The translations under genes were made by a program, and so were the position numbers. From positions 1-64,000 of the forward strand of contig PLRS01000035.1 of the NCBI GenBank assembly GCA_003164035.1: a stretch of 64,000 nucleotides of DNA, written 5' to 3'. Below the pieces are notes generated by a model, which saw nothing but the letters and a program-made list of their open reading frames with translations, was not told the origin of the DNA and ran no database searches. Within the stretch, counting starts at the first letter, position 1; the number at the start of each line of letters is the position of its first letter. The DNA is from Bryobacterales bacterium. Its GTDB lineage: Bacteria > Acidobacteriota > Terriglobia > Bryobacterales > Bryobacteraceae. Shown piece after piece: positions 1 to 64,000 of the stretch.

Positions 1-602
1 TGGAGATGATCGAGGATTCGGAGAATATCGACGCGGTTGTGTCGAACTCCATCAGCAAGGCGTTGGCACTGGCCCTCGATTATGCTGCACTCTACGGCTC
101 CGGCGCTGCTCCGGCTCCGACAGGCATCAAGAATCAGAGCGGAGTAACCCTCACCGTTCTCGGCACCAACGGCTACTCGCTGGTTGACTGGTCGAAGTTC
201 TCTCAGGGGATCTCGACCCTCATGCAAGCGAACGTCGAAGGGCCGTTTGGTGCGATTTACAGCGCACGTACCGCGGGCGAGCTGGACAACCTCCGCAATA
301 CCTTGGGCGACCCCATGCGCCAGCCAGACCTGGTGGCGAAGATGGCGAAGTTCGTCAGCAATCAGGTTCCCAATACCCTCACGGTCGGAACCGCGACCAC
401 AACCAGCGATGCTTTCATCGGACAGTGGGACCAGTGCATGATTGGGTACCGCAACTCCATGACGATGGAGATTTCGCGTGAGGCGGCCGATTCGACCGGG
501 AGCGCGTTCACGAATGCCCAGGTGTGGATTCGGGCGTACCTTCGCGCCGATGTGCAGCTTGCGCATCCGCAGGCCTTCAACGTTTTGACGGGCCTTCTGT
601 AG
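1..602 (+). CDS. HK97-family phage major capsid protein, C-terminal part (5' partial)
   Basis: The frame is open from the window edge to a TAG at 600-602, so only about the last 200 residues are visible and the true start lies outside. The sequence has the look of HK97-fold capsid C-termini: a stretch rich in small residues around Gly-Ser-Gly-Ala-Ala-Pro (about residues 31-37), then a segment on trimming and folding subunits, then a late Phe-x-x-x-Gln-x-x-Ile-Arg-like strand (VWIRAYLRADVQL) that normally closes the P and A domains. The protein would form the icosahedral phage head. The first in-frame ATG at 6 is internal, not a start. The gene is followed by two structured repeat units and, further on, an integrase, so it belongs to a prophage or prophage remnant extending to the left of the window. 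The capsid call rests on overall pattern, not on a catalytic motif. Confidence 0.75.
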   Translation, partial: EMIEDSENIDAVVSNSISKALALALDYAALYGSGAAPAPTGIKNQSGVTLTVLGTNGYSLVDWSKFSQGISTLMQANVEGPFGAIYSARTAGELDNLRNTLGDPMRQPDLVAKMAKFVSNQVPNTLTVGTATTTSDAFIGQWDQCMIGYRNSMTMEISREAADSTGSAFTNAQVWIRAYLRADVQLAHPQAFNVLTGLL

Positions 603-607
603 GCTCA

Positions 608-740
608 ACGACATTGCCGGCGCATCCTCAGCCTCATGACCGGCAGGCAACGCTGCCTCTTCCAGATTTTCAGGGCAGCACAAACCGTTGCTCCTTGATG
701 GGCTGAACTTGGGGGCCGCTAGTTCGCACCTAGCGGTCCC
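608..740 (+). ncRNA. Candidate structured RNA unit 1 (pseudoknot plus closing hairpin)
   Basis: This is the first of two related units after the capsid gene. A hairpin pairs TGCCGG at 615-620 with CCGGCA at 640-645. Its loop holds TCAGCC (628-633), which is complementary to GGCTGA (701-706), giving a possible H-type pseudoknot. The unit ends in an 11-bp hairpin, 712-722 with 730-740, that has no clear T-tract after it. The same layout recurs at 756-869 with compensating changes. No known RNA family is recognised; a phage regulatory RNA or riboswitch-like leader is inferred from structure only. Confidence 0.45.
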
Positions 741-755
741 TGTATTCCAAAGTTC

Positions 756-869
756 GACGACATTGCCGGCGCATCCGTCAGCTAATGACCGGCAGGGCTA
801 CTTCATCGGCCTCCTTGATGGCTGACTTCGCGGGGGACCGCTGGCGATTGACGGCGGTCCCCTGCTTTT
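756..869 (+). ncRNA. Candidate structured RNA unit 2 (pseudoknot plus terminator-like hairpin)
   Basis: This is the second copy of the structured unit. TGCCGG (763-768 region) pairs with CCGGCA (788-794 region). The loop holds GTCAGC (777-782), which pairs with GCTGAC (821-826); compared with unit 1 the pairing register shifts by one base and both strands change together. It closes with GGGGACCGC (833-841) paired with GCGGTCCCC (854-862), followed by TGCTTTT, which looks like a rho-independent terminator. A start codon at 902 follows with a GAGGA ribosome binding site, so the unit could be the leader of that gene or an independent transcript. Confidence 0.45.
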
Positions 870-901
870 GAGCTTCCAAATCAAACCCCGAGGACATCTC
901 T

Positions 902-1180
902 ATGAACGGAACCACCGAAACCTGCGCTGCCGAGAAGGTCTTAACCTCTGGAAAGTTTCAAGGCGCTCGTGTACGCGATATCGCTGACCGTGAGGAGTTG
1001 GCGCTCCATGCAGCCCGCGGCGGATATTGCGCGCGAGAGGACCGGGACGCCATGCGCGCCTATATCCGGAGCCTGTGGGAACAGCAACGGTGGATTGGCG
1101 GCCGGCGGGATCGACCTCGGCTACCAGGTGGGCGCCCGCCTCGGCATAAGGCGCCACGCCAACATAAGGCGGACCTGTGA
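902..1180 (+). CDS. Small phage protein, possibly DUF3820-like
   Basis: The ATG at 902 follows a GAGGA ribosome binding site at about 889-894. The first 50 residues (GKFQGARVRDIADREEL, then ARGGYCAREDRDAMRAYIRSL) resemble small phage proteins built on a Gly-Lys-Phe/Tyr-x-Gly-x-x-hydrophobic motif followed by a short helical segment. From about residue 55 the translation turns into an Arg/Pro-rich tail that looks like out-of-frame GC-rich DNA. A shift of one frame near 1090 would read Gly-Ile-Asp-Leu-Gly-Tyr, so either a frameshift or simple overrun is possible. Function unknown. Confidence 0.35.
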   Translation: MNGTTETCAAEKVLTSGKFQGARVRDIADREELALHAARGGYCAREDRDAMRAYIRSLWEQQRWIGGRRDRPRLPGGRPPRHKAPRQHKADL

Positions 1181-1771
1181 CCTTCTGGGGGTGCCATCGT
1201 TGCAACCCAGCCCCTTAAGACCGTCCGCCGGTAGGGTGGGTCGGATCTCTGGCCGAGTGGCCGCGTTGATCGTGCGACCGTCGTTTACACGCGCGGACAG
1301 GTTTCAGACACGTTACCAGGTTTCAAGCACCAAACCAAGGTGTACAGGAAAACCATACAGTTTCTCCAATGGAACGGTGTAGCACTCCGCCGAAGTGCTA
1401 GTCCTGCAAATATCCTGGAAACCTGTAATAACCTGGCAAAACCTGGCACCTCCCGGCTCGATGCCCTGGTGAATCTGGCCCGCGCGGTGAATCGTCGGCT
1501 CCGGCTCGATGAATGGGGGTTTAAGTTTCCGCGCGTCTCCGTATTGGCCTACGCCCGCGCGGACGGGGGACCGCAACCTATCCTCCTTCGGTTGCGGTCC
1601 CGGTGGTTCTCGTATTTCCAGTCGCGGTGACTCGCGGGGTTTGCCTTGTCACGGCAAGCCCCGCATTTTTGCTTTCCGGAGAATTCGGAAACGGGGTGAG
1701 AAGGGTTTGAGGTCGAAGGGGCGTTCGGGTTCAGAGGGGGGATGCTTCCGGCTGTTTTGGGGGTTACACTA
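1181..1771. promoter_or_regulatory. Phage control region with clustered CAGGTT sites and no confident gene
   Basis: No convincing gene is seen in these 590 bases. CAGGTTTCA occurs twice in direct orientation at 1298-1306 and 1317-1325. The opposite orientation follows at 1416-1425, 1430-1436 and 1438-1446, where ACCTG recurs at 1421, 1431 and 1441, exactly 10 bp apart, so these copies face the same side of the helix. Between the two groups lies an inverted repeat, AGCACT (1381-1386) with AGTGCT (1394-1399). The position upstream of the helix-turn-helix and integrase genes suggests operator, excisionase-arm or iteron sites; which of these cannot be told from sequence. Confidence 0.45.
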
Positions 1772-2149
1772 ATGGGTGATTTCGGGTTGCTGAGTCCCGA
1801 GCGGGTATCGGAGATAACAGGACAGGCGATTACGACGTTGATGTCCTGGCGGTCGCGCAATGCGGGTCCGCCATTCGTAAAGATTGGCCGAAAAGTATGG
1901 TATCGGGAACAGGATCTACTCGCGTGGATAGAGAGTCGGGTCCGGGTGACAGACGATGAGCCTCGAACAACGCAACGGCAAGTGGTTCTACCGATTCTAC
2001 GCGCTAGGCCGCGAGTGGTCAAAGGACACCGGCTTGGTCGCCACAAAACGCAACGAGAGCGCGGCCACGATGATGGAGTCAGAGGCGCGCAAGCTGGTGA
2101 AGCAGGGGCGGGCGGACGAGCTGAGGCTCGATCCGAAGCCGTTCAGTAG
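1772..2149 (+). CDS. Helix-turn-helix (MerR/HTH_17-like) protein, probable excisionase
   Basis: The N-terminal 60 residues have the pattern of small DNA-binding excisionase-type proteins: LLSPERVSEITG (helix 1-turn), SWRSRNAGPPFVKIGRKVWYRE (recognition helix, then the wing typical of HTH_17), then DLLAWIES. ATG 1772 is preferred over ATG 1742 because a GGGGG stretch lies about 11 bases upstream, while the earlier ATG abuts its G-tract. The reading frame runs 194 bases into the integrase gene. Beyond about residue 70 it is Arg/Gly-rich and looks like a shadow of the integrase, so the true gene may have lost its stop codon. Xis-int order and overlap suit control of phage excision. Confidence 0.6.
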   Translation: MGDFGLLSPERVSEITGQAITTLMSWRSRNAGPPFVKIGRKVWYREQDLLAWIESRVRVTDDEPRTTQRQVVLPILRARPRVVKGHRLGRHKTQRERGHDDGVRGAQAGEAGAGGRAEARSEAVQ

Positions 2150-3098
2150 CGCGGCCGATATGTTCGTCCAGTGGGCGATGGGCGAGCATCGTGAGAAGCC
2201 GGAAACGTGGAAGCGGCTGCGCGGGAGTTGCACAAGCCTGAAGGCCTTCTTTGGGCATCAGCCTGTCCACACGATCACAGTGGGGCGTGTTCAGGACTAT
2301 ATGAGTTGGCGCCGGATCTGTACCGCGTGTGCCGGAAATGATCCGGGGTGCGAGGTCTGTGAGGGAACCGCACGGGGGGTCGCTGAGGTCACGCTGAGGC
2401 ATGATCTCCACGCGCTGTCGCCGTTGTTTCAGTACGCCATCGATCACAACTGGTGCGTTCATAATCCAGTCGAAAAGGTCAAGATACCAAGCGACAAGGA
2501 TGCGGTCCGTATTCACGTGCTCACTCCGGGTGAAGAGATGAAGTACTTCGCCGCGGCGCGCGCGATTCCACACCTGTATGACCTGGGGCGCCTGATGATC
2601 TTGCAGGGACCGCGGCCGTCAGAGGTGATGCAGGCCCGCGTAGAACATATCGACCTCAAGAGCGGTACGTGGTCTATCCCTCAGTCGAAATCGACGGCGG
2701 GGCGCCGGACGCTGAAACTGGTACCGGAAGCTCGGGCGATCATGGAGGCGCGGGTCGCGGGCGCGACGCCTGCGGGTTGGCTCTTTGAAGGCAAGGCCAA
2801 GAATTCTCGACTGACGGACGCGGGGAACGGCCATCAGAAGATCCTGAAAAACACTGGTCTGGCGTTCGTGCTCTATGACCTCCGTCACACGTTCGCTACG
2901 CGCATGGCTGAGCGGGGTTGCGACGTGATGGCTCTAGCGAAGATCCTCGGTCACGCGAACCTGAGAACGGTAATGCGATACGTCCACATCGGGCAAGAGC
3001 ATCTTGAGGTCGCAATGCTGAAATTCGGCGAAGGCGCGCGACTGGAGCAGGAGCCTAAGATCCCGTTGGCGGATGGGAGACGGGAGACGATTCAGTAG
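1956..3098 (+). CDS. Phage tyrosine recombinase / integrase
   Basis: The protein has 380 residues, a normal length for a phage integrase. An N-terminal arm-binding part (1-60) is followed by a core-binding SAM-like domain (about 65-175) and the catalytic domain. Catalytic positions visible are Arg220 in the box GPRPSE, Lys245 in the beta-turn, Arg310 in LRHTFAT, His333 in ILGHANL and nucleophile Tyr342. The usual first His of the HxxR box is Tyr307. An unusual Cys4 loop, C122-x2-C125-x6-C132-x2-C135, sits inside the core-binding domain and looks like a zinc knuckle. The gene lies 460 bp from a tRNA-Cys gene whose 3' end points toward it, the usual place for an integrase near its attachment site. 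The start ATG overlaps the upstream helix-turn-helix gene. Confidence 0.9.
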   Translation: MSLEQRNGKWFYRFYALGREWSKDTGLVATKRNESAATMMESEARKLVKQGRADELRLDPKPFSSAADMFVQWAMGEHREKPETWKRLRGSCTSLKAFFGHQPVHTITVGRVQDYMSWRRICTACAGNDPGCEVCEGTARGVAEVTLRHDLHALSPLFQYAIDHNWCVHNPVEKVKIPSDKDAVRIHVLTPGEEMKYFAAARAIPHLYDLGRLMILQGPRPSEVMQARVEHIDLKSGTWSIPQSKSTAGRRTLKLVPEARAIMEARVAGATPAGWLFEGKAKNSRLTDAGNGHQKILKNTGLAFVLYDLRHTFATRMAERGCDVMALAKILGHANLRTVMRYVHIGQEHLEVAMLKFGEGARLEQEPKIPLADGRRETIQ

Positions 3099-3432
3099 CA
3101 GTCCGTGGCGCCTTCCATCGCCTCCCGACGCGGTACGTCTCGCCTGAGAGGATCTGAGAATACATCCGTTCAAGTTGCGCTGTGCTCCGGTTGGCAATGG
3201 AGCGCTGTGGATCAATAACGCCCTGCTCCGTTCGCCACTTGATTATGAATTGCAGTAGAACGTCACGCCTGATTACCGGCTGCTGAGCGGTCGGAGTGGC
3301 CGGCGGGGCAGTCTCCCTTGATCGGGCGCGCCTGCCGTTACAGTATCGAGACCACAAAATCTTCAATTCGCGGGCCGTGATTTCGGCTCGGCAGTGGGGG
3401 CACCGAAGAGCATTTTCTACCACTTGGACCAT
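3055..3432 (-). CDS. Small zinc-ribbon protein of phage or mobile DNA
   Basis: A 125-residue protein, convergent with the integrase and overlapping its last 44 bases. The ATG at 3432 is chosen because the family-like part begins there; the longer frame from 3516 reads unlike protein. Near the N-terminus Cys-Pro-His-Cys is followed by ITARELKILWSRYCNGRRA, the pattern of small CPHC proteins common on phages and mobile DNA, in which a single zinc-binding half is followed by a short basic helix. The rest (IRRDVLLQFIIKWRTEQG) is helical. Function is unknown; nucleic-acid binding is inferred. Confidence 0.5.
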   Translation of the reverse strand: MVQVVENALRCPHCRAEITARELKILWSRYCNGRRARSRETAPPATPTAQQPVIRRDVLLQFIIKWRTEQGVIDPQRSIANRSTAQLERMYSQILSGETYRVGRRWKAPRTATESSPVSHPPTGS

Positions 3433-3556
3433 GGAACATAATTCTAGTCCGAATCCAGTCCGAATGCCACCGCAGTTTTCCCCTGAATCTCGGCAAGTGA
3501 GAGCAAGTCTCTGCAAGGTAGCAAGTAGCCTGGAATCAGTCGAAAGGATTGGAAGT

Positions 3557-3633
<77 letters not shown>

Positions 3634-3653
3634 GAACCCAAAGAACTAACTGC

Positions 3654-3682
3654 AACATAACCCGCCGGGCGGGAAAAGTCAA
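3654..3682 (-). promoter_or_regulatory. Sigma-70-type promoter of tRNA-Cys
   Basis: On the minus strand TTGACT (3677-3682) and TATGTT (3654-3659) are separated by exactly 17 bases. The -10 box lies 20 bases upstream of the mature tRNA 5' end at 3633. The spacer contains a GC-rich palindrome (CCCGCCGGGCGGG on the plus strand), which may serve growth-rate control. Confidence 0.65.
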
Positions 3683-3926
3683 TTCCGTCGCAGGCCGTCC
3701 CCTTCCGTTCCGAGCTTTGGCAAACCGGCCTTTCTCTCTTGCCTCTCTCCCAGCGCTGCCCCACATCGCTGTCGCCGGACCCACCGATGGCCAGATTGCC
3801 GTCGCTTCGGGCCGCCGCTTGGTTCGCGGATTGAGCCCGCCGCGCGGGAAACGGCGCCGCCCTTTTGGCGAAACCGCCGCGTCGAGAGCGCAACCAACGG
3901 ACCTCCATATACACAATAAAGGAGTC
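3683..3926. other. Intergenic DNA between the tRNA promoter and the glycosyltransferase relic
   Basis: No gene is supported in this stretch; the continuous plus frame has no start context and is rich in Arg and Pro. Around 3780-3825 a short translation (TDGQIAVASG) resembles TDGRIAIATG near the end of the giant protein encoded at 4160-7996, so it may be a worn relic of a further copy. The match is too short to be firm. Confidence 0.3.
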
Positions 3927-4092
3927 ATGTCGCCGCCGTCGGTATTTCCGAATCGAAAGCCCGACTCCCTTTCTCCGCGAGGAGCCGCGAGATGTCATTA
4001 TAATGATGGACCATCTCGACAGCGATTTGTATGCCGCGCTCAGAACGGACAAGAGGGAGGACGGGAACAGGATCAGCCAGCGTCTGTCTGAA
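3927..4092 (+). pseudogene. Relic of a GT39-like glycosyltransferase gene with a large internal deletion
   Basis: Bases 3927-3993 match the first 66 bases of the glycosyltransferase gene at 9012 (start codon, then FPNRKPDSLSPRGAA against FPDRKPDSLSPRGAA). Bases 3992-4092 match the 3' end of the same gene from about 10411 (GATGTCATTATAATGA, then a block that aligns base by base to about 10510). About 1.33 kb of the intact gene is missing between the two parts, and both break points lie in a similar GCGGCCG/GCGGGCCG sequence, which suggests a microhomology deletion. A good ribosome binding site (AAAGGAG) precedes the ATG. No functional product is expected. Confidence 0.8.
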
Positions 4093-4159
4093 GCGGACGC
4101 CTCCGGCCCGGACTGCCTCCGGAGACGACGGCGCGGTATCTTAGTTCCATGAGCCCGAT

Positions 4160-7100
4160 ATGCGTGTAAGTGGTTTGGCCGCCTGTGCCGTGTTGTTGTG
4201 CCTGGGCCGGGCTCTGGCGGCCCAATCGGTCAACGTGGTAGGGGCCACGCCCACTCAGGCCGTGGTGGCCATCGGAAACGCGAACGGCTTTTGCACGCTG
4301 GCCATGTCGGAGTCCTCCAGTTTCGCGCCCTTGGCGCACGACGTGGATCCCCACCTCTATCCCAGTTCCAATATCGATATGTTGCGGCCGGACACCATCG
4401 TCCAAAGCGACGGAACCCGTCTGGTAACCCTGGGCCACATGACGGGCGACCGCGCGTTGGCCGCCGCCACAACCTACTACCTGGGAGTTTCCGGCTGCGG
4501 CGCAAGCGTCACCGTCACTATCGCTACGCCTACCGTCGGCGTTGGCACCACCATGCAGTGGCCGGTGCCCATCGACCCGTCCGGCTGGGGCAGGCTGGGC
4601 TTCCCCAAGATCGATCTGGTCCATCGGCACAGTTACGTCGACCCGCTCACGGGCGTCCGCATGATTCCGATCAACCTGGCCGGGCATTGGTCCTGGCGAA
4701 CTGGCGGCGGTTGGGGCGCAACCTACCCGTTCACGCAGACCGGATCCAACGCCTTCGCCGATTACGCCGGCGGTTCCGGCTGGAATAATCCGGCGGATGT
4801 GCTCAAGGGCTCCTCCAGCCAGTCCTCCACCGGCAGCACCAGTCCCATCGACCTCTATACCGGCGCGGAGACACCCGACCGCTCGCCCTGGCAGGGCTGG
4901 CATACCTTCGACGATTTGGGGCTTTTGATCTACGGCTCGGCGTCGAGCGGCTCGGCTCCCGACAACCAGATCTCCCTCTGCATTTTCCTGAACCCATCCG
5001 GGGGCTGCGTGGGCCAGCCCATTATCATCAGCCTTCCCACCCAGTTTGCACAGGTGGCCTCAGCAGGCAGCGACCCCGACCACCCCTGGCCGGCCAGTTT
5101 CCCTTCGCCCCTATTCGCGGGCTGGGGAATCCATGCCCCCATCCCCGCCGAACGGCGCATGTCGAGCGGCAACTTATCCGCCTCGGGCGGCGTCCTGACC
5201 CTCGCGTCAATCAACGGCACGCAGTATTTCTCCGACGCTCTGTTCAAAGGCAATCGCATCAAAATCGCCGGCTCCGGATGCTCGCCCAACTCGATGTGCA
5301 CGATCGTCTCGGTGGCCAATGCCGCCTCCGCGGCCATCGCCGAAAACATCTCGGTGAGCAACGCGGCCTTTTTCGCCTATGGCTGGGGCGTTCGCATCCA
5401 GAAGGTCACAGCCAACGGAACCATTGTCGTGGGTGCGCGCTGGAAAGCGGCGGGCAGCGCAACCGTGGGAACCCGAGCCGACCCGACGCCCTGCTCGTTC
5501 CTCCAGGTCACTTCGGGGGATGGCAAAACCGGCTACGTCTGCGAGGTCAGCAGCCCGCAAACCGGCACCGACTACTTCTATTTCGTCGCCGACGACGGCA
5601 CCATTCGCCGTTTCAGCGCCGCCCTCACCCCCAACCATCAGACCCAGCTCAACTCCATGCCCGCCGCGGACCGTCCGGCTGGCCCCGCCAACAACGCCTA
5701 CTTCCCTCTCGGTTTCGACCCGGTGAACCCTAATCTGTTCTACGCGGCGTGCCCCAACACCAGTGGCTCCTCGTCGATCTACCAGTTAGCTTATAGCGGC
5801 GATTATACTCAGGACCTCGATTTTCAATACGCCGGTGGCAGCGATACTACCCTCCCCGATAATTATGCCCCGGCGCTGGACCACATGACCTGGACTAACC
5901 TAATGCCCCCCAGCCAGGGAAGGGACCTGAACTCGCAGGTGGTCGCCGCCTATCCCAACTACAACGCCGCCATATTTGGCGATTGGAAGCACCCAAGTTT
6001 TGCCGGCGTATCCGGAGGCAAGGCTTTTTTCTACAATCTGTACTCGGGTCAGGACGGCGGTCCCGCGTGGATCGCCGTCGTCGATCTGCCTTCCGGCAAT
6101 CTTACCAACCTGATTCACACCGCCGATGGGACCGGCACCAACGACCTTCTGCGCTGGGGTGCGGAGCACTCCGTGCAGGCCGTCAACGCCGTTCCCAATA
6201 CCATGTTTCAGGCCACCAACACACTGAATTCCAACAACCCGGGCAAGTTGTTGGGCGGCCCCTTCGTGATGGCGGTTCTGGGCGTCTCGCGCGGCGGGTC
6301 GTTTTCCTCGAATACCGCGTTGCCGTGGCCTCCCGATTCCAGCTACGATTCCGCGTGCCCGGCCACCAACCCTTATGTCTCTCTGGGCGCCGCCGGCAAT
6401 CAATGTGTCACCCTGCACCTGCCCGCCGGAGGCGCCTGCAGTCCCGCTCCCACCCCGGCAGAACTGGCGCAATGGCCTTGTCCCTGGAACGCGAGTTACT
6501 CCCAGCCGATAGCTCTCGCCGTTGGCGACAGCATGGTGGATTACAGCAAAGGCAGCAATCAAGGCGACAACGAGCATTTCCGCGTTCTTTCGATTGCCGC
6601 CCTTGGCGATGGCAGCCTGTCGGTAGTGGCGGAGCGGGACGCCATGCTCGACTACTGCTGCGCCAAGGGCGATCATGTTGTCAATGGCGTGAGTAACTGC
6701 CTGGGCTCGGTAGCCCAGACCACGCACGCCAACGGCTGGCAGATCATGATGACGCCGGGCCGGCAAAACGCGTGCAACTCCCAGGTCGCCTATCTGAATC
6801 TCGCCACCGGTGCTACCGGAGAAGTGAGCCGCCTGTTGCAGGGACACGGAGACCTGGCCGCGGGTGTATTCACTCCGGGTAACCTCTCCTACATCACCGC
6901 CAGTGCGGTCATCCAGGACGCGCCTTTTTCCAGCCTGTTTCCCGTTCCCGCCGTCGATACCTCCATCGGCTATCCCTCCTTCGCCGGGACCACTCTCCCG
7001 GTGGGTTCCAATCTGGTCCAGACCTATGTCACCCGCATTCGCAGCAACCTCCCTCCCGCTCTTCCCAATGCCCTGCCGTGGATGATCGACGATAACTCGC

Positions 7101-7996
7101 TCAATGACAGCTACGGTGGGCAGAGTCTTGGCTCACGCACTCTCACCCGGGTAAGCGGCGACATCTACCAGATTCAAGTGCTCGGGCTGGCCCCGGGCAA
7201 TCTCAATTACAAAACCTTCCCGTTGATCGGTTGGGCTGGGCGCTATGCCCTCAAGGATGTCAGCGGACCCAACTCGAGCCTCTCCCGCTCCGGCGCCTTT
7301 ACCGTGTGCCAAGCCTTGTTTGCCAACGAGTGCGTCGCCGGCAGCCAGCCCGGCAACGTATACGTGAACGTGCCCTCCGCCACCGACGACGGCAATTGCG
7401 ATATCGCTTCGCCATGGGCCAATCTCCCTTGCGTAGTCTCCGGCCTGCCTTCCGGCGGCGGCTTCCGCCAGCAGGCCATCGATGCGCCCGACCCCAATGG
7501 GAATCGCTCCCGCTTCCTCGGCTACCTGTTTGCCAGCCCCGGCCAACACTATCCCTACAGCGCCGTCGGCGGATTGACCGATGGCCGGATCGCCATCGCT
7601 ACAGGCTCGCATTTGGTTGGCGGATGGGGCACCGTCTCCTGGGCCATCCCCCTGCCCCCCTGGCAGGACGACGGCGTGAAGCGCAATCAATGGCAGTCGA
7701 TTTTCGTCCCGGTCCCGGCCGGCGCCCCATACGCCGAGGTCCAGTTCGGCTATTCCCGCTACGGCTCGCCGGCCCAGTTCCGCTGCACCCCCCGCGCGGA
7801 AAGCTGCAATACCTCTTCCCCGCAGGGTGTGCCGTTTAACTTCGAATCCGAGACCCGCAGCCTCACCAATTGCCAGGGCGGCTGCATCGTCCAGGTCCCC
7901 GTCATCGCCCCCAACGTGGTCTATTATCGTGTCCGCCAATCCCCGGATGGCGTCAACTGGACCAACGGCGATATCCGGACAGCCATCCAGCCGTGA
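4160..7996 (+). CDS. Giant secreted protein, family A (paralogue of 10824-14801)
   Basis: A 1278-residue protein with an N-terminal signal peptide (residues 1-21, ending Ala-Leu-Ala-Ala). It has no other membrane span. Composition is Ser/Gly/Thr/Ala-rich with many short aromatic motifs, as in beta-rich extracellular proteins. It shares ordered blocks with the protein encoded at 10824-14801: TLGHMTGDRAL, TTYYLGVSGCG, GNQCVT, CPWNASYSQP, EHFRV, QGHGDL, VSGP and near the end FGYSR and RAESCNT. Cysteines in these blocks are shared, suggesting conserved disulfides. The start at 4160 gives the signal peptide directly; ribosome binding is weak. The gene lies next to a glycosyltransferase relic and before a methyltransferase. 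No known domain or active site is recognised; cell-surface or secreted function is inferred. Confidence 0.75.
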   Translation: MRVSGLAACAVLLCLGRALAAQSVNVVGATPTQAVVAIGNANGFCTLAMSESSSFAPLAHDVDPHLYPSSNIDMLRPDTIVQSDGTRLVTLGHMTGDRALAAATTYYLGVSGCGASVTVTIATPTVGVGTTMQWPVPIDPSGWGRLGFPKIDLVHRHSYVDPLTGVRMIPINLAGHWSWRTGGGWGATYPFTQTGSNAFADYAGGSGWNNPADVLKGSSSQSSTGSTSPIDLYTGAETPDRSPWQGWHTFDDLGLLIYGSASSGSAPDNQISLCIFLNPSGGCVGQPIIISLPTQFAQVASAGSDPDHPWPASFPSPLFAGWGIHAPIPAERRMSSGNLSASGGVLTLASINGTQYFSDALFKGNRIKIAGSGCSPNSMCTIVSVANAASAAIAENISVSNAAFFAYGWGVRIQKVTANGTIVVGARWKAAGSATVGTRADPTPCSFLQVTSGDGKTGYVCEVSSPQTGTDYFYFVADDGTIRRFSAALTPNHQTQLNSMPAADRPAGPANNAYFPLGFDPVNPNLFYAACPNTSGSSSIYQLAYSGDYTQDLDFQYAGGSDTTLPDNYAPALDHMTWTNLMPPSQGRDLNSQVVAAYPNYNAAIFGDWKHPSFAGVSGGKAFFYNLYSGQDGGPAWIAVVDLPSGNLTNLIHTADGTGTNDLLRWGAEHSVQAVNAVPNTMFQATNTLNSNNPGKLLGGPFVMAVLGVSRGGSFSSNTALPWPPDSSYDSACPATNPYVSLGAAGNQCVTLHLPAGGACSPAPTPAELAQWPCPWNASYSQPIALAVGDSMVDYSKGSNQGDNEHFRVLSIAALGDGSLSVVAERDAMLDYCCAKGDHVVNGVSNCLGSVAQTTHANGWQIMMTPGRQNACNSQVAYLNLATGATGEVSRLLQGHGDLAAGVFTPGNLSYITASAVIQDAPFSSLFPVPAVDTSIGYPSFAGTTLPVGSNLVQTYVTRIRSNLPPALPNALPWMIDDNSLNDSYGGQSLGSRTLTRVSGDIYQIQVLGLAPGNLNYKTFPLIGWAGRYALKDVSGPNSSLSRSGAFTVCQALFANECVAGSQPGNVYVNVPSATDDGNCDIASPWANLPCVVSGLPSGGGFRQQAIDAPDPNGNRSRFLGYLFASPGQHYPYSAVGGLTDGRIAIATGSHLVGGWGTVSWAIPLPPWQDDGVKRNQWQSIFVPVPAGAPYAEVQFGYSRYGSPAQFRCTPRAESCNTSSPQGVPFNFESETRSLTNCQGGCIVQVPVIAPNVVYYRVRQSPDGVNWTNGDIRTAIQP

Positions 7997-8116
7997 GCCC
8001 GATCTTTGGCCGTGTCTCCATCGCGATGCGTGAACCCGCGAGGCTCAAAGCGCTCTGGAAAAGGATCGGACGGCCAGCGGCGCCCGGTCGCGGCTTCCTG
8101 TATGAAAGGAACGCTA

Positions 8117-8122
8117 TATAAT
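8117..8122 (+). promoter_or_regulatory. Candidate -10 box for the methyltransferase gene
   Basis: A perfect TATAAT lies 29 bases upstream of ATG 8151. The -35 region about 17 bases further up (TTCCTG) is weak, so the promoter is plausible but unproven. Confidence 0.4.
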
Positions 8123-8150
8123 GAAACGATGGACTACTTAGGCGACAATC

Positions 8151-8834
8151 ATGAGCCCGGTTGACCGGGTGTTTCGGTACATTCGGGCGTATGCCAACTT
8201 GGGAAGGCTGAATCGGGAGACAGCTCGTCTGCCTAACCGCCCGTCCGAGATGATTGCGCGGACGTTCCACTACAGCGGTGCGTTTCTGCAACCCATCCAG
8301 ATCGAGGAGGAACTTGTCTCTCTTGTCCAGGACGTGAAACGGCTTGATCCTCGGACGGTCGTCGAGATTGGTACGTCGATGGGCGGTACCCTATACCTCT
8401 GGACCCGCCTGGCGCGCCCCGACGCAGTCATCGTCAGCATCGATCTGCCTGGTGGACAATTCGGCGGTGGGTATTCGCCCCTGCGTACTGCAATTTATCG
8501 GCGTTTTGCGCGCGAGTCTCAAGAGCTACACCTGGTGAGGGCCGACTCACATGATAACTCGACGCTCGAACACCTCAAGTCGCTGCTCGGCGGAGGATCC
8601 ATTGACTTCCTGTTTATCGATGGCGACCACACCTATGAAGGGGTGAAGAGGGACTGGGAGATGTATTCGCCGCTTGTCCGGCCGGGCGGATTGGTAGCGT
8701 TTCACGACGTGGCCGGAAATTATGAAACCACTCAGGTGAAAAGACTCTGGGATGTAATCAAGTTGGACCATCAGTACCGCGAATACATGGTTCATCCACG
8801 AGGACAGTATGGAATCGGTGTTCTTTTCAAATAA
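8151..8834 (+). CDS. Class I SAM-dependent methyltransferase (CmcI/Methyltransf_24-like)
   Basis: A 227-residue Rossmann methyltransferase. Motif I is VVEIGTSMGGT (about 71-80), the acidic end of strand 2 is VSIDLPGG (about 96-102), and the conserved FLFIDGDHTYEGVKRD block (about 150-165) carries the Asp-x-Asp-His signature of the cephalosporin-hydroxylase/Methyltransf_24 group. GGLVAFHDV follows. Such enzymes often methylate sugars in glycan loci. The gene lies between a giant secreted protein and a membrane glycosyltransferase, which suits a role in modifying surface glycans, though the substrate cannot be read from sequence. Confidence 0.85.
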   Translation: MSPVDRVFRYIRAYANLGRLNRETARLPNRPSEMIARTFHYSGAFLQPIQIEEELVSLVQDVKRLDPRTVVEIGTSMGGTLYLWTRLARPDAVIVSIDLPGGQFGGGYSPLRTAIYRRFARESQELHLVRADSHDNSTLEHLKSLLGGGSIDFLFIDGDHTYEGVKRDWEMYSPLVRPGGLVAFHDVAGNYETTQVKRLWDVIKLDHQYREYMVHPRGQYGIGVLFK

Positions 8835-8998
8835 CGCCGCCGCCCCGTCAAGCCGCGAGGACTGCCATCGATATCCAGGTACCCGAGGAGCGGGCGCCCG
8901 CTTGCCAGCCCTGCTTTTCGGATGCCGCCCGCCTTTGCAACCAATGCGCTGAGCGTCACGGCGGGGACAAAATGTCATGTCGGCGCCTAACTCCGGAG

Positions 8999-9004
8999 TA
9001 TAAT
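8999..9004 (+). promoter_or_regulatory. Candidate -10 box immediately before the GT39-like gene
   Basis: TATAAT ends only 7 bases before ATG 9012, so transcription would start at or about the start codon. That implies either a leaderless mRNA or use of the in-frame ATG at 9090. The -35 region is not obvious. Confidence 0.4.
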
Positions 9005-9011
9005 TTGAGGC

Positions 9012-10586
9012 ATGTCGCCATCAGTGTTTCCGGATCGAAAGCCCGACTCCCTCTCTCCGCGAGGAGCCGCGGCCGGACGAGCCACCCGGATGCTCGTCCT
9101 CGCGGCGATCTCAATGGTGGCCATGACGCTCGCCACCGTTGAAGCTCTCCACGTCGAGCCCTACATGGACGAAGGCACATTTTCGGATGCCGCCTACAAC
9201 CTTTCCCATCATGGTTTCATGGGCACTACGATTCTGGAAACGGCCGGTACGGGTCTCACGCGGCTCGATCGGCACACCTACTGGGTCATGCCGCTCTATA
9301 TAGTGGGCCAAGCAGCGTGGATGAAGGTCATTCCGGCGACTCTGTTTGGCGTAAGGCTCTTTTCGGTCATCTGGATCCCGATCAGCATTTGGTCCCTGTA
9401 TCTCTTCATGCGGCGTGTTGGTTTTAACGAGGCACCTTCGCTCCTGGCAGCCTTACTCCACGGACTTAGTTTCGTTTTGATCGACGTCGCCAAGAATGCG
9501 CGCCCCGACATGATGTGCCAGGCGCTCGGTTGGAGCGCGCTGGCCGCTTACGCAAGTTTGCGGGAACGATCGTTGGTGGCCGCTCTGGTCTTTGGCAACA
9601 TACTCGTTGCCCTCTCGGGGCTCACTCACCCGAACGGAGTTTTGTATTTCGCGGGTTTGTGGCTGCTGGTATTCTGGTTCGACCGCGCGAGGTTGAACTG
9701 GAGGCACATCGCTCTTTCCGCGTCGGTATACGCCGTTGCCGCCGGCCTATGGGGTATATATATACTTCAGGATCCGGCCGCGTTCGCGGATCAGCTTCGC
9801 GCCAATTCCGACCATCGTTTCGGGACCCTGGCATGGTCGCTCAATCGTCTTCCGCTCCCCTTGCGGCTCCTGTGGGGCGAGATTCACGATCGCTACCTGG
9901 CGCTCTTTGGACTTTTATCTCCGTTTAAGGTCAGCCGGCTCAAGGGTATCGTACTGCTGACCTACGCGTTCGCTCTGGTTGCCGCTTTTTTCGGGCCCTT
10001 GCGCAGAGGCCGGAAAGTCAAATTACTTCTGGCACTGTGGGCTCTGTTTTTTGGCATCCAGTGTGTGTTCAATCAAAAGCTCGGGTTCTATTTTCTTCAC
10101 ATTGCACCGCTTTACGCGGCACTGACCGCGTCTGTTGGGGCCGCACTCTGGGTGCATGCCGGCCACGCCAAGAAGCTGGCTCTTGCCGCGTGGCTGGTTC
10201 TGCTGCTGGGGATTCAGGTGGCCAGTACCGTCTCCAGATCCATCGTCCTCTCCACTTCCGAATCGGAACGCGAAGTCGCTGCCTTTTTGGCCGGCCACGC
10301 GCGATCTGCGCAACTGATTTTTGGAAACGCCTGCCTAATCCACACGGTTGGGTACGATCCCAGGTACCGGGATGATCGCTATCTTGGCCTGCGTTCCGGA
10401 AAGCGGGCCGATGTCATTATAATGACGGACCACCTCGACAGCGATTTGTATGCCGCGCTCAGAACTGACAATAGGGAGGACTGGGACAGGATCAGCCAGC
10501 GCCTGTCCGAGTATCGGCTGGTGTTCGCCCCGCCCGGATATCGCGTTTATTTCTCTCCCGCGATGCTCGACGCACGCGCGAAGTGA
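9012..10586 (+). CDS. Membrane glycosyltransferase, GT39/PMT (ArnT-like) superfamily
   Basis: A 524-residue integral membrane protein with about ten hydrophobic segments. The first extracytoplasmic loop holds EPYMDEGTF, the acidic Asp-Glu signature of GT-C enzymes that take lipid-linked sugars. Long hydrophobic stretches alternate with Arg-rich loops, and a soluble C-terminal tail starts at about residue 440. It probably transfers a sugar from a polyprenyl carrier to an envelope acceptor. The N-terminal 26 residues are not typical of the family; ATG 9090, just before the first membrane span, is an alternative start. Both ends of this gene are duplicated in the relic at 3927-4092. Confidence 0.8.
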   Translation: MSPSVFPDRKPDSLSPRGAAAGRATRMLVLAAISMVAMTLATVEALHVEPYMDEGTFSDAAYNLSHHGFMGTTILETAGTGLTRLDRHTYWVMPLYIVGQAAWMKVIPATLFGVRLFSVIWIPISIWSLYLFMRRVGFNEAPSLLAALLHGLSFVLIDVAKNARPDMMCQALGWSALAAYASLRERSLVAALVFGNILVALSGLTHPNGVLYFAGLWLLVFWFDRARLNWRHIALSASVYAVAAGLWGIYILQDPAAFADQLRANSDHRFGTLAWSLNRLPLPLRLLWGEIHDRYLALFGLLSPFKVSRLKGIVLLTYAFALVAAFFGPLRRGRKVKLLLALWALFFGIQCVFNQKLGFYFLHIAPLYAALTASVGAALWVHAGHAKKLALAAWLVLLLGIQVASTVSRSIVLSTSESEREVAAFLAGHARSAQLIFGNACLIHTVGYDPRYRDDRYLGLRSGKRADVIIMTDHLDSDLYAALRTDNREDWDRISQRLSEYRLVFAPPGYRVYFSPAMLDARAK

Positions 10587-10823
10587 AGTTTCTGAGCAAG
10601 TCCCGGAGTCTATATCGAAACCAACAACGCCGGTGCCCCGTAAGAAGCGTGCCGGCGGCACTCGTACGCGCGGCGGTTGCGGGCATTTTCTGACCGACAA
10701 GAAATGCCAGCGCGTGCCTCACTTCTCAAACTCGAAGCCTCGCGCGCAACCTCCAAGCACAGGGTATCACGACCGCTCTTTTCGAGGCGCGGCGCCCGGC
10801 TGGAATCAACCGGGGGGTCCGGA
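10587..10823. other. Spacer between two convergent genes, nothing assigned
   Basis: This 237-bp gap separates the ends of the glycosyltransferase gene and the giant gene on the other strand. No strong terminator hairpin or gene is seen. Confidence 0.4.
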
Positions 10824-13800
10824 TCACTGCACCGCGCTGGCCTGCACGCCGCCCCAGTCGGCCCACGTGGCGCCGTTCGATGAAACCTGGATCTGCCAGT
10901 ACACCAGGTTGGGAGCCATCGCCGGCACCGTGATGGTACAGCCCGAAGAGCAAGAGGTGCCGGCGGAACTCTCGCTATCGAAGCTATATGGCGAGCCATT
11001 CGTATTACAGCTCTCCGCGCGGCTACTGCAGTAGAAGTTGCTTGGAACGCCCGCAGAGAACCGGGAATACCCGAAGTGAACGCGGGCGTAAGCCCCGGCC
11101 CCGGAGGGCACCTGAACCGTAATCCCACCACCCACGGTGCGGTTATTCGTATCTTCGGTCCACGAAGGAAGTTGGGCGAGCCACGCGGTATTTCCGAACG
11201 GCGTTGCAGGTCCGCTCGGTGGGATGTACGCCTGTGTCGTGGAGATCGGGAAGGCTTCGGTGAATGGACCCGGCTGCCCTGGGCCGCCGAAGCCCCATCC
11301 CAAGGACCTTGACCGTGTTCCTTGATTCTCCGGTCGGTCCCATGCGGATTGGCGGAACTGCCCAGCACCAGGCCATCCAATTTCGACGCATGGGGAGTTG
11401 TATGTCTGTTGTTCGGAAACACAATAGCCCTGATCGAACATCCAGGGCACATTCACCACCGCATAACCGGCCCCAAGAACGGAGGCCACCGTCGTACCTG
11501 ACGCACACTCGCCAGCGTTGTATGTGAGGCACACCCCATAGGGCGCGGCGGCAAGCGTCGTAGCCGAGGACGGCCCGCTCACGTCGAGCATGTTATTGCG
11601 TCCCGCCCAAGCGATCACTGGAAAATTCTTGACCTGGTTATACCAACACCCCGGAGTCGGAGAGCAGGAAGAGTTGAATCCGAGCATCTGCACGAAATAC
11701 AAATTACCCGTCAAGGTGACGCTCCCCAGCGTGCGAGTGAGCGTCCGAGTCGAGAGCTGTCCACCGCTGTAGCTATTCGCAAAGAAATTGCTGTCCAGTA
11801 TCCAAGGAACGGAGCCGGGAGATGACGGGTACGATTGGATCACCCCATTCCCGGTGGAAAGCGACGCGCCAGCGAAGGTCGGCGTAGCGATGGACTGAAT
11901 TGCGGGGGGTGGTGGAAGACTAAAGAGAGTCGCAAGAGGCCCTTGCTTTGTGGTGGCGAATGGGCTTGCCCAAACCGAAGCTCCGGCAGTTTCGCCGGCC
12001 AGCAGATCGCCATGGCCCTGTAGGCCACGCCCGATTTCCTGAAGGTTCTGCCCCGATTGAGTCAGACCTGTTACGACAAATTCCCCTGCGCCACAGCCGC
12101 TCAAATACGCGGGAGCCGCCAGGGCTTTCAACCCGGTCGCATGCTGCAACTGCGACGCCGTATCGACGTTCGTATTGCCGGGCCGGTTGACCGTATCGTT
12201 GTATCCGCAGTAGTCCCACATCGCATTGCGTTGTGCAATCATGGTGGTGCCGCTTAGCGATACCACCCGGAAGTGTTCGTCGTCTCCGACATCGCCGCTT
12301 CCATCGCCGTTCCTATCCCATACAAACTGGTCTCCAACCTGAATCGGGAACGGCTGCGAGTAGCTTGCATTCCACGGGCAGTTTTTCGTTTCCGCCGAGC
12401 TGGGCGCCAGGTTGCACCAGCCTCCGCTCGGTATCTCAAAGGTCACGCACTGATTGCCGCTGGCCCCCATGAACACGTATGGATTCCCGCTCGGGCAGGC
12501 GGCATCGTAAGTCTCGTAACCCGGGCACGCGCCTCCTGTTCCGGTGCAGGTCGTTCCCGAGCAGGAAATCGGCCAGTCGAGGCAGGTGTTCGTGCTCCAC
12601 GATCCCCCACGAGAAATCGCAGTTGGAGTGAATTCAAACGGGCCACCGTAGAGAACAGAACTGTTGCCGCCGTAGAGGAGGTTGTTCGAGACGATCGCGG
12701 TCGGAGAGGGAGTGATCGACGGATACGCCGAGAGGTTGTGCAAACCGCCAAATCGCATGTGTCCGTTCGTGCCGGTGCCATCCATAGTGTGGATCAGATT
12801 AGTGAGCGTTGCCGGTGTGGTGGTCAGATCCGCTATGCCGATCCAGGCGCCGTAGTTTTGGCCCGCGTACGTGTTCTGGAAATACGCGGTGGTTCCAGCG
12901 ATGCCGACAGGGGTTGAAAGCGAGAACCCCGTCCCGTAGAAAGAGGAGTTATACCCGAAGTTCGCTACCGCCTGATTGACGATGCTGTTTGCGGCTGGGG
13001 TGAGCGTAGTCCAGGTGAAGTTATCGCTGGGCGACACCCGTACAGGGCCGACTCCGCCGTTAGTCGGGTCGAGAGTGTAGCCCCACGGGTTCAGCGACTC
13101 GGATCCGTTGCCGGTATAGACCAGCTTATAAAGCTCGGAAAGACCGCGGTTGGCGTTCGTGTACACGTACTCGTAGCGGGTGTAGGCGTCGGACGATGGC
13201 TGGAATGCTTGCCAATTGAAGCTGTTTAAGATCGGCACGTCCGCGCTGGCGAATCCCTGCGTCGTAGTAAAGTAGCTGTACGATGGCATCGAAGCGGCCC
13301 ACAAATTACGAGCGATTCCATTCGTCTCGACGGTCCAAAGGAACCCTTGCGACGAATTGAGCGCCTGAACCTCACACAGTCTTGTCTGCGGCCCCGTGCC
13401 GGCGAAAGCGAACGTCTGAGGGTTGCACAAAGGGCCTCCAGGGCCAGTCTGCTCGGGCTGCTCCGACCCCGCCAGCTTGTAGGATGCACCGAGAGTCAGC
13501 GTGCCGGAGGAGACATTGGGAAATATGCGGACGCCCCATCCGAGCGCCACGTAAGCGGTGCCGGTTGAGACTGTGACGTTCTCAACCGTGTGAAGCACGT
13601 AGGCGTTGTCGGAGGGCTGAGGTTTCGACGTGCACAGGTTGTTGGTGCAGGTGGGGGAACTTCCCGCCACATAGATTTTGTTACCGGCATTGTTTAGGAT
13701 GGCGAGATTAAAAGCGCATCCCAAATTTCCCTGGTAAGATGAATCCACCGTAAGCACACCGGAGGATGCCGAAAGCGCGCAGCCGCTCTGGGTCGGCTGA

Positions 13801-14801
13801 TTCTCTTGCCCGATCATGACGTTCGATCCCCACCCGGAGAACAAGGCGCTAGGGAAAGAGGAAGGCCAAGGGGTATCGGGGTCGCTCGACGCCGAGGCGA
13901 CCAGGCCGAATGTGCTCGTGATTCCCGTCACGGAGACCGGGGTGCCCATGCAGGCGGAAGTGCCGCTGGCGGACGGGTTGGTGAACAGGCACATCGACAG
14001 AGCGGTAGACCCGCCGGCGCTGAGCGAAGCAAAGATATCGACTCCAAGATCGTTCGTCGGCGTGAAAAGCGAACTCCAGGGGCTAGAACCTCCGGCACCG
14101 GGATACAAATCCAGGTAACTGCTGCTGCTCGTCGCGGTCACTGTCGATGGAGTTGTTGGGAAAGGATCCGATAGGTTGCTCCACCCAGAGCCGCTGGCAT
14201 AGTAGGAAAACGGGATGCAGTTGGCATAGCCGTGCGATCCGCAGTTCAGCGGTCCGCCGCCGCCGCCAGGCCACCGCCATGTGAAATCTTGTGCATTATT
14301 GAAGGCGTTCATTTTCAGTCCGGTCAGTGGGTCGACGTACTGCGTTCCCTTGGCATCCAGCACGTTCGCCAGGGTGAAGGGCCATCCCCGATTTCCCCAC
14401 TTCGCGGAATTGAACGGCACTGGCCAACCGGTGCTCGTCCCGTTCGAAGGTGCCGCCGTTGTGAAGGTTGTCGCCGCCGTCCCGCAACCGCTCAGAGACA
14501 CGTAATAGGTGGTTTCCTCCGCCAGCGCTCGGTCGTCGTTCATGTGCCCGATTGTTATTACCCGTGTTTCGTCCGTCCATGTGATCGTGTCCGCACGGCC
14601 GGTGTCGGTGGACGAGCCGGCATATTCGGTTCCGTTGAAATCGGGGATTGTCGCGCCGCCTGGCGTGGTGCTGACACTGATCGTACAAACGCCAGAGTAG
14701 CCCCGCTCATGAAGAATCGCCTGAGTCTGGGTTACACCCGTTACAGCGAGTGTCTGGCAAGCCGCAACTGCCGGGAGCAGAGACAAGAGAAGTTTTCGCA
14801 T
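10824..14801 (-). CDS. Giant secreted protein, family A (paralogue of 4160-7996)
   Basis: A 1325-residue protein with a signal peptide (MRKLLLSLLPAVAACQTLA). It shares with the product of 4160-7996 the same order of blocks (IGHMNDDRAL, TTYYVSLSGCG, GNQCVTF, CPWNASYSQP, DEHFRV, LQGHGDL, WAGRNN, FGYSR, RAESCNT), so the two are clear paralogues although overall similarity is moderate. The start is firm: AAGGAG lies 6-8 bases upstream of ATG 14801 and overlaps the stop of the upstream gene (TAAGGAG), so the two are translated as one operon. Thr/Ser/Asn/Gly-rich; no enzyme motif. Likely an exported surface protein. Confidence 0.75.
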   Translation of the reverse strand: MRKLLLSLLPAVAACQTLAVTGVTQTQAILHERGYSGVCTISVSTTPGGATIPDFNGTEYAGSSTDTGRADTITWTDETRVITIGHMNDDRALAEETTYYVSLSGCGTAATTFTTAAPSNGTSTGWPVPFNSAKWGNRGWPFTLANVLDAKGTQYVDPLTGLKMNAFNNAQDFTWRWPGGGGGPLNCGSHGYANCIPFSYYASGSGWSNLSDPFPTTPSTVTATSSSSYLDLYPGAGGSSPWSSLFTPTNDLGVDIFASLSAGGSTALSMCLFTNPSASGTSACMGTPVSVTGITSTFGLVASASSDPDTPWPSSFPSALFSGWGSNVMIGQENQPTQSGCALSASSGVLTVDSSYQGNLGCAFNLAILNNAGNKIYVAGSSPTCTNNLCTSKPQPSDNAYVLHTVENVTVSTGTAYVALGWGVRIFPNVSSGTLTLGASYKLAGSEQPEQTGPGGPLCNPQTFAFAGTGPQTRLCEVQALNSSQGFLWTVETNGIARNLWAASMPSYSYFTTTQGFASADVPILNSFNWQAFQPSSDAYTRYEYVYTNANRGLSELYKLVYTGNGSESLNPWGYTLDPTNGGVGPVRVSPSDNFTWTTLTPAANSIVNQAVANFGYNSSFYGTGFSLSTPVGIAGTTAYFQNTYAGQNYGAWIGIADLTTTPATLTNLIHTMDGTGTNGHMRFGGLHNLSAYPSITPSPTAIVSNNLLYGGNSSVLYGGPFEFTPTAISRGGSWSTNTCLDWPISCSGTTCTGTGGACPGYETYDAACPSGNPYVFMGASGNQCVTFEIPSGGWCNLAPSSAETKNCPWNASYSQPFPIQVGDQFVWDRNGDGSGDVGDDEHFRVVSLSGTTMIAQRNAMWDYCGYNDTVNRPGNTNVDTASQLQHATGLKALAAPAYLSGCGAGEFVVTGLTQSGQNLQEIGRGLQGHGDLLAGETAGASVWASPFATTKQGPLATLFSLPPPPAIQSIATPTFAGASLSTGNGVIQSYPSSPGSVPWILDSNFFANSYSGGQLSTRTLTRTLGSVTLTGNLYFVQMLGFNSSCSPTPGCWYNQVKNFPVIAWAGRNNMLDVSGPSSATTLAAAPYGVCLTYNAGECASGTTVASVLGAGYAVVNVPWMFDQGYCVSEQQTYNSPCVEIGWPGAGQFRQSAWDRPENQGTRSRSLGWGFGGPGQPGPFTEAFPISTTQAYIPPSGPATPFGNTAWLAQLPSWTEDTNNRTVGGGITVQVPSGAGAYARVHFGYSRFSAGVPSNFYCSSRAESCNTNGSPYSFDSESSAGTSCSSGCTITVPAMAPNLVYWQIQVSSNGATWADWGGVQASAVQ

Positions 14802-14812
14802 AGGGAATCTCC

Positions 14813-16780
14813 TTAATTGATCGGCAGATTCCTCAGCCAGATCATATACCTAAAGAACGCTATGGCCGCGTTACTCGCGGCGGGATTGGTCGCGTAAACG
14901 CCGAAATTCCAGCCACTCGTAGATGCGGCCTGGGCCGGTATGGTGCCAGAAGCGGTAGCTGGGTTCGCTCCGTCCACAAGGCAGCGGATGGAGTTTGCCG
15001 TCGCACCCGATGCGCCATTGTCGATCTGGAAACGATGCACATTCGTGTCGTGGGCAACTCCGGTGTCAGCCGTGGCCACGTCGGAGCCGGAGTGCCGGAT
15101 CACCGCAAACCAATCGCCGGATCCAATCGCCCGGCAGCCGACAAACTCTGCCACCGTTTTGCTGGAGCTGCCGGAAACCAGCCCGATATAGTGCGTCCCG
15201 TTGGAGTCCAGTGATTGGTAAGTGGCGGACACGTAGAGCCACGCTGGGCTTAATCCGCTGAAGTAATCATAAAATCCAGGTTGATAGTCGCTGCTGCCAT
15301 TCGGCCACGAAAATTGGATGACGGAATTGGCCGTAGCACCGGTTTGTCCGCATACCGCCCCGACGGAAGACTGTGAAAAGAGGTCCGTAGCAGCAGTGCA
15401 TCCACCCGAGGTAGCACTACCCGAGGTGCTGTATCCCCACGATTCGTTAGTACCCCATCCAACGTCTGTCGCCAGATGGGACATAAGCAACTGTGTCGGA
15501 TCGGCAGGATTGTAGCCACTGCCTGCGCTGCCCCCCGCGGCCATTTGTGTCCAGGCGTTAGTGGCGGTGCAGAAATAGACGTTCTGCCCGGCCGCGGCGT
15601 CGGTAGCGAAGTATGTCTCTCCCGTCGTGCATGCACTCGGCTTACTTGCGGCGGTGCCGGTTACCATCGGCAAGGTGTGAGTTGCTGCACGGAAATCCTG
15701 CGTGCCGGTCGTATAGGTATTGGCCTGATTCGTTTGGACGGCCGTCGATGGCAGGCTCCCGCTTCCGCCACCGCTGCTGCTGATCGTCACTACGTTGCCG
15801 GCCGTCGAGATCGTCACGTTACTGCCCGCCGCCAGCGTGGGCGGGCCGGTGATCGACGCCCGGTCGCTTACTGAAGCGGCAATCGATCCACCGGAAACGG
15901 TGAACCTTCCGATCATCGCCACACCGGCCGGATAACCCGTGATGCCCGCTGCCACCGTACAGCCAGCGCAAGCCGGAGCGGTGGATCCGCTATACCCCAC
16001 GGTCAGCGTCCCGGCGCTGTTCACGTAGACATACAGCGTGTCGTTTCCCGTGCCGCTTTCGGTGATCGTGGCCGGCGCGGTGAACGAGTACACACTGTAT
16101 CCCAACCCGGCGATGCACGGCGTTGAAGGTGAGCACTTGGCGCCGATCGTACCGCTCGATCCTGCATACGTCAGCGCAAAGTCCCCCATTTGCTGGAACA
16201 TGCTGGCGCCGCTCCCACTCCCGCTCCCGCTGCCGCAGGGAGCGCCGGCGTCAATCAGTCCGACAGGGCCCCATTCCGCGCAATCCCCGGACGTTCCAAG
16301 TGCATTCGCGGCTACCGGGCGGCTCCCCGACCCCCACATAGAGGATAGATACCCGGTGGAGTCGAAGACCCACGCGCTGCCCGAGTAACGAAGGTTTCCC
16401 GTAGACAGAGCCGGAAGCGCGGCGCCTCGTAGCCCCGTAACGGTCAACGCAGGCGCCAGGCTGGTAGTGCCGGCAGCCGTCCCGCCGATGTCGCCGGATG
16501 CCGTCCAGGTAATCGACTGGTTCACATCCTGCTGTGTCCAGGTGTTGGTAGCCGTGCAAAGGTAGATGTTCTGCCCCGCGGTGGCGGCGAGATCCAGAAA
16601 TGCCGCCCCCGTCGTACAGGAGCTGGGCAACGAGGTGCCCGTTTGGAACGGTTGCGTGGACCCGGCATTGGAAAAGTTCACGTCCTTGGCCTGAGTTCGA
16701 AGGTCGATAACCGTCTGCGGCCATGCCCTCGTGGCCAGTCCCAGCGGCAAAAGTAAAAGTAAAGCGTAGTTCCTAGTCAT
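14813..16780 (-). CDS. Secreted low-complexity protein with repeated AGQN-CTATN module
   Basis: A 655-residue secreted protein; signal peptide MTRNYALLLLLPLGLATRAWP. A longer frame from TTG 16804 exists, but ATG 16780 begins exactly at the signal peptide. Two copies of one module occur, around residues 65-90 (AGQNIYLCTATNTWTQ) and around 390-415 (AGQNVYFCTATNAWTQ), each after a Cys-Thr-Thr-Gly start. Between them are Gly/Ser-rich repeats and, in the last 200 residues, a beta-rich segment with cysteines that resembles phage-tail-fibre or lectin-like tips. The gene runs directly into the giant gene (11-bp gap, shared ribosome binding site), so the products probably act together at the surface. 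Confidence 0.65.
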   Translation of the reverse strand: MTRNYALLLLLPLGLATRAWPQTVIDLRTQAKDVNFSNAGSTQPFQTGTSLPSSCTTGAAFLDLAATAGQNIYLCTATNTWTQQDVNQSITWTASGDIGGTAAGTTSLAPALTVTGLRGAALPALSTGNLRYSGSAWVFDSTGYLSSMWGSGSRPVAANALGTSGDCAEWGPVGLIDAGAPCGSGSGSGSGASMFQQMGDFALTYAGSSGTIGAKCSPSTPCIAGLGYSVYSFTAPATITESGTGNDTLYVYVNSAGTLTVGYSGSTAPACAGCTVAAGITGYPAGVAMIGRFTVSGGSIAASVSDRASITGPPTLAAGSNVTISTAGNVVTISSSGGGSGSLPSTAVQTNQANTYTTGTQDFRAATHTLPMVTGTAASKPSACTTGETYFATDAAAGQNVYFCTATNAWTQMAAGGSAGSGYNPADPTQLLMSHLATDVGWGTNESWGYSTSGSATSGGCTAATDLFSQSSVGAVCGQTGATANSVIQFSWPNGSSDYQPGFYDYFSGLSPAWLYVSATYQSLDSNGTHYIGLVSGSSSKTVAEFVGCRAIGSGDWFAVIRHSGSDVATADTGVAHDTNVHRFQIDNGASGATANSIRCLVDGANPATASGTIPAQAASTSGWNFGVYATNPAASNAAIAFFRYMIWLRNLPIN

Positions 16781-17055
16781 GTTAGTCAAAGCGTCGGTCC
16801 GCAAATTGGCGCGGCCCGATCCCCGACTCTAGCTGTAACATCGCTGCGTGTCCGAGCCGGGTGTCAGAACGGCTTTATTTAACTAGTCGCTCGACCCTAA
16901 GTCCAAGTGAACTGACACGTTCCAGGAAAAAACAGGGAAATTTCGAAATCCCGTGACCGGCTTCGGCGCAGTCTCCCAAATTGCTCACCGTTGGTAGGTT
17001 CAGGCTGCTGGTAAACCGGAAATACGTGGGTTCCGTGTTAACCTTAGGCAAAACG
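16781..17055. promoter_or_regulatory. Divergent intergenic region
   Basis: This 275-bp gap lies between a minus-strand and a plus-strand operon, so it must hold promoters for both. No clear -10/-35 pair stands out. Confidence 0.3.
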
Positions 17056-18510
17056 GTGGCAAACGCGACGCTTTCCACTCCGGCCCGATGGCGCCGGGCC
17101 CGGGGCATCATTTTCGACCTGGATGGAGTATTAATCCTCTCCTCGCCATCCCACCGCGCCGCTTTCGAGCAGGTTTTTCTGGAATACGGCATCGCCGACT
17201 TCGATTACCCGTCTTATGCGGGATGGCGCACGCCTGAGGTGGTCGAGCACGTGTTCGCCCAGCGCGGCCGTCCGATCGATGCCGCCCAGGTCGCGCGCCT
17301 GGCCGCCGCCAAGAGCCGTCTCGCTCGCGAAATATTGCAGCGTCAAAAGCCCCTCGCGCCCGGTTGCGAGGATGCTTTGGCACGGCTCGCCTCCGTCTAT
17401 CCCCTGGCCGTCGCCAGCTCCGGATCTCGCCCCAGCGTGGACGCCTTTCTCAAACTCAGTGGCTCCCGCTCCCTGTTCCGCGCCATCCTGAGCGGCGATG
17501 ACGTCTCGAACGCCAAACCCGACCCCGAAATCTACCTCCGCGCCGCCCGTGAACTCGGATTGCCGCCCGACGCTTGCCTGGTGGTCGAGGATGCCGTCTC
17601 CGGCGTTCAGGCCGCTCGCGCCGCCGGTGCCTGTGTCGTCGCCATCGAGGGCACGTGCGCCGCCCAGGATCTGCGGATAGCCGGCGCTGACGCCGTTGTG
17701 CCCAGCCTCAGCCAGCTCGTCCCAACTCTCGTGGAGGATGCCAAGGCCGCAATCGACCCTTCCCTCTGGAGCGTCATAATTCCGGCCGCCGGCCGTGGCT
17801 CGCGCCTAGGCTTCCATCGCCCCAAGATCCTCTATCCCGTGGCCGGCCGCCCGATCCTCGATTGGCTGCTGGATGGGTTCGAACCCCTCTGCGCCTCGCT
17901 TGTGTTCGTGCTCTCGCCCGCCGGCGCCGCCGAAGTCGCCGCCGAGCTCGACCGCCGCATCCCCGGCCGTTATCACATCGCCATTCAACCGTCCCCTACC
18001 GGCATGGGCGACGCCGTCTCCATCGGCCTCGAATACGTCCGCTCCAAGCACGTGGCCGTCGTCTGGGGCGATCAGGTCGCTCTCCGGCCCCAGTCCGTCG
18101 CTATGACCCTCGCTCTCCACCAGGGCCCCCTCGAGACCGGCCTCACCTGCCCCACCGTCTGGCGGCCTCAGCCTTATATTCACCTCGAACGCGACGACGC
18201 CGGTTCTGTCACCGGATTGCGTCAGGCTCGCGAAGGCGATACCATGCCCCCGGAAGGAGAAAGCGATACCGGATTCTTTTGCTTCCGCACCGAGGCTCTC
18301 CGGGGATGGTTGGACCAGATGCGCCACGATGGCGCCGCACTCGGCCGGGTTACCGGCGAGTTCAACCTCCTGCCCGTGATTCCTTTGGCCGCGAGCCAGG
18401 GCCTCCTGCTGACGCCCCGGCACATGCGCGTCGAAGAGACCGTGGGCGTCAATTCAGCCGGCGACGCCGGCCGCGTCGAGGATTTCCTGATTGGATATGG
18501 CAGCCGCTAG
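17056..18510 (+). CDS. Fusion of HAD phosphatase and sugar nucleotidyltransferase
   Basis: Two enzyme domains in one chain. The N-terminal HAD domain (about 1-225) has the Asp-x-Asp nucleophile pair in FDLDGV, VASSG, and KPDPEIYLRAARELG with VVEDAVSG, which is the beta-phosphoglucomutase-like subgroup. From about residue 237 a GT-A-fold nucleotidyltransferase begins: IIPAAGRGSRLG, then a Lys in RPKILYPVAGRP, and a Gly-Asp-Gln-Val stretch with VWGD. The order fits one chain making a sugar nucleotide from a sugar phosphate. GTG 17056 is chosen; an in-frame TTG at 16981 extends the N-terminus with unlikely residues. The following gene overlaps by 14 bases, so they are coupled. Confidence 0.8.
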   Translation: MANATLSTPARWRRARGIIFDLDGVLILSSPSHRAAFEQVFLEYGIADFDYPSYAGWRTPEVVEHVFAQRGRPIDAAQVARLAAAKSRLAREILQRQKPLAPGCEDALARLASVYPLAVASSGSRPSVDAFLKLSGSRSLFRAILSGDDVSNAKPDPEIYLRAARELGLPPDACLVVEDAVSGVQAARAAGACVVAIEGTCAAQDLRIAGADAVVPSLSQLVPTLVEDAKAAIDPSLWSVIIPAAGRGSRLGFHRPKILYPVAGRPILDWLLDGFEPLCASLVFVLSPAGAAEVAAELDRRIPGRYHIAIQPSPTGMGDAVSIGLEYVRSKHVAVVWGDQVALRPQSVAMTLALHQGPLETGLTCPTVWRPQPYIHLERDDAGSVTGLRQAREGDTMPPEGESDTGFFCFRTEALRGWLDQMRHDGAALGRVTGEFNLLPVIPLAASQGLLLTPRHMRVEETVGVNSAGDAGRVEDFLIGYGSR

Positions 18511-20548
18511 CGATCGCCCCAGCGTTTTGACCGGCCAGGCCGTAAACCCCGAGCCGCCCGCCAAACTCAAAGTCGTGCTGTTTTCCGGAGGCAGCGGCAC
18601 CCAGAGCATTACCGAGGCCTTCCTCCGCCATCCCCAGATCGCCCTCACCATCCTCATCAATGCCTATGACGACGGCCATTCCACCGGCCGCCTCCGCCGC
18701 TTTCTCCCCGGCATGCTCGGCCCCTCCGATGTCCGCAAGAACATCAACCGCATCATGCCCGCCCTCGAGCGCAGCCAGAAGAGTCTCAAGCTGATTTCGG
18801 ATCACCGCCTCCCCGTCGGCATCGCCCGCGCCGACGCCCTGCGCTCCATCGACGCCATTGTCGGCGGCGATTACTCTCCGCTGCCGCCCAAGCTGGCTGC
18901 CGCGTTTCCACAATTGGCCTGCTGGCAGGCCGCCCGCCTCAATTCCTTCCTCGCCACCTTCCGCACCTACTTCGACGGGTGTGAGAAAACCGGCGCCACC
19001 TTCGACTTCACCGATTGCGCCCTCGGCAACCTCCTGTTCGCCGGCTGCTACCTCGACGAGGCCAGCGACTTCAACCAGGCCATCGATGCCTTCAGCCAGT
19101 TCTACGAGGTCGAGCCCGGCCGCCTCCTCAACGTCACCCGGGGCGAAAACCTGTTTCTCGTCGCCGAAAAGGAAAACGGCGTCGTGCTCCGCAACGAAGC
19201 CGATATCGTCGCCGCCCAGGATGCCTCCAAGATCGCCCAGCTCTTCCTCATCGATCAGGAAACCTACCTCACCCGCATCGAAAACCAGCCCGAACCCGAA
19301 GGCGGCTGGGGCGAACTGCTGCGCCGGTCCGCCCGCGTGCCTCTTATCAACCCGCGTGCCGGGGAAGCCCTCGCCGCGGCCGACGTCATTATCTACGGCC
19401 CCGGTACCCAGCACTCCTCCCTCTTCCCGTCCTACATGACCGCCGGCGTTGCCGAGACCATCGCCGCCAATACCCGCGCCGACAAAGTCTTCATCGGCAA
19501 CATCCACCGCGATTTCGACATCCAGGCCGACGACGCCAGCGACCTCGCCCGCAAACTCATGGCCGCCATGGATCGCAAAGGCCAGCTCCAGGTCGACTGG
19601 CGCGACGTCGTCTCCCACTTCTTCGTTCAGGGCGACAATGCCAATGCCGTCGCCGAGGCCAAGTACGTTCCCTTCGACGAGTCCCGCTTTGCTTTCCCCC
19701 TCGAAACCGTCAAGGTCCGCAACTGGGAGTCCCAGCAAGGCCGCCATTCCGGCGGCTACGTGCTCGATGAATTGCGCCAGATCGTCCAATCCCGCATCGA
19801 TATCGAGCTCGCCGCCGTCCACCACATGGTCTCCATCGTCATCCCCGTGTTGAACGAGGATGCCACCATCGAGCCCGTCCTCAAGAGCGTCGGCGCCCTC
19901 GACTTCCAGCCCCTCGGCCTCAGCAAGGAAGTCATCGTGGTCGATGGCGGTTCCGCCGACAAAACCGTCGAGCGCGCCCGCTCCGTCCGCAACGTCCGCC
20001 TCTACGAACTGCCCCGCCCTCTCGGCCGCGGCGCCGCCATGCGCCTGGGCCTCGAAAAAGCCCGTGGCAACCTGGTCGTCTTCTTCCCCGGCGACGACGA
20101 GTACCGCGCCGAAGACCTCGCCACGATCGTCGACACCCTCGTGCATTCCGATTTCCGCGCCGTCCTCGGTACCCGCACCGTCAAATGCACCGAGCTCTCC
20201 GACCGTTTGAAAGCCATCTACGGCAACAACTGGCGCCTCTACCTCACCAGCAAGTACGGCGGCATCCTCCTCAGCGTCGCCGTCCTGCTGCTCTACAATC
20301 GCTACGTCGCCGACGTTTTCAGCAGCGTCAAGGGCTACGACACCCGCCTCCTCCAGTCCCTCAACCTGGAATCGAGCGGCCTCGACCTGGAAACCGAAAT
20401 CGTCGCCAAGCTTTCCCGCCGCCACGAGTATATCCTGGAAGTGCCCGTCGACTATAAACCCCGAACTCGCGCCGCGGGCAAGAAAATTCGTGCCGGAGAC
20501 GGCTTGCGCGCCCTGATGGCCCTGCTCCGTTTTCGCTGGAAACGCTAG
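18497..20548 (+). CDS. Fusion of CofD/YvcK-like domain and GT2 glycosyltransferase
   Basis: A 683-residue two-domain protein. Residues about 20-430 match the CofD/YvcK fold: FSGGSGTQ at the first strand, NAYDDGHSTGRLR, LGPSDVRKNI, then IIYGPGTQHSSLFPSYM. YvcK proteins bind UDP-sugars, CofD proteins move a phospholactyl group. From residue 444 a GT2 domain starts (IVIPVLNED, VVDGGSADKT, a Pro-Gly-Asp-Asp cluster), ending with the VKGYDT, VPVDYKPR and GKKIRAGDG blocks seen in dolichol-phosphate-mannose-synthase-like enzymes. Its C-terminus resembles that of the next gene's product. Start ATG 18497; TTG 18491 is in frame. The joining of these two folds is unusual, and a UDP-sugar-binding partner for the transferase is only a guess. 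Confidence 0.8.
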   Translation: MAAASDRPSVLTGQAVNPEPPAKLKVVLFSGGSGTQSITEAFLRHPQIALTILINAYDDGHSTGRLRRFLPGMLGPSDVRKNINRIMPALERSQKSLKLISDHRLPVGIARADALRSIDAIVGGDYSPLPPKLAAAFPQLACWQAARLNSFLATFRTYFDGCEKTGATFDFTDCALGNLLFAGCYLDEASDFNQAIDAFSQFYEVEPGRLLNVTRGENLFLVAEKENGVVLRNEADIVAAQDASKIAQLFLIDQETYLTRIENQPEPEGGWGELLRRSARVPLINPRAGEALAAADVIIYGPGTQHSSLFPSYMTAGVAETIAANTRADKVFIGNIHRDFDIQADDASDLARKLMAAMDRKGQLQVDWRDVVSHFFVQGDNANAVAEAKYVPFDESRFAFPLETVKVRNWESQQGRHSGGYVLDELRQIVQSRIDIELAAVHHMVSIVIPVLNEDATIEPVLKSVGALDFQPLGLSKEVIVVDGGSADKTVERARSVRNVRLYELPRPLGRGAAMRLGLEKARGNLVVFFPGDDEYRAEDLATIVDTLVHSDFRAVLGTRTVKCTELSDRLKAIYGNNWRLYLTSKYGGILLSVAVLLLYNRYVADVFSSVKGYDTRLLQSLNLESSGLDLETEIVAKLSRRHEYILEVPVDYKPRTRAAGKKIRAGDGLRALMALLRFRWKR

Positions 20549-20654
20549 TATAGTGTCCAATTAAACGAGTGGTCAGACCATGCATTACAGCCCGTTGGAT
20601 CCTCTTGCTGGCGCAACGCCTCCCCGCGCTTTTGGTGGCGAGTGCGCTGCTCCG

Positions 20655-20696
20655 TGGGGCAGCCAATCATGGCTGCAGCCGCCTTTCAGGCGGCTC
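20655..20696. repeat. Intergenic repeat R4 (double hairpin), copy 1
   Basis: A palindromic repeat starts GGGGCAGCCAATCATGGCTG and continues GCAGCCGCCTTTCAGGCGGC, forming two small hairpins. The same sequence recurs, nearly identical, at 50957-51000. The bases before it (20580-20610) match part of the 47041-47100 gap, so the gap 20549-20760 is built from dispersed repeats. No gene is present. Confidence 0.75.
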
Positions 20697-20760
20697 TCTT
20701 CCCGTCTCACGCCCGCCCGCCTATTGCTCGGACACTGACCCGGCCACATCCAAGAAAATC

Positions 20761-21501
20761 ATGCCAGTCCTATCGATCGTGATTCCCGCTTATAACGAGG
20801 GCGCCTTCCTGGGCCAACTCCTGGAGCGCATCGTTGCCGTTCCGGTCGCCCCGCTCGGCTTCACCACCGAGATCCTCGTCGTTAACGATGGCTCCAAAGA
20901 CGACACCGAAGCCGTCGCCCGAACCTTTGCCGCTTCCTGCACCACCGCCGCCGTTCGCGTCTTTACCCAAAACCCGAATCAGGGTAAAGGCAAGGCTGTC
21001 CAGCGAGGCATTCGCGAGGCCACCGGCGATTACATCCTGATCCAGGATGCCGATCTCGAATACGATCCCGCCGATTACGTCCCCCTGCTCGAAGGGTTGC
21101 GCCGCGCCGACGTCGTCTATGGCAGCCGTACCCTAGGCCAGGCCGTGCACCACCGGGGTTTCACCTTCTTCCCCGGCCGCCATCCCGATCAATCCCTCGG
21201 AGCCTGGCTCGCCGGCGCTCTCCTCACCCTTTGGACCGCCCTCATCTACTTCCGCTGGATCACCGACACCCTCACCGCTTATAAGCTATACCCCGCGCGC
21301 GCGGTCAAGGAAATGCACCTTCGCACCAGCGGCTTCGAAACCGATCACGAAATCACCGCCAAGCTCATCCGCCGCGGCCTTTCCATTGTCGAAGTGCCCA
21401 TCCGCTACTTTCCCCGCTCCCGCGAGGAAGGCAAGAAAATCAAGGCCTCCGACGGCTTTATCGCGGTCTGGACCCTGCTCCGTTTCCGTTTTTCGGATTG
21501 A
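20761..21501 (+). CDS. GT2 family glycosyltransferase (dolichol-phosphate mannosyltransferase-like)
   Basis: A 246-residue GT-A enzyme. IVIPAYNEGAF starts the fold, VVNDGSKDDT and QNPNQGKGKAVQRG follow, and IQDADLEYDP carries the Asp-x-Asp metal-binding pair. The C-terminal blocks FETDHEITAKLIRRG, EVPIRYFPRS and GKKIKASDG match polyprenyl-phosphate sugar transferases. The ATG at 20761 is preferred; the longer frame upstream runs through a repeat. It likely loads a sugar onto a polyprenyl phosphate for the GT-C enzyme encoded 4 bases downstream. Confidence 0.88.
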   Translation: MPVLSIVIPAYNEGAFLGQLLERIVAVPVAPLGFTTEILVVNDGSKDDTEAVARTFAASCTTAAVRVFTQNPNQGKGKAVQRGIREATGDYILIQDADLEYDPADYVPLLEGLRRADVVYGSRTLGQAVHHRGFTFFPGRHPDQSLGAWLAGALLTLWTALIYFRWITDTLTAYKLYPARAVKEMHLRTSGFETDHEITAKLIRRGLSIVEVPIRYFPRSREEGKKIKASDGFIAVWTLLRFRFSD

Positions 21502-21504
21502 TCC

Positions 21505-22980
21505 ATGAGCAATTTCGCGATCGGCTCCGACCGCAGTACAAACCTAAACCCGGACTTGTTCGCTGTCCTGGCGATCCTCGCGGTGCTGATCCCCGTCTAC
21601 TGGACCACCCTTCGCCCCGGCCAGGATTGGGGCGGCGACTTCAGCCAATACATCGCTCACGCGCGAAACATCGCCCTGGGCCGGCCTTATGCCGAAACCA
21701 GTTACCAGGTCACCCTGCCCGATGCGGCCGTTCACATGCCGGCCAACTATCCGCCCGTTTTCCCCCTCCTCCTGGCCCCCGTCTACCGCGCTTTCGGGCT
21801 CGACTATTTGCCCATGAAAATGCTGGTCCAGGCCCTGTTGATGGCCGCCTGCCTCTGCCTCTACGCCCTGGCTCGCCTTCGTGGCCTGAAACCGCTGCCG
21901 TCCGCCGCCGCGGTAGCCGCCTTCGCCCTTGCCGGTCTTGTCTTGAGCGTCAAGGACTTCATCGTCTCCGATACTACTTACCTCTTCTTCGCCTCCCTTT
22001 GCCTGGCTCTCGTGGTGTTGGTCGAACGGCGCGGCTGGGACCGCACTCGGCCTATGCTAGCCGTCACCCTTGTCCTGCCGCCCATGTTGCTCGCTTACGG
22101 CAGCCGCTCCGTGGGCCTTTCGCTCGCCCTGGCGGTTTTCGTCTCCGAGGCCGTCCGCCACCGCCGCCCACGCCCCTTCGGCGTAGTCGCGCTTCTCGGA
22201 TTCGCCGCCGGCGTGGTCCTGCTGACGCTGACATTTTATGACAGCCGCGCCTACGGCAATCAGTTTCGCCTGCACCTGCCCGCTTACTGGAGCAATCTGA
22301 AGTTCTACCTCCACACGCCCGCGTACCTGTGGGCCGGCAGCCCTGCCCCGCTGCGTTATTCTCTCGCTGCCGCCACCGCCGTCGTCGTCTTCGGCCAGTG
22401 GCTGCGCCGGCTCGCCGCCGATTGTTCTATCGTCGAAATCTATGCGCCCTGCGCCCTCCTGCCGGTGCTCGTGTATTCTTCCGCCCCCAACGCCCGCTAC
22501 CTGCTCCCGGTCCTGATGCTCTATTTCATCTATTTCTTCGAAGGCATCGAATTCCTCGCAGCCAAGTGGCCCGCCTCTTTACGTGTGCTGCCAGCCGCGG
22601 CCGGCGTCGTACTCGCCATCGGTTGCATCACGAATCTCCGCGGCATGGAGCGCGGTCCCTTCCCCCAAGGCCCCGAGCAGCCAACTTTCACCGATCTCCG
22701 CCGCTACCTGTCCGCCCATCTCGATTCTCACGACCTGCTGGTCTCCTGGAACCCCCGCGTCCTCGCCCTCTATACCGGTCTCCGCTCTGCCTGGTATCCC
22801 GAAACCGCCGACAATGCTGTCCTTGACGCCTACTTCCGCCGCACCGGCGCGTCCTATCTGCTCCTCTACTCCGGCAACCCGGAAGATCTGGCCTTTCTCG
22901 CCCCCCAGGTCGCACGCGAACCACAACGATTCGTGCCCGTGTTCCACAATTCCGATTTCGTTCTCTACCGCATCCCATGA
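21505..22980 (+). CDS. GT-C superfamily membrane glycosyltransferase (GT39-like)
   Basis: A 491-residue polytopic protein with about ten membrane spans between residues 18 and 385. The first loop holds GQDWGGDFSQYIAHARN, with an Asp-containing motif of GT-C enzymes. The gene starts 4 bases after the GT2 stop, so the two are coupled. The pair fits a route in which the GT2 makes a lipid-linked sugar on the cytoplasmic face and this enzyme uses it outside. The C-terminal 100 residues form a soluble domain with TFTDLRRYLSAHL. The acceptor is unknown. Confidence 0.78.
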   Translation: MSNFAIGSDRSTNLNPDLFAVLAILAVLIPVYWTTLRPGQDWGGDFSQYIAHARNIALGRPYAETSYQVTLPDAAVHMPANYPPVFPLLLAPVYRAFGLDYLPMKMLVQALLMAACLCLYALARLRGLKPLPSAAAVAAFALAGLVLSVKDFIVSDTTYLFFASLCLALVVLVERRGWDRTRPMLAVTLVLPPMLLAYGSRSVGLSLALAVFVSEAVRHRRPRPFGVVALLGFAAGVVLLTLTFYDSRAYGNQFRLHLPAYWSNLKFYLHTPAYLWAGSPAPLRYSLAAATAVVVFGQWLRRLAADCSIVEIYAPCALLPVLVYSSAPNARYLLPVLMLYFIYFFEGIEFLAAKWPASLRVLPAAAGVVLAIGCITNLRGMERGPFPQGPEQPTFTDLRRYLSAHLDSHDLLVSWNPRVLALYTGLRSAWYPETADNAVLDAYFRRTGASYLLLYSGNPEDLAFLAPQVAREPQRFVPVFHNSDFVLYRIP

Positions 22981-23042
22981 ACCCACGCCTGCCGCCGCCG
23001 TATGTCGTCTAAAACCGTGGTCCACGATACTATAGGAACTGG

Positions 23043-24662
23043 ATGACCCCAACGCCAGACAAGGCGAGAGTCTTGTTACCTTTCCGGGAAACGAACACGC
23101 CCTCCGGTCAACCGCTTCGTGTCGGAGTGGTGCTCGATGGCGCCCGTGCCCCACGTTGGGTTGAGTCACTAATTGCCTTTCTGAAGGAATTTCCTGGAAT
23201 CGAGGTTCACCCGTTCACCTTCGGCGTCCGGCGCTCCACGGAGGCAGGGCCTCCCTGGTTAGTGGACCGTCTCTATTCCGCAAGCCGGCGGAAGTTCGAC
23301 CCGCTCAGCCAGGTGGAGGGGGAAGGCGAGAAAACCCCGCCGGTCGCGAGCGGCACGCTTGACGATATTCAAGAGCTCAAGTGCGGGATCGTGATTTGGC
23401 TGTCCTCCCGCTCCGATTCGCGGATGAATCCTACGGGTCTCGCAAGATACGGAGTCTTGACCGTACGATTCGGAAGCCGGCAAGGCCCGCTCCCATTCTG
23501 GGATGAGGTGGCGTCGAGTCGGCCCACTTCCGCCGCGGCCATCTATTGGCACGATTCCTCCTTCGACCGTGGCCGCATGGTTCGAAAAGTCGAAACATCG
23601 ACCGTCCAAGGGCTTTACTTCACCATGAACGCCGCCGAGCCCGTGGCGGCTGTCACTCAAACGTTGGCTGGTCTCTGCGTGGAGATCCAGCGGGACGCCC
23701 AGGCAACCGAGGAGCGATTCAGGCGTTGCCCGGAAGAGCCGGTTGGGCCGGCGCACCGGCACTATCCTTCCACTTTCGAAGCGGGCCGTTTTATCGCGCG
23801 TAAGCTCTGGCGAAGCGCTTCCCTGCGCTGGCAATCGCGTAGGAGGGGGCATCCGGAATGGTTCGTCGCGCTTCGCCCGAACTCCGGGCCCTCCATCGCC
23901 AGCCCGGATCGGGACGGACTGGCCGGTTTTCGCGAGGTCCCATTGCCGCCGGGCAGCGACTGGCTCGCGGACCCTTTCCTGATCGAGGTCGACGGAACTA
24001 CCTGGCTGTTCGTGGAGGAGATTCCACTTGGTGTTTCCCGGGGCCGGCTCAGTTGTATGCGGCTTTCCCAAGACGGATCTTGTTCCGGGACGACGGTAGT
24101 CATGGAGCGAAGCTACCATTTGTCTTATCCCTGCGTCATACCCGCGAACGGAGAGCTGTTCTTGCTCCCCGAAAGCTATGACGCGAAGCTGGTCGATCTC
24201 TATCGTTTCACGCGCTTTCCGGATCGGACGGAACTGGTTTCGACGCTGCTCGCGGGTCTTGGCTTAGTCGACACGACACCTGTCTTTCTGAATGATCGCT
24301 GGTACTTCTTTACCACCACCGTGGAGCCCTTCATAGAGACCCTTCTTTTCTCGTCGGCCAGCCTGGGCGGCCCATGGACATTGCATCCATCGAGCCCCGT
24401 GTCGGGTTCGGTGAGGAACGGCCGCTCCGCCGGGCATCTGTTTTGGGAACGCGGGCGCCTCTTCCGGCCCACGCAGGATTGCTCGGTGCGCTACGGATAC
24501 GCCATGACCGTGAACGAGGTCACCCGCTTGACGCCCACCGATTTTGAGGAGCATCCGGTTGCTCGCGTACTGCCAACCTGGATGCCGGGCCTGTTGGGCA
24601 CGCATACCTGGAATCAAAGTTCCGCGTTTCAGGTTGTCGACGGATTTCGATTCTCATCTTAA
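23043..24662 (+). CDS. GINT1 N-terminal-like protein with a formyltransferase-like front part
   Basis: A 539-residue soluble protein. The first 240 residues (LRVGVVLDGARAPRWV, then CGIVIWLSSRSDSR, YGVLTVRFGSRQGPLPFWDEV) resemble the N-terminus of formyltransferase-like proteins that carry a sugar-processing domain. From about residue 285 a beta-propeller-like part has WLADPFLIEVDGTTWLFVEE, YHLSYPCVIP, and DTTPVFLNDRWYFFT, the signature of the glucosamine inositolphosphorylceramide transferase 1 N-terminal domain. This part is widespread in bacterial polysaccharide loci but its reaction there is not known. It precedes an ACP gene by 29 bases. The call is to families, not to an activity. Confidence 0.6.
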   Translation: MTPTPDKARVLLPFRETNTPSGQPLRVGVVLDGARAPRWVESLIAFLKEFPGIEVHPFTFGVRRSTEAGPPWLVDRLYSASRRKFDPLSQVEGEGEKTPPVASGTLDDIQELKCGIVIWLSSRSDSRMNPTGLARYGVLTVRFGSRQGPLPFWDEVASSRPTSAAAIYWHDSSFDRGRMVRKVETSTVQGLYFTMNAAEPVAAVTQTLAGLCVEIQRDAQATEERFRRCPEEPVGPAHRHYPSTFEAGRFIARKLWRSASLRWQSRRRGHPEWFVALRPNSGPSIASPDRDGLAGFREVPLPPGSDWLADPFLIEVDGTTWLFVEEIPLGVSRGRLSCMRLSQDGSCSGTTVVMERSYHLSYPCVIPANGELFLLPESYDAKLVDLYRFTRFPDRTELVSTLLAGLGLVDTTPVFLNDRWYFFTTTVEPFIETLLFSSASLGGPWTLHPSSPVSGSVRNGRSAGHLFWERGRLFRPTQDCSVRYGYAMTVNEVTRLTPTDFEEHPVARVLPTWMPGLLGTHTWNQSSAFQVVDGFRFSS

Positions 24663-24691
24663 TAATTTGGACAGTAAGGGAAAACGATAGC

Positions 24692-24937
24692 ATGCAGGAT
24701 TCAAATTTCGAAAGGTTAGTGGGCTGTTTCGAGCAGGTTTTTCCGGACTTGGACCGAAATGAGATCCCTGACGCCAGCCATGATCGCGTTGCCGGGTGGG
24801 ACTCCATCGCGCAAGTGACTCTCCTCAGCCTTGTCGGAGAAGCGTTCGGCGTCGACATCGACTTCGAAGAGTTTGAAGGCGCGACGTCCTTTGCCGCCGT
24901 CCTGGAGTTAGTCAATGCGAGGATCGTTAGTGACTAG
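24692..24937 (+). CDS. Acyl carrier protein
   Basis: An 81-residue acidic protein, normal for an ACP. Ser38 in GWDSIAQ is the phosphopantetheine site, with the four-helix pattern and an acidic helix II (VDIDFEEF). A GGGA-like ribosome binding site precedes the ATG. As a lone ACP within a glycan locus, and with an FkbH-like gene nearby, it probably carries a small acyl or glyceryl unit rather than a fatty acid. The next gene overlaps it by 23 bases. Confidence 0.88.
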   Translation: MQDSNFERLVGCFEQVFPDLDRNEIPDASHDRVAGWDSIAQVTLLSLVGEAFGVDIDFEEFEGATSFAAVLELVNARIVSD

Positions 24938-25358
24938 CCCCGGCGGTGTGACTCTGCACCACATCGGTTGCGTGGTGGACTCGATTGAAAATAGAATCGA
25001 GAGCTGCCGGGTTAGCCTGGGCTCCGTGTCCGTGTCTCAGACCTTCGAGGATCCGATCCAGCGCTCGCGCGTCGCCTTCCTCGATCTCCCCACTCCCGGG
25101 GCCGTGCAACTGGAGTTGGTCGAGCCGGCTGCGGCCGATTCACCCGTAGCGCGCTTTCTCGAAAAAGGCGGCGGGTTGCATCACCTCTGTTACGAAGTGG
25201 ACGATTTGCAGCGGCAGATTCAGTGGATGAAGTCGCAGCGCGCCGTGCTCATCCGCTCACCGAAGCCTGCCGTCGCCTTCGGCGGGCGCCGCATCGCCTG
25301 GATGCGTACGCGAGACTCGCTCCTCATCGAGTACCTCGAACGCCGCCTGCCCGGATGA
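24915..25358 (+). CDS. VOC-superfamily protein (glyoxalase / methylmalonyl-CoA epimerase-like)
   Basis: A 147-residue protein with the paired beta-alpha-beta-beta-beta modules of VOC enzymes. Metal ligands are readable: His in LHHIGC, Glu in QLELVEP, His in LHHLCYE and Glu in LLIEYLE, in the order seen in methylmalonyl-CoA epimerase. The ATG at 24915 lies inside the ACP gene; GTG 24930 is an alternative. Overlap with the ACP gene suggests it acts on an ACP-bound unit, for example epimerisation. That is inference. Confidence 0.75.
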   Translation: MRGSLVTSPGGVTLHHIGCVVDSIENRIESCRVSLGSVSVSQTFEDPIQRSRVAFLDLPTPGAVQLELVEPAAADSPVARFLEKGGGLHHLCYEVDDLQRQIQWMKSQRAVLIRSPKPAVAFGGRRIAWMRTRDSLLIEYLERRLPG

Positions 25359-25390
25359 CTCAACGATATGGTGCGCAACGCCGCGAGCCG

Positions 25391-25418
25391 GAGCCGCGAC
25401 CGCCAGGAAGCGGTTGCC
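25391..25418. repeat. Intergenic repeat R1, copy 1 (divergent form)
   Basis: A form of R1 (GAGCCGCGACCG, then AAGCGGTTGCC) between two convergent genes, VOC and GNAT. R1 also occurs at 33615, 40855, 50117, 51076-51143 and 53625. Confidence 0.65.
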
Positions 25419-25450
25419 CACGGTTGAATTGCTCATTTTATGACAAACTC

Positions 25451-26467
25451 TCAAGTCAGGAATCCGGCCAGCCGCCCTCTTAGAAAGACCGCGTCGTTGT
25501 CGCATAGGTGGAACTGAAGCGGTAAGGGTTCCACCGGCCCGCCCTTCCGGAAGAGAAAGACCGGCGCCCGCGCGCGCAATCGCATTCCCGCCTGTGCGGC
25601 GGCGTTGGCGCTGGCTACAGTCGCGCAACTCGCCACCAACTCGGAAGTATCGGTGTGCTGCCGCGCCGCGTCCTGCGCCAGGTGAAACGCCGTGCGCCAA
25701 TTCTCCGCGGACGGGTCTTCCAGCCACACGCCGGCCACGCGAGTTTGCTCCCGAAGAACTGACAGAGCGAAAAAACCCGCTTTTCGGCCCTCGTTAACAA
25801 TGGCGTAGGTCTGACAGCGCGCCACCGGGCATCGGTCGAGATACCGGAAGAACGACGCGTCGCGCTCACTGCCAGGGACGGCCGCATCCTCCGCGCCGCC
25901 CGCGCCCGCCTCGACGGCAGCCCACCCGCGTTCGATTGCCACGGGCGGACTTCTCGACCACCAGACGTTCCGCGCCAAGCGCACTGGCAGGCGCAGATCC
26001 TTTCTCTGGTGCTGCAGCATTTGACGCCACGGCCGGATCGGGCGTGCCCAAATCGGCGCTTCCGCAACCGTGCGGAAGCCGAACCTCGGCAGAACGGACT
26101 GCGTCGTCTCCGAGCCGCCAATGGAGTACACAAAATCGTACTCCTTGGTCAGGCGCTGCAATAACGATACTCCGGCGCCGGGCGCCTCCGGGTCCGACCC
26201 CCAGTCGATCATGTGGACTCCGCGCTCACGGCTTGCCCCGTTCCGCACCGTGACCGGCCACACCCCGGCGTGCGCCACGATTCGCCCGTTCCTTTCCATC
26301 GCGAACGACCGCGGCTCCAGCCAATCCGCGCGCGGCTCCCAGTACTTCCATCGCAACAGAGATGGCTCCACAAAAGGCGCATCATGATTGACCGAAAAGG
26401 CGCGTACCAGGAATTCAACGATCTCGGTCTCGTCGTCTGGGGTGGTCGCCCGAAAAATAGAGCTCAT
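25451..26467 (-). CDS. GNAT-fold acyltransferase
   Basis: A 338-residue protein with a GNAT N-terminal half: FRATTPDDETEIVEFLVRAF starts the fold, then SLLRWKYWEPR, GRIVAHAGVWPVTV and a long helix near VSLLQRLTKEYDFVYSIGG. The GNAT acyl-CoA loop is only partly conserved, so the donor is unclear (acyl-CoA or the neighbouring acyl-ACP). The C-terminal half has a second, degenerate copy of the fold. A 90-bp gap with repeat R2 separates it from the FkbH gene upstream, which is transcribed in the same direction. It probably modifies the same unit as FkbH and ACP. Confidence 0.65.
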   Translation of the reverse strand: MSSIFRATTPDDETEIVEFLVRAFSVNHDAPFVEPSLLRWKYWEPRADWLEPRSFAMERNGRIVAHAGVWPVTVRNGASRERGVHMIDWGSDPEAPGAGVSLLQRLTKEYDFVYSIGGSETTQSVLPRFGFRTVAEAPIWARPIRPWRQMLQHQRKDLRLPVRLARNVWWSRSPPVAIERGWAAVEAGAGGAEDAAVPGSERDASFFRYLDRCPVARCQTYAIVNEGRKAGFFALSVLREQTRVAGVWLEDPSAENWRTAFHLAQDAARQHTDTSELVASCATVASANAAAQAGMRLRARAPVFLFRKGGPVEPLPLQFHLCDNDAVFLRGRLAGFLT

Positions 26468-26477
26468 CTAATCCCTT

Positions 26478-26525
26478 GTGGGGCAGGTTGGTAACCTGCC
26501 GGCCGATTGTCAATCGGCCGTGCCG
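26478..26525. repeat. Intergenic repeat R2, copy 1
   Basis: The repeat begins GTGGGGCAGGTTGGTAACC, which folds as GGCAGGTT/AACCTGCC, followed by GGCCGATTGTCAATCGGCC, a second hairpin. A close copy lies at 49999-50043, and related short forms at 44953 and 53518. It fills most of the gap between two genes. Confidence 0.75.
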
Positions 26526-26557
26526 GCCAGTGACAAACTCCGCCATTTCCCGTCACC

Positions 26558-28303
26558 CTACCCCTCCTCCGTCACCACAACCGAATGCGGCAATTCGTGC
26601 TCGCCGGCAAATTTCTCCCTTTGCAGAATCCAGCCTTCTGTCGGGTCGGCGGCGAGATGGATCTGCCGAAGGAACTCCTGCAGCGGTTGGTTCCGCTCCG
26701 TCGGCTGGAACTTAAGAGAGATACTCTCCGCTCCGCTCGATCCAAACAGATACTCCAGGGTATGAAATTCGATGCGCCGAGAGAACGCGCGGCAACTCAT
26801 CACCCACGTCCCGATTTCCAGGCGCCCCGCGGCTCGCTTCCCCGCCACCACGCCGATCGCGCCCAAGGGCCCGAACTTGTCCTCATAGGACACGCTGACC
26901 ACGAAGCTCGCCGGGTCTTCCAGACGGCGCAGCCACTCTCCCTCCGTCAGGCGCACCCCGTTGAGGTTGAATTGATTCGTCTTATTGATCAGTTCCAGCA
27001 GCCGCTTATTGCCGCTGTCCTTGCGCGCGTCAAAGCTCACCTTTCCCTCAAGCCCCTTCATGAATTCGCCGAATCCGCCGCTGTCCCCCTGTCTTGCCGC
27101 TTCCTTGAATTGCCCGCTCGCGCGAATACTGGCCTGCCGCAGCGCGTCTTCGCGAAACACCGCGGGCTTGCCAAACAGGTCGCGAAGCTGCTCCAGCAGT
27201 TCCACTACCTTGGCCGGAGAGCCGTTCGGAAAAGGCAGGCACGTCATGGTTGGGAACCCTGTCCGCACTTCGTCGAGTTCCAGCGGACTATCGTCCACAA
27301 ACACAACGCCCTCCGCCCCGATGTTCCACTCCTGCAGTATCCCGGCAACCGAGCGCGACTTCGGCCCCCAATCCGCGAAGACCGGATAGAAGGCATCCCC
27401 GGAGATGTAAAGATCGCTGCGCAAAAGCGCCTCTTTCACCACCGCTATTTCGTTCTTCGAGGCAATCGCCAATAGCACGCCCATCTCGGAAAGGTGGCGC
27501 AATTCCTGCTGGTAAAGTCCATGCATTTGGGCGTGCTCGGCCAGGCTCCAGCTCACTCGCCCCACCCCGATCTCGCCAACCACCCCCGACCAGAGAGTCT
27601 CGTCTAAGTCCGTGATGAGCCCCTTCATCGGGCTTGGCGGGTAAAGCAACATGACTAACTGGCTGGCCAGGGCGGAAGCATGGCCAAGGCTATAAGGGAA
27701 TCCGGCCGCCAGTTCCATCTTGGCATCCAGGCGGGATCCCTCCGGGCTGAGTCTCGCCAACCTGGAAGGGTTCAGGATGCTGACATTGCCAATGACCGCC
27801 GCCTCCGCCAGGAATCCCGCGGTCTGTTTCTCCAACTCCACTTCGATCGGGCTCATTTGCCACCCTGCCGTATGCCCAGCCAGCGAATTCGAAAGAGTGG
27901 GCGCAACCAACGCCACCGCCATCCTGGAAGCGAGATCCGCCAGTTTCGCGAGAAAGCAAGCCCAGCGGCCAGCCGAGCTTCGAAGTATGTCCTGCTGAAC
28001 GGAGAGGCCCCAGCCGCCCGCGCTTCGGAGTCCCAACCGGGGATCGAGATCGCTCCGCTCGATTACGACGGCCGCCGCCGTGGCACCGGACGATACGGCC
28101 TTCAAAAGCGTACCCTCGAGATCCCCGTAAAGCCCGGTCCAAACCTCGGCCCTCTCCCCCGGAAAGCGTTCCGAGAAGTACGCCTTCAGGAACGTTTCCA
28201 GGTGGAGGGGCTGAAATCCGCAGGCCAGAAAAATCTCGCTCCGTAAGCTCGATTTGGCCGCTTGTTTCAGCACCGCAAGTGCTTGATTAAGAGTCAATTC
28301 CAC
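26558..28303 (-). CDS. FkbH-like HAD-IIIC enzyme
   Basis: A 581-residue protein of full FkbH length. A helical or partial hydrolase-like N-terminal part (1-220) is followed by the HAD-IIIC core: ITDLDETLWSGVVGE (Asp232 and Asp234), KNE and FVDDSPLE. The C-terminal 200 residues include a GNAT-like part with DKFGPLGAIGVVAG and WVMSCRAFSRRIEFHTLEYL. FkbH enzymes take 1,3-bisphosphoglycerate and load a glyceryl group on an ACP. The start is GTG 28303. With the nearby ACP it would supply a glyceryl-ACP or related unit to the glycan enzymes in this locus. Confidence 0.82.
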   Translation of the reverse strand: MELTLNQALAVLKQAAKSSLRSEIFLACGFQPLHLETFLKAYFSERFPGERAEVWTGLYGDLEGTLLKAVSSGATAAAVVIERSDLDPRLGLRSAGGWGLSVQQDILRSSAGRWACFLAKLADLASRMAVALVAPTLSNSLAGHTAGWQMSPIEVELEKQTAGFLAEAAVIGNVSILNPSRLARLSPEGSRLDAKMELAAGFPYSLGHASALASQLVMLLYPPSPMKGLITDLDETLWSGVVGEIGVGRVSWSLAEHAQMHGLYQQELRHLSEMGVLLAIASKNEIAVVKEALLRSDLYISGDAFYPVFADWGPKSRSVAGILQEWNIGAEGVVFVDDSPLELDEVRTGFPTMTCLPFPNGSPAKVVELLEQLRDLFGKPAVFREDALRQASIRASGQFKEAARQGDSGGFGEFMKGLEGKVSFDARKDSGNKRLLELINKTNQFNLNGVRLTEGEWLRRLEDPASFVVSVSYEDKFGPLGAIGVVAGKRAAGRLEIGTWVMSCRAFSRRIEFHTLEYLFGSSGAESISLKFQPTERNQPLQEFLRQIHLAADPTEGWILQREKFAGEHELPHSVVVTEEG

Positions 28304-28388
28304 CTATTCAGAGCTTACAACAACCCCGGGCACGGGCGAGTCCTCCCGCCAGGCAGAGTGTCGCCGGAATGAAAATCCTGGTAGTAGA

Positions 28389-29759
28389 CTATCGCAGCGA
28401 CCGGCTGATTTTCTCCTTGTATTCTCCAGCTTTTTGCAGGATCTGCGCCTGGTTCAGTGTCAGAATCCTGGCATCCCGCACCACCGCCCTGCCGTTCACC
28501 ATCACGTCGCGCACGTCGTCGCCCTTTAAGGCATAGACCATTTGCGAAATCGGGTCGTACAATGGCACGGCGTTGGGGCGGTCGAGCCGTACCGTGATCA
28601 TATCGGCGCGTTTTCCCGGTTCGAGCGAGCCGATCTCTTTTTCCATTCCCAGCACCCGCGCCCCGCCGATGGTCGCCATCTCCAACGCTTGCCCCGCCGG
28701 CAAAACCTGCGGATCGAGAGCCGTAACTTTTTGCAGTTTCGCCGCCAGGTCCATCTCTTCAAACATGTTGAAGTCGTTGTTGCTGCCCGCCGGACCGTCC
28801 GGCCCCAGGCCCACATCGATTCCAAGCTGCAACATGCGCACCACCGGCGCCACCCCGCTGGCCAGCTTCATATTGCTCGATGGGCAATGCGCCACGCCCA
28901 CGCTGTGCGCTTTCAAAATCGCCAGGTCCGTTTCGTTCGCCCAAACGCAATGCGCCGCCACCGTGCGGCCGTTGAATACGCCCAGGCTTTCGAGCGTCTC
29001 GATGGCGGTCATGTGGCGCGCCGCCAGCGCGTCGTCGTTTTCTTTCCGCGTCTCCGCCACGTGAATCAGCAGCGGCGCGTGGTGCCGGTTGGCCAGCGCG
29101 CGTGCCGCCTTCAGCGTCTCGTCCGAATTCGTATAGAGAGCGTGCGGCGCCACCGCCGAAACCACCAAAGGATCGCCCGCGAAACGCGTCAGGTACTTTT
29201 CCGTAAAGGCCAGCGCATCCGCCGGCGTCTTCGCGTCGGCCACCGGAAATCCGATGATGGTCTCGCCCAACACGCCTCGCATCCCGGCTTCCTTCGACGC
29301 TTCCGCCACCACGTCCTCGAAGTAATACATATCGGTGAACGTGGTGGTGCCGGAAAGCAGCATTTCCAGGCATCCCAGCCGCGTGCCCCAGCGCACGAAG
29401 TCGGCGCTGACGTTTTTGGCCTCGGCGGGAAAGATGTACTTTTCGAGCCAGTCCTCGAGCTTGCGATCGTCCGCGATACCCCGAAACAGCGACATCGCGG
29501 CGTGCGTATGCGTGTCGATCAGTCCCGGCGCCAGAATCGCGTCCGGCCGGTCCAGCCGTTGCCGGGCCTGAAAGCGGGCATCGATTTCGGCTTTCGGTCC
29601 CACCGCCAGAATCGCGCCGCCCCGTACCGCCACCGCGCCCTGCTCGATCACCCGCTGCGCCGCGTCCTCGGTGATCACATAGCGCGCGCTCCAGATCCAG
29701 TCCGCCTGCTCGGCGAACAGGCTCGAAACGAACAGGAGAAAGCTACAAATACGAAGCAT
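28389..29759 (-). CDS. Amidohydrolase, MTA/SAH-deaminase-like, with a signal peptide
   Basis: A 456-residue amidohydrolase. Metal ligands: His-x-His in DTHTHAAMSLFRG, His in APHALYTNSD and HVAET, and an Asp in GLGPDGPAGSNN; HCVWANETD and HCPSSNMKL also match 5-methylthioadenosine/S-adenosylhomocysteine deaminases (MtaD/TrzN group). Unusually a hydrophobic leader (MLRICSFLLFVSSLFAEQ) precedes the catalytic part, suggesting export. It is last in the nucleoside operon; its start overlaps the end of cdd by 17 bases. The exported form is seen; the substrate is inferred. Confidence 0.85.
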   Translation of the reverse strand: MLRICSFLLFVSSLFAEQADWIWSARYVITEDAAQRVIEQGAVAVRGGAILAVGPKAEIDARFQARQRLDRPDAILAPGLIDTHTHAAMSLFRGIADDRKLEDWLEKYIFPAEAKNVSADFVRWGTRLGCLEMLLSGTTTFTDMYYFEDVVAEASKEAGMRGVLGETIIGFPVADAKTPADALAFTEKYLTRFAGDPLVVSAVAPHALYTNSDETLKAARALANRHHAPLLIHVAETRKENDDALAARHMTAIETLESLGVFNGRTVAAHCVWANETDLAILKAHSVGVAHCPSSNMKLASGVAPVVRMLQLGIDVGLGPDGPAGSNNDFNMFEEMDLAAKLQKVTALDPQVLPAGQALEMATIGGARVLGMEKEIGSLEPGKRADMITVRLDRPNAVPLYDPISQMVYALKGDDVRDVMVNGRAVVRDARILTLNQAQILQKAGEYKEKISRSLR

Positions 29760-30129
29760 CGAAGGGCTTAGGGAACAGATCTTTCAAACGATAGGTTTCC
29801 ATCTTGCCGGCCAGGTTCACCAGGTCGAGTTCCACGTCCCCGCAAAACTCCCAGAGGATTTGCCGGCAGGCGCCACACGGTGGGGTCAGTAGTTCCGTAT
29901 CGGCCGCTACCACCACCCGCCGAAACTTGCGGGCGCCCTCGGAAATCGCTTTGAACACCGCCACGCGCTCGGCGCAAACCGTCAGACCATAAGTGGCGTT
30001 CTCCACGTTGCAACCGGTGTGAATGCGCCCCAACGCGTCTTCGATCGCCGCCCCCACCCGAAACTTCGAGTAAGGCGCAAAAGCATTCTCCCTCGCGGCC
30101 AAGGCCGCCGCAATCAGTCGGTCGTTCAT
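29743..30129 (-). CDS. cdd: Cytidine deaminase
   Basis: A 128-residue homotetrameric-type cytidine deaminase. Zinc site residues are visible: Cys52-Ala-Glu54 (catalytic Glu54) and Pro-Cys85-Gly-Ala-Cys88, plus the substrate motif NVENATYG. It turns cytidine and deoxycytidine into uridine forms for the phosphorylase of the same operon. ATG 30129 has no strong ribosome binding site. Its end overlaps the amidohydrolase start by 17 bases. Confidence 0.95.
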   Translation of the reverse strand: MNDRLIAAALAARENAFAPYSKFRVGAAIEDALGRIHTGCNVENATYGLTVCAERVAVFKAISEGARKFRRVVVAADTELLTPPCGACRQILWEFCGDVELDLVNLAGKMETYRLKDLFPKPFDASYL

Positions 30130-30167
30130 TCGTTTCTACTGAGAACTGTCTGCTGACAACTGTCTAC

Positions 30168-30977
30168 TCATTCCGCCAGCGCCGGCAGTAGCGCCCTCAA
30201 AAGCCGCACCAGCGTGTCCCGCACCATCTCCCCGGCTTCCAGCACTTCCTCGTGATGAATCTTCTGCGGCAGCACACCCGCCGCCATATTGGTCACCGTG
30301 GAGATTCCCAAGACTTTCATCCCCATATGGTTGGCCACAATCGCTTCCGCTACCGTCGACATCCCTACCAGGTCGGCGCCTATTGCGCGTAGGTACCGGA
30401 TTTCAGCCGGCGTCTCGTAACTCGGGCCGAGCATGGCGGCGTACACGCCTTCCGGTAGAAAGATGCACAAATCCACGGCTACGCGCTTGGCAATCTCCCG
30501 ATATGCCCGCGAATAAACCTCGGACATATCCGGAAAACGCGGCCCCAGAGAGTTGTCGTTCGGGCCCACCAGCGGATTCGATCCCTGCAGATTGATGTGA
30601 TCGGAAATTAGCACCAATCCGCCCCGTTCAAGCTGGGTGTTGATGCCGCCGGCGGCATTGGTGAAAACCAGCGACCGCACCCCGACCGCGTGCAGCACCC
30701 GTACCCCGTGGGTCACCTGCGCCGGCGTGTAGCCTTCGTAAAGGTGCGCCCGCCCCGCCATCGCCGCCACCTGCAGCTCGCCCAGCTTGCCCACCACCAG
30801 TTTGCCGGCGTGACCCACCGCCGTCGAAAGCGGCCAGCCCGGAATCTCCGCGTACGGAATTTCCGCCGGATCGGTCAACTCCTCGGCGAAAGCCCCCAAC
30901 CCGCTTCCCAACACCACGCCCATGGTTGGCCGCAGAGCCGTGCGTTGTTCAATCAGAAGTTTGGCTTCCTCGATCAC
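30168..30977 (-). CDS. punA: Purine nucleoside phosphorylase (trimeric PNP type)
   Basis: A 269-residue protein of the trimeric PNP family. Visible blocks: GSGLGAFAE (phosphate loop), [37 protein letters not shown] (purine site) and [12 protein letters not shown]. It splits inosine and guanosine to bases and ribose-1-phosphate. GTG 30977 is preferred: it overlaps the stop of nupC as GTGA and gives the family N-terminus; the longer frame from 31136 translates nonsense. The end is TGA-linked through the same transcript to cdd (38-bp gap). Confidence 0.93.
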
Positions 30978-32170
30978 AGCAACATTCCGGCAATGCAGGC
31001 AGACATGAAATTGGCCATCGTCCCGGCCGCTACCGCCCGCAGTCCCAACCGCGCCAGGTCGGATTTGCGGCGCGGCGCCAGCGCCCCGATGCCCCCGATC
31101 TGAATCGCGATGGAGCTGAAATTGGCGAACCCGCACAAAGCGTAAGTCGCAATCACGAAGGAGCGCGGGTCGAGCGATTTCTCCATCGGCCCCAGTTTCA
31201 GAAATGCCACGAATTCATTCAGCGCCAGACGCGTTCCCAGCAGATTGCCGATCGCCCCGGCGTCCTTCCACGGCACCCCCATCAGCCACGCCACCGGCGA
31301 AAAAATTACTCCGAAAATCTGCTCCAACGACGTGTGCGCCCAGCCAAGCATGCCGTTCAGCATCGCGATCAGCGCCAGAAAGGCGATCAGCATGGCGGCA
31401 ATGTTCAGCACCAGTTGCACGCCGTCGCCCGCGCCCCGCGCCGCTGCATCGATAAGGTTGACCCCGGTCTTCTCGATCTTCAGCTCCACCTTGCCCGCCG
31501 TCACCGGCTTCTCCGTTTCGGGAACGAATATTTTGGCCAGCATAATCGTGGCCGGCGCGGTCATGATCACCGCCGTCAACAGGTGTGTGATCGATACCCC
31601 GGCGATCTTCACGTACGCCGCCATCACCGAGCCCGACACGTGCGCCATCCCGCTGGTCATGACCGTGAACAGTTCCGATTCCGTCAGCCCGTCCAGAAAC
31701 GGCCGGATCGTCAGCGGCGCTTCCGTCTGCCCCATGAAAATGCTCGCCGCCACGTTCAGCGACTCGGCTCCGCTCACCCCCATCGCCTTCTGCATCCCGA
31801 TCGCCATGCCCCGCACGATCCACTGCATGATGCCCAGGTAGTACAAAATCGAAAAAAACGAGGTGATGAAAATAATGATCGGCAGTACCTGAAACGCGAA
31901 CACCACGCCCATTGGCCCCGTCCCCGTCCCCAGCGGACCGAAGACGAACTTGGTGCCTTCTTCCGTGTACGCCAGCATGGCGTTCACGCCCGCGCCGATG
32001 ATTTGAAAAACCCGCCCGAAACCCGTCTTCAGCACCAGGAGGGCCAATAGGAACTGCAACCCCAGACCCCACGCGATCAACCTCAGTTTGATCTCGCGCT
32101 TGTGGCTCGAGAACAGCCACGCGACCCCAAGCAGCACCACTAGGCCCAGCAGCCCGGTGTAGCGGCCCAT
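30974..32170 (-). CDS. nupC: Concentrative nucleoside transporter (NupC/CNT family)
   Basis: A 398-residue membrane protein of normal CNT length, with a hydrophobic N-terminus, the re-entrant-loop motif [15 protein letters not shown], the block [21 protein letters not shown], and C-terminal EFVAFLKLG and [11 protein letters not shown]. It takes up nucleosides with a cation. The ATG directly follows the stop of the upstream phosphorylase (TAG then ATG), so the two are translationally linked. It feeds nucleosides into the enzymes of the operon. Confidence 0.93.
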
Positions 32171-33475
32171 CTACCCGACCACTTCCAGAATCAGCTCCCG
32201 CTCGTCCGGCTTCTGCCCCGAAATATGGAACGCGTCCTCCACTACCTCGGCCGCGTCTTCCAGGCGGTCTTCCTTGGTGTGATAAATGCGGCACAGCACC
32301 GAGCCCGCTTCCACCTTCTCGCCGGCCTTCACTTCCAGAATGATTCCCACCGCCGGGTCGATCGAGTCTTCCTTCTTGTCCCGCCCCGCCCCGATCATGT
32401 TGCTCGCCACCCCTATATCCTCGGCGTTGATCGAACTCACGTAACCGCCCCGCGGCGAAAGCACCTCCCGCATCCCGGTGGCGTTCGGCAGCAGTTCGAA
32501 CCTGTCCAGCGCCAATGCGTTGCCCCCCTGCGCGCTTACCGCTTGCTTGAACTTCTTGTACGCCGAGCCGTCCACCAGGTGTTGCTCCGCCACCCGCCGC
32601 GCTTCATCGAGCGTGGGTGTCTTCTTGCCCAGGAAAATCATCCGCGCCGCCAGTTCCAGGCTGAGCTTGGTCAGGTCCCCAGGCCCGGAGTTCTGCAGCG
32701 TTTGCGACGCCTCCATCACTTCCAGCGCGTTGCCCACCGCGAAGCCCAGCGGCTGGTTCATGTCCGTGATCAGCGCCTGCACCTTCTTGTCCATCCGCCG
32801 CCCGATCCCCACCATCGTCTGCGCCAGCCGCCGCGCGTCCACCTGCTTCTTCATGAACGCGCCCGTGCCCACCTTTACATCCAGCACCAGCGCGTCGATC
32901 CCCTCGGCCACTTTCTTCGACATGATCGAAGATGAAATCAGCGGAATCGATTCCACTGTCGCCGTCACATCGCGCAACGCATACAACTTGCGGTCCGCCG
33001 GAGCCAGCCGTTCGCTCTGGCCAATGAAACAAAGCCCTATTTCCGACAGTTGCTTATGAAACTGCTCGGAGGTGAGGTCGGTGTGAAAGCCCGGTATCGA
33101 TTCCAGTTTGTCCAGCGTGCCGCCGGTGTGCCCCAGCGCCCGCCCCGACATCATCGGCACCACCACCCCCGCCGACGCCGCCAGCGGCGCCACGATCAGG
33201 CTGGTCTTGTCCCCCACTCCCCCCGTGGAGTGCTTGTCCACCTTCACTCCCGGAATCGACGACAAGTCGACCGTCTCGCCGGAGCGCAGCATGCACTCCG
33301 TCAGCCGGGTAACCTCACGGTCCGACATCCCGGAAAAATAGACGGCCATCAGAAACGACGACATCTGGTAGTCCGGGATCTCCCCTTTGGTGTAGCCCTC
33401 CACCAGATATTCGATTTCCTCGGGTGTCAGTTCTTCGCCGTCGCGCTTGCGCTGGATCAAGTCAACTGTACGCAT
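32171..33475 (-). CDS. deoA: Pyrimidine/thymidine nucleoside phosphorylase
   Basis: A 434-residue protein of the NP-II family. The phosphate-binding block KHSTGGVGDKTSL is at residues 81-93, with SGRALGHTGGTLDKLES and SSIMSKKVAEG, which form the active site. The length and C-terminal domain (SPRGGYVSSINAED, then GAGRDKKEDSIDPAVG) are normal. It is first in the operon. Substrate could be thymidine, deoxyuridine or uridine. Upstream, a 400-bp gap with repeats leads to a divergent gene, so its promoter lies close to 33476-33520. Confidence 0.94.
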   Translation of the reverse strand: MRTVDLIQRKRDGEELTPEEIEYLVEGYTKGEIPDYQMSSFLMAVYFSGMSDREVTRLTECMLRSGETVDLSSIPGVKVDKHSTGGVGDKTSLIVAPLAASAGVVVPMMSGRALGHTGGTLDKLESIPGFHTDLTSEQFHKQLSEIGLCFIGQSERLAPADRKLYALRDVTATVESIPLISSSIMSKKVAEGIDALVLDVKVGTGAFMKKQVDARRLAQTMVGIGRRMDKKVQALITDMNQPLGFAVGNALEVMEASQTLQNSGPGDLTKLSLELAARMIFLGKKTPTLDEARRVAEQHLVDGSAYKKFKQAVSAQGGNALALDRFELLPNATGMREVLSPRGGYVSSINAEDIGVASNMIGAGRDKKEDSIDPAVGIILEVKAGEKVEAGSVLCRIYHTKEDRLEDAAEVVEDAFHISGQKPDERELILEVVG

Positions 33476-33890
33476 TATGAGACACTTAGCCTAGCATCCC
33501 AAGGGGTCTAATGTAAAGGCGCTAGTACCAGCCCCCGTGGCGCGGGCTGTCAAGCCTGTCCCCATGGGCCCTGCGGCCCACCAAAATTGATGAAATCCCG
33601 CGGCACTCGTAACCGAGCCGCGACCGCGAGGGAGCGGTTTCCGCGCCTAAACCCTGAAATCCCCAGATCGGTTCAGCACCCGCATGCCACGCTACAGTCC
33701 AACCGAGGCGCATCTAAGCGAAAACACCGCTGCCAATTCACGTGTTCCCCCAAGTACAAAAGTCCACTTTTGCAGAGTTTTGCCCTAGACTCCTATCCCC
33801 GGCCTCCCTGCCGCCCTCCCACCCGCCGATATGGTGAATGTCACCCGAGCGTTTCAAGCGCGGGTTTCATTCGAAAGGGATAAAGAACGA
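33476..33890. repeat. Repeat-filled divergent region with R7 and R1 copies
   Basis: This 415-bp gap holds an R7-type copy at 33537-33582 (GTGGCGCGGGCTGTCAAGCC, then CCATGGGCCCTGCGGCCC) and R1 at 33615-33640. No gene is supported. The promoters of both the nucleoside operon and the large secreted gene must lie here. Confidence 0.65.
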
Positions 33891-36800
33891 ATGGTTCGAC
33901 ATCGAGTATTATTAGCAGTGTCCGCGCTTGCCATTTGCACGGGTACCGCACAGGCGGCAGGTCCATATCTGTCCGTAGCTCTGGGCAAGAGCCCCAACAT
34001 CGCGTGCGACACTACCACCGGACCCAGCGGGTCTGCGACGCTTACGGTCACGCTCACAACGTCTGGGACCGCGGCTTACAAAACCGCCAATATCGTCATA
34101 TCGCCGTTAAACCTCCCAAACACACTGGTAGCTACGCCTTCTCCCGCGAACGCCACGTTCGCCTACAATGCCGGCACTGGCAGTGTGACGACGGTCACCT
34201 ACACGATCACGGCAGCTCCCGGCTGCCCGGAGCCTAACCCTGGCACCGCCTTCACCCTAACCAAAGCCGCCACCGCGGTGTTGTACACCGTCCCGGTATT
34301 CAATTTCCAACTCACCGGCGGCGGCCTCGGCACGATAACGGATGCGGCGGCTTACACCGCTGGTGCCGTGACCATCTCGGAAACCACGCCGGCTGCGTCT
34401 CCACTGAGCGCTTCAAGCAGCTCAGTGACCGTCAACTGCGTCTACAGCCTGGGGAACTACACCACCCCAGCTACAACCTTCAACCTCAGCACAGCGGCTA
34501 CTTCAGGATCGGTCGCCAGCCCCTCCAGCCTCCCGGCGGCTCTGGTTCTGGGCGCCAGCGCCACATCTTACACCGTGCCCTATGGAGGCACCGTCCAGGC
34601 TTCCCTACAGGCATCGGGGACAGGGTGCAGCGGCGCCATAGGCACCCAAACCAGTACCGTAGTGAAATTCGGCACCGCAGCCCCGGCCTTGAGCACGGCG
34701 ACTATTACGATAAACGTAACTATCGCGGTGGTCGGTCCCTCCCAATTGACCGTGAAAGGTACAGCGGGTACAGGGGGTGCAGGGTCCGTGCCGGGCGTCG
34801 GCAACCCCGGCGCGCTGTCCTTGGGGTCGTATACAAGGTATTCAGGGAATATGGTGAGCAACAACACCACACTGCAGGCCGGGGCCTCCCCCGCGTTCTT
34901 CACCGTGGATCTGACCACCATGCCGGCTTGGGCCACGGTGAGCCCTACCCAGCAATCGATTGCGTTAGCGAACGGAACCCAAGTCCTGACATTCACGTCG
35001 ACCAAGGTTGCCGACTCGCTGATGCCCGGTACCTATCCCGCCTCGGTTTCGGTTAAAGTAGCGGGCTATCAGAGCACCACCGTGTACATCTCACTAACGG
35101 TGGTAAACCAGGCCCCGTCTCTCAGCGTGCAAGGAGGAAACACTCAGAATCTGTCGTGGAGCCTGGGAACACCGCTTCCTACGCCAGTCATCACTGTCCT
35201 TTCCAGCGGCACACCGATCGAATTTACCGCTGCCCCAGTAAATCCGAATCTAGCCGGCATCACCCTCAACCCGCCGGCGGGCGTAGCCTATACCTTCGGG
35301 ACCCCGATTGGCGTCACATTCAATCCGGTGGCCTTCACCGCCGCCCAACCCGGTTCCACCCTGACCAGCACGGTAAATATCCTTTGGACCCAAGGTAGCA
35401 CTCCGGAAACCACCTCAGTCGTATTCAGCGTCACCATCAACCCGGCTCCGTCCTCGCAGGCCACCCTGACTGGGATCACCCCGTCGAGCTTGCCCCAGGG
35501 CACGGCCGGCGAGACCTTCTCGGTCACCCTCTACGGCGCGGGATTCGTCGCCGGCTCGTCGAATCTCCAGACCACTTTTGTGGGCATCGTGAGCGCCGGC
35601 GTGAACAAGGTCGACGCCAACGTGGTTGCCAGCGTGTTAAACTCTTCCACGATTAACCTGACCGTCACGGTACCCTCCAGTGCTGACGCGCTCCTGCCCA
35701 CCACCGCCAATTTCCCGGTGACCCTCGGCGTCTGCAACCCCGGCGGCGTGGCTCCGCCCTGCACCGCCACCAGCACCATCACGCTCACCATTAACTCCGG
35801 CCCGGTCATCCAGACCCCTGGAGGCGTCACCAGCGCTTCCACATTCGTCCAGGTCGTCTCACCGCTCGGAACCCTGGCGCCCTACGACATCATCAGCATC
35901 TTCGGTAACAACTTCTGTGTCTCGAACGGCACGGGATGCACAACCAGCGCGCCGGTGCTATATCCTACGATAACTGCTAGCGGCACGTATCCCTTCTCCC
36001 TCACCCCCGATGCGTCGGGCGCACAGCGCCTTGTCCAGGTTCTGTTCTGCCCCAGCCCCGCCAGCACAACGACCACCATCGCGAGCTGCTCCGCCGCCCC
36101 TCTGTTATTCGCCACGAACAACCAGATTAATGCGGTGGTTCCGGGCGCCCTGACCGTGGCCAAACAGTACGATATCGTGGTCCGATTCGGCGCTGCGGCC
36201 ACCACCCTCGCGGCCAACACCAGCCTCCCTGGCTATACCTTTACCGTAGCGGCCACCGATCCTGGCGTGTTCATTGTCGATGCGACCAACGATGGCGCAA
36301 TCGTACTGGCCACCGGAGTTAACGCCGGTTATGTCACCAACACCAACGCTTACCCAGCCCGCCTCCGGCCGTCGCCTGGAATTTCCGATTATGTTGAGAT
36401 CTTCATGACCGGACTGGGCGTACCTCCAGGGACCCTGACCACAAACACTGGCAGTGTTGCGGCCTCCCCCGCCAACTGCCTCACTCCGGGAACCTACGAA
36501 GGCGCCTGGTCAACGCCTCTAACATCCTTGGATGGGTTCGTCCTGACGTTACCGGGCACAGTCTTCGGCAGCGGAGAGACGGTTCCGTGCTTCAACCCCA
36601 GCTCCTCTGTCAACCCGTACTACCTTGGAGTCTCACTCGGCAGCAGCGCTAACGGGAACGCTCCCGTGTCGGGAGCGCCCACTTATGAAGGCTGGGCTCC
36701 TGACGCAATCGCCGGCCTGTACCAGGTCGACGTACAACTGCCTAACATTACCGAACCTGCCGCTGCAGGGTTAAACGTCGCTGCCACCGACGGTACCACC

Positions 36801-37310
36801 GCCATCGTCGCGGGAGCTGGCGTGAACAGCGGCGTGAGACAAGTGCAGGTCAACCTGACCCCCACCACTGGCACCTTTACCCAGACCGTCTACATGTACG
36901 TGCAGCCGGCGATGGCCTTCGTCGACACCAGCAACACCAGTGTTTACGCGAACGGCGTCCAGGGCACGTCGAATATCTACTACTCGCTCAGCGGCCTTAG
37001 CTATGATTACACGGCTGCTGGCGCGGCGACCGGCACTGCCGGTTTCCCCGCTGCTGAAGCCCTAGTCGCCACGGGGGCTGTCGGGACAGTCGCGTATTCG
37101 CTCACCTCCGATTCGTTTGAAGTCGGGGTGCCGTCGGCCCCCTATTTCACGCTCTCGGGTGGCACTCTCACAGTCGTATCCCTACCCGCGGGTGCCGCGG
37201 CGGGCAGCACCTACTCCGTTACGGTCACCGCGACTGATGGCGGCGACATGCCCACAGCAGCGGCGCTACCGCCCGAGACCCTCACGGTGGTCATTAACGT
37301 TGTCCAGTAG
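33891..37310 (+). CDS. Large secreted Ig-like protein with a Solibacter-type C-terminal domain
   Basis: A 1139-residue secreted protein. ATG 33891 is preferred over ATG 33831 because a signal peptide begins there (MVRHRVLLAVSALAICTGTAQAA). A Thr/Ser/Ala/Gly-rich series of beta-sandwich-like repeats fills residues 25-540. An IPT/TIG-like segment (LTGITPSSLPQGTAGETFSVT) is at about 545, and from about 660 comes the domain common in Solibacter surface proteins (LGTLAPYDIISIFGNNF, then NNQINAVVPGAL and YVEIFMTGLG). Further Ig-like parts end at 1139. Role at the cell surface is inferred; it has no enzyme motif. A strong terminator follows. Confidence 0.75.
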   Translation: MVRHRVLLAVSALAICTGTAQAAGPYLSVALGKSPNIACDTTTGPSGSATLTVTLTTSGTAAYKTANIVISPLNLPNTLVATPSPANATFAYNAGTGSVTTVTYTITAAPGCPEPNPGTAFTLTKAATAVLYTVPVFNFQLTGGGLGTITDAAAYTAGAVTISETTPAASPLSASSSSVTVNCVYSLGNYTTPATTFNLSTAATSGSVASPSSLPAALVLGASATSYTVPYGGTVQASLQASGTGCSGAIGTQTSTVVKFGTAAPALSTATITINVTIAVVGPSQLTVKGTAGTGGAGSVPGVGNPGALSLGSYTRYSGNMVSNNTTLQAGASPAFFTVDLTTMPAWATVSPTQQSIALANGTQVLTFTSTKVADSLMPGTYPASVSVKVAGYQSTTVYISLTVVNQAPSLSVQGGNTQNLSWSLGTPLPTPVITVLSSGTPIEFTAAPVNPNLAGITLNPPAGVAYTFGTPIGVTFNPVAFTAAQPGSTLTSTVNILWTQGSTPETTSVVFSVTINPAPSSQATLTGITPSSLPQGTAGETFSVTLYGAGFVAGSSNLQTTFVGIVSAGVNKVDANVVASVLNSSTINLTVTVPSSADALLPTTANFPVTLGVCNPGGVAPPCTATSTITLTINSGPVIQTPGGVTSASTFVQVVSPLGTLAPYDIISIFGNNFCVSNGTGCTTSAPVLYPTITASGTYPFSLTPDASGAQRLVQVLFCPSPASTTTTIASCSAAPLLFATNNQINAVVPGALTVAKQYDIVVRFGAAATTLAANTSLPGYTFTVAATDPGVFIVDATNDGAIVLATGVNAGYVTNTNAYPARLRPSPGISDYVEIFMTGLGVPPGTLTTNTGSVAASPANCLTPGTYEGAWSTPLTSLDGFVLTLPGTVFGSGETVPCFNPSSSVNPYYLGVSLGSSANGNAPVSGAPTYEGWAPDAIAGLYQVDVQLPNITEPAAAGLNVAATDGTTAIVAGAGVNSGVRQVQVNLTPTTGTFTQTVYMYVQPAMAFVDTSNTSVYANGVQGTSNIYYSLSGLSYDYTAAGAATGTAGFPAAEALVATGAVGTVAYSLTSDSFEVGVPSAPYFTLSGGTLTVVSLPAGAAAGSTYSVTVTATDGGDMPTAAALPPETLTVVINVVQ

Positions 37311-37341
37311 GTTTCGACTAACCGAAACCTGAAACACCTTC

Positions 37342-37373
37342 GGCGGCGGGAGAAAACTCCTGCCGCCTTTTTT
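37342..37373 (+). terminator. Rho-independent terminator of the large secreted gene
   Basis: GGCGGCGGGAG (37342-37352) pairs with CTCCTGCCGCC (37357-37367), 11 bp with one G-U pair, followed by six T. It lies 32 bases after the stop codon. Confidence 0.9.
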
Positions 37374-37375
37374 GT

Positions 37376-37715
37376 GTTTGTGGCGCAGGCTGTCAAGCCT
37401 GCCGTGTCGAGATTCCGAACTGATGTCGTGGAATTTGCGTTGAGCCAGTTTCGGCGGCGAGCGGGCGGGACAGACCATCGTTTTTCGTGGTCTGTCGGCC
37501 CCTCGCCAAGCCCTAACAGCCTGACAGACGACAAAAAACGATCGTCTGTCCCACCCCTGGGTCAGGTCATTTTCCCTTGGCCGCTCAAAATGCCGAGGCG
37601 ACTTCAGGAGGTCGGAGATTCGTCTCGACATTTCTTCGAGCCTTTCACCCAACCCCAGCGGGAAATCGTCGGCACGACTGCCGACGCGGCAGGCTCGACA
37701 GCCTGCGCCACAAGC
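37376..37715. repeat. Intergenic repeat R7, left copy, interrupted by an insertion
   Basis: The left arm begins GTGGCGCAGGCTGTCAAGCC and the right arm ends GGCAGGCTCGACAGCCTGCGCC, so the unit is a long imperfect palindrome. The matching copy at 38384-38516 is unbroken. The left copy is split at 37415/37615 by the element described separately. It starts 3 bases after the terminator T-tract. Confidence 0.8.
37416..37614. mobile_element. 199-bp insertion with a 7-bp target duplication (MITE-like)
   Basis: The element is flanked by GAGATTC at 37409-37415 and 37615-37621. Removing it and one copy rebuilds the hairpin TGTCGAGA-TTCG-TCTCGACA, matching TGTCGAGA-TTCT-TCTCGACA in the intact copy at about 38404-38424. 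Inside it carries two R5 hairpins in opposite orientation (37467-37496 and 37523-37552), which together form one large inverted repeat. No gene is present; terminal inverted repeats are weak. Confidence 0.7.
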
Positions 37716-37729
37716 ACTATGCACCCCAA

Positions 37730-37758
37730 TGTACGCTATTATATGTACATGGTTGTAC
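37730..37758 (+). promoter_or_regulatory. Promoter and operator-like sites of the toxin-antitoxin pair
   Basis: TGTAC recurs at 37730-37734, 37744-37748 and 37754-37758, around TATTAT (37737-37742) as a -10 box. TGTAC with GTACA forms an inverted pair. The layout fits autorepression by the antitoxin. If ATG 37749 is the start, the mRNA would be close to leaderless. Confidence 0.45.
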
Positions 37759-37997
37759 CAATCTCAAAGTTCCGCAAAGAAATCTTCTCATTAGCCGAGG
37801 CAGCCCTCAGCGGAACCCCGGTCGAGTTCACGCACAAAGGAGTGACCTTCAAGGTGATTCCCGAAAAACCGATGGACAAAGTGAAAAACATCACTCCCCT
37901 TCAGATCGTCAATCCGGAGTACAGCCTTGAATCCGCTGCCGCCGAGATGCGGACGGAAATGGAAAGAGAATGGGAGAAGGATTGGAGCCAGCTATGA
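37749..37997 (+). CDS. Phd/YefM-like antitoxin
   Basis: An 82-residue protein (ATG 37749; ATG 37743 is also possible). VPISKFRKEIFSLAEAALSGTPVEFTHKGVTFKVIPEK is the N-terminal DNA-binding fold of Phd/YefM antitoxins. The acidic, helical C-terminus (AAAEMRTEMEREWEKDW) would wrap the toxin. The gene overlaps the toxin gene as ATGA, normal for this type II pair. The longer frame upstream runs through repeat R7 and is rejected. Confidence 0.85.
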   Translation: MVVPISKFRKEIFSLAEAALSGTPVEFTHKGVTFKVIPEKPMDKVKNITPLQIVNPEYSLESAAAEMRTEMEREWEKDWSQL

Positions 37998-38377
37998 CCA
38001 CGGCCTATCTGGACACCAATGTCGCCGTCTGGCTGGCTCAGGGCGATCTGACGAGGATCACCCCAGCCGCCCTGGACTCCATCAGAAACTCCAACCTGCT
38101 GGTCTCTCCGATGGTGGCGCTTGAGCTCGCGTACCTGTTTGAGATCGGTCGGATCCGAATAAGCTCTCAAGATGTACTGCTCAAACTGAGCGCGGAGCTC
38201 GGCGTCGAGGTATCGGGTTCCGCGTTCCCGTCCCTCATCGAAATTGCGGTCAATGAAAGATGGACCCGCGATCCATTCGACAGGATCATCGTCTCTCAGG
38301 CAAAGGCAAACGGCTTGTCCCCGCTAATTTCGTCGGATGACACCATCCGCAAGAACTACCTCAAGACCGTATGGTGA
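37994..38377 (+). CDS. vapC: VapC-family PIN-domain toxin
   Basis: A 127-residue PIN ribonuclease. Acidic metal-site residues are visible: Asp7 in YLDTN, Glu44 in ALELAYL, Asp93/Asp96 in RDPFDR and Asp115/Asp116 in SSDD. Such toxins cut specific RNAs, often tRNAs, and are held by the upstream antitoxin. The ATG overlaps the antitoxin stop (ATGA). The gene is followed directly by the second R7 repeat. Confidence 0.9.
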   Translation: MTTAYLDTNVAVWLAQGDLTRITPAALDSIRNSNLLVSPMVALELAYLFEIGRIRISSQDVLLKLSAELGVEVSGSAFPSLIEIAVNERWTRDPFDRIIVSQAKANGLSPLISSDDTIRKNYLKTVW

Positions 38378-38383
38378 GTGCCC

Positions 38384-38516
38384 CGCGTGGCGCAGGCTGT
38401 CAAGCCTGCTGTGTCGAGATTCTTCTCGACATTTCTTCGCCCCCTATCGCCCAGCCCCAGCGGGAAACGTCGGCACGAATCTCGGCCCTGCAGGCTTGAC
38501 ACCCTGCCCCACGAAA
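38384..38516. repeat. Intergenic repeat R7, intact right copy
   Basis: The repeat begins GTGGCGCAGGCTGTCAAGCC and ends with the complementary GGCTTGACACCCTGCCCCAC, with the internal hairpin TGTCGAGA/TCTCGACA and the block CCAGCCCCAGCGGGAAA. It lies on the far side of the toxin-antitoxin pair from the interrupted copy, in direct orientation. Confidence 0.8.
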
Positions 38517-38517
38517 G

Positions 38518-40794
38518 CTATTTCACCGCCTTCGTCAGGTCCGCCGCCGTGCCTTGAATCGCTTCGCCCGCGTTTTCGAACACCTTGCCCACCCGCTCGA
38601 TCTGTTCCTGCGCCAGCTTCCATTCCTTCTGCTCGATGGCTTCCCTCACGCCCGGCAGCGTCTTTACTCCGTAGCCGGTATAGAAGCCCGGAGCGTAGAT
38701 CTGGTGCTCGAACCAGGGCCGGTTGGGAAGCCCGTCGCCCACGAGAAAAACGCGCTCCAGTCGGGTGAGGCGCTGGTTGACGTCCCGCAACTCGGCCCTC
38801 GCCAGCGCGCTGCCGCCGTTCTGGCCGGCCTCCGTCAAGGCACGATCGTACAGGGCCGTGGTGCGCTGCAAAGCCGCCAGGCCATTGTCGAGCGGAGCGA
38901 AATTCAGAAAGGGCGGCTCCGGCTCTTTGGACGGCGGAACGGTCTTGATGCGCGGGTCGGCAATAGCCTGAAAAGCGCCCTCTTCGATCAGCCGGTTGCG
39001 CTCGACGATCTGCTCGCGCTTGTCCTTGGCCAGCTTCTCCACCTCGTCCACGTAGCGGTGGATCGTGTCGGTGAAATCGTCGAAGTCGAACGGCAGCAGC
39101 TCGGCGTCGGCCAGCCGCAGCACCGCCGTGCCCACCGTCTGCGCCAGCGCGCGTCCGTACACGAAGTCGGTATCGGAAAAGTGGGTGTACCAGTAGAAGT
39201 CGTCGTAGATCGAGTGGTAAATGCCGCCGCCGTCTTCGCCGCCGAAGCCGATATCGAGAGAGGCGATGCCCAGGTGATCCAGAAACGCCGTGTAATCGGA
39301 GCCGGAACCCAGAGCGCCGATGCGCAGGTCGGGACGGTTGCGCGCTTCGGTGCGGTCCGGAGGCGGCCCGAAGTTCGAGTTGCCGGCCAATTGGTGAAGC
39401 TGCAGACGCTTCCATACGGAGAGATGGGTTTCCGGATCGTCGATGTCCCGCGCCACGCCGTTGATGAACTTCTCCAGCGTGTGGGAACCTTCCATGCCGA
39501 GGTAGCCGCGCCCGTTGCCGTCCGAGTTGAGGTATACGGCGGCCTTCTCTTTCAGCTCGTCGGCGTGGGTCTCGGCCCATTCCGTCGAACCCAGCAGACC
39601 GGGCTCCTCGCCGTCCCAAACGCAATAAATAATCGTGCGCTTCGGTTTCCAGCCCTGTTTCAGCAACGCCGCCAGAGCGCGCGCTTCCTCCAGCTCCGGA
39701 CCGGTGCCGGAGAGCGGATCTTCAGCGCCGTTCACCCACCCGTCGTGATGGTTCCCGCGCACGATCCACTCATCCGGGTAAACCGAGCCGGGAATGCGCA
39801 CAATCACGTCGTAAAGCGGCTTGAGATCCCAGTTGAACTGCAGCTTGAGGTGCGCCTTGGCCGGACCCGGGCCCAGCCGATAAGTAATCGGCAGGCCCCC
39901 GCGCCAACCGGCGGGAGCGACCGGACCCTCCATCGCCGCCAGCAGCGGTTCGGCGTCCGCGTAGGAAATCGGCATCACCGGAATCTTCGTAATCGTCACC
40001 GCCTGCCCGATGGGCAGCCGCTTGGCGTCCTTGGTGGCCCCAACTCCGGGGGTCAGCGGGTCGCCCGGATACACCGGCATGTCCATCACGCTGCCCCGCT
40101 GCACTCCGTCCTTGGGCCGATACGGACCATTCGGAAAAACTTCCCCCGGGTTGTAGCCATCGTCCTTCGGATCGGAAAAAATCAGGCATCCCACCGCCCC
40201 GTGCTCGGCCGCCACTTTGGGCTTGATGCCGCGCCACGAGCCGCCGTAGCGGGCCATCACGATCGCCCCCTTCACCGAAACGCCGGCCCGTTCCAGCGCT
40301 TCGTAATCGTCCGGCACGCCGTAGTTCACGTACACCAGCGCCGCCGTCACGTCGCCATCGGTCGAATAGGCATTGTAGGTGGGAAGCTGCTCGTCGTGCT
40401 GGCCGGAAGTGGGGTCTTCCGGAACCGTGGGCTCCTGCAGCTTGGCCGTGAAATGGGTCGGCGCCACCAGCTCGAGCTGCCGCACTTTAGGCGTGGGGAA
40501 CAGCACGTCGAAGCTTTCGATGTGCGCGTCGAGGCCCCATTCCTGGAACCGCGCCAGCAGCCATTCGGCGTTCGCCTTATCGTAGGGCGAGCCCACGTGG
40601 TGCGGCCGCGCCGACAGATGCTGCATGTAGGCCCGCAGGTTGGCCGGGTCCGGAATGGCGCGGAATTTCGCCTCCCAGTCGCGCTCGCTGGCGGCGGTTT
40701 CGTTCGAGAACCCCCGCAGCGCCGGCAAATCGGCCGGCACAGCCAGGGAAACGCTCAGAAAAAGAAGCAGTAGAACAGCCATCGAATTTTTCAT
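38518..40794 (-). CDS. M28-family zinc peptidase, glutamate-carboxypeptidase-II-like
   Basis: A 758-residue secreted peptidase with a signal peptide (1-21). It has three parts: a PA domain (about 150-300) inserted in an M28 catalytic domain, and a transferrin-receptor-like dimer domain (about 600-750). Zinc ligands align with human GCPII: His349 in GNHHDGW, Asp359 in GAEDPLSG, Glu396/Glu397 in WDGEEPGLLGSTEW, Asp425 in LNSDGN and His in YHSIYDD. It likely removes C-terminal residues from peptides outside the cytoplasm. It lies alone, with a repeat upstream. Confidence 0.93.
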   Translation of the reverse strand: MKNSMAVLLLLFLSVSLAVPADLPALRGFSNETAASERDWEAKFRAIPDPANLRAYMQHLSARPHHVGSPYDKANAEWLLARFQEWGLDAHIESFDVLFPTPKVRQLELVAPTHFTAKLQEPTVPEDPTSGQHDEQLPTYNAYSTDGDVTAALVYVNYGVPDDYEALERAGVSVKGAIVMARYGGSWRGIKPKVAAEHGAVGCLIFSDPKDDGYNPGEVFPNGPYRPKDGVQRGSVMDMPVYPGDPLTPGVGATKDAKRLPIGQAVTITKIPVMPISYADAEPLLAAMEGPVAPAGWRGGLPITYRLGPGPAKAHLKLQFNWDLKPLYDVIVRIPGSVYPDEWIVRGNHHDGWVNGAEDPLSGTGPELEEARALAALLKQGWKPKRTIIYCVWDGEEPGLLGSTEWAETHADELKEKAAVYLNSDGNGRGYLGMEGSHTLEKFINGVARDIDDPETHLSVWKRLQLHQLAGNSNFGPPPDRTEARNRPDLRIGALGSGSDYTAFLDHLGIASLDIGFGGEDGGGIYHSIYDDFYWYTHFSDTDFVYGRALAQTVGTAVLRLADAELLPFDFDDFTDTIHRYVDEVEKLAKDKREQIVERNRLIEEGAFQAIADPRIKTVPPSKEPEPPFLNFAPLDNGLAALQRTTALYDRALTEAGQNGGSALARAELRDVNQRLTRLERVFLVGDGLPNRPWFEHQIYAPGFYTGYGVKTLPGVREAIEQKEWKLAQEQIERVGKVFENAGEAIQGTAADLTKAVK

Positions 40795-40854
40795 GGATGG
40801 TTGTCATTGTAGGACACCCGCGGCGCATGATGCCACTGGACGAACCGCGTTTCC

Positions 40855-40880
40855 GAGCCGCGACCGCGAGGGAGCGGTTG
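40855..40880. repeat. Intergenic repeat R1, copy
   Basis: The R1 core GAGCCGCGACCGCGAGGGAG ending GCGGTTG lies between two minus-strand genes. It is nearly identical to the copies at 33615 and 53625. Confidence 0.75.
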
Positions 40881-40916
40881 CCGGCCGTTTGAGTGGGCTA
40901 ACCGATGGCCGCTTCC

Positions 40917-41663
40917 CTACCCCAGATGCGCTTCCAGCCAGTCCAGCATTTGCCTCTGCCGGTCGGCCTCGCCCAATCGCACTTCCAGATTGACGTAGCG
41001 CACCCCGCGCGCGGCCGCCCGGCGCGACAGCGAGCCGTCGTCGGGGGCCCGCACATACTGCTCCAGAACCACGTTGTACGGGGACTTCGCCAGGACCTCG
41101 TAATCGGCCGCCTTGGTGCACAGAAAAAACGCGTGCGGATTGCCCGGCTCCTTCAGAGACATGCGCTCGGCAATCGGCTTCTCGCTCAGCACCGAATAGC
41201 CCGTGTTATTGTGCAGCGCCACCAGCAGACCGTCGTCGGGCGGAAGAATCGTGTGCAGCAGCTTCTCGCGGCCTCCGTCGAGCTCGTCCAGCGCCTCGTC
41301 CACTTCGGCCCGGCTCCAGGTGGGGTTGAGCGATCTCAGGTTGGCCGCCGCCCCGTAGCGCGAGAACATCCGGTTGGGGTCGATCTTCCCGTTCCCCACC
41401 GGCACGTCCCGGGTCTGGCTTTCAATGAAAAACGCCACCCCCTTGTGGCTGACGATGTGTTTTTCGAGCACTTCGCGGGCGGTTTGCTCGTCGCCGTGGA
41501 TCCATAGGTAGCGCCGCGCCGAACGGCCGTTGTATACGATCCGGAAGCGGGTTTCGGCCAGCTCGATTTCCTTGGGCCGGTGCCAGGGCGGCCATCCCGA
41601 AAAGGTTGCGCCCAAACCGGCGAACAGAAAATCGCGCCGCGTGGACGCATTAGCGCGGGTCAT
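40917..41663 (-). CDS. Tat-exported putative zinc hydrolase (M14/AstE-like)
   Basis: A 248-residue protein with a twin-arginine signal (TRRDFLFAGLG). The ordered motifs are His56-Gly-Asp-Glu59 (HxxE zinc pair), Asp95-Pro-Asn-Arg-Met-Phe (like the DxNRxF loop of carboxypeptidases) and His151 in VALHNNTG (third ligand). The order and spacing resemble M14 carboxypeptidases and AstE/AspA deacylases, but the chain is short and lacks clear motifs beyond this. The stop of a 55-residue gene overlaps its ATG (ATGA). The function is inferred from motif order only. Confidence 0.5.
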   Translation of the reverse strand: MTRANASTRRDFLFAGLGATFSGWPPWHRPKEIELAETRFRIVYNGRSARRYLWIHGDEQTAREVLEKHIVSHKGVAFFIESQTRDVPVGNGKIDPNRMFSRYGAAANLRSLNPTWSRAEVDEALDELDGGREKLLHTILPPDDGLLVALHNNTGYSVLSEKPIAERMSLKEPGNPHAFFLCTKAADYEVLAKSPYNVVLEQYVRAPDDGSLSRRAAARGVRYVNLEVRLGEADRQRQMLDWLEAHLG

Positions 41664-41827
41664 GTCTCGAGTCCTTCCTCGCTCTCCTCGGGAGGCTTTT
41701 TGTGCTTCGGCTTCCGCCGCTCCGATTTGGGCTGAATGGCGCGCGTGGCGGGTATGGGGCCGACCCGTTCGCGCGCGATCGACTGGATTTCCTTGCCCAG
41801 ATCAAAGGCTTTCTTCTTCCGCGCCAA
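41660..41827 (-). CDS. Small basic 55-residue protein of unknown function
   Basis: A frame beginning TTG 41827 and ending TGA 41660-41662. The first residues read ARKKKAFDLGKEIQSI, an amphipathic Lys-rich start, then VGPIPATRAIQPKS and a Lys/Glu-rich tail (KPKHKKPPEESEE). GGAGG lies 4 bases before the TTG. Its start overlaps the response regulator's end by 26 bases and its stop overlaps the next ATG (ATGA), so a translated place in the operon is likely. No family recognised. Confidence 0.55.
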   Translation of the reverse strand: MARKKKAFDLGKEIQSIARERVGPIPATRAIQPKSERRKPKHKKPPEESEEGLET

Positions 41828-42188
41828 GCAGCCTCCGCACCGCCGCCACCAGCGCCGCTGGACCGAACGGCTTTTGCAGAAACGCCACCCGCCCCGGAGC
41901 CGCCGCCTCGAACGTCGTCATATCCATAGGATAGCCGCTGGCGGCCAGCACGCGCAGGTGCGGACTGGCCGTTAGCATACCGAACGCCAGTTCCTCGGTG
42001 CCGATTCCCGACATCGTGCCGTCCAGCACAACGACATCGAAGTGGCCCGGCGCGCTCCGTATCTGGCTCCACGCCGCCTCGGTGGTGGCTGCATCGGCGA
42101 CCTGATAACCTTGCCGCTCGAGAAATACCGTCATCATCCTCAACAGTGCCGGCTCGTCATCCACAATCAGCACGCGCTGCTGCCCCAT
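41802..42188 (-). CDS. Single-domain response regulator (CheY-like receiver)
   Basis: A 128-residue receiver domain with no output domain. Asp10/Asp11 of the acidic pocket, phosphoacceptor Asp56 in VVLDGTMSG, the switch Ser/Thr region (LAASGYP) and Lys106 in LQKPFG are present. ATG 42188 is chosen; an in-frame ATG at 42218 adds ten unlikely residues. It is first of three overlapping genes whose products (small protein, exported hydrolase) do not look like signalling partners, so the kinase is elsewhere. Confidence 0.9.
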   Translation of the reverse strand: MGQQRVLIVDDEPALLRMMTVFLERQGYQVADAATTEAAWSQIRSAPGHFDVVVLDGTMSGIGTEELAFGMLTASPHLRVLAASGYPMDMTTFEAAAPGRVAFLQKPFGPAALVAAVRRLLGAEEESL

Positions 42189-42260
42189 ATCCCACGCCCA
42201 GATCGCAGGATAGCGCAAATGCCGGGGAACGTGACGCCGCCCCGCGCCGCCGAAGCCGCC

Positions 42261-42860
42261 CTACGCGTGGCGGCGGATCGCCGCCGCCCCGGCCAAAGCC
42301 AGGCCCGCCAGGATGATCGTGGCCGGTTCGGGCGCGGCACTGCCCAACGATCCTCCTTCGTTGTTCAGATACCGGATGATCGCCTTGCCGGCAGTATTTT
42401 CGGAGCTGTATTGGGCGCCTACGTCCCCAACCCATAGGCTGGTCGGACTCGTGCCCTGCCAGTCCAGGAAGATCTCGTACCCCGAAGCCAACCCCATTAC
42501 CACTTCATTTGCCGGCGCGCCCATCGTTTGTGCGGCATCGAAGCTATAGTCGGTTACGGTGTTGCTATATCCGGAAACATCGTAAAGGTAAGTCTGCCCC
42601 ATGAACCCATCGCTGGTTCCGTCTCCGGTGACGACGTCGGCCGATACCAGCGACACGGGCGCGCCCGTGCTGTCGTCGTAGTCGACGGTAAAGGTCCCCG
42701 ACAGGAACCCTCCGTCGTTCCAGCTAGCCCCCGCCCACGCTAGCGCCAATGTGCCTGCCGCGGCCGGCATGCTAAGGGCAAGCACCGCAACCCCCAGCGC
42801 GACCATAAGCCTTCCGGGTCCACGCCTGGAAACCTGGGTGCCCGCAAACGTCAATCTCAT
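42261..42860 (-). CDS. PEP-CTERM exported protein
   Basis: A 199-residue secreted protein. A signal peptide starts with MRLTFAG and a cleavable core; the C-terminus has the PEP-CTERM sorting signal: Pro-Glu-Pro, a hydrophobic span (IILAGLALAGAAA) and Arg-Arg. The middle is Gly/Ser/Asp-rich, in the style of exosortase substrates. ATG 42860 with AGGA about 9 bases upstream is preferred over ATG 42902. No exosortase lies in the window. Confidence 0.82.
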   Translation of the reverse strand: MRLTFAGTQVSRRGPGRLMVALGVAVLALSMPAAAGTLALAWAGASWNDGGFLSGTFTVDYDDSTGAPVSLVSADVVTGDGTSDGFMGQTYLYDVSGYSNTVTDYSFDAAQTMGAPANEVVMGLASGYEIFLDWQGTSPTSLWVGDVGAQYSSENTAGKAIIRYLNNEGGSLGSAAPEPATIILAGLALAGAAAIRRHA

Positions 42861-43002
42861 TTGTATTTTCCTGGCAATTTGTTCAGCCCCGCAAATGACC
42901 ATGGAGGCTTCTATCCACTCGTAGATATCGGCCGCGCCGGCAGTCTTTTCTACGAAAAAAACCTGGTTTCTCAGCGCCGAGCCTCCTCGGGTACACTAAA
43001 AT

Positions 43003-43998
<996 letters not shown>

Positions 43999-44005
43999 GA
44001 AAACT

Positions 44006-44890
44006 ATGGCCGCCGAGCCGATGCTCAATCGGGAGTTCCTCGAAAAGCTGGAGCGCCTCACCATCCTCTGGCAGAAATCCTTCGCCGGCTTGGTCGGCGG
44101 TCATATCCTCTCGCGCCTCGCCGGCCCCGGCCAGGAATTTCTCGACCACCGTAATTTTCATAACGGCGACGACCTCCGCGCCGTCAACTGGCGCGCCTAC
44201 CTCCGCCTCGAAAAGCTCTTTCTCAAAATGTTCCAGACCGAGCCGCGCGTCCCCCTCCGCATGCTGCTCGATACTAGCGACTCCATGCTCACTTACGAGG
44301 GCGCCAAGTTCGAGTACGCCCGCCGCCTGGCCGCTGCCCTCTGCTACGTCGGCTTGGTCCGGCTGGACTCCATCGAGGTGCACGGTTTCACCCGCCGCAT
44401 TTCCAAACGCCTGATTTCCAGCGGCGGCCGCCATCGCTTCCCCGGCGTCATGGACGCCATCGCCGCCATTCCCGCCGGCGGCCCCACCGATTACCACGCC
44501 ATGGCGCGCGATTTCATCGAATCCTACCCCCGCCGCGGTCTGGTGATCGTTATCTCCGATTTTCTCGATGACCGCGGCTGCGAGCGCGCCCTCGAGTACC
44601 TTGCCGATTTCGGCCATGAGCTGATGCTGCTCCAGGTGTGGGCGCCCCAGGATCGCACTCCGCCCTGGCTGGGCGAGCTCGAACTGCGCGACGCCGAAAC
44701 CGGGGAACGCCTCAAACTCGATTTCGACCAGGCCGCGCGCACCCGCTACACCCGCGCCTTCGACGAGTTCTCCCAAACCATCCAAACCGTGGCCCTCCGC
44801 AGCGGCGGCCGCTATGCCGGCCTTTCCACCGACCAGCCCCTGGAGGAGGTAATCTTCGGCGAGTTGATCCGCGCCCGAGGCATCGCATGA
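44006..44890 (+). CDS. DUF58-domain protein
   Basis: A 294-residue DUF58 protein: RNFHNGDDLRAVNWRAYLRLEKLFLKMF is the family signature, followed by a VWA-like core with a degenerate Asp-x-Ser-x-Ser (LLDTSDSM) and VIVISDFLDDRG. No membrane span. It is the usual partner of MoxR. Between it and the next gene lies a 163-bp gap filled with repeats. Confidence 0.93.
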   Translation: MAAEPMLNREFLEKLERLTILWQKSFAGLVGGHILSRLAGPGQEFLDHRNFHNGDDLRAVNWRAYLRLEKLFLKMFQTEPRVPLRMLLDTSDSMLTYEGAKFEYARRLAAALCYVGLVRLDSIEVHGFTRRISKRLISSGGRHRFPGVMDAIAAIPAGGPTDYHAMARDFIESYPRRGLVIVISDFLDDRGCERALEYLADFGHELMLLQVWAPQDRTPPWLGELELRDAETGERLKLDFDQAARTRYTRAFDEFSQTIQTVALRSGGRYAGLSTDQPLEEVIFGELIRARGIA

Positions 44891-44905
44891 CGCCCATTGG
44901 TTTCC

Positions 44906-45008
44906 GTGGGGCAGACCATCGTTTTCCGTGGTCTGCCCTACCGCTTCCGGTGGTGGGGCAGGCGGTGCCGCCTGCCCAGGTAGCGCCGGCGATCTTGTCG
45001 CCGGTGCC
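44906..45008. repeat. Composite repeat cluster R5-R2-R6
   Basis: Three hairpins in a row: R5 at 44906-44938 (GCAGACCA/TGGTCTGC), a short R2 form at 44953-44978 (GGCAGGCGG/CCGCCTGCC) and R6 at 44980-45008 (CCGGCGA/TCGCCGG). The cluster lies within an operon, so it may affect mRNA processing or stability. Confidence 0.75.
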
Positions 45009-45053
45009 TTCCGCCCCCTCCTCCGCTGTTCTTCCTCCCGGAGACATGGCCCC

Positions 45054-46991
45054 ATGTATCTCCTAAACCTGTCCCTGGCACAGTTCCTGGCCGTGTTCGG
45101 ATCGGTCGCGGCCATCTCGGTGGCGCTTTATCTTCTCGACCGTTCGCGCCGCCGCCAGGTGGTTTCCACCCTGCGTTTCTGGGTGGCGGCGACCCAGCCC
45201 GTAGCCGCCGCGCGGCGTCGCCATCTCCAGCAGCCATGGTCGCTCGCGCTGCAGTTGCTCGGCATGGCGTTGCTCCTGCTCGCCATCGCCCAGTTGCGTT
45301 TGGGCACGCCCGCCTCCGCCGGCCGCGACCATGTGTTGGTGCTCGACACCTCCGCCTGGATGGCCGCCCGCGCCGGCAATCGAACCTTGATGGACGTGGC
45401 CCGCCTCCGCGCCATCCAATACCTCCGTTCCCTGCCCCGCCGCGACCGCGTCATGCTGGTCCGTGCCGACGCTCTGGCCACGCCGGCAACCTCTTTCGAT
45501 CTCGACCGCGCCAATTTGGAGGCGGCCATCCGCGCCTCCCAGCCTTCTTTCACCGCCCTGCACCTGTCCCAAGCCCTCGCCTTCGCCCAGCATGTCCTCA
45601 GCCAGGACGGCCGCGGCGCGGGCGAAATCGCCTTCGTCGGCTCCAACCGCACCATCGATCCCGATCCCGGCGCCGTTCCTCCCGCCAACCTCCGCACCCT
45701 CCTGGTCCCCGATTCGCTCGACAACTGCGGCCTCCGCAAGATCGGCCTGCGCCGCTCCACCGCCGACCCCGAACAGTGGGAAATCTTCGTTTCGGCGCGC
45801 AACTATGATCCCGTCGGCAGCCGCTCCGTCGTCGTCTCGGCCGATTTCGGCCCACCCCAGGCCTCCACCCGCGTGCCGGTCGGAAGCCGCCGCCTCGGCC
45901 TCGCCCCCGGCTCCGATGGCGAGGCCGATTTCACCTGGCGCACCTCCGCCGCCGGAATCCTGGGCGTCACCCTCACCCCCCACGACGCCTTTCCTCAGGA
46001 CGACCACGTGGAGCTGGAACTCCCCGCCCAGCCGACTCTCGCGGTGACCGTGTATTCCACTCAGCCCGACCTCCTCCGGCCCGTCCTGTCCTCCCTGCCG
46101 CACGTATTCGCCAGCTACCGCAAGCCCGAAGAATATCGCGCCGCTGCCTCCGGCCTCGTGATCCTGGATCGCTTTGCGCCCGCCGAGCGCCCGCACGCCG
46201 ATTCGCTGTGGATCGATCCGCCCGCCGCCGGCTCCCCCGTCCCCATCCGCGCCCAGGTACAAAATGTCCCCTTTGCCCGCTGGGACCCCGACAATCCCCT
46301 CTCCGCCGGGATGCGCGCCACCGATTTCAATCTGGCCCACGCGTCGGTTTTCGAGCCTGCCCCCGGCGACGTGCGTATCGGCGAGTTGGAAGCCGGCCCC
46401 GTGGTGGTGGCGCGTCCCGGCAAACCGAAAATCGCCGTGATCGGATTTCATCCCGCGCTCACCGCCATGCGCTACACCCTGGCTACCCCGCTCCTGTTTG
46501 CCAACCTGGTCCGCTGGGTGTCGCCCGAGATCTTCCGCCGCTCCGAATCGAGCGCCACCAGCGTGGGCGCCATCCAACTCGTCCTCGACCAGTCTGCCCC
46601 GCCGCCCGCTCCCGAACAAGTCAGCGTCACCGCCGGCGACGGCAACCCCGTCCCCTACACGCTCTCCGGCCGTACCGTGGGTTTCTTCGCCCAGTCCCCC
46701 GGCAACCTGCGCGTGGTGGCCGGCGACCGCGAATACGATTACTCCCTCACCTTGCCCGAACTGGCCGATACGCGCTGGACTCCGCCCCCCACCGCGCGGC
46801 GCGGCTTGCCCCATTTTGCCGCCACCGCCGAAGCCGTGACCGACCTCTGGCCTTGGCTGGCCCTCTTGGGCGGCCTCGCCCTCCTGGCCGAGTATCTCCT
46901 CTTCGCCCGCTTCCGCCGCCGCGCCGCCCTGCGCTCCGTTCCGATTGCCGCCCGCGCCACCGCTGCCCGTCCCGCCGAGGTGCGCCGATGA
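45054..46991 (+). CDS. Membrane VWA-domain protein (BatA-type N-terminus)
   Basis: A 645-residue protein. The N-terminus (LNLSLAQFLAVFGSVAAISVALYLLDRSRRR) is the double-membrane-span domain of BatA-type proteins; another hydrophobic segment is at about 70. A VWA core follows (HVLVLDTSAWM), with a MIDAS that lacks the strict Asp-x-Ser-x-Ser. A C-terminal membrane span (LWPWLALLGGLALLAEYLLFA) is near 600. ATG 45054 is preferred over upstream frames that run through repeats. It probably forms a complex with the next VWA protein. Confidence 0.8.
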   Translation: MYLLNLSLAQFLAVFGSVAAISVALYLLDRSRRRQVVSTLRFWVAATQPVAAARRRHLQQPWSLALQLLGMALLLLAIAQLRLGTPASAGRDHVLVLDTSAWMAARAGNRTLMDVARLRAIQYLRSLPRRDRVMLVRADALATPATSFDLDRANLEAAIRASQPSFTALHLSQALAFAQHVLSQDGRGAGEIAFVGSNRTIDPDPGAVPPANLRTLLVPDSLDNCGLRKIGLRRSTADPEQWEIFVSARNYDPVGSRSVVVSADFGPPQASTRVPVGSRRLGLAPGSDGEADFTWRTSAAGILGVTLTPHDAFPQDDHVELELPAQPTLAVTVYSTQPDLLRPVLSSLPHVFASYRKPEEYRAAASGLVILDRFAPAERPHADSLWIDPPAAGSPVPIRAQVQNVPFARWDPDNPLSAGMRATDFNLAHASVFEPAPGDVRIGELEAGPVVVARPGKPKIAVIGFHPALTAMRYTLATPLLFANLVRWVSPEIFRRSESSATSVGAIQLVLDQSAPPPAPEQVSVTAGDGNPVPYTLSGRTVGFFAQSPGNLRVVAGDREYDYSLTLPELADTRWTPPPTARRGLPHFAATAEAVTDLWPWLALLGGLALLAEYLLFARFRRRAALRSVPIAARATAARPAEVRR

Positions 46992-46998
46992 CCGTGCG

Positions 46999-47294
46999 GT
47001 GGGACAGACCATCGTTGTTTGTGGTCTGTCATCTTCCAAATGTGGGGCAGCCTCTTACCCGGTATTACAGCCCGTCGGATTATTCTCCCGCCGCGGCGAC
47101 CTTCTTGTGGAGCGGGCTCTCAGCCTGCCACGCCGGGACTCGTCCCGGCGCTTTTGGCCGCGGCTGTGCTGCGCGGTGGGGCAGACCATCGTTTTCTGTA
47201 GTCTGCCCTGCACCTGGTACTCCACCTGTCCCGGCCTTTTGCCATCGGAGAATAGCCTGGGTGGCAGACCACAAGAAACGATGGTCTGCCCCAC
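46999..47294. repeat. Composite repeat region between two VWA genes
   Basis: In 337 bp without a gene it holds R5 at 46999-47030, R3 at 47107-47150, R5 at 47177-47208 and an inverted R5 at 47261-47294. A stretch at 47060-47080 matches the R4 gap at 20585. The spacer is repeat throughout; the next gene starts at 47329. Confidence 0.8.
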
Positions 47295-47328
47295 GCCAAA
47301 TGGCAAGCTCCGAAAGTTTGGTGCTCTC

Positions 47329-49842
47329 ATGACTTTCGTCCGTCCCTGGCTTCTCCTCTTCGCCCTCGCCCCCCTCCTGTGGGCAGCCTGGGATTGGCGC
47401 AATTCCACCCGGCGTCTGGCCCTCGTGCTCAAGGCCGTTTCGCTCGCCGCCATTCTGCTGGCCCTCGCCGAGCCCACCCTCCGCGTGGTCGAGAGCAAGG
47501 TTGCCGTGGCCCTGCTCGCCGATACTTCCGCCAGCCTCACCCCCGCCGACCTGCGCACCGAATCCGTTCTCGCCGATCTGCTCGACCGCGCCCGCGGCCG
47601 CCACTCCCTGCGCGTCATCCCCTTCGCTCGTACCACCCGCAACCCCACTCCCGCCGAGCATCCCAGCCACGCATGGCAGTTGGAATATACCGCCGGCGCC
47701 GCCGGGCGTGCCACCGACCTGGAATCCGCCATCCGCGATGGCGAAGCCGGCCTCCCGGCGGGCTTGGTCCCTCGCCTCCTCCTGGTCTCCGACGGTAACG
47801 CCAACCTCGGCAGCGTCGCCCGCGCCATCTGGCAGGCCCAACAGTTGGGCATTCCCATCGATACCGTGCCCCTGGCCGGCCGCCCCAAGCCGCGGCTCCT
47901 CCTCGATTCGGTCGGCGTCCCCGGCCAGGTCTTCAGCGGCGAACGCTTCCCCCTGGAAATTACCCTGGAATCGCCCTCTTCCGCCAATGCCACCGTCGAT
48001 CTCACCGCCGACGGGCGCACCATCGGCTCCAGCACTGTCGCCCTCGATCCCGGCGTCAATCACCTCCACCTCGATGCCAGCGTCAACTCCGCCGGCGCCA
48101 TTGCCCTCGCTGGTACCATCGCCGCCGCCGGCCTCGGCGAAACCCGTTTCGAAAACGCGCTCACCCTCCGCGGCCCGCGCGTACTGGTCGTCTCGCGCGA
48201 TCCCGCCCCCAGTGAAGCCCACTTGGCGCATACCCTGGAGGCCAACCAGTTCACCATCGATCGCGCCCCCGATGGCGTCCCCGATAAGCTCGAACCTTAC
48301 CAGCTCGTGGTCCTCAACAACTGGGACATGGAACAGATTCCCCCCGACCGCAAAGCCGCCCTCGAAACCTATGTGAAGCGCGGCGGCGGCCTGCTCTGGA
48401 TCGCCGGCGAGCACAACGTCTACGTCGATAAACAGGGGCGCGAAGAAGATCCGCTGGAACGCACCCTGCCCGCCCGCCTCTCCCCGCCCCGCTCCCCCGA
48501 AGGCACCGCCGTCGTTCTCATCATCGACAAGTCTTCCTCCATGGAGGGCCGCAAGATCGAGTTGGCCCGCCTGGCCGCCATCGGCGTCGTCGAAAACCTT
48601 CGCCCCATCGATTCGGTCGGCGTCCTCATCTTCGATAATTCTTTCGAATGGGCCGTTCCCATCCGCAAGGCGGAAGACCGCGCCTCCATCAAACGCCTCA
48701 TCTCCGGCATCACCCCCGATGGTGGCACCCAAATCGCCCCCGCCCTCACCGAGGCCTACCAGAAGGTCATGCCGGTCGGCGCCGCCTACAAGCACATCGT
48801 CCTCCTCACCGACGGAATTTCCGAAGAGGGCGACAGCCTCACGCTCTCCAAACAGGCCCTTTCCAACCACGTCACTATTTCCACCGTGGGCCTCGGCCAG
48901 GACGTCAATCGCGCCTTCCTCGAGCGCGTCGCCGCCACCGCCGACGGCAAGTCTTATTTCCTCAACGACCCCGCCGGTCTGGAGCAGCTCCTCCTCCGCG
49001 ACGTCGAGGAACACACCGGCATGACCGCCATCGAGAAATTGTTGACCCCGAAAATCCTCCAGCAGGCCGAAGTGCTCAACGGCGTCGATATGGCTCACGC
49101 CCCGGCCCTCCGCGGCTACGTGCGGTTCCAGGCCAGGCCCACCGCCGAGACCATCCTCGAAGCCGACCGTGGCGATCCCCTCCTGGTGCGCTGGCAATAC
49201 GGCCTCGGCCGCGTAGCCGTGTTCACTTCCGACGCCAAGAACCGCTGGGCCTCGAACTGGGTGGAATGGTCCGGCTTCGACCGCTTCTGGGCCAACATCT
49301 TCCACGACCTGTTGCCGCACGCCCCCGAAAGCGAAACTCTGGCCGATTTCGATCCCGCCTCCGGTGAACTGGTGGTGGACTACCGCCTCTCCGCCAACGT
49401 GCAGGAACCCGCCGCCATTCCCGACATCTTCGTCCTCGGCCCCGCCGGTTTCGAGGCCCCGCTCAAGGTGGGCAAGGTCACCGCCGGCCACTACCGCGGC
49501 CGCCTCGCCATCGGCTCCGCCCAGGGCCTGTTCCACATTCGTCCCCTCGCCGACTCCCGCACTTTTCCCGAGGCCGGCTTCTACCGCCAGGAAGACGAGA
49601 TGGCCGAATACGGCAACAACCCGAGCCTCCTGCGCCAGATCGCCGCCGCCACCGGAGGACGCTTCCGCCCTTCCCCCCGCCAGGTCTTCGAACCCGGCGG
49701 CCGCGGCGTTCGCTCCACTATGCGCCTCTGGCCCGGCCTGCTGGCCCTGGCCCTCGCCTTGAACCTCATCGAACTGCTGCTAAGAAAGTGGAAAGGCCTG
49801 CTCGAATCCGTCGGCCTGAAACCCCGCTCCCTGCCCGCCTAA
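47329..49842 (+). CDS. VWA protein with glutamine-amidotransferase-like domain
   Basis: An 837-residue membrane protein. N-terminal membrane spans (about 5-60) precede an incomplete VWA (VALLADTSASLT). The region 270-370 resembles a class I glutamine amidotransferase-like fold (VLVVSRDPAPSEAHL, LVVLNNWDMEQIP, GGGLLWIAGEHN). From about 400 a full VWA with MIDAS IIDKSSSMEG (DxSxS), FDNSF and HIVLLTDGIS follows; then a beta-rich part and a C-terminal span (about 795-815). ATG 47329 is chosen because earlier frames cross repeats. It ends the MoxR-DUF58-VWA operon and would be its large periplasmic partner. Confidence 0.82.
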   Translation: MTFVRPWLLLFALAPLLWAAWDWRNSTRRLALVLKAVSLAAILLALAEPTLRVVESKVAVALLADTSASLTPADLRTESVLADLLDRARGRHSLRVIPFARTTRNPTPAEHPSHAWQLEYTAGAAGRATDLESAIRDGEAGLPAGLVPRLLLVSDGNANLGSVARAIWQAQQLGIPIDTVPLAGRPKPRLLLDSVGVPGQVFSGERFPLEITLESPSSANATVDLTADGRTIGSSTVALDPGVNHLHLDASVNSAGAIALAGTIAAAGLGETRFENALTLRGPRVLVVSRDPAPSEAHLAHTLEANQFTIDRAPDGVPDKLEPYQLVVLNNWDMEQIPPDRKAALETYVKRGGGLLWIAGEHNVYVDKQGREEDPLERTLPARLSPPRSPEGTAVVLIIDKSSSMEGRKIELARLAAIGVVENLRPIDSVGVLIFDNSFEWAVPIRKAEDRASIKRLISGITPDGGTQIAPALTEAYQKVMPVGAAYKHIVLLTDGISEEGDSLTLSKQALSNHVTISTVGLGQDVNRAFLERVAATADGKSYFLNDPAGLEQLLLRDVEEHTGMTAIEKLLTPKILQQAEVLNGVDMAHAPALRGYVRFQARPTAETILEADRGDPLLVRWQYGLGRVAVFTSDAKNRWASNWVEWSGFDRFWANIFHDLLPHAPESETLADFDPASGELVVDYRLSANVQEPAAIPDIFVLGPAGFEAPLKVGKVTAGHYRGRLAIGSAQGLFHIRPLADSRTFPEAGFYRQEDEMAEYGNNPSLLRQIAAATGGRFRPSPRQVFEPGGRGVRSTMRLWPGLLALALALNLIELLLRKWKGLLESVGLKPRSLPA

Positions 49843-49850
49843 CTAAATGG

Positions 49851-50144
49851 GGTAGACCATCGTTTTTAGTGGTCGTCTCTGGGCCTGCGGCCCGTGCAAG
49901 CTCATGAAAACCGTGGAGCGGACTCTCAGTCTGCCACGCCGGGACTCATCCCGGCGCGTTTTTCGACCCTGCCCCGCAATTGGCTGCTTTCGTGGACTTG
50001 TGGGGCAGGTTGGCAACCTGCCGACCGATTGTCAATCGGTCCCGTTGGCGCTTCGCAACTGTTCTCGACTCCCGCCTTAGGTCGGGCATACTTTAGCTTG
50101 CCCCGCGGTTCTTACCGAGCCGCGACCGACACGAAGCGGTCCGC
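49851..50144. repeat. Composite repeat region after the VWA operon
   Basis: The 337-bp gap holds an R5-like piece at 49851-49877, GGGCCTGCGGCCC (as at 33565-33580), R3 at 49912-49956, R2 at 49999-50043 and R1 at 50117-50144. No gene. A promoter for the next gene must lie in the last 40 bp or so. Confidence 0.75.
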
Positions 50145-50179
50145 CGGCGCATCCGTCTTACGCTACGATATCCCTGTCT

Positions 50180-50887
50180 ATGCGAATTCTGCTGACCTGC
50201 CTCTTGCTCTCCGCGCCGCTCGTGGCGCAACCGCCCGTTCCGCGTTACGAAGTGAAGCGCGCGCCCGGCCCCATTGTCATCGATGGCAAACTGGACGACA
50301 AAGCCTGGGCCGCGGCGCCCGCCATAGAGTTCATCTTCCCCTGGCAGTTCCAAACCGGCGCCAAACAAAAAACCATCGCCAAACTGCTCTGGGACGACGA
50401 CTATCTATATGTGGGATACGAGTGCGAAGACAAAGACATCGTGGCCCAGCGCACCGAGCGCGACGACCCCACCTATCTCGACGATGCAGTGGAATTCTTC
50501 GTCGACCCCAAACCGTCCCAGACCACCGTCTACTTCGGCCTCGAAATGAACGCCCGCGCCGTCTTGTACGATTACCTGATGGTGGACACCAAATATGTCT
50601 TCAAGCGCTTCAATATGCAGGGCGTCCAACTGGCTTCCTTCATTCGCGGCACGCTCAACGCCCGCGGCGATGAAGACCAGGGCTGGAGCCTCGAAGTAGC
50701 CATTCCGTGGGTCAATTTCGAAGAGCTGGCGAAGCGCCCAACCCCCGGGACCGTCTGGACGGCGAATCTCAACCGCTGGGACGGCGTCGAACCCGACCGC
50801 CGTCTTAGCATGTGGTCCGATTCGGGCGACGCGCAGCCCAATCCCCACCACCCCGCCCGCTTCGGCCAGTTGGTCTTCGTCAAGTGA
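50180..50887 (+). CDS. Secreted carbohydrate-binding protein, CBM9-like
   Basis: A 235-residue protein with a signal peptide (MRILLTCLLLSAPLVA). The body is a single CBM9-type beta-sandwich: PIVIDGKLDDKAWAAAP at the start, LLWDDDYLYVGYECED, VEFFVDPK and the end block SLEVAIPWVNFEEL. Such modules bind cellulose or xylan ends, or serve in sugar-linked outer-membrane proteins. As a stand-alone domain its ligand is not known. Flanked on both sides by repeat clusters. Confidence 0.85.
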   Translation: MRILLTCLLLSAPLVAQPPVPRYEVKRAPGPIVIDGKLDDKAWAAAPAIEFIFPWQFQTGAKQKTIAKLLWDDDYLYVGYECEDKDIVAQRTERDDPTYLDDAVEFFVDPKPSQTTVYFGLEMNARAVLYDYLMVDTKYVFKRFNMQGVQLASFIRGTLNARGDEDQGWSLEVAIPWVNFEELAKRPTPGTVWTANLNRWDGVEPDRRLSMWSDSGDAQPNPHHPARFGQLVFVK

Positions 50888-50888
50888 C

Positions 50889-51143
50889 GTGGAGCAGACT
50901 CTCAGTCTGCCACGCCGGGACTCATCCCGGCGCTGTCGGTCGCGGCTACGCCGCCCTGTGGGGCAGCCAATCATGGCTGCAGCCGCCTTTCAGGCGGCTC
51001 TTCCCGTCGCGCGCCTGCCCACCGGACACTGCGCTAGCTTCGTACCTGGTTTCGCAATTACGGTCACACATCCTGCAACCGCTCCCTGACGGTCGCGGCT
51101 CGGACTGGGGCCTTTCCGAGCCGCGACCGTGAGGGAGCGGTTG
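50889..51143. repeat. Repeat cluster R3-R4 and a long R1 palindrome
   Basis: R3 (50889-50932) and R4 (50957-51000) are followed by two R1 copies in opposite orientation. The left arm is 51076-51104 and the right arm 51115-51143, 29 bases each with one mismatch and a 10-bp spacer, able to form a strong cruciform or RNA hairpin. This is the whole gap between the CBM9 gene and the esterase gene. Confidence 0.85.
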
Positions 51144-51190
51144 CCCTCCAATACGTTACCGAACTTCCGAAACGGTGTACTTGGCTATAG

Positions 51191-52330
51191 CTACCGGAAC
51201 AACAGCGGCGCGTACTCCGCCAGGTCCTTCCGCCACACCGTGAAGTTATGCACCCCGTCGATCGGGTAAAAGACGTGTTTCACCTCGTTTTTCGTCAGCA
51301 GTTCCGACAGGTTCTTCGAGCGTGGGAATAACCCATCCTGCTTCCCACAGCCGATCCACAGGGTCTTCAGCTTCTGGTTGGTGCCCTTGGCGTCCTTGAG
51401 CAGGGCGTCGAAGCGGGTTTCAAAATCGGCCGGCACCGCGCCGGAAAAGGACGCGACCGCGCTGAACAGGTCCAGGTGCCCCAGCCCGATGCGCAGCGAT
51501 TGCCCGCCGCCCATGGAAAGTCCCGCGATGGCGCGGTTCCCGCGTCCCGGCAATACCCGGTAGCGCGCTTCCACCGCCGGGATAACGTCCTTCAGAAAGT
51601 AGTCCTCGAATAGAGCGTCGTTGGTAACTCCTCCCTGCGGCACCGGAACGCCGTACGGCGTGGCGTGGCCGAACGGCATCACCACAATCATCGGCACGGC
51701 CTTGCCGCCCGCCAGCAGGTTGTCCAGGATGAAGTTGGCGTTGCCCGCCATGGTCCAGCCGGCAGCCGTGTCGTTCGAGCCGTGGAGCAGATACAGCACC
51801 GGATAGCGGCGCTTGGTCTTGGCGTAGCCCGGCGGCGTGTAGATCCAGATGGCGCGCGTCTCCCCGGCAATGGCCGTGGATTTCTCCCAGTTGATCTCGA
51901 CCGTCCCGTGCGGCACGTCGCGAGGCTCCCAAACGGCTGCCGGCGCATCGTCGGTGACCTCCACGATGCTGGCCGAAGTGCGCGCCCGCAGCTTGATGCG
52001 CGGGTTCACCGGGTCGGGTACGGCCATGCCGTCGACGTTGAAAGAGTAGATATAGTTACTCGGCTCGAATGGGCCAAGAGTGACGCTCCAAACGCCGCGT
52101 TCGTCCTTTGTCAACTTAGGCGGCGGCGCCGTGCCCAGCCAGTCGCCGGTGAGCGTCACTTCCGACGCTTTGGGCGCGAAGATACGAAAGGTGACGCGAT
52201 GGTCGGGCGAAACCTCGGGAGATTGGACGGTTTCGGCGACCGTCGGCTCGCGCCGCGGCGGCTGTGCCGAGGCCGTGGTTGCAACGAGGGCTGCCAATGA
52301 CGAGGCTGCCAATAAGAAGGACCGGTGCAT
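51191..52330 (-). CDS. Secreted esterase (E-set plus esterase domain), copy 2
   Basis: A 379-residue protein with a signal peptide (HRSFLLAASSLAALVATTASA). An N-terminal E-set/CBM48-like domain (VTFRIFAPKASEVTLTGDW, YSFNVDG) is followed by the alpha/beta hydrolase fold: LYLLHGSNDTAAGW, then Ser in GLSMGGGQS, and a His in GVHNFTVWR. The family includes feruloyl and mycolyl-type esterases. The start ATG shares its A with the TAA stop of the previous gene (TAATG), so translation is coupled. A GGAG ribosome binding site is present. The upstream gene encodes a close relative. Confidence 0.9.
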   Translation of the reverse strand: MHRSFLLAASSLAALVATTASAQPPRREPTVAETVQSPEVSPDHRVTFRIFAPKASEVTLTGDWLGTAPPPKLTKDERGVWSVTLGPFEPSNYIYSFNVDGMAVPDPVNPRIKLRARTSASIVEVTDDAPAAVWEPRDVPHGTVEINWEKSTAIAGETRAIWIYTPPGYAKTKRRYPVLYLLHGSNDTAAGWTMAGNANFILDNLLAGGKAVPMIVVMPFGHATPYGVPVPQGGVTNDALFEDYFLKDVIPAVEARYRVLPGRGNRAIAGLSMGGGQSLRIGLGHLDLFSAVASFSGAVPADFETRFDALLKDAKGTNQKLKTLWIGCGKQDGLFPRSKNLSELLTKNEVKHVFYPIDGVHNFTVWRKDLAEYAPLLFR

Positions 52331-53478
52331 TAGTGTGTCTCCTGAAAAACTCTCTGTGCGAATTCGGCCAGTGCGTGCCGCCACACTTTCCACTCGTGTA
52401 CGCCCGGCGACGGGTACCACGCGTAGCGGATCTGGTGCTGCTTCAAGTTATCGGCCAGGTCGAGCTGTCCGTAGTAGCGTGGATCCTCGGTGCCACAGCT
52501 CAGAAACAAAAGCTTCAGTCTGCGGTTAATGTCGTCGGGGTGGTCCAGGAAGCCCGGCAGGTACTGATCCAGGTGGAACTGGGTGTCGCTCACCAGTCCC
52601 GAGCTGAACTCTCCCACCCACGCGAACAGTTCCAGGTGTCTCAGCCCCATGGTGAAGGCTTGGCCCCCGCCCATGGATAGGCCGGTGATGGCGCGGCGCT
52701 CGCGGCCAGGCGCCACGCGGTAAGTCCGGTCGATCATGGGAATGATGTCAGTGAGCAGCTCCTGGGTGAGCAGTTCGATTCCCTCTGCAGAGCTTCCTCC
52801 GGCCCACGTACCGTCGGTATCGCCGTTGGGCATCACAATAAGCATGGGCACGGCTTTGTGTTGCGCGATCAGGTTATCCAGAATCACGCCCGCGCGCCCG
52901 GTGTCGCTCCAGTTCCCTTCGTTATCGCCGCTGCCGTGGCGCAGATAGAGAACCGGGAAGCGGCGGCGAGGCTCCGAGTCGTACTGCGGCGGCGTGTACA
53001 CGTAGAGCTTGCGCGCCCTTTTCAGCGGCGTGGAAAGATAAGTCCGAATCTGCAGCGCGCCGTGCGGCACCGCCTGCAGTTCGTCGAAGCGCGGCGGATT
53101 GCCTGGGACTTCGACCGTGCTGGCGTCCGGCGCGCGGCCGTTCTTCAGATTGGGATTTCCGGGATCGAGAATGCGCACCCCGTCCACCACGAAGTTGTAT
53201 TCGTAAATCTCCGGTTCCACCGGCCCCACGGTAGCGCTCCAAACCCCGGCGTCGTCCTTGGTCATGGTCTTCGACCCGCCGAACGACAAGTTCACCCGCC
53301 CTGCCTCGGGCGCCCTCAGGCGAAACACAATGGTCCGGTCCGGACGAACCTCCGGCGATACTACGCGGGGCACGGCGGAGGCGCCCCCGCTCGAATGATA
53401 AGTGTTCTTAGGCCGGCCCGCATCCTGCGCCACCAGCAAACAAGCGCAAACGGCCGCCGCCGCAATAAGCTGCTTCAT
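52330..53478 (-). CDS. Secreted esterase (E-set plus esterase domain), copy 1
   Basis: A 382-residue protein with a signal peptide (KQLIAAAAVCACLLVAQ). E-set domain (IVFRLRAPEAGRVNLSFGG, YEYNFVVDG), then hydrolase blocks LYLRHGSGDNEGNW, nucleophile Ser in GLSMGGGQAF and a His in GVHEWKVWR. It is about 40-50% like its neighbour by eye, so the pair is a tandem duplication. ATG 53478 is preferred over the longer frame, which crosses repeats. Likely acts on sugar esters of plant material; substrate not shown. Confidence 0.9.
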   Translation of the reverse strand: MKQLIAAAAVCACLLVAQDAGRPKNTYHSSGGASAVPRVVSPEVRPDRTIVFRLRAPEAGRVNLSFGGSKTMTKDDAGVWSATVGPVEPEIYEYNFVVDGVRILDPGNPNLKNGRAPDASTVEVPGNPPRFDELQAVPHGALQIRTYLSTPLKRARKLYVYTPPQYDSEPRRRFPVLYLRHGSGDNEGNWSDTGRAGVILDNLIAQHKAVPMLIVMPNGDTDGTWAGGSSAEGIELLTQELLTDIIPMIDRTYRVAPGRERRAITGLSMGGGQAFTMGLRHLELFAWVGEFSSGLVSDTQFHLDQYLPGFLDHPDDINRRLKLLFLSCGTEDPRYYGQLDLADNLKQHQIRYAWYPSPGVHEWKVWRHALAEFAQRVFQETH

Positions 53479-53513
53479 GGCAACTCCAAATGATACCGCC
53501 GCGCAACAACCCA

Positions 53514-53652
53514 AGGTGGGGCAGGTGGTTCCACCTGCCCTTCCACCGCGTTCCGCGCAGCGGATGCGGCAGTACAGCGACGTATTGGTGGGCCCGCTGG
53601 AATCAGGGCCGAATGTTCGAGTCCGAGCCGCGACCGTAAGGGAGCGGTTGCC
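53514..53652. repeat. Repeats R2 (short form) and R1
   Basis: GGCAGGTGG/CCACCTGCC lies at 53518-53540 and R1 at 53625-53650. They fill the divergent gap between the esterase and propeller genes. Confidence 0.7.
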
Positions 53653-53752
53653 GAATACGTCACCATAATTTCGAAAAAGCGTACTAAGTGGATTCCCCCT
53701 AACATGCAAACTTCGAGTAAGTTAAACTAAGGTCTGGCAAGCATAGCCCCAA

Positions 53753-55730
53753 ATGGAAATCTCCAGGTCCGGTCAGCTCTGTCTGTGCAGCCTGCTAAGC
53801 GCATACGGCCTCTGGGCGCAGCCCACGATTATCGAATATCCGATTCCCACCAGCGGATCGCGGCCTCAAGGGATCACAGCTGGGCCGGATGGGAACCTCT
53901 GGTTCGTCGAAACGGCGGCGAACAAAATCGGCAAGGTCACCACGGCCGGCACGATCACCGAATACCCGATTCCCACTGCTTCATCGGGAACGACGGCTAT
54001 TGCACAAGGACCCGACGGCAATCTCTGGTTCACCGAGGGCAGTGCGTCTCAGATCGGCAGGATTACCACTAGCGGCACGATCACCGAATACTCGGGAACA
54101 AACCTCTGGCAGCCCTACGGGATAACCTCCGGACCCGACGGTAACATGTGGTTTGCCTACGGCGCTGGCGTCGGCAAGATCACGCCGGGCGGTGCAGTCA
54201 CTTTATACCAGGCGCGCTTCACCTATTTTCCGGCGAACATTGTGGCCGGTCCCGATGGGAACCTCTGGTTTACGAATACCTACTCGAGCGGGTCCACTCC
54301 CGGCAATCTGGGAAAGATCACGACCGCGGGTACGATTACCGAGGTGCCGCTATCCGTGGGCTACAGTTCCAACGCCATCGCATCGGGGCCCGACGGCGAG
54401 CTCTGGTTCACTGGCGATGGGGGCGGACTTGGGTCCATCACCACGGCCGGCGCGGCGGCATACTACCTGTTCTCCGGAGGGTCAATCTATGGCATGGCCG
54501 CGGGCCCGGATGGCAATTTGTGGCTTGCACAATACAACGGAATCCCCGACTTCGGGCAGTACGCCCGCAACGCTGGCGGTTTCCGTGGCAGGCAACCTCT
54601 CGGTGGGGCCATATACTGGGACCATCTCGGTGAGGTTCGCGGACGGAGTGATCATCCCCGTCCAGGTCAGCGTGACCGTCGATACGGTTGCTGGTTCCGC
54701 CATTTCGGTCAGCCCATCCGCGTTGGCGTTCACGTATCCGCTTGGAGGCAGCGTTCCCGCGCCGCAGGCGCTGCAGCTTACCGGCTCCGGCGCCCAGACC
54801 GTGCCGTACGTGGCCAGGGCCGGCAGCCCGGCGAACTGGCTTTCGGTATCGCCGACTTCCGGCACCACGCCCGCGACACTTGAGGTCGCGGTTGCGACGG
54901 CGGGTCTTGCCGCCGGGACTTATAACGGCACTGTCGCTGTAAATGGCGGTGCCGACGTTATTCCCGTTACCCTCACGGTAGCCGCCGCGTCAACCGCACT
55001 GCCTACGATCACGGCCGTCGTGAACTCGGCCAGCTACGCCACTGGCGCGCTTTCGCCGGGTGAGCTGATTACGATTGGCGGTTCGAACCTGGGACCGGCC
55101 AATCCGGCGTATCTGACTCTCGATTCGAACGGGAACGTGGCGACTTCGATCGGCGGGGTGACGGTGTCAATCGGTGGGACGCTGGCGCCGCTGGTATATG
55201 CCAGCAGCAGCCAGATCAACGCCATTGTGCCGTACGAGGTAATTGGGCTCTCGACGGCGAACGTGATCGTGAATTACCTGGGAGTGCGGTCGAATGGGTA
55301 TGGGATGGAAACGGCGGCAGCGGCGCCGGGGATCTTCACTCAGAGCTCGTCGGGATCGGGACCGGGGACGATTCTGAACCAGGATTACACCGTGAACGGG
55401 CCGAATAATCCAGCGGCCAGGGGCAGCTCAATAACGATCTACATGACTGGCGAAGGGCAGACGAACCCGAATGGCGTGGATGGCAAGATGACCACGGCAA
55501 ACACCAGCGGCGCAGGCCCGGTGACGCCCGCGCCTCTATTGCAGGTTTCGGCGCTGATCGGCGGCGTGCCGGCGCTGGTCGAATTCGCGGGTGAAGCGCC
55601 GGGGGTTGTCTCCGGAGTTTTGCAAGTGAACGTACAGATCCCGGCGAACACCCCCACCGGCGACGTGCCGATCTCAGTCTCGGTCGGAACCAGCAGCAGC
55701 CAGCCGGGCGTGACGGTGTCGGTGCAGTAA
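53753..55730 (+). pseudogene. Frameshifted secreted beta-propeller (Vgb-like) fused to BACON and Solibacter C-terminal domains
   Basis: Two frames make one protein. From ATG 53753 a signal peptide leads to six propeller repeats of GPDGNLWF type (virginiamycin B lyase-like). Near 54545 this frame fails, and the +1 frame continues with SPTSGSTPATLAV, a BACON-type motif, a second BACON repeat (SPTSGTTPATLEV) and the Solibacter C-terminal domain (ITAVVNSASYATGALSPGEL, NAIVPYEV, GEGQTNPNG), ending at 55730. The first half of the first BACON repeat is missing at the junction, so a deletion with frame change is likely. An assembly error in this repetitive stretch cannot be excluded. If intact it would be a surface protein; lyase activity is not implied. 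Confidence 0.7.
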
Positions 55731-55802
55731 GGAACAGCCCGGCGTCCGGTTCGCGGCCGGCACCCGCCAGGGGCTATACTTCAATCCCAGGAGGCTCAAT
55801 TC

Positions 55803-57029
55803 GTGGAAGCTGCTCTCCAAACCTCGCCCGCCGCGGCGCCCGCGACCTCGCCCGTCCCGCAAGCTCCGCCGCGCAATATCGCCATTGACGCTTATCGCGG
55901 CCTGGTCATGCTGCTCATGATGGGCGAAGTGCTGCAGTTTTCGCGCGTGGCGCAGGCATTTCCCGGCAGCCGCTTCTGGAGCTTCCTGGCCTATCACCAG
56001 ACGCATGTCGATTGGGCCGGCTGCTCGTTGCACGATACCATTCAACCGGGCTTTTCGTTCCTGGTGGGCGTGGCGCTGCCTTACTCGATTGCCAGCCGGC
56101 TCGCCAAGGGCGGCACTTTCGGCCGCATGTTCGTTCACGCTCTCTGGCGGTCGCTGCTGCTGGTCGCGCTGGGGATTTTTCTCCGGTCGATGGACAGTCC
56201 GCAGACCAATTTCACTTTTGAAGATACGCTGACGCAGATCGGCCTCGGTTACGGATTCCTGTTTCTGCTGGCGTTTCGGCCGCCCAAATGGCAGGCGGTG
56301 GCGCTAACTGCGATCCTGGCGGGCTATTGGCTGGCATGGGCGCTCTATCCGGGGCCGGGCCCTGGTTTCGACTACCAGTCGGTCGGCGTTCCGGCCAACT
56401 GGGCGCATCACTACACGGGTTTTGCGGCGCACTGGAATAAGAACGCCAATTTCGGCCTCGCCTTCGACCAATGGTTCCTCAACCTGTTCCCGCGCGTCCG
56501 GCCGTTCGTATTCAATGGCGGCGGGTACCTCACCCTCAGCTTCATTCCCACGCTCGGCACCATGATTCTGGGCCTTTTCGCCGGCCAGTGGATGCGGGCC
56601 TCGGCGCCGCGCATCCCCATGCGCCGGCTGCTGGCGGCGGGCGCCATCGGAATCGCCGCCGGCCTCGTGTTGCACTTCACCGGCATCTGCCCGGTGGTAA
56701 AGCGCATCTGGACGCCAAGCTGGACTCTGTTCAGCGGCGGCCTTTGCTTCCTCTTCCTGGCCGCCTTCAGTTGGATTCTGGATGTCCGCGGCTACCGCAA
56801 ATGGGCCTTCCCGCTCGTCGTCATCGGCAGAAACTCCATCGCCGCCTACCTGATCGCCCACTTGTGCGAGCGCTTCCTCGTCGATTCCTTCCGCATCAAC
56901 CTGGGCCCGCACTTCTTCCAGGTCTTCGGCACGGGCCTGGAACCGCTGCTGCGCGGCATCGCCCTGCTGCTGGTCTACTGGCTGTTTCTGTTCTCGATGT
57001 ACCGGCGCAAGATCTTCCTGCGCGTGTGA
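55803..57029 (+). CDS. HGSNAT-like/DUF5009 membrane acyltransferase
   Basis: A 408-residue polytopic protein with about ten membrane spans. The family's start block (IAIDAYRGLVMLLMMGEVLQ), HDTIQPGFSFLVGVALPYSI (with His) and C-terminal GRNSIAAYLIAHL match heparan-alpha-glucosaminide N-acetyltransferase and DUF5009 proteins, which acetylate amino sugars across membranes. The start is GTG 55803 with AGGAGG 8 bases before it. It may serve in glycan recycling or modification; acceptor unknown. Confidence 0.85.
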   Translation: MEAALQTSPAAAPATSPVPQAPPRNIAIDAYRGLVMLLMMGEVLQFSRVAQAFPGSRFWSFLAYHQTHVDWAGCSLHDTIQPGFSFLVGVALPYSIASRLAKGGTFGRMFVHALWRSLLLVALGIFLRSMDSPQTNFTFEDTLTQIGLGYGFLFLLAFRPPKWQAVALTAILAGYWLAWALYPGPGPGFDYQSVGVPANWAHHYTGFAAHWNKNANFGLAFDQWFLNLFPRVRPFVFNGGGYLTLSFIPTLGTMILGLFAGQWMRASAPRIPMRRLLAAGAIGIAAGLVLHFTGICPVVKRIWTPSWTLFSGGLCFLFLAAFSWILDVRGYRKWAFPLVVIGRNSIAAYLIAHLCERFLVDSFRINLGPHFFQVFGTGLEPLLRGIALLLVYWLFLFSMYRRKIFLRV

Positions 57030-57058
57030 AACGCCAAGCTGACCGCTGAACCGCTCTC

Positions 57059-59965
57059 TCACCTCAGCCGCTTGTCGCAATCCGCCGCCAGGCGCTCGGT
57101 ATCGCTCAACTCCTTGGCGAACCGTTCGCCGCCCGGCAGGGCGATCAGGGGGCGATACTCCTCGACCGCGTGCGTGTAGGCCGCCCGGGCGCTCTTCCAA
57201 TCGTCACGGCTGGAGTTCTTGCGCGCCAGCACGGCGTAGATGTCGCCGAGCCAACGCTGGCTGCGCGGTTTGTACACGCGCACCGGCAAGGGGCCTTCGC
57301 CCAGTTTCATGGCCGCATCCACCTGGGCCGCGGCCCGCTGCATGTAGCCGATGGCGGCCCGGTCGCCGGATTCCGCCAGCAGGTCGGCCGTGTACTTGTC
57401 GGATTCGGCCAAGGCGCCGCGCGCGCCTTGGTTGCCCGGCTCGGCATCCACCAACTGCCGGGCTAGCTCCCGCGCGCGCCCATAAGCCGCCAGCGCGGCG
57501 CCGGAATCGCCGGCCTGCTGCAGACGCTCGCCCAGCCGCCGGTGGGCCCACGATAGCGTCAGCGTGTTTGCCCCATTGGCCAGGTCCCGGCGGTGCGTCT
57601 CTTCAGCAATCCCGACCGATCTGCGCAAGATCGCAATCGAGGCCGCGCGCTCACCCGCCGCGTTCATCGAAATCCCGTAGCGGAACAGCGCGCCGCTCAG
57701 TTCCCACCGCGCCTGCATGTCTTTGGGATCGGCTTCGGCCGCCGCCTCGGCCATCGCCACCTCTTTGCGGAAATACACGGCCTCCAGGCGGGGATCGTAG
57801 ACACTCGCCTTGAACCGATCGCTAATCAGGTCTCCCATCGAGGCATAGCCCTCCGCCAGGTGGTGGCGCAGCACCGAATCGTTGGGGTACCGCGCCCACA
57901 GCCGTTCCCACACGTCCAACGACTGCTGCAGCGCGTCCCGCGCGGCGGGCAGGTCGCCGCCCGAGCTCTGAAGGGATAGCCCCAGGACTTGGTAACTCAC
58001 CGCCAACTGGTCCAAAATCTCCCGGTCTCCGGGATGGCCGCGAGCCAGCTTCTCGAACAGCACCGTAGCTTGGCGCGCCCGGTCGACGGCTTGCCTCGGC
58101 AATCGGTCCATGGTCATGCCGGCGCTTTCCCGGTAGGCCCTCGCCAGCAGGGCCTCCATGGCCTGATCGCCCGGGTTGCGCGCCGCTAACGCTTCGCCCC
58201 GCGCGATCGCTTCCAGCAGCAGTTTGCTGGCCTCCGGCACGCGGTTGAGCCCCTCCAGGATCGCTGCCATGTGAATCTCCAACTCCAGCAGCCTCGGTGC
58301 CACCGCGTCGCCGCCGGGCCGGCCCTTTTCGAGCGATTGATAAATCTCCAGCGCGTGGCCGTAACTGGCCAGCGCGCCAGGCGAATCCCCCAGGTTGGGG
58401 TGCCCCGGCTGGCCCTGCACGTCGCCAATGCGCATGTAGGCGCTGGCCAGCGCTTCCCGTACGGCCGGATCGTTATCGCCGTCCCGCCCCAGTCTATCCA
58501 GAAAATCCAGCGTGGTTTTCACGATCTCGCGCCGCGCCTCGGTGGCCCCCGGAAGCTTTTCGAGCGTGTCGTGAATGTCGAACAGGGAATGGTTGGCCAG
58601 CTCCACCATCTGCCGCAGGCGGCGCTCGGCGCGCTGCCGCTGCCCGTCCGCCACGCGCGCTTCCCGCACCGCCACCCCCGCCCCCACCACCAGGCTCAGC
58701 GCCGCGGCTCCCGCCGCCAGCGCGCTCAATCGGTGGCGCCGCAGAAACTTTTCCGCGCGATAGGAGAACTTGTCCCCGCGGGCGCGCACCGCGCGGCCGG
58801 TCAGGTAGCGCCGAACGTCTTCGCTCAGATCGTCCGCCGAATGGTAGCGGCGCTCCGGCTCTTTGCGCATCGCCATCAGCACGATGTTGTCCAGCTCCGC
58901 TCCCACCCGCGAAGGCGGCTTGCGCAGCCACGCTGCCAGCCGCCGCCAGCCGCGCCCCCCCGCCGGTCCGCGCAGCCTGGCCGCCAGCGCGCTGGGACGC
59001 GGGGGATCGTCTTCGCAGATGGCCCGTTCCAGAGCCACCGGCGTGAGCGTATCGAGCGAATAGGGCCGCTGACCGGCCAGCAGTTCGTACAGCAGCACGC
59101 CCAACGAATAGACGTCTCCGGCCGTGGTCACCGGCGCGCCCAGGAGCTGTTCCGGGCTGGAATACTCCGGCGTACCCATGCGCGCCGCCGCCGCGGTCAG
59201 CGTCTGCGCTTCGCCTTCTCCCCCCGCCGACAGCACCTTGGCAATACCAAAATCCAGCAGCTTGGGGATGCCGTCCGCGCCCACCACGATGTTCCCCGGC
59301 TTCAGGTCGCGATGGATCACCAGTGCCCGGTGGGCATAACCCACCGCGTCGCAAACTTTGGCGAACAGCTCGCACCGCGGCTCAATCCCAAGGCCGTGTG
59401 CGTCGCAATAGTCGGTGATGCGCCGGCCCTCCACGTACTCCATCACGAAGTATGGCCGCCCGTCCGGAACGCTCCCCGCGTCCAGCAGCTTCGCGATGTA
59501 CGGGTGATCCAGCCGCGCCAGAATCCGGCGTTCGTGGCGGAAGCGGTCCACTACCGCTTCGACATCCATGCCGCGCTTCACCAGCTTGATCGCCACCTGC
59601 TTCTGGTAAGCCTGGTCGTCCCGCTCGGCCAGGCAGACCGTACCCATGCCGCCGCGGCCGATTTCCCGCAGAACGCGGTACGGCCCCACGCGAGATCCCG
59701 GCAGCAGGTCGCCCACCAGCACCGAGGCCGCGGCGTCTTCCACCAGCGTCGAGATCCACCGGCCATCGGGAGCGTCGTAGGCCAACAGGCTCTCCACTTC
59801 AGCCCGAAGCCCGGCATCGCTGCCGCATTCCCAACTCAGAAAGGTGTCGCGGTCGCCAGCCGGCAACTCGGTGGCGGCGAAAAAGATCTCCTCCGCCCGC
59901 TTACGCCTCGTTTCCGGGTCGGCTTCCGGGTCCATCCTGTCGCGCACCGCATCGTCGCTTGCCAA
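57059..59965 (-). CDS. Ser/Thr protein kinase with a TPR-like C-terminal tail
   Basis: A 968-residue protein. The kinase domain (about 95-390) is complete: IGRGGMGTV loop, Lys127 in VAIKL, His218-Arg-Asp220 in VIHRDLKPGN and Asp238-Phe-Gly. A membrane span lies near residue 415 (LAAGAAALSLVVGAGVAV), and the rest (about 450-960) is helical TPR-like repeats outside. The N-terminal 60 residues are helical and typical of the Acidobacteria kinases. TTG 59965 is chosen because GAGGAG lies 5 bases before it; ATG 59935 lies inside and has no spacing for a ribosome binding site. Targets unknown. Confidence 0.92.
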   Translation of the reverse strand: MASDDAVRDRMDPEADPETRRKRAEEIFFAATELPAGDRDTFLSWECGSDAGLRAEVESLLAYDAPDGRWISTLVEDAAASVLVGDLLPGSRVGPYRVLREIGRGGMGTVCLAERDDQAYQKQVAIKLVKRGMDVEAVVDRFRHERRILARLDHPYIAKLLDAGSVPDGRPYFVMEYVEGRRITDYCDAHGLGIEPRCELFAKVCDAVGYAHRALVIHRDLKPGNIVVGADGIPKLLDFGIAKVLSAGGEGEAQTLTAAAARMGTPEYSSPEQLLGAPVTTAGDVYSLGVLLYELLAGQRPYSLDTLTPVALERAICEDDPPRPSALAARLRGPAGGRGWRRLAAWLRKPPSRVGAELDNIVLMAMRKEPERRYHSADDLSEDVRRYLTGRAVRARGDKFSYRAEKFLRRHRLSALAAGAAALSLVVGAGVAVREARVADGQRQRAERRLRQMVELANHSLFDIHDTLEKLPGATEARREIVKTTLDFLDRLGRDGDNDPAVREALASAYMRIGDVQGQPGHPNLGDSPGALASYGHALEIYQSLEKGRPGGDAVAPRLLELEIHMAAILEGLNRVPEASKLLLEAIARGEALAARNPGDQAMEALLARAYRESAGMTMDRLPRQAVDRARQATVLFEKLARGHPGDREILDQLAVSYQVLGLSLQSSGGDLPAARDALQQSLDVWERLWARYPNDSVLRHHLAEGYASMGDLISDRFKASVYDPRLEAVYFRKEVAMAEAAAEADPKDMQARWELSGALFRYGISMNAAGERAASIAILRRSVGIAEETHRRDLANGANTLTLSWAHRRLGERLQQAGDSGAALAAYGRARELARQLVDAEPGNQGARGALAESDKYTADLLAESGDRAAIGYMQRAAAQVDAAMKLGEGPLPVRVYKPRSQRWLGDIYAVLARKNSSRDDWKSARAAYTHAVEEYRPLIALPGGERFAKELSDTERLAADCDKRLR

Positions 59966-60296
59966 ACGCTCTCCTCACTGCAATGTCCAGGGAGATCCCT
60001 GCTCTCGGTTCCTCACATCATACATGCGGAAACGGCTCGGCGGTTTGCCGCCGCGCGGCTGCAAGCCGGCGATCTTCGTCGCCGGTGTCTTTGGCGCGGA
60101 CTGTCAGTCCGCGGCGTCGGCCTTTCGAGCCGACGTTCTTGTCCTCCGTAGCGCCGGCGATCTTTGTCGCCGGTGTCTTTGCTCGCGGCTATGCTGCCCC
60201 GTGGAACACCGATGATGCTCGTTTAGGGCTGTTAACTGTGTCGAACCTCACATATAGTACGTATATAATCAGCAGCAACTACAGTTTGTCTATGCC
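59966..60296. repeat. Intergenic repeat cluster R6 with a related double hairpin
   Basis: R6 (CCGGCGATCTTCGTCGCCGG type) occurs at 60066-60092 and 60148-60181, with GCGGACTGTCAGTCCGC and GTCGGCCTTTCGAGCCGAC (60097-60135) between. A third R6 lies at 44980. The region has no gene and is the divergent gap between the kinase and the JAMM-TonB gene. Confidence 0.75.
60264..60269 (+). promoter_or_regulatory. Candidate -10 box for the JAMM-TonB gene
   Basis: TATAAT stands in a locally AT-rich stretch 28 bases before ATG 60297. The -35 position (TCGAAC at 60241) is a poor match. Confidence 0.4.
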
Positions 60297-61937
60297 ATGA
60301 CGATCCGAACTCCGTATAATTACTCCACGGCGGTGAACGTTATGGCCACTCCATCGAGGGCGCTTCAAACGTTACGGTGTTCGTTCCCTGGCTGCCCGGT
60401 CCCGGTCCGCATCCATTTTTCGCTGATTGAGACTTTGGAGGGAATCGTCCGTAAGGGCGGCGGAGGTGAACAGGGAATTCTGTACGGGCAACTGGACGGT
60501 ACCGGTACCGTCGTCGAAAGCACTTACGCCCTGGAAGCTTTTGTGATCGAAAAGATGCGCCAGGCGGTCGCGAAAGTGCACGGTCCCGTGGTGGGTTTCT
60601 ACCGGATTCGCGAGGGTAACTCACGCGAGCTCACGCCGGAAGAAACCAATCTCGCCATGGCGCTCTTTGCCAAACCCGGAGCGGTAATCCTGCTCGTGGA
60701 GCGTCGCGCTGAAGGTCCAAGGGCCAATGCCTTCTTTTTCGACCACGGAGCGTTTGTGAGCCTTCCCCGTGGGCGCCAGTTTCCTCTTGATGTCGGCATT
60801 CTGATCGAGCGTGAAGCGCAGCGTGCCAGATTCTCCGACGACGAGGCACTGGTTCCTGCCTCTCCCGTTCTTGTGCCGCTTCGGTCCGGCTCGAACTCTC
60901 CGCCCCCGGCGGCAAAGCCAAGACCCGCTTCACGGAGGAGGTGGTGGTCGGCGGCACACATCTCGGCGTTCTCGATCGCCATCTCCGCCGCGGTGGCGTA
61001 CTTCTCCGTGGCGCAGTACATAAACCGGCTGCATGACCAAACCGGCCATGCGGCAGTGGCCGGAAACCCGCCGCCTGGAGCCAAAACGTCGCTGCGGGCC
61101 GAGCGGCAAGGCGAGGACTTGAAGATCCTGTGGGACCTCAATTTACCGGCTGTCGCTAGCGCCACTTCAGGCATTTTGGACATCGACGACGGCGGCAAGA
61201 CTCGACAGATTCCCATCACCGCCGACCAGGTCCGGTTCGGCAGCCTCGTGTACTCGCCCGCGTCGGAACAAGTCTCCGTGCGGTTGACTACGTTTAAGGA
61301 TGGACAAAGAACTACCCAGGAGTCCGTCCTCGTGCTATTGAAATCGCCGCAGCCTCAGTCCGGTAGCGGCCGCCAGAACCCGAACATCCCTTTCGTGGTG
61401 AGAACGCAGCCCACCTCCGGGGAACCCGACTCCGCCGAATCCGACCCTCCCGGGCAACTGAAGGCGCCGACCCGTGCTTTTGTTCCGCCCGCCGTGAATC
61501 CCAAGGTAACGGGGCCTCCGGTTGAACTTGGGGACGCCCCAGCCGCCCGCGCGATTCCGGGACGCGCCGATCTGCCCGCGGCCCCGCTGGGGTTCGTGCC
61601 GCCACCACCGCCACCAATAGTTACGCCCCGCGCCACCGAGCCAGTCAAGCCCCAGCAAACCGACTATGTCGCACCGGTTCTTATTTCCCAGCAAGGCGCG
61701 CGCTCGCCGCCGGAACTGATGCTGCGTCGGCCCGTAACAGTCAGTGTTCGCGTCGACGTCAATGAAGCGGGTAAGGTAATCCGCGCCGAGCCCATCCCCG
61801 AAAAAGGCACCCACAGGCTGTTGCTGGATGCCGCCAGGGACGCAGCCTGGCACTGCCGCTTCCAGCCGGCCCGGCAGGGGAAATCGCCGGTCCCGAGCAC
61901 GATAACCCTGGTGTTTCACATCGGCCCGAAGGAGTAA
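60297..61937 (+). CDS. Membrane fusion of JAMM-like domain and TonB C-terminal domain
   Basis: A 546-residue protein. Residues about 40-180 resemble an MPN/JAMM domain (IETLEGIVRKGGGGEQGILYG opening, then VVGFYRIREG), but the zinc His-x-His pair is not there, so catalysis is doubtful. A membrane span lies at about 215-240 (ISAFSIAISAAVAYFSV). A Pro-rich stretch (about 350-460) leads to a TonB-like C-terminus: VTVSVRVDVNEAGKVI, LLLDAARDAAWHCRFQPA and ITLVFHI. The Pro-rich linker and C-terminus fit an energy-transducer type protein. The join of these parts is unusual. ATG 60342 is an alternative start. Confidence 0.6.
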   Translation: MTIRTPYNYSTAVNVMATPSRALQTLRCSFPGCPVPVRIHFSLIETLEGIVRKGGGGEQGILYGQLDGTGTVVESTYALEAFVIEKMRQAVAKVHGPVVGFYRIREGNSRELTPEETNLAMALFAKPGAVILLVERRAEGPRANAFFFDHGAFVSLPRGRQFPLDVGILIEREAQRARFSDDEALVPASPVLVPLRSGSNSPPPAAKPRPASRRRWWSAAHISAFSIAISAAVAYFSVAQYINRLHDQTGHAAVAGNPPPGAKTSLRAERQGEDLKILWDLNLPAVASATSGILDIDDGGKTRQIPITADQVRFGSLVYSPASEQVSVRLTTFKDGQRTTQESVLVLLKSPQPQSGSGRQNPNIPFVVRTQPTSGEPDSAESDPPGQLKAPTRAFVPPAVNPKVTGPPVELGDAPAARAIPGRADLPAAPLGFVPPPPPPIVTPRATEPVKPQQTDYVAPVLISQQGARSPPELMLRRPVTVSVRVDVNEAGKVIRAEPIPEKGTHRLLLDAARDAAWHCRFQPARQGKSPVPSTITLVFHIGPKE

Positions 61938-61945
61938 TCGCCCGC

Positions 61946-64000
61946 TCACTGCGCCCGAACGATCTCGAACGGGATGGCGGGCAGTGCCCCTAAAGGCACC
62001 CGCTGGCGGTTAGCTTGCGGCTTTCCGTTCGCTGCCTGTGCGGCTCTTTCGCCCGAGACGGTCACGATCAGGTTGCGTTTCAAACCTGGTTTGGCCTTTG
62101 ACGCGTCGCAGCGGAAAACGATTTCGGTCCCGTCCGGCGCCCCGCTCGCTCCCGCCAGGGTAACTCCGTCCGGCGGGTCGCTCAGTTCGTAGTTCACATT
62201 ATTGATCGGGCTCCTCGGCGGCAAGCGAACCTCGACTTCTAGCTTGGCAGCGCCGCCCGACGGCAGCTTCAGTTGTTCCGGGCTGACGACCCTGGCCGGT
62301 ACCCGCAGCGGTCCGCCTCTTCTCACCGCAACTTTCCATTCCTGCGCCGCCACCAGATGCCGATAGAAGAAAGCCTGCATCCGGTCGTCGGCAGGCACCC
62401 CCTGGCGGGTCACCCTCCGGCCATCGATAGACGCCACGCCCTCCAGGCGCAGCGCCATCGGTTCAGGCTGCTGGCGCGCTTCGGGCGGTACGGTGAGTGT
62501 GAGCCTCACTTCATCCTGGCCCGCCGGAATCGTGGCCCCGGATAAGACGAAGCCCGCCGGCGCTCCTTTCAGTTCCAGCCGGATCTCTCCGGCGAATCCA
62601 TCTTTGCGGAGCGCATGGACGGTGACCGGAACCGTCATGCCGCCGGCTGCGTTGATGGCCGATGGCGTCACCCGCAGATCGAAATCCTGCCGGGGCGGGC
62701 CGATGCGCAGCCGGTACGTGTACTCGGGGCCCCCTTTGCCTTGCATATCGCCGAGGTAGAGATAGTAGGCGCCATTGGCGGGCAGCGTGGTCAGAATGCG
62801 GGAATCGGCGTGATGTGTCTCCAGTCCTTCGCCCTTGTCCTCGAAATCGTCGTTGAAGGCGAGTTGCCGTCCGGAGGCATCGGTCAGCTTGAGCACCGAA
62901 TCGACCGGCGATTCCATGCGCCGCGCATAGACTTCGGCCACAATCCCCTGCCCGGCCCGGCCCTCGAAGCGATACACGCCCCACCGGCCCGGCTTGCCCA
63001 CGCGGCCGTTGACAATGACCGGCAGCTTGACGCGCTGCGCGGTCGCGGGCGAATCGTTGCCTTCCTTTTGGTTGGTTTCGGGGAGGCTGTCCACTTGAAA
63101 CGGCAGCGTATTGGACGACCGTAGGGAGATCGGATAGATACCCGCCTCTTTCCCCTTCGCGTCCACAATGAGCTTATATTCCGGCAAATTCCAGCCGGCG
63201 AGCTCGACTTTGGTTTTCGCCCGTGCGCGGCCGCCCATGGGAAAGATGCCGGTGATAAACGGCAGCTCGCCGATGGCGATGCGGTACACGAAGTCCTCGC
63301 GGCCACGGTAAAGGGCATCGCGAATTTCCAGGGAGTATTCGCCGTCCTTGGGCACCGTGTAGTGGATGACGGGATCGGGATGAAAACGGTAATCGTCGTC
63401 GTAGGCCGCTTCCCGGCCGTCGCCGTCGTAAAGGGTCGCCACGGCCTGGAACCAGCCCGGAACCGCGTCGGCGAGGTATGGCACCAACTCGCGCGCCGCC
63501 ACGGCAATCACCAACTCCTGCCCGCGGCGGGCGGTGAAGCGGTACCGGTCGCTGTCGCCCGGCGTGAAGGGTGTAACGGCTTTATTCTGCTGCTGCGGCG
63601 TGCCCAGACGCGGCTTGATGCGCCCATTAATGGTTGCCGGCAGCGTAATCGGCATGTCCGTGGCGGGCTGGCGGATCTCGGTCCGGTTGACCGGCTGCCC
63701 GGCTGGCGGGGGAACGACCTCAATGGTCTCTTTCTCGGTAAATTCCGGCAGTTGGCCGACGCAGAAGATCAGCGGATTGGACAACCCCTGTGGCGTGAGC
63801 ACACGTAGTTCCCGCTGGCCGGCGGCAGCGCCCGCGGCGATGGAGACGCGAAACTTGACGGTTTCAGCCAGGCCGGGGCTGATCGCGCGGTGAGCATTGA
63901 ACAGGAGCAGCTTCACGCGAATATCGGTCATCTCTTTCCGCGCGGCCTCGCTGACGGCCTGCTTCTGCAACTCCTGCATCCGGCTCCGCAACTGCTGGGC
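61946..64000 (-). CDS. Secreted protein with PPC (pre-peptidase C-terminal) domains, 5' partial
   Basis: The frame is open from the window end to a stop at 61946, so only the C-terminal part (at least 684 residues) is seen. Repeated PPC-like units occur: DSDRYRFTARRGQELVIAV, SLEIRDALYRGREDFVYRI and GVYRFEGRAGQGIVAEVYA, with an IPT-like linker (ITGIFPMGGRARAKTKVELAG) between. This build is common in Acidobacteria and Planctomycetes surface proteins, where an N-terminal peptidase or beta-propeller may precede. TTG 63991 is internal. The cut end prevents a firm name. Confidence 0.7.
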   Translation of the reverse strand, partial: AQQLRSRMQELQKQAVSEAARKEMTDIRVKLLLFNAHRAISPGLAETVKFRVSIAAGAAAGQRELRVLTPQGLSNPLIFCVGQLPEFTEKETIEVVPPPAGQPVNRTEIRQPATDMPITLPATINGRIKPRLGTPQQQNKAVTPFTPGDSDRYRFTARRGQELVIAVAARELVPYLADAVPGWFQAVATLYDGDGREAAYDDDYRFHPDPVIHYTVPKDGEYSLEIRDALYRGREDFVYRIAIGELPFITGIFPMGGRARAKTKVELAGWNLPEYKLIVDAKGKEAGIYPISLRSSNTLPFQVDSLPETNQKEGNDSPATAQRVKLPVIVNGRVGKPGRWGVYRFEGRAGQGIVAEVYARRMESPVDSVLKLTDASGRQLAFNDDFEDKGEGLETHHADSRILTTLPANGAYYLYLGDMQGKGGPEYTYRLRIGPPRQDFDLRVTPSAINAAGGMTVPVTVHALRKDGFAGEIRLELKGAPAGFVLSGATIPAGQDEVRLTLTVPPEARQQPEPMALRLEGVASIDGRRVTRQGVPADDRMQAFFYRHLVAAQEWKVAVRRGGPLRVPARVVSPEQLKLPSGGAAKLEVEVRLPPRSPINNVNYELSDPPDGVTLAGASGAPDGTEIVFRCDASKAKPGLKRNLIVTVSGERAAQAANGKPQANRQRVPLGALPAIPFEIVRAQ

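Follow-up and report, generated by a model that had tools for sequence, protein, structure and literature searches.

What are the two structured segments that follow a phage capsid gene at the very start of this contig, and what might they do for the gene that precedes them? We analysed positions 1 to 64,000 of contig PLRS01000035.1 from a Bryobacterales bacterium (hereafter the window), and compared the two segments, W1 and W2, with related units elsewhere. Among 237 genomes of the same family, relatives of the fold were observed in two others, as a twin pair, A and B, in one (G030) and as a single copy, C, in the other (G500). Sequence comparison suggests that the units are probably a real, small and unnamed RNA, a candidate for a new family, with a structure that is fairly well supported in three elements.

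Layout and folding of the units

Both units lie on the plus strand in the sense of the capsid gene, W1 at 609 to 740 and W2 at 758 to 861. A covariance model, R1, built from the four units W1, W2, A and B, gave 86.8 bits for W1 and 98.9 bits for W2, each of which is itself in the model. Each unit consists, in order, of a hairpin (P1) with its loop segment L1, one strand of a pseudoknot (PK) helix, a second hairpin (P3), a CCTTG linker, the partner strand of the PK helix, 5 to 7 nt, and a GC-rich terminator-like hairpin. In W1, P1 spans 615 to 645, with TGCCGG (615-620) paired to CCGGCA (640-645) and CGCATCC (621-627) as L1; the PK helix (628 to 706) joins 628-633 and 635-637 to 698-706 in 9 bp, with 634 bulged; P3 (646 to 692) is of a long form with the outer stem GGCAACG/CGTTGCT; and the terminator-like hairpin (712 to 740, stem 712-719/733-740) is followed by a T-poor tail, TGTATTCCAA. 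The corresponding parts of W2 are P1 at 764 to 794 (764-769 with 789-794; L1 CGCATCC at 770-776), a 9-bp PK helix at 777 to 826 (777-784 and 786 with 818-826; 785 bulged), a short P3 at 795 to 812 (GGGCT/GGCCT) and a terminator-like hairpin at 834 to 861, whose stem (834-841/854-861) extends a few bases further outward and whose tail contains TTTT. The P3 hairpins of the two copies are unlike in both length and sequence. Thus the tandem units proposed in a preliminary description of this DNA, with their TGCCGG/CCGGCA hairpin, loop-to-downstream pseudoknot and closing GC hairpin, could all be located by coordinates.

That description also held that the pairing is kept between the copies, with its register shifted by one base and with changes on both strands. 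The pairing is indeed kept in both. The core of the helix is the same UCAGC/GCUGA in each, TCAGC at 628-632 with GCTGA at 702-706 in W1, and 778-782 with 821-825 in W2, and the apparent register shift is an extra C-G pair at one end in W1 (633/701) and an extra G-C pair at the other end in W2 (777/826). Since the core is identical and each copy adds a single pair, W1 and W2 alone show little compensatory change. Energy folding revealed that the helix exceeds the earlier outline, as the AUG of the linker (698-700 in W1; 818-820 in W2) pairs with a loop CAU in W1, A and B, or UAU in W2 and C. The PK helix thus has 9 bp in W1, W2 and A and 8 bp in B and C, and a single base is bulged in every unit but C. 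The spacer between PK helix and P1 is two bases, GA, but GG in A. Across the five units P1 has 6-8 bp and L1 has 7 nt, and the unpaired letters common to all are CAUC in L1 and CCUU in the linker. On sequence comparison, the loop of every unit pairs 3' of its own stem and this is kept in the homologues, which is the arrangement of an H-type pseudoknot.

The folding energies leave room for competing structures. In the best nested folds W1, W2, A and C retain the PK helix and lose P1; B retains P1 and P3. A fold in which P1 is imposed and the PK strands stay free is less favourable by 5.6, 4.6, 1.6, 1.2 and 5.2 kcal/mol for W1, W2, A, B and C; the duplex energies of the PK helix are -8.7, -9.7, -8.0, -5.0 and -7.0 in the same order, before any pseudoknot penalty. 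With its ends set at 755-865, W2 folds best into another local hairpin that occupies the PK partner strand. Given that four of the five nested folds drop P1 and that W2 has this alternative hairpin, the pseudoknot is possible rather than proven, as is a balance in which P1 competes with the long-range helix.

A terminator-like hairpin ends all five units, with a stem of at least 8 bp in each. The tails have 4-6 T in 10 and are poor, particularly in W1, and a consensus terminator scan of window positions 500-1000 detected none, the W1 and W2 hairpins included. The same interval yielded no promoter-like site. A processed RNA needs no promoter of its own, and together with the terminator-like 3' ends this would suit a small RNA, cut from the capsid mRNA and acting in trans, whose linker (C)CUCCUU pairs with the ribosome binding sites of host or helper-phage mRNAs. 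The linker, which resembles the anti-Shine-Dalgarno end of 16S rRNA, is drawn unpaired and reads CUCCUUG in W1, W2 and B, CCCCUUG in C and UUCCUU in A. However, two of the five units thus deviate from CUCCUU, and the bases adjoining the linker pair in P3 or in the PK helix; we consider such a trans-acting RNA unlikely.

Relatives and covariation

No known RNA family accounts for the units, as the preliminary description had supposed: Rfam 15 found nothing at its gathering cut-off over window positions 1-64000 except a tRNA at 3562-3633, and for the units themselves, at E up to 10, gave four sub-threshold matches, the best of 18.9 bits against a cut-off of 100. The same description had staked its case on the existence of homologues with covarying pairs, and these were found. 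The G030 pair was identified by blastn (E 5.3e-12) among the window's own genome and 60 relatives; at E<=1 some match occurred in 57 of these 61 genomes, those besides G030 and the own genome being noise. Unit C, which lies outside the model, scored 65.4 bits with R1 in the search of the 237 family genomes. That search gave ten matches with E<=0.1, of which three are real and seven, of 23-29 bits, were judged noise. Among 257 genomes of the order, R1 returned the same three and two of the noise matches, and among 297 genomes drawn from the phylum the own genome alone at E<=0.003; these sets overlap, and scans over 40 genomes run stricter filters and may miss weak relatives. The best non-member, at 35.7 bits, is antisense in a hemC-like gene and was seen with laxer filters among 37 relatives of G500. 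An exact-pattern search of the family matched 12 of 237 genomes and was real only in the own genome (G000) and G500.

The distribution of the RNA was thus assessed in about 550 genomes of the same phylum and in the viral contigs of IMG/VR. In the latter, a pattern fitting W1 and W2 of the five units matched 46 stretches, none with the stems; one fitting W1, W2, B and C matched two stretches, both in coding genes and at most 19.4 bits; and one fitting W2 and C matched two, at most 11.5 bits in those loci. Searches of phage records by blastn gave no relative (one 34-base piece at E 0.1), and the plasmid collection gave none either.

The relatives occupy the same position as the window units. The capsid gene just 5' of A and B is 88% identical to that of the window over the shared part, and the one 5' of C is 42% identical to the G030 capsid. 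The distance from the capsid stop codon to P1 is 12 nt in the window, 16 nt in G030 and 15 nt in G500. The twin pairs are alike in having a first unit with a long P3 and a second with a short P3, and C resembles W2. A pseudoknot 12-16 nt past a stop codon brings to mind a signal for capsid stop-codon read-through, and both this distance and the fold resemble retroviral read-through signals. Yet W2 and B, as the second members of their pairs, lie a long way from the stop codon, and the stop is TAA in G030. Nor do the units appear to encode peptides, as the reading frames from the loop AUG or the linker AUG range from 2 to at least 91 codons and differ in frame. A role of either kind is extremely improbable.

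Covariation was scored on a hand-built alignment of the five units (A11) that was fitted to the structure. In this alignment, whose related rows and leaning towards the structure make the figures flatter it, standard pairs fill 139 of the 140 cells scored, and both partners change at 6 of the 31 pairs: two in the PK helix, three in P3 and one in the terminator-like stem. The changes in the PK helix are a core C-G that becomes U-A in B, and the outer pair, which is G-C in W2 and U-A in A; P1 has one-sided changes only. None of 500 shuffles reached the percentage paired, and none reached the covariation score (0.261, against a shuffled mean of 0.147); six double-changed pairs were attained in three of the 500, and the number of pair types was equalled in 42. 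Slid partner strands were only 30-46% paired, and the statistics were similar when a shorter PK helix was used in the alignment. The P3 stems differ in sequence and length and still pair, and the loops are conserved while P3 varies.

These pairs also bear on the level at which the units act. A small mobile element with strong palindromes at the same place in three elements could carry an origin, a packaging site or a recombination site, in which the inverted repeats are used as DNA. Against such a site, P3 keeps its pairing and not its sequence, and the locus is not at the end of the element. In addition, 11 of the 139 paired cells are G-U, where the other strand would have A-C, and this favours a plus-strand RNA over a DNA structure. 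We regard a DNA-level element as quite unlikely.

The individual units are less telling. W1 and W2 have fold z-scores of -2.0 and -2.95, matched by 11 and 2 of 200 shuffles respectively, and the signal comes mostly from the terminator hairpin. When the terminator was fixed and the 160 nt upstream were shuffled, an equal P1 plus PK score was reached in 20, 9, 3, 150 and 3 of 500 shuffles (W1, W2, A, B, C), so that B is not significant. A single unit is therefore modest evidence, and the case is carried by recurrence with compensatory change in three elements, which are all related.

Layouts of this kind were also sought further afield. Nine distant capsid relatives were found in 399 genomes of the class besides the own genome, which with one viral contig made ten loci; the covariance model matched none of them at E<=10. 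A descriptor search at nine of these loci (L073 left out) gave layouts that were matched by 0 of 200 shuffles at L070, 1 of 200 at L065 and 6 of 200 at L063, with no match at the other six. With the terminator fixed, the layouts were equalled in 34 (L070), 16 (L065), 186 (L063) and 225 (L068) of 500 shuffles, and L069 had no match. The layouts at L070, just after the capsid stop (genome G191), and at L065, about 225 nt after it (genome G245), follow the order hairpin, pseudoknot, terminator in unrelated sequence. None of the layouts at these loci was counted as a family member, as the signal is not significant with the terminator fixed.

One may then ask whether the units are more than a terminator with incidental upstream pairings, copied by descent in three related elements. 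Single-unit shuffle tests that range from 3 to 150 of 500, and the similar but fading layouts at the otherwise unrelated capsid genes L065 and L070, would fit such an origin. Against it stand the six double-sided changes, a P3 that differs in sequence and length yet pairs, and the conserved loops, and we find chance or mere descent very unlikely.

The capsid gene, the small gene and their element

The gene upstream of W1 is the 3' part of an HK97-type major capsid gene (3 to 602, plus strand), whose start is off the contig, since the contig begins at window position 1. It matches PHROG 10 and 617 (major head protein; E 5.8e-21 and 1.9e-19) and Pfam Phage_capsid (E 2.6e-17). Relatives of the capsid are distant outside the group: one in viral contigs, at 34% identity, and 23 phage records, all below 60% identity and, among the matches listed, at 24-28%.

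Behind the units, in all three elements, lies a small basic ORF, which in the window encodes 92 aa (902 to 1180, plus strand). Its homologues are 51% and 31% identical to it, and its profile matches the same three genomes and one chance place among the 237. The family has an SGKF-G-R--D core and lies at 902-1180 in the window, at 8450-8709 of L162 (G500) and at 703-891 of L163 (G030). It belongs to no Pfam, PHROG or PADLOC family (searched at E up to 10 for Pfam and up to 1 for PADLOC), and its predicted model is poor (pLDDT 65.6), with no PDB fold match at E<=0.001. The order of pseudoknot repeats, terminator-like hairpin and small ORF resembles that described for the ToxIN and CptIN systems (PMC4627078), and could suggest a type III toxin-antitoxin-like pair in which the tandem RNAs are the antitoxin and the small ORF is the toxin. 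However, the ORF has no Pfam or PADLOC match of the ToxN, CptN or TenpN kind, and its weak model has no fold match; G500 has a single unit; every unit has its own terminator-like hairpin; and the units are 100-140 nt long, against 45 nt for CptI. It is thus highly improbable that they form such a system.

Further along the same element are an excisionase/HTH-like ORF (1742 to 2149, plus strand; PHROG 66, E 1.1e-5) and a tyrosine integrase (1956 to 3098, plus strand; PHROG 1, E 3e-55), followed by a tRNA-Cys gene (3559 to 3633, minus strand) that is likely to be the integration site. The upstream part of the element is absent from the assembly, as the contig starts within the capsid gene. In G030 and G500, the region 5' of the capsid gene shares an ORF of 107-109 aa (58% identity), a sigma/HTH-like protein (61%) and a replication-initiation-like protein (49%). 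The sigma-like protein has no match in the window's own genome or in phage records, and it, the 107-109 aa protein and the small ORF have no relatives in viral contigs. In G500 an integrase lies next to a tRNA-Gln, and replication-initiation-like and capsid genes are present; no end repeats were found. A selenocysteine tRNA gene is situated beside that tRNA-Gln, at the integrase end of the element (L162, 6263-6353). The integrase is absent from the contig of G030. There, a tmRNA gene lies at 7600-7954 of L163, and a 21-bp copy of its 3' end at 6713-6733, near the likely end of the element; their order is unlike that of a simple insertion.

No terminase, portal or tail protein was recognised among the ORFs scanned. 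The setting agrees with the preliminary description in having a phage-type capsid gene 5' of the units, and differs in that a small satellite-like element with a capsid gene seems likelier than a complete phage; in the window, which is cut inside the capsid gene, an integrase and the capsid are seen, the rest being off the contig.

Two of the distant capsid relatives are also carried by integrated elements, at 4469-13703 of L166 (G191; 9.2 kb) and 6218-15276 of L167 (G245; 9.1 kb). They are bounded by repeats of the 3' end of a tRNA, 26 and 31 bp long respectively, and encode an integrase, either a primase or a helicase, and a lone capsid gene of the HK97 type. Of their 12 and 13 ORFs of 80 aa or more, 10 in each element were scanned, and none matched a portal, terminase or tail protein. 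They possibly represent a group of capsid-only satellites.

Proposed role and comparison with known systems

The fold is supported by conservation and covariation, and its recurrence in three elements, its position and sense orientation and the conserved small gene behind it are observed directly in the sequences. The reading that we tentatively favour is that the units may act in cis, as a structured 3' end or an attenuator on the transcript of a satellite-like element's capsid gene. Each unit would be an H-type pseudoknot, with P3 inserted before the PK partner strand, placed just ahead of a strong terminator-like hairpin. Located in the 3' UTR of the capsid mRNA, the units would end or throttle transcription on its way from the capsid gene into the small gene, and might shield the 3' end of the capsid mRNA. 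The conserved unpaired CAUC of L1 and CCUU of the linker may bind a partner, perhaps a protein of the element, and such binding could tip the fold towards either the pseudoknot or an open P1 and so make termination conditional.

An attenuator could also be riboswitch-like, with the pseudoknot binding a small molecule and controlling read-through into the small gene. An aptamer-like pseudoknot with conserved loops, directly 5' of a terminator-like hairpin and in tandem, would agree with such a device. The units, however, follow the principal gene rather than precede it, no metabolic gene is present, inspection by eye showed no anti-terminator that would pair with the terminator stem, and there is no Rfam riboswitch match, so that ligand control seems rather improbable. 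A broader proposal joins the cis- and trans-acting roles. The units would be a new RNA family of capsid-only satellites, in which the pseudoknot switches transcription from the capsid gene to the downstream gene, or a released sRNA blocks the ribosome binding sites of a helper phage, thereby tuning capsid supply; we put this forward as speculation that is unlikely to hold.

If the units are regulatory, a phage satellite would be controlling its supply of capsid at the RNA level. The units also mark a set of minimal integrated elements in which the capsid gene stands alone. Among open-licence PMC papers we found none on a structured RNA of a satellite's capsid gene. Other phage-associated RNA motifs are known: Mu-gpT-DE and int-alpA have conserved structures in intergenic regions of phages and prophages. 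Those motifs occur in other phages and beside other genes, and the units had no match to them in the Rfam scan.

Structured RNA in bacterial 3' UTRs has been described as highly unusual (PMC2864571). The L17 downstream element (RF01708), as presented in the same source, is a structured RNA that lies, as our units are proposed to do, within the 3' UTR of a gene with high expression (PMC2864571). The units differ from it in having no Rfam match, in combining a pseudoknot with a terminator-like hairpin, in their tandem arrangement and in their place behind a capsid gene. ToxI and CptI, the antitoxin repeats of ToxIN and CptIN, are described as H-type pseudoknots upstream of the toxin (PMC4627078), and like the units they are in tandem and precede an ORF, with a terminator in between (PMC4627078) where the units have a terminator-like hairpin. 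In contrast, our units are longer, have an inserted hairpin and a terminator-like hairpin of their own, and precede a small ORF unrelated to any scanned family. At the level of the element, the cf-PICIs are the nearest comparison that we draw, being integrated satellites with their own capsid gene (PMC10803314). They average 14 kb (PMC10803314), whereas the elements described here are short and the capsid is the sole structural gene recognised in them.
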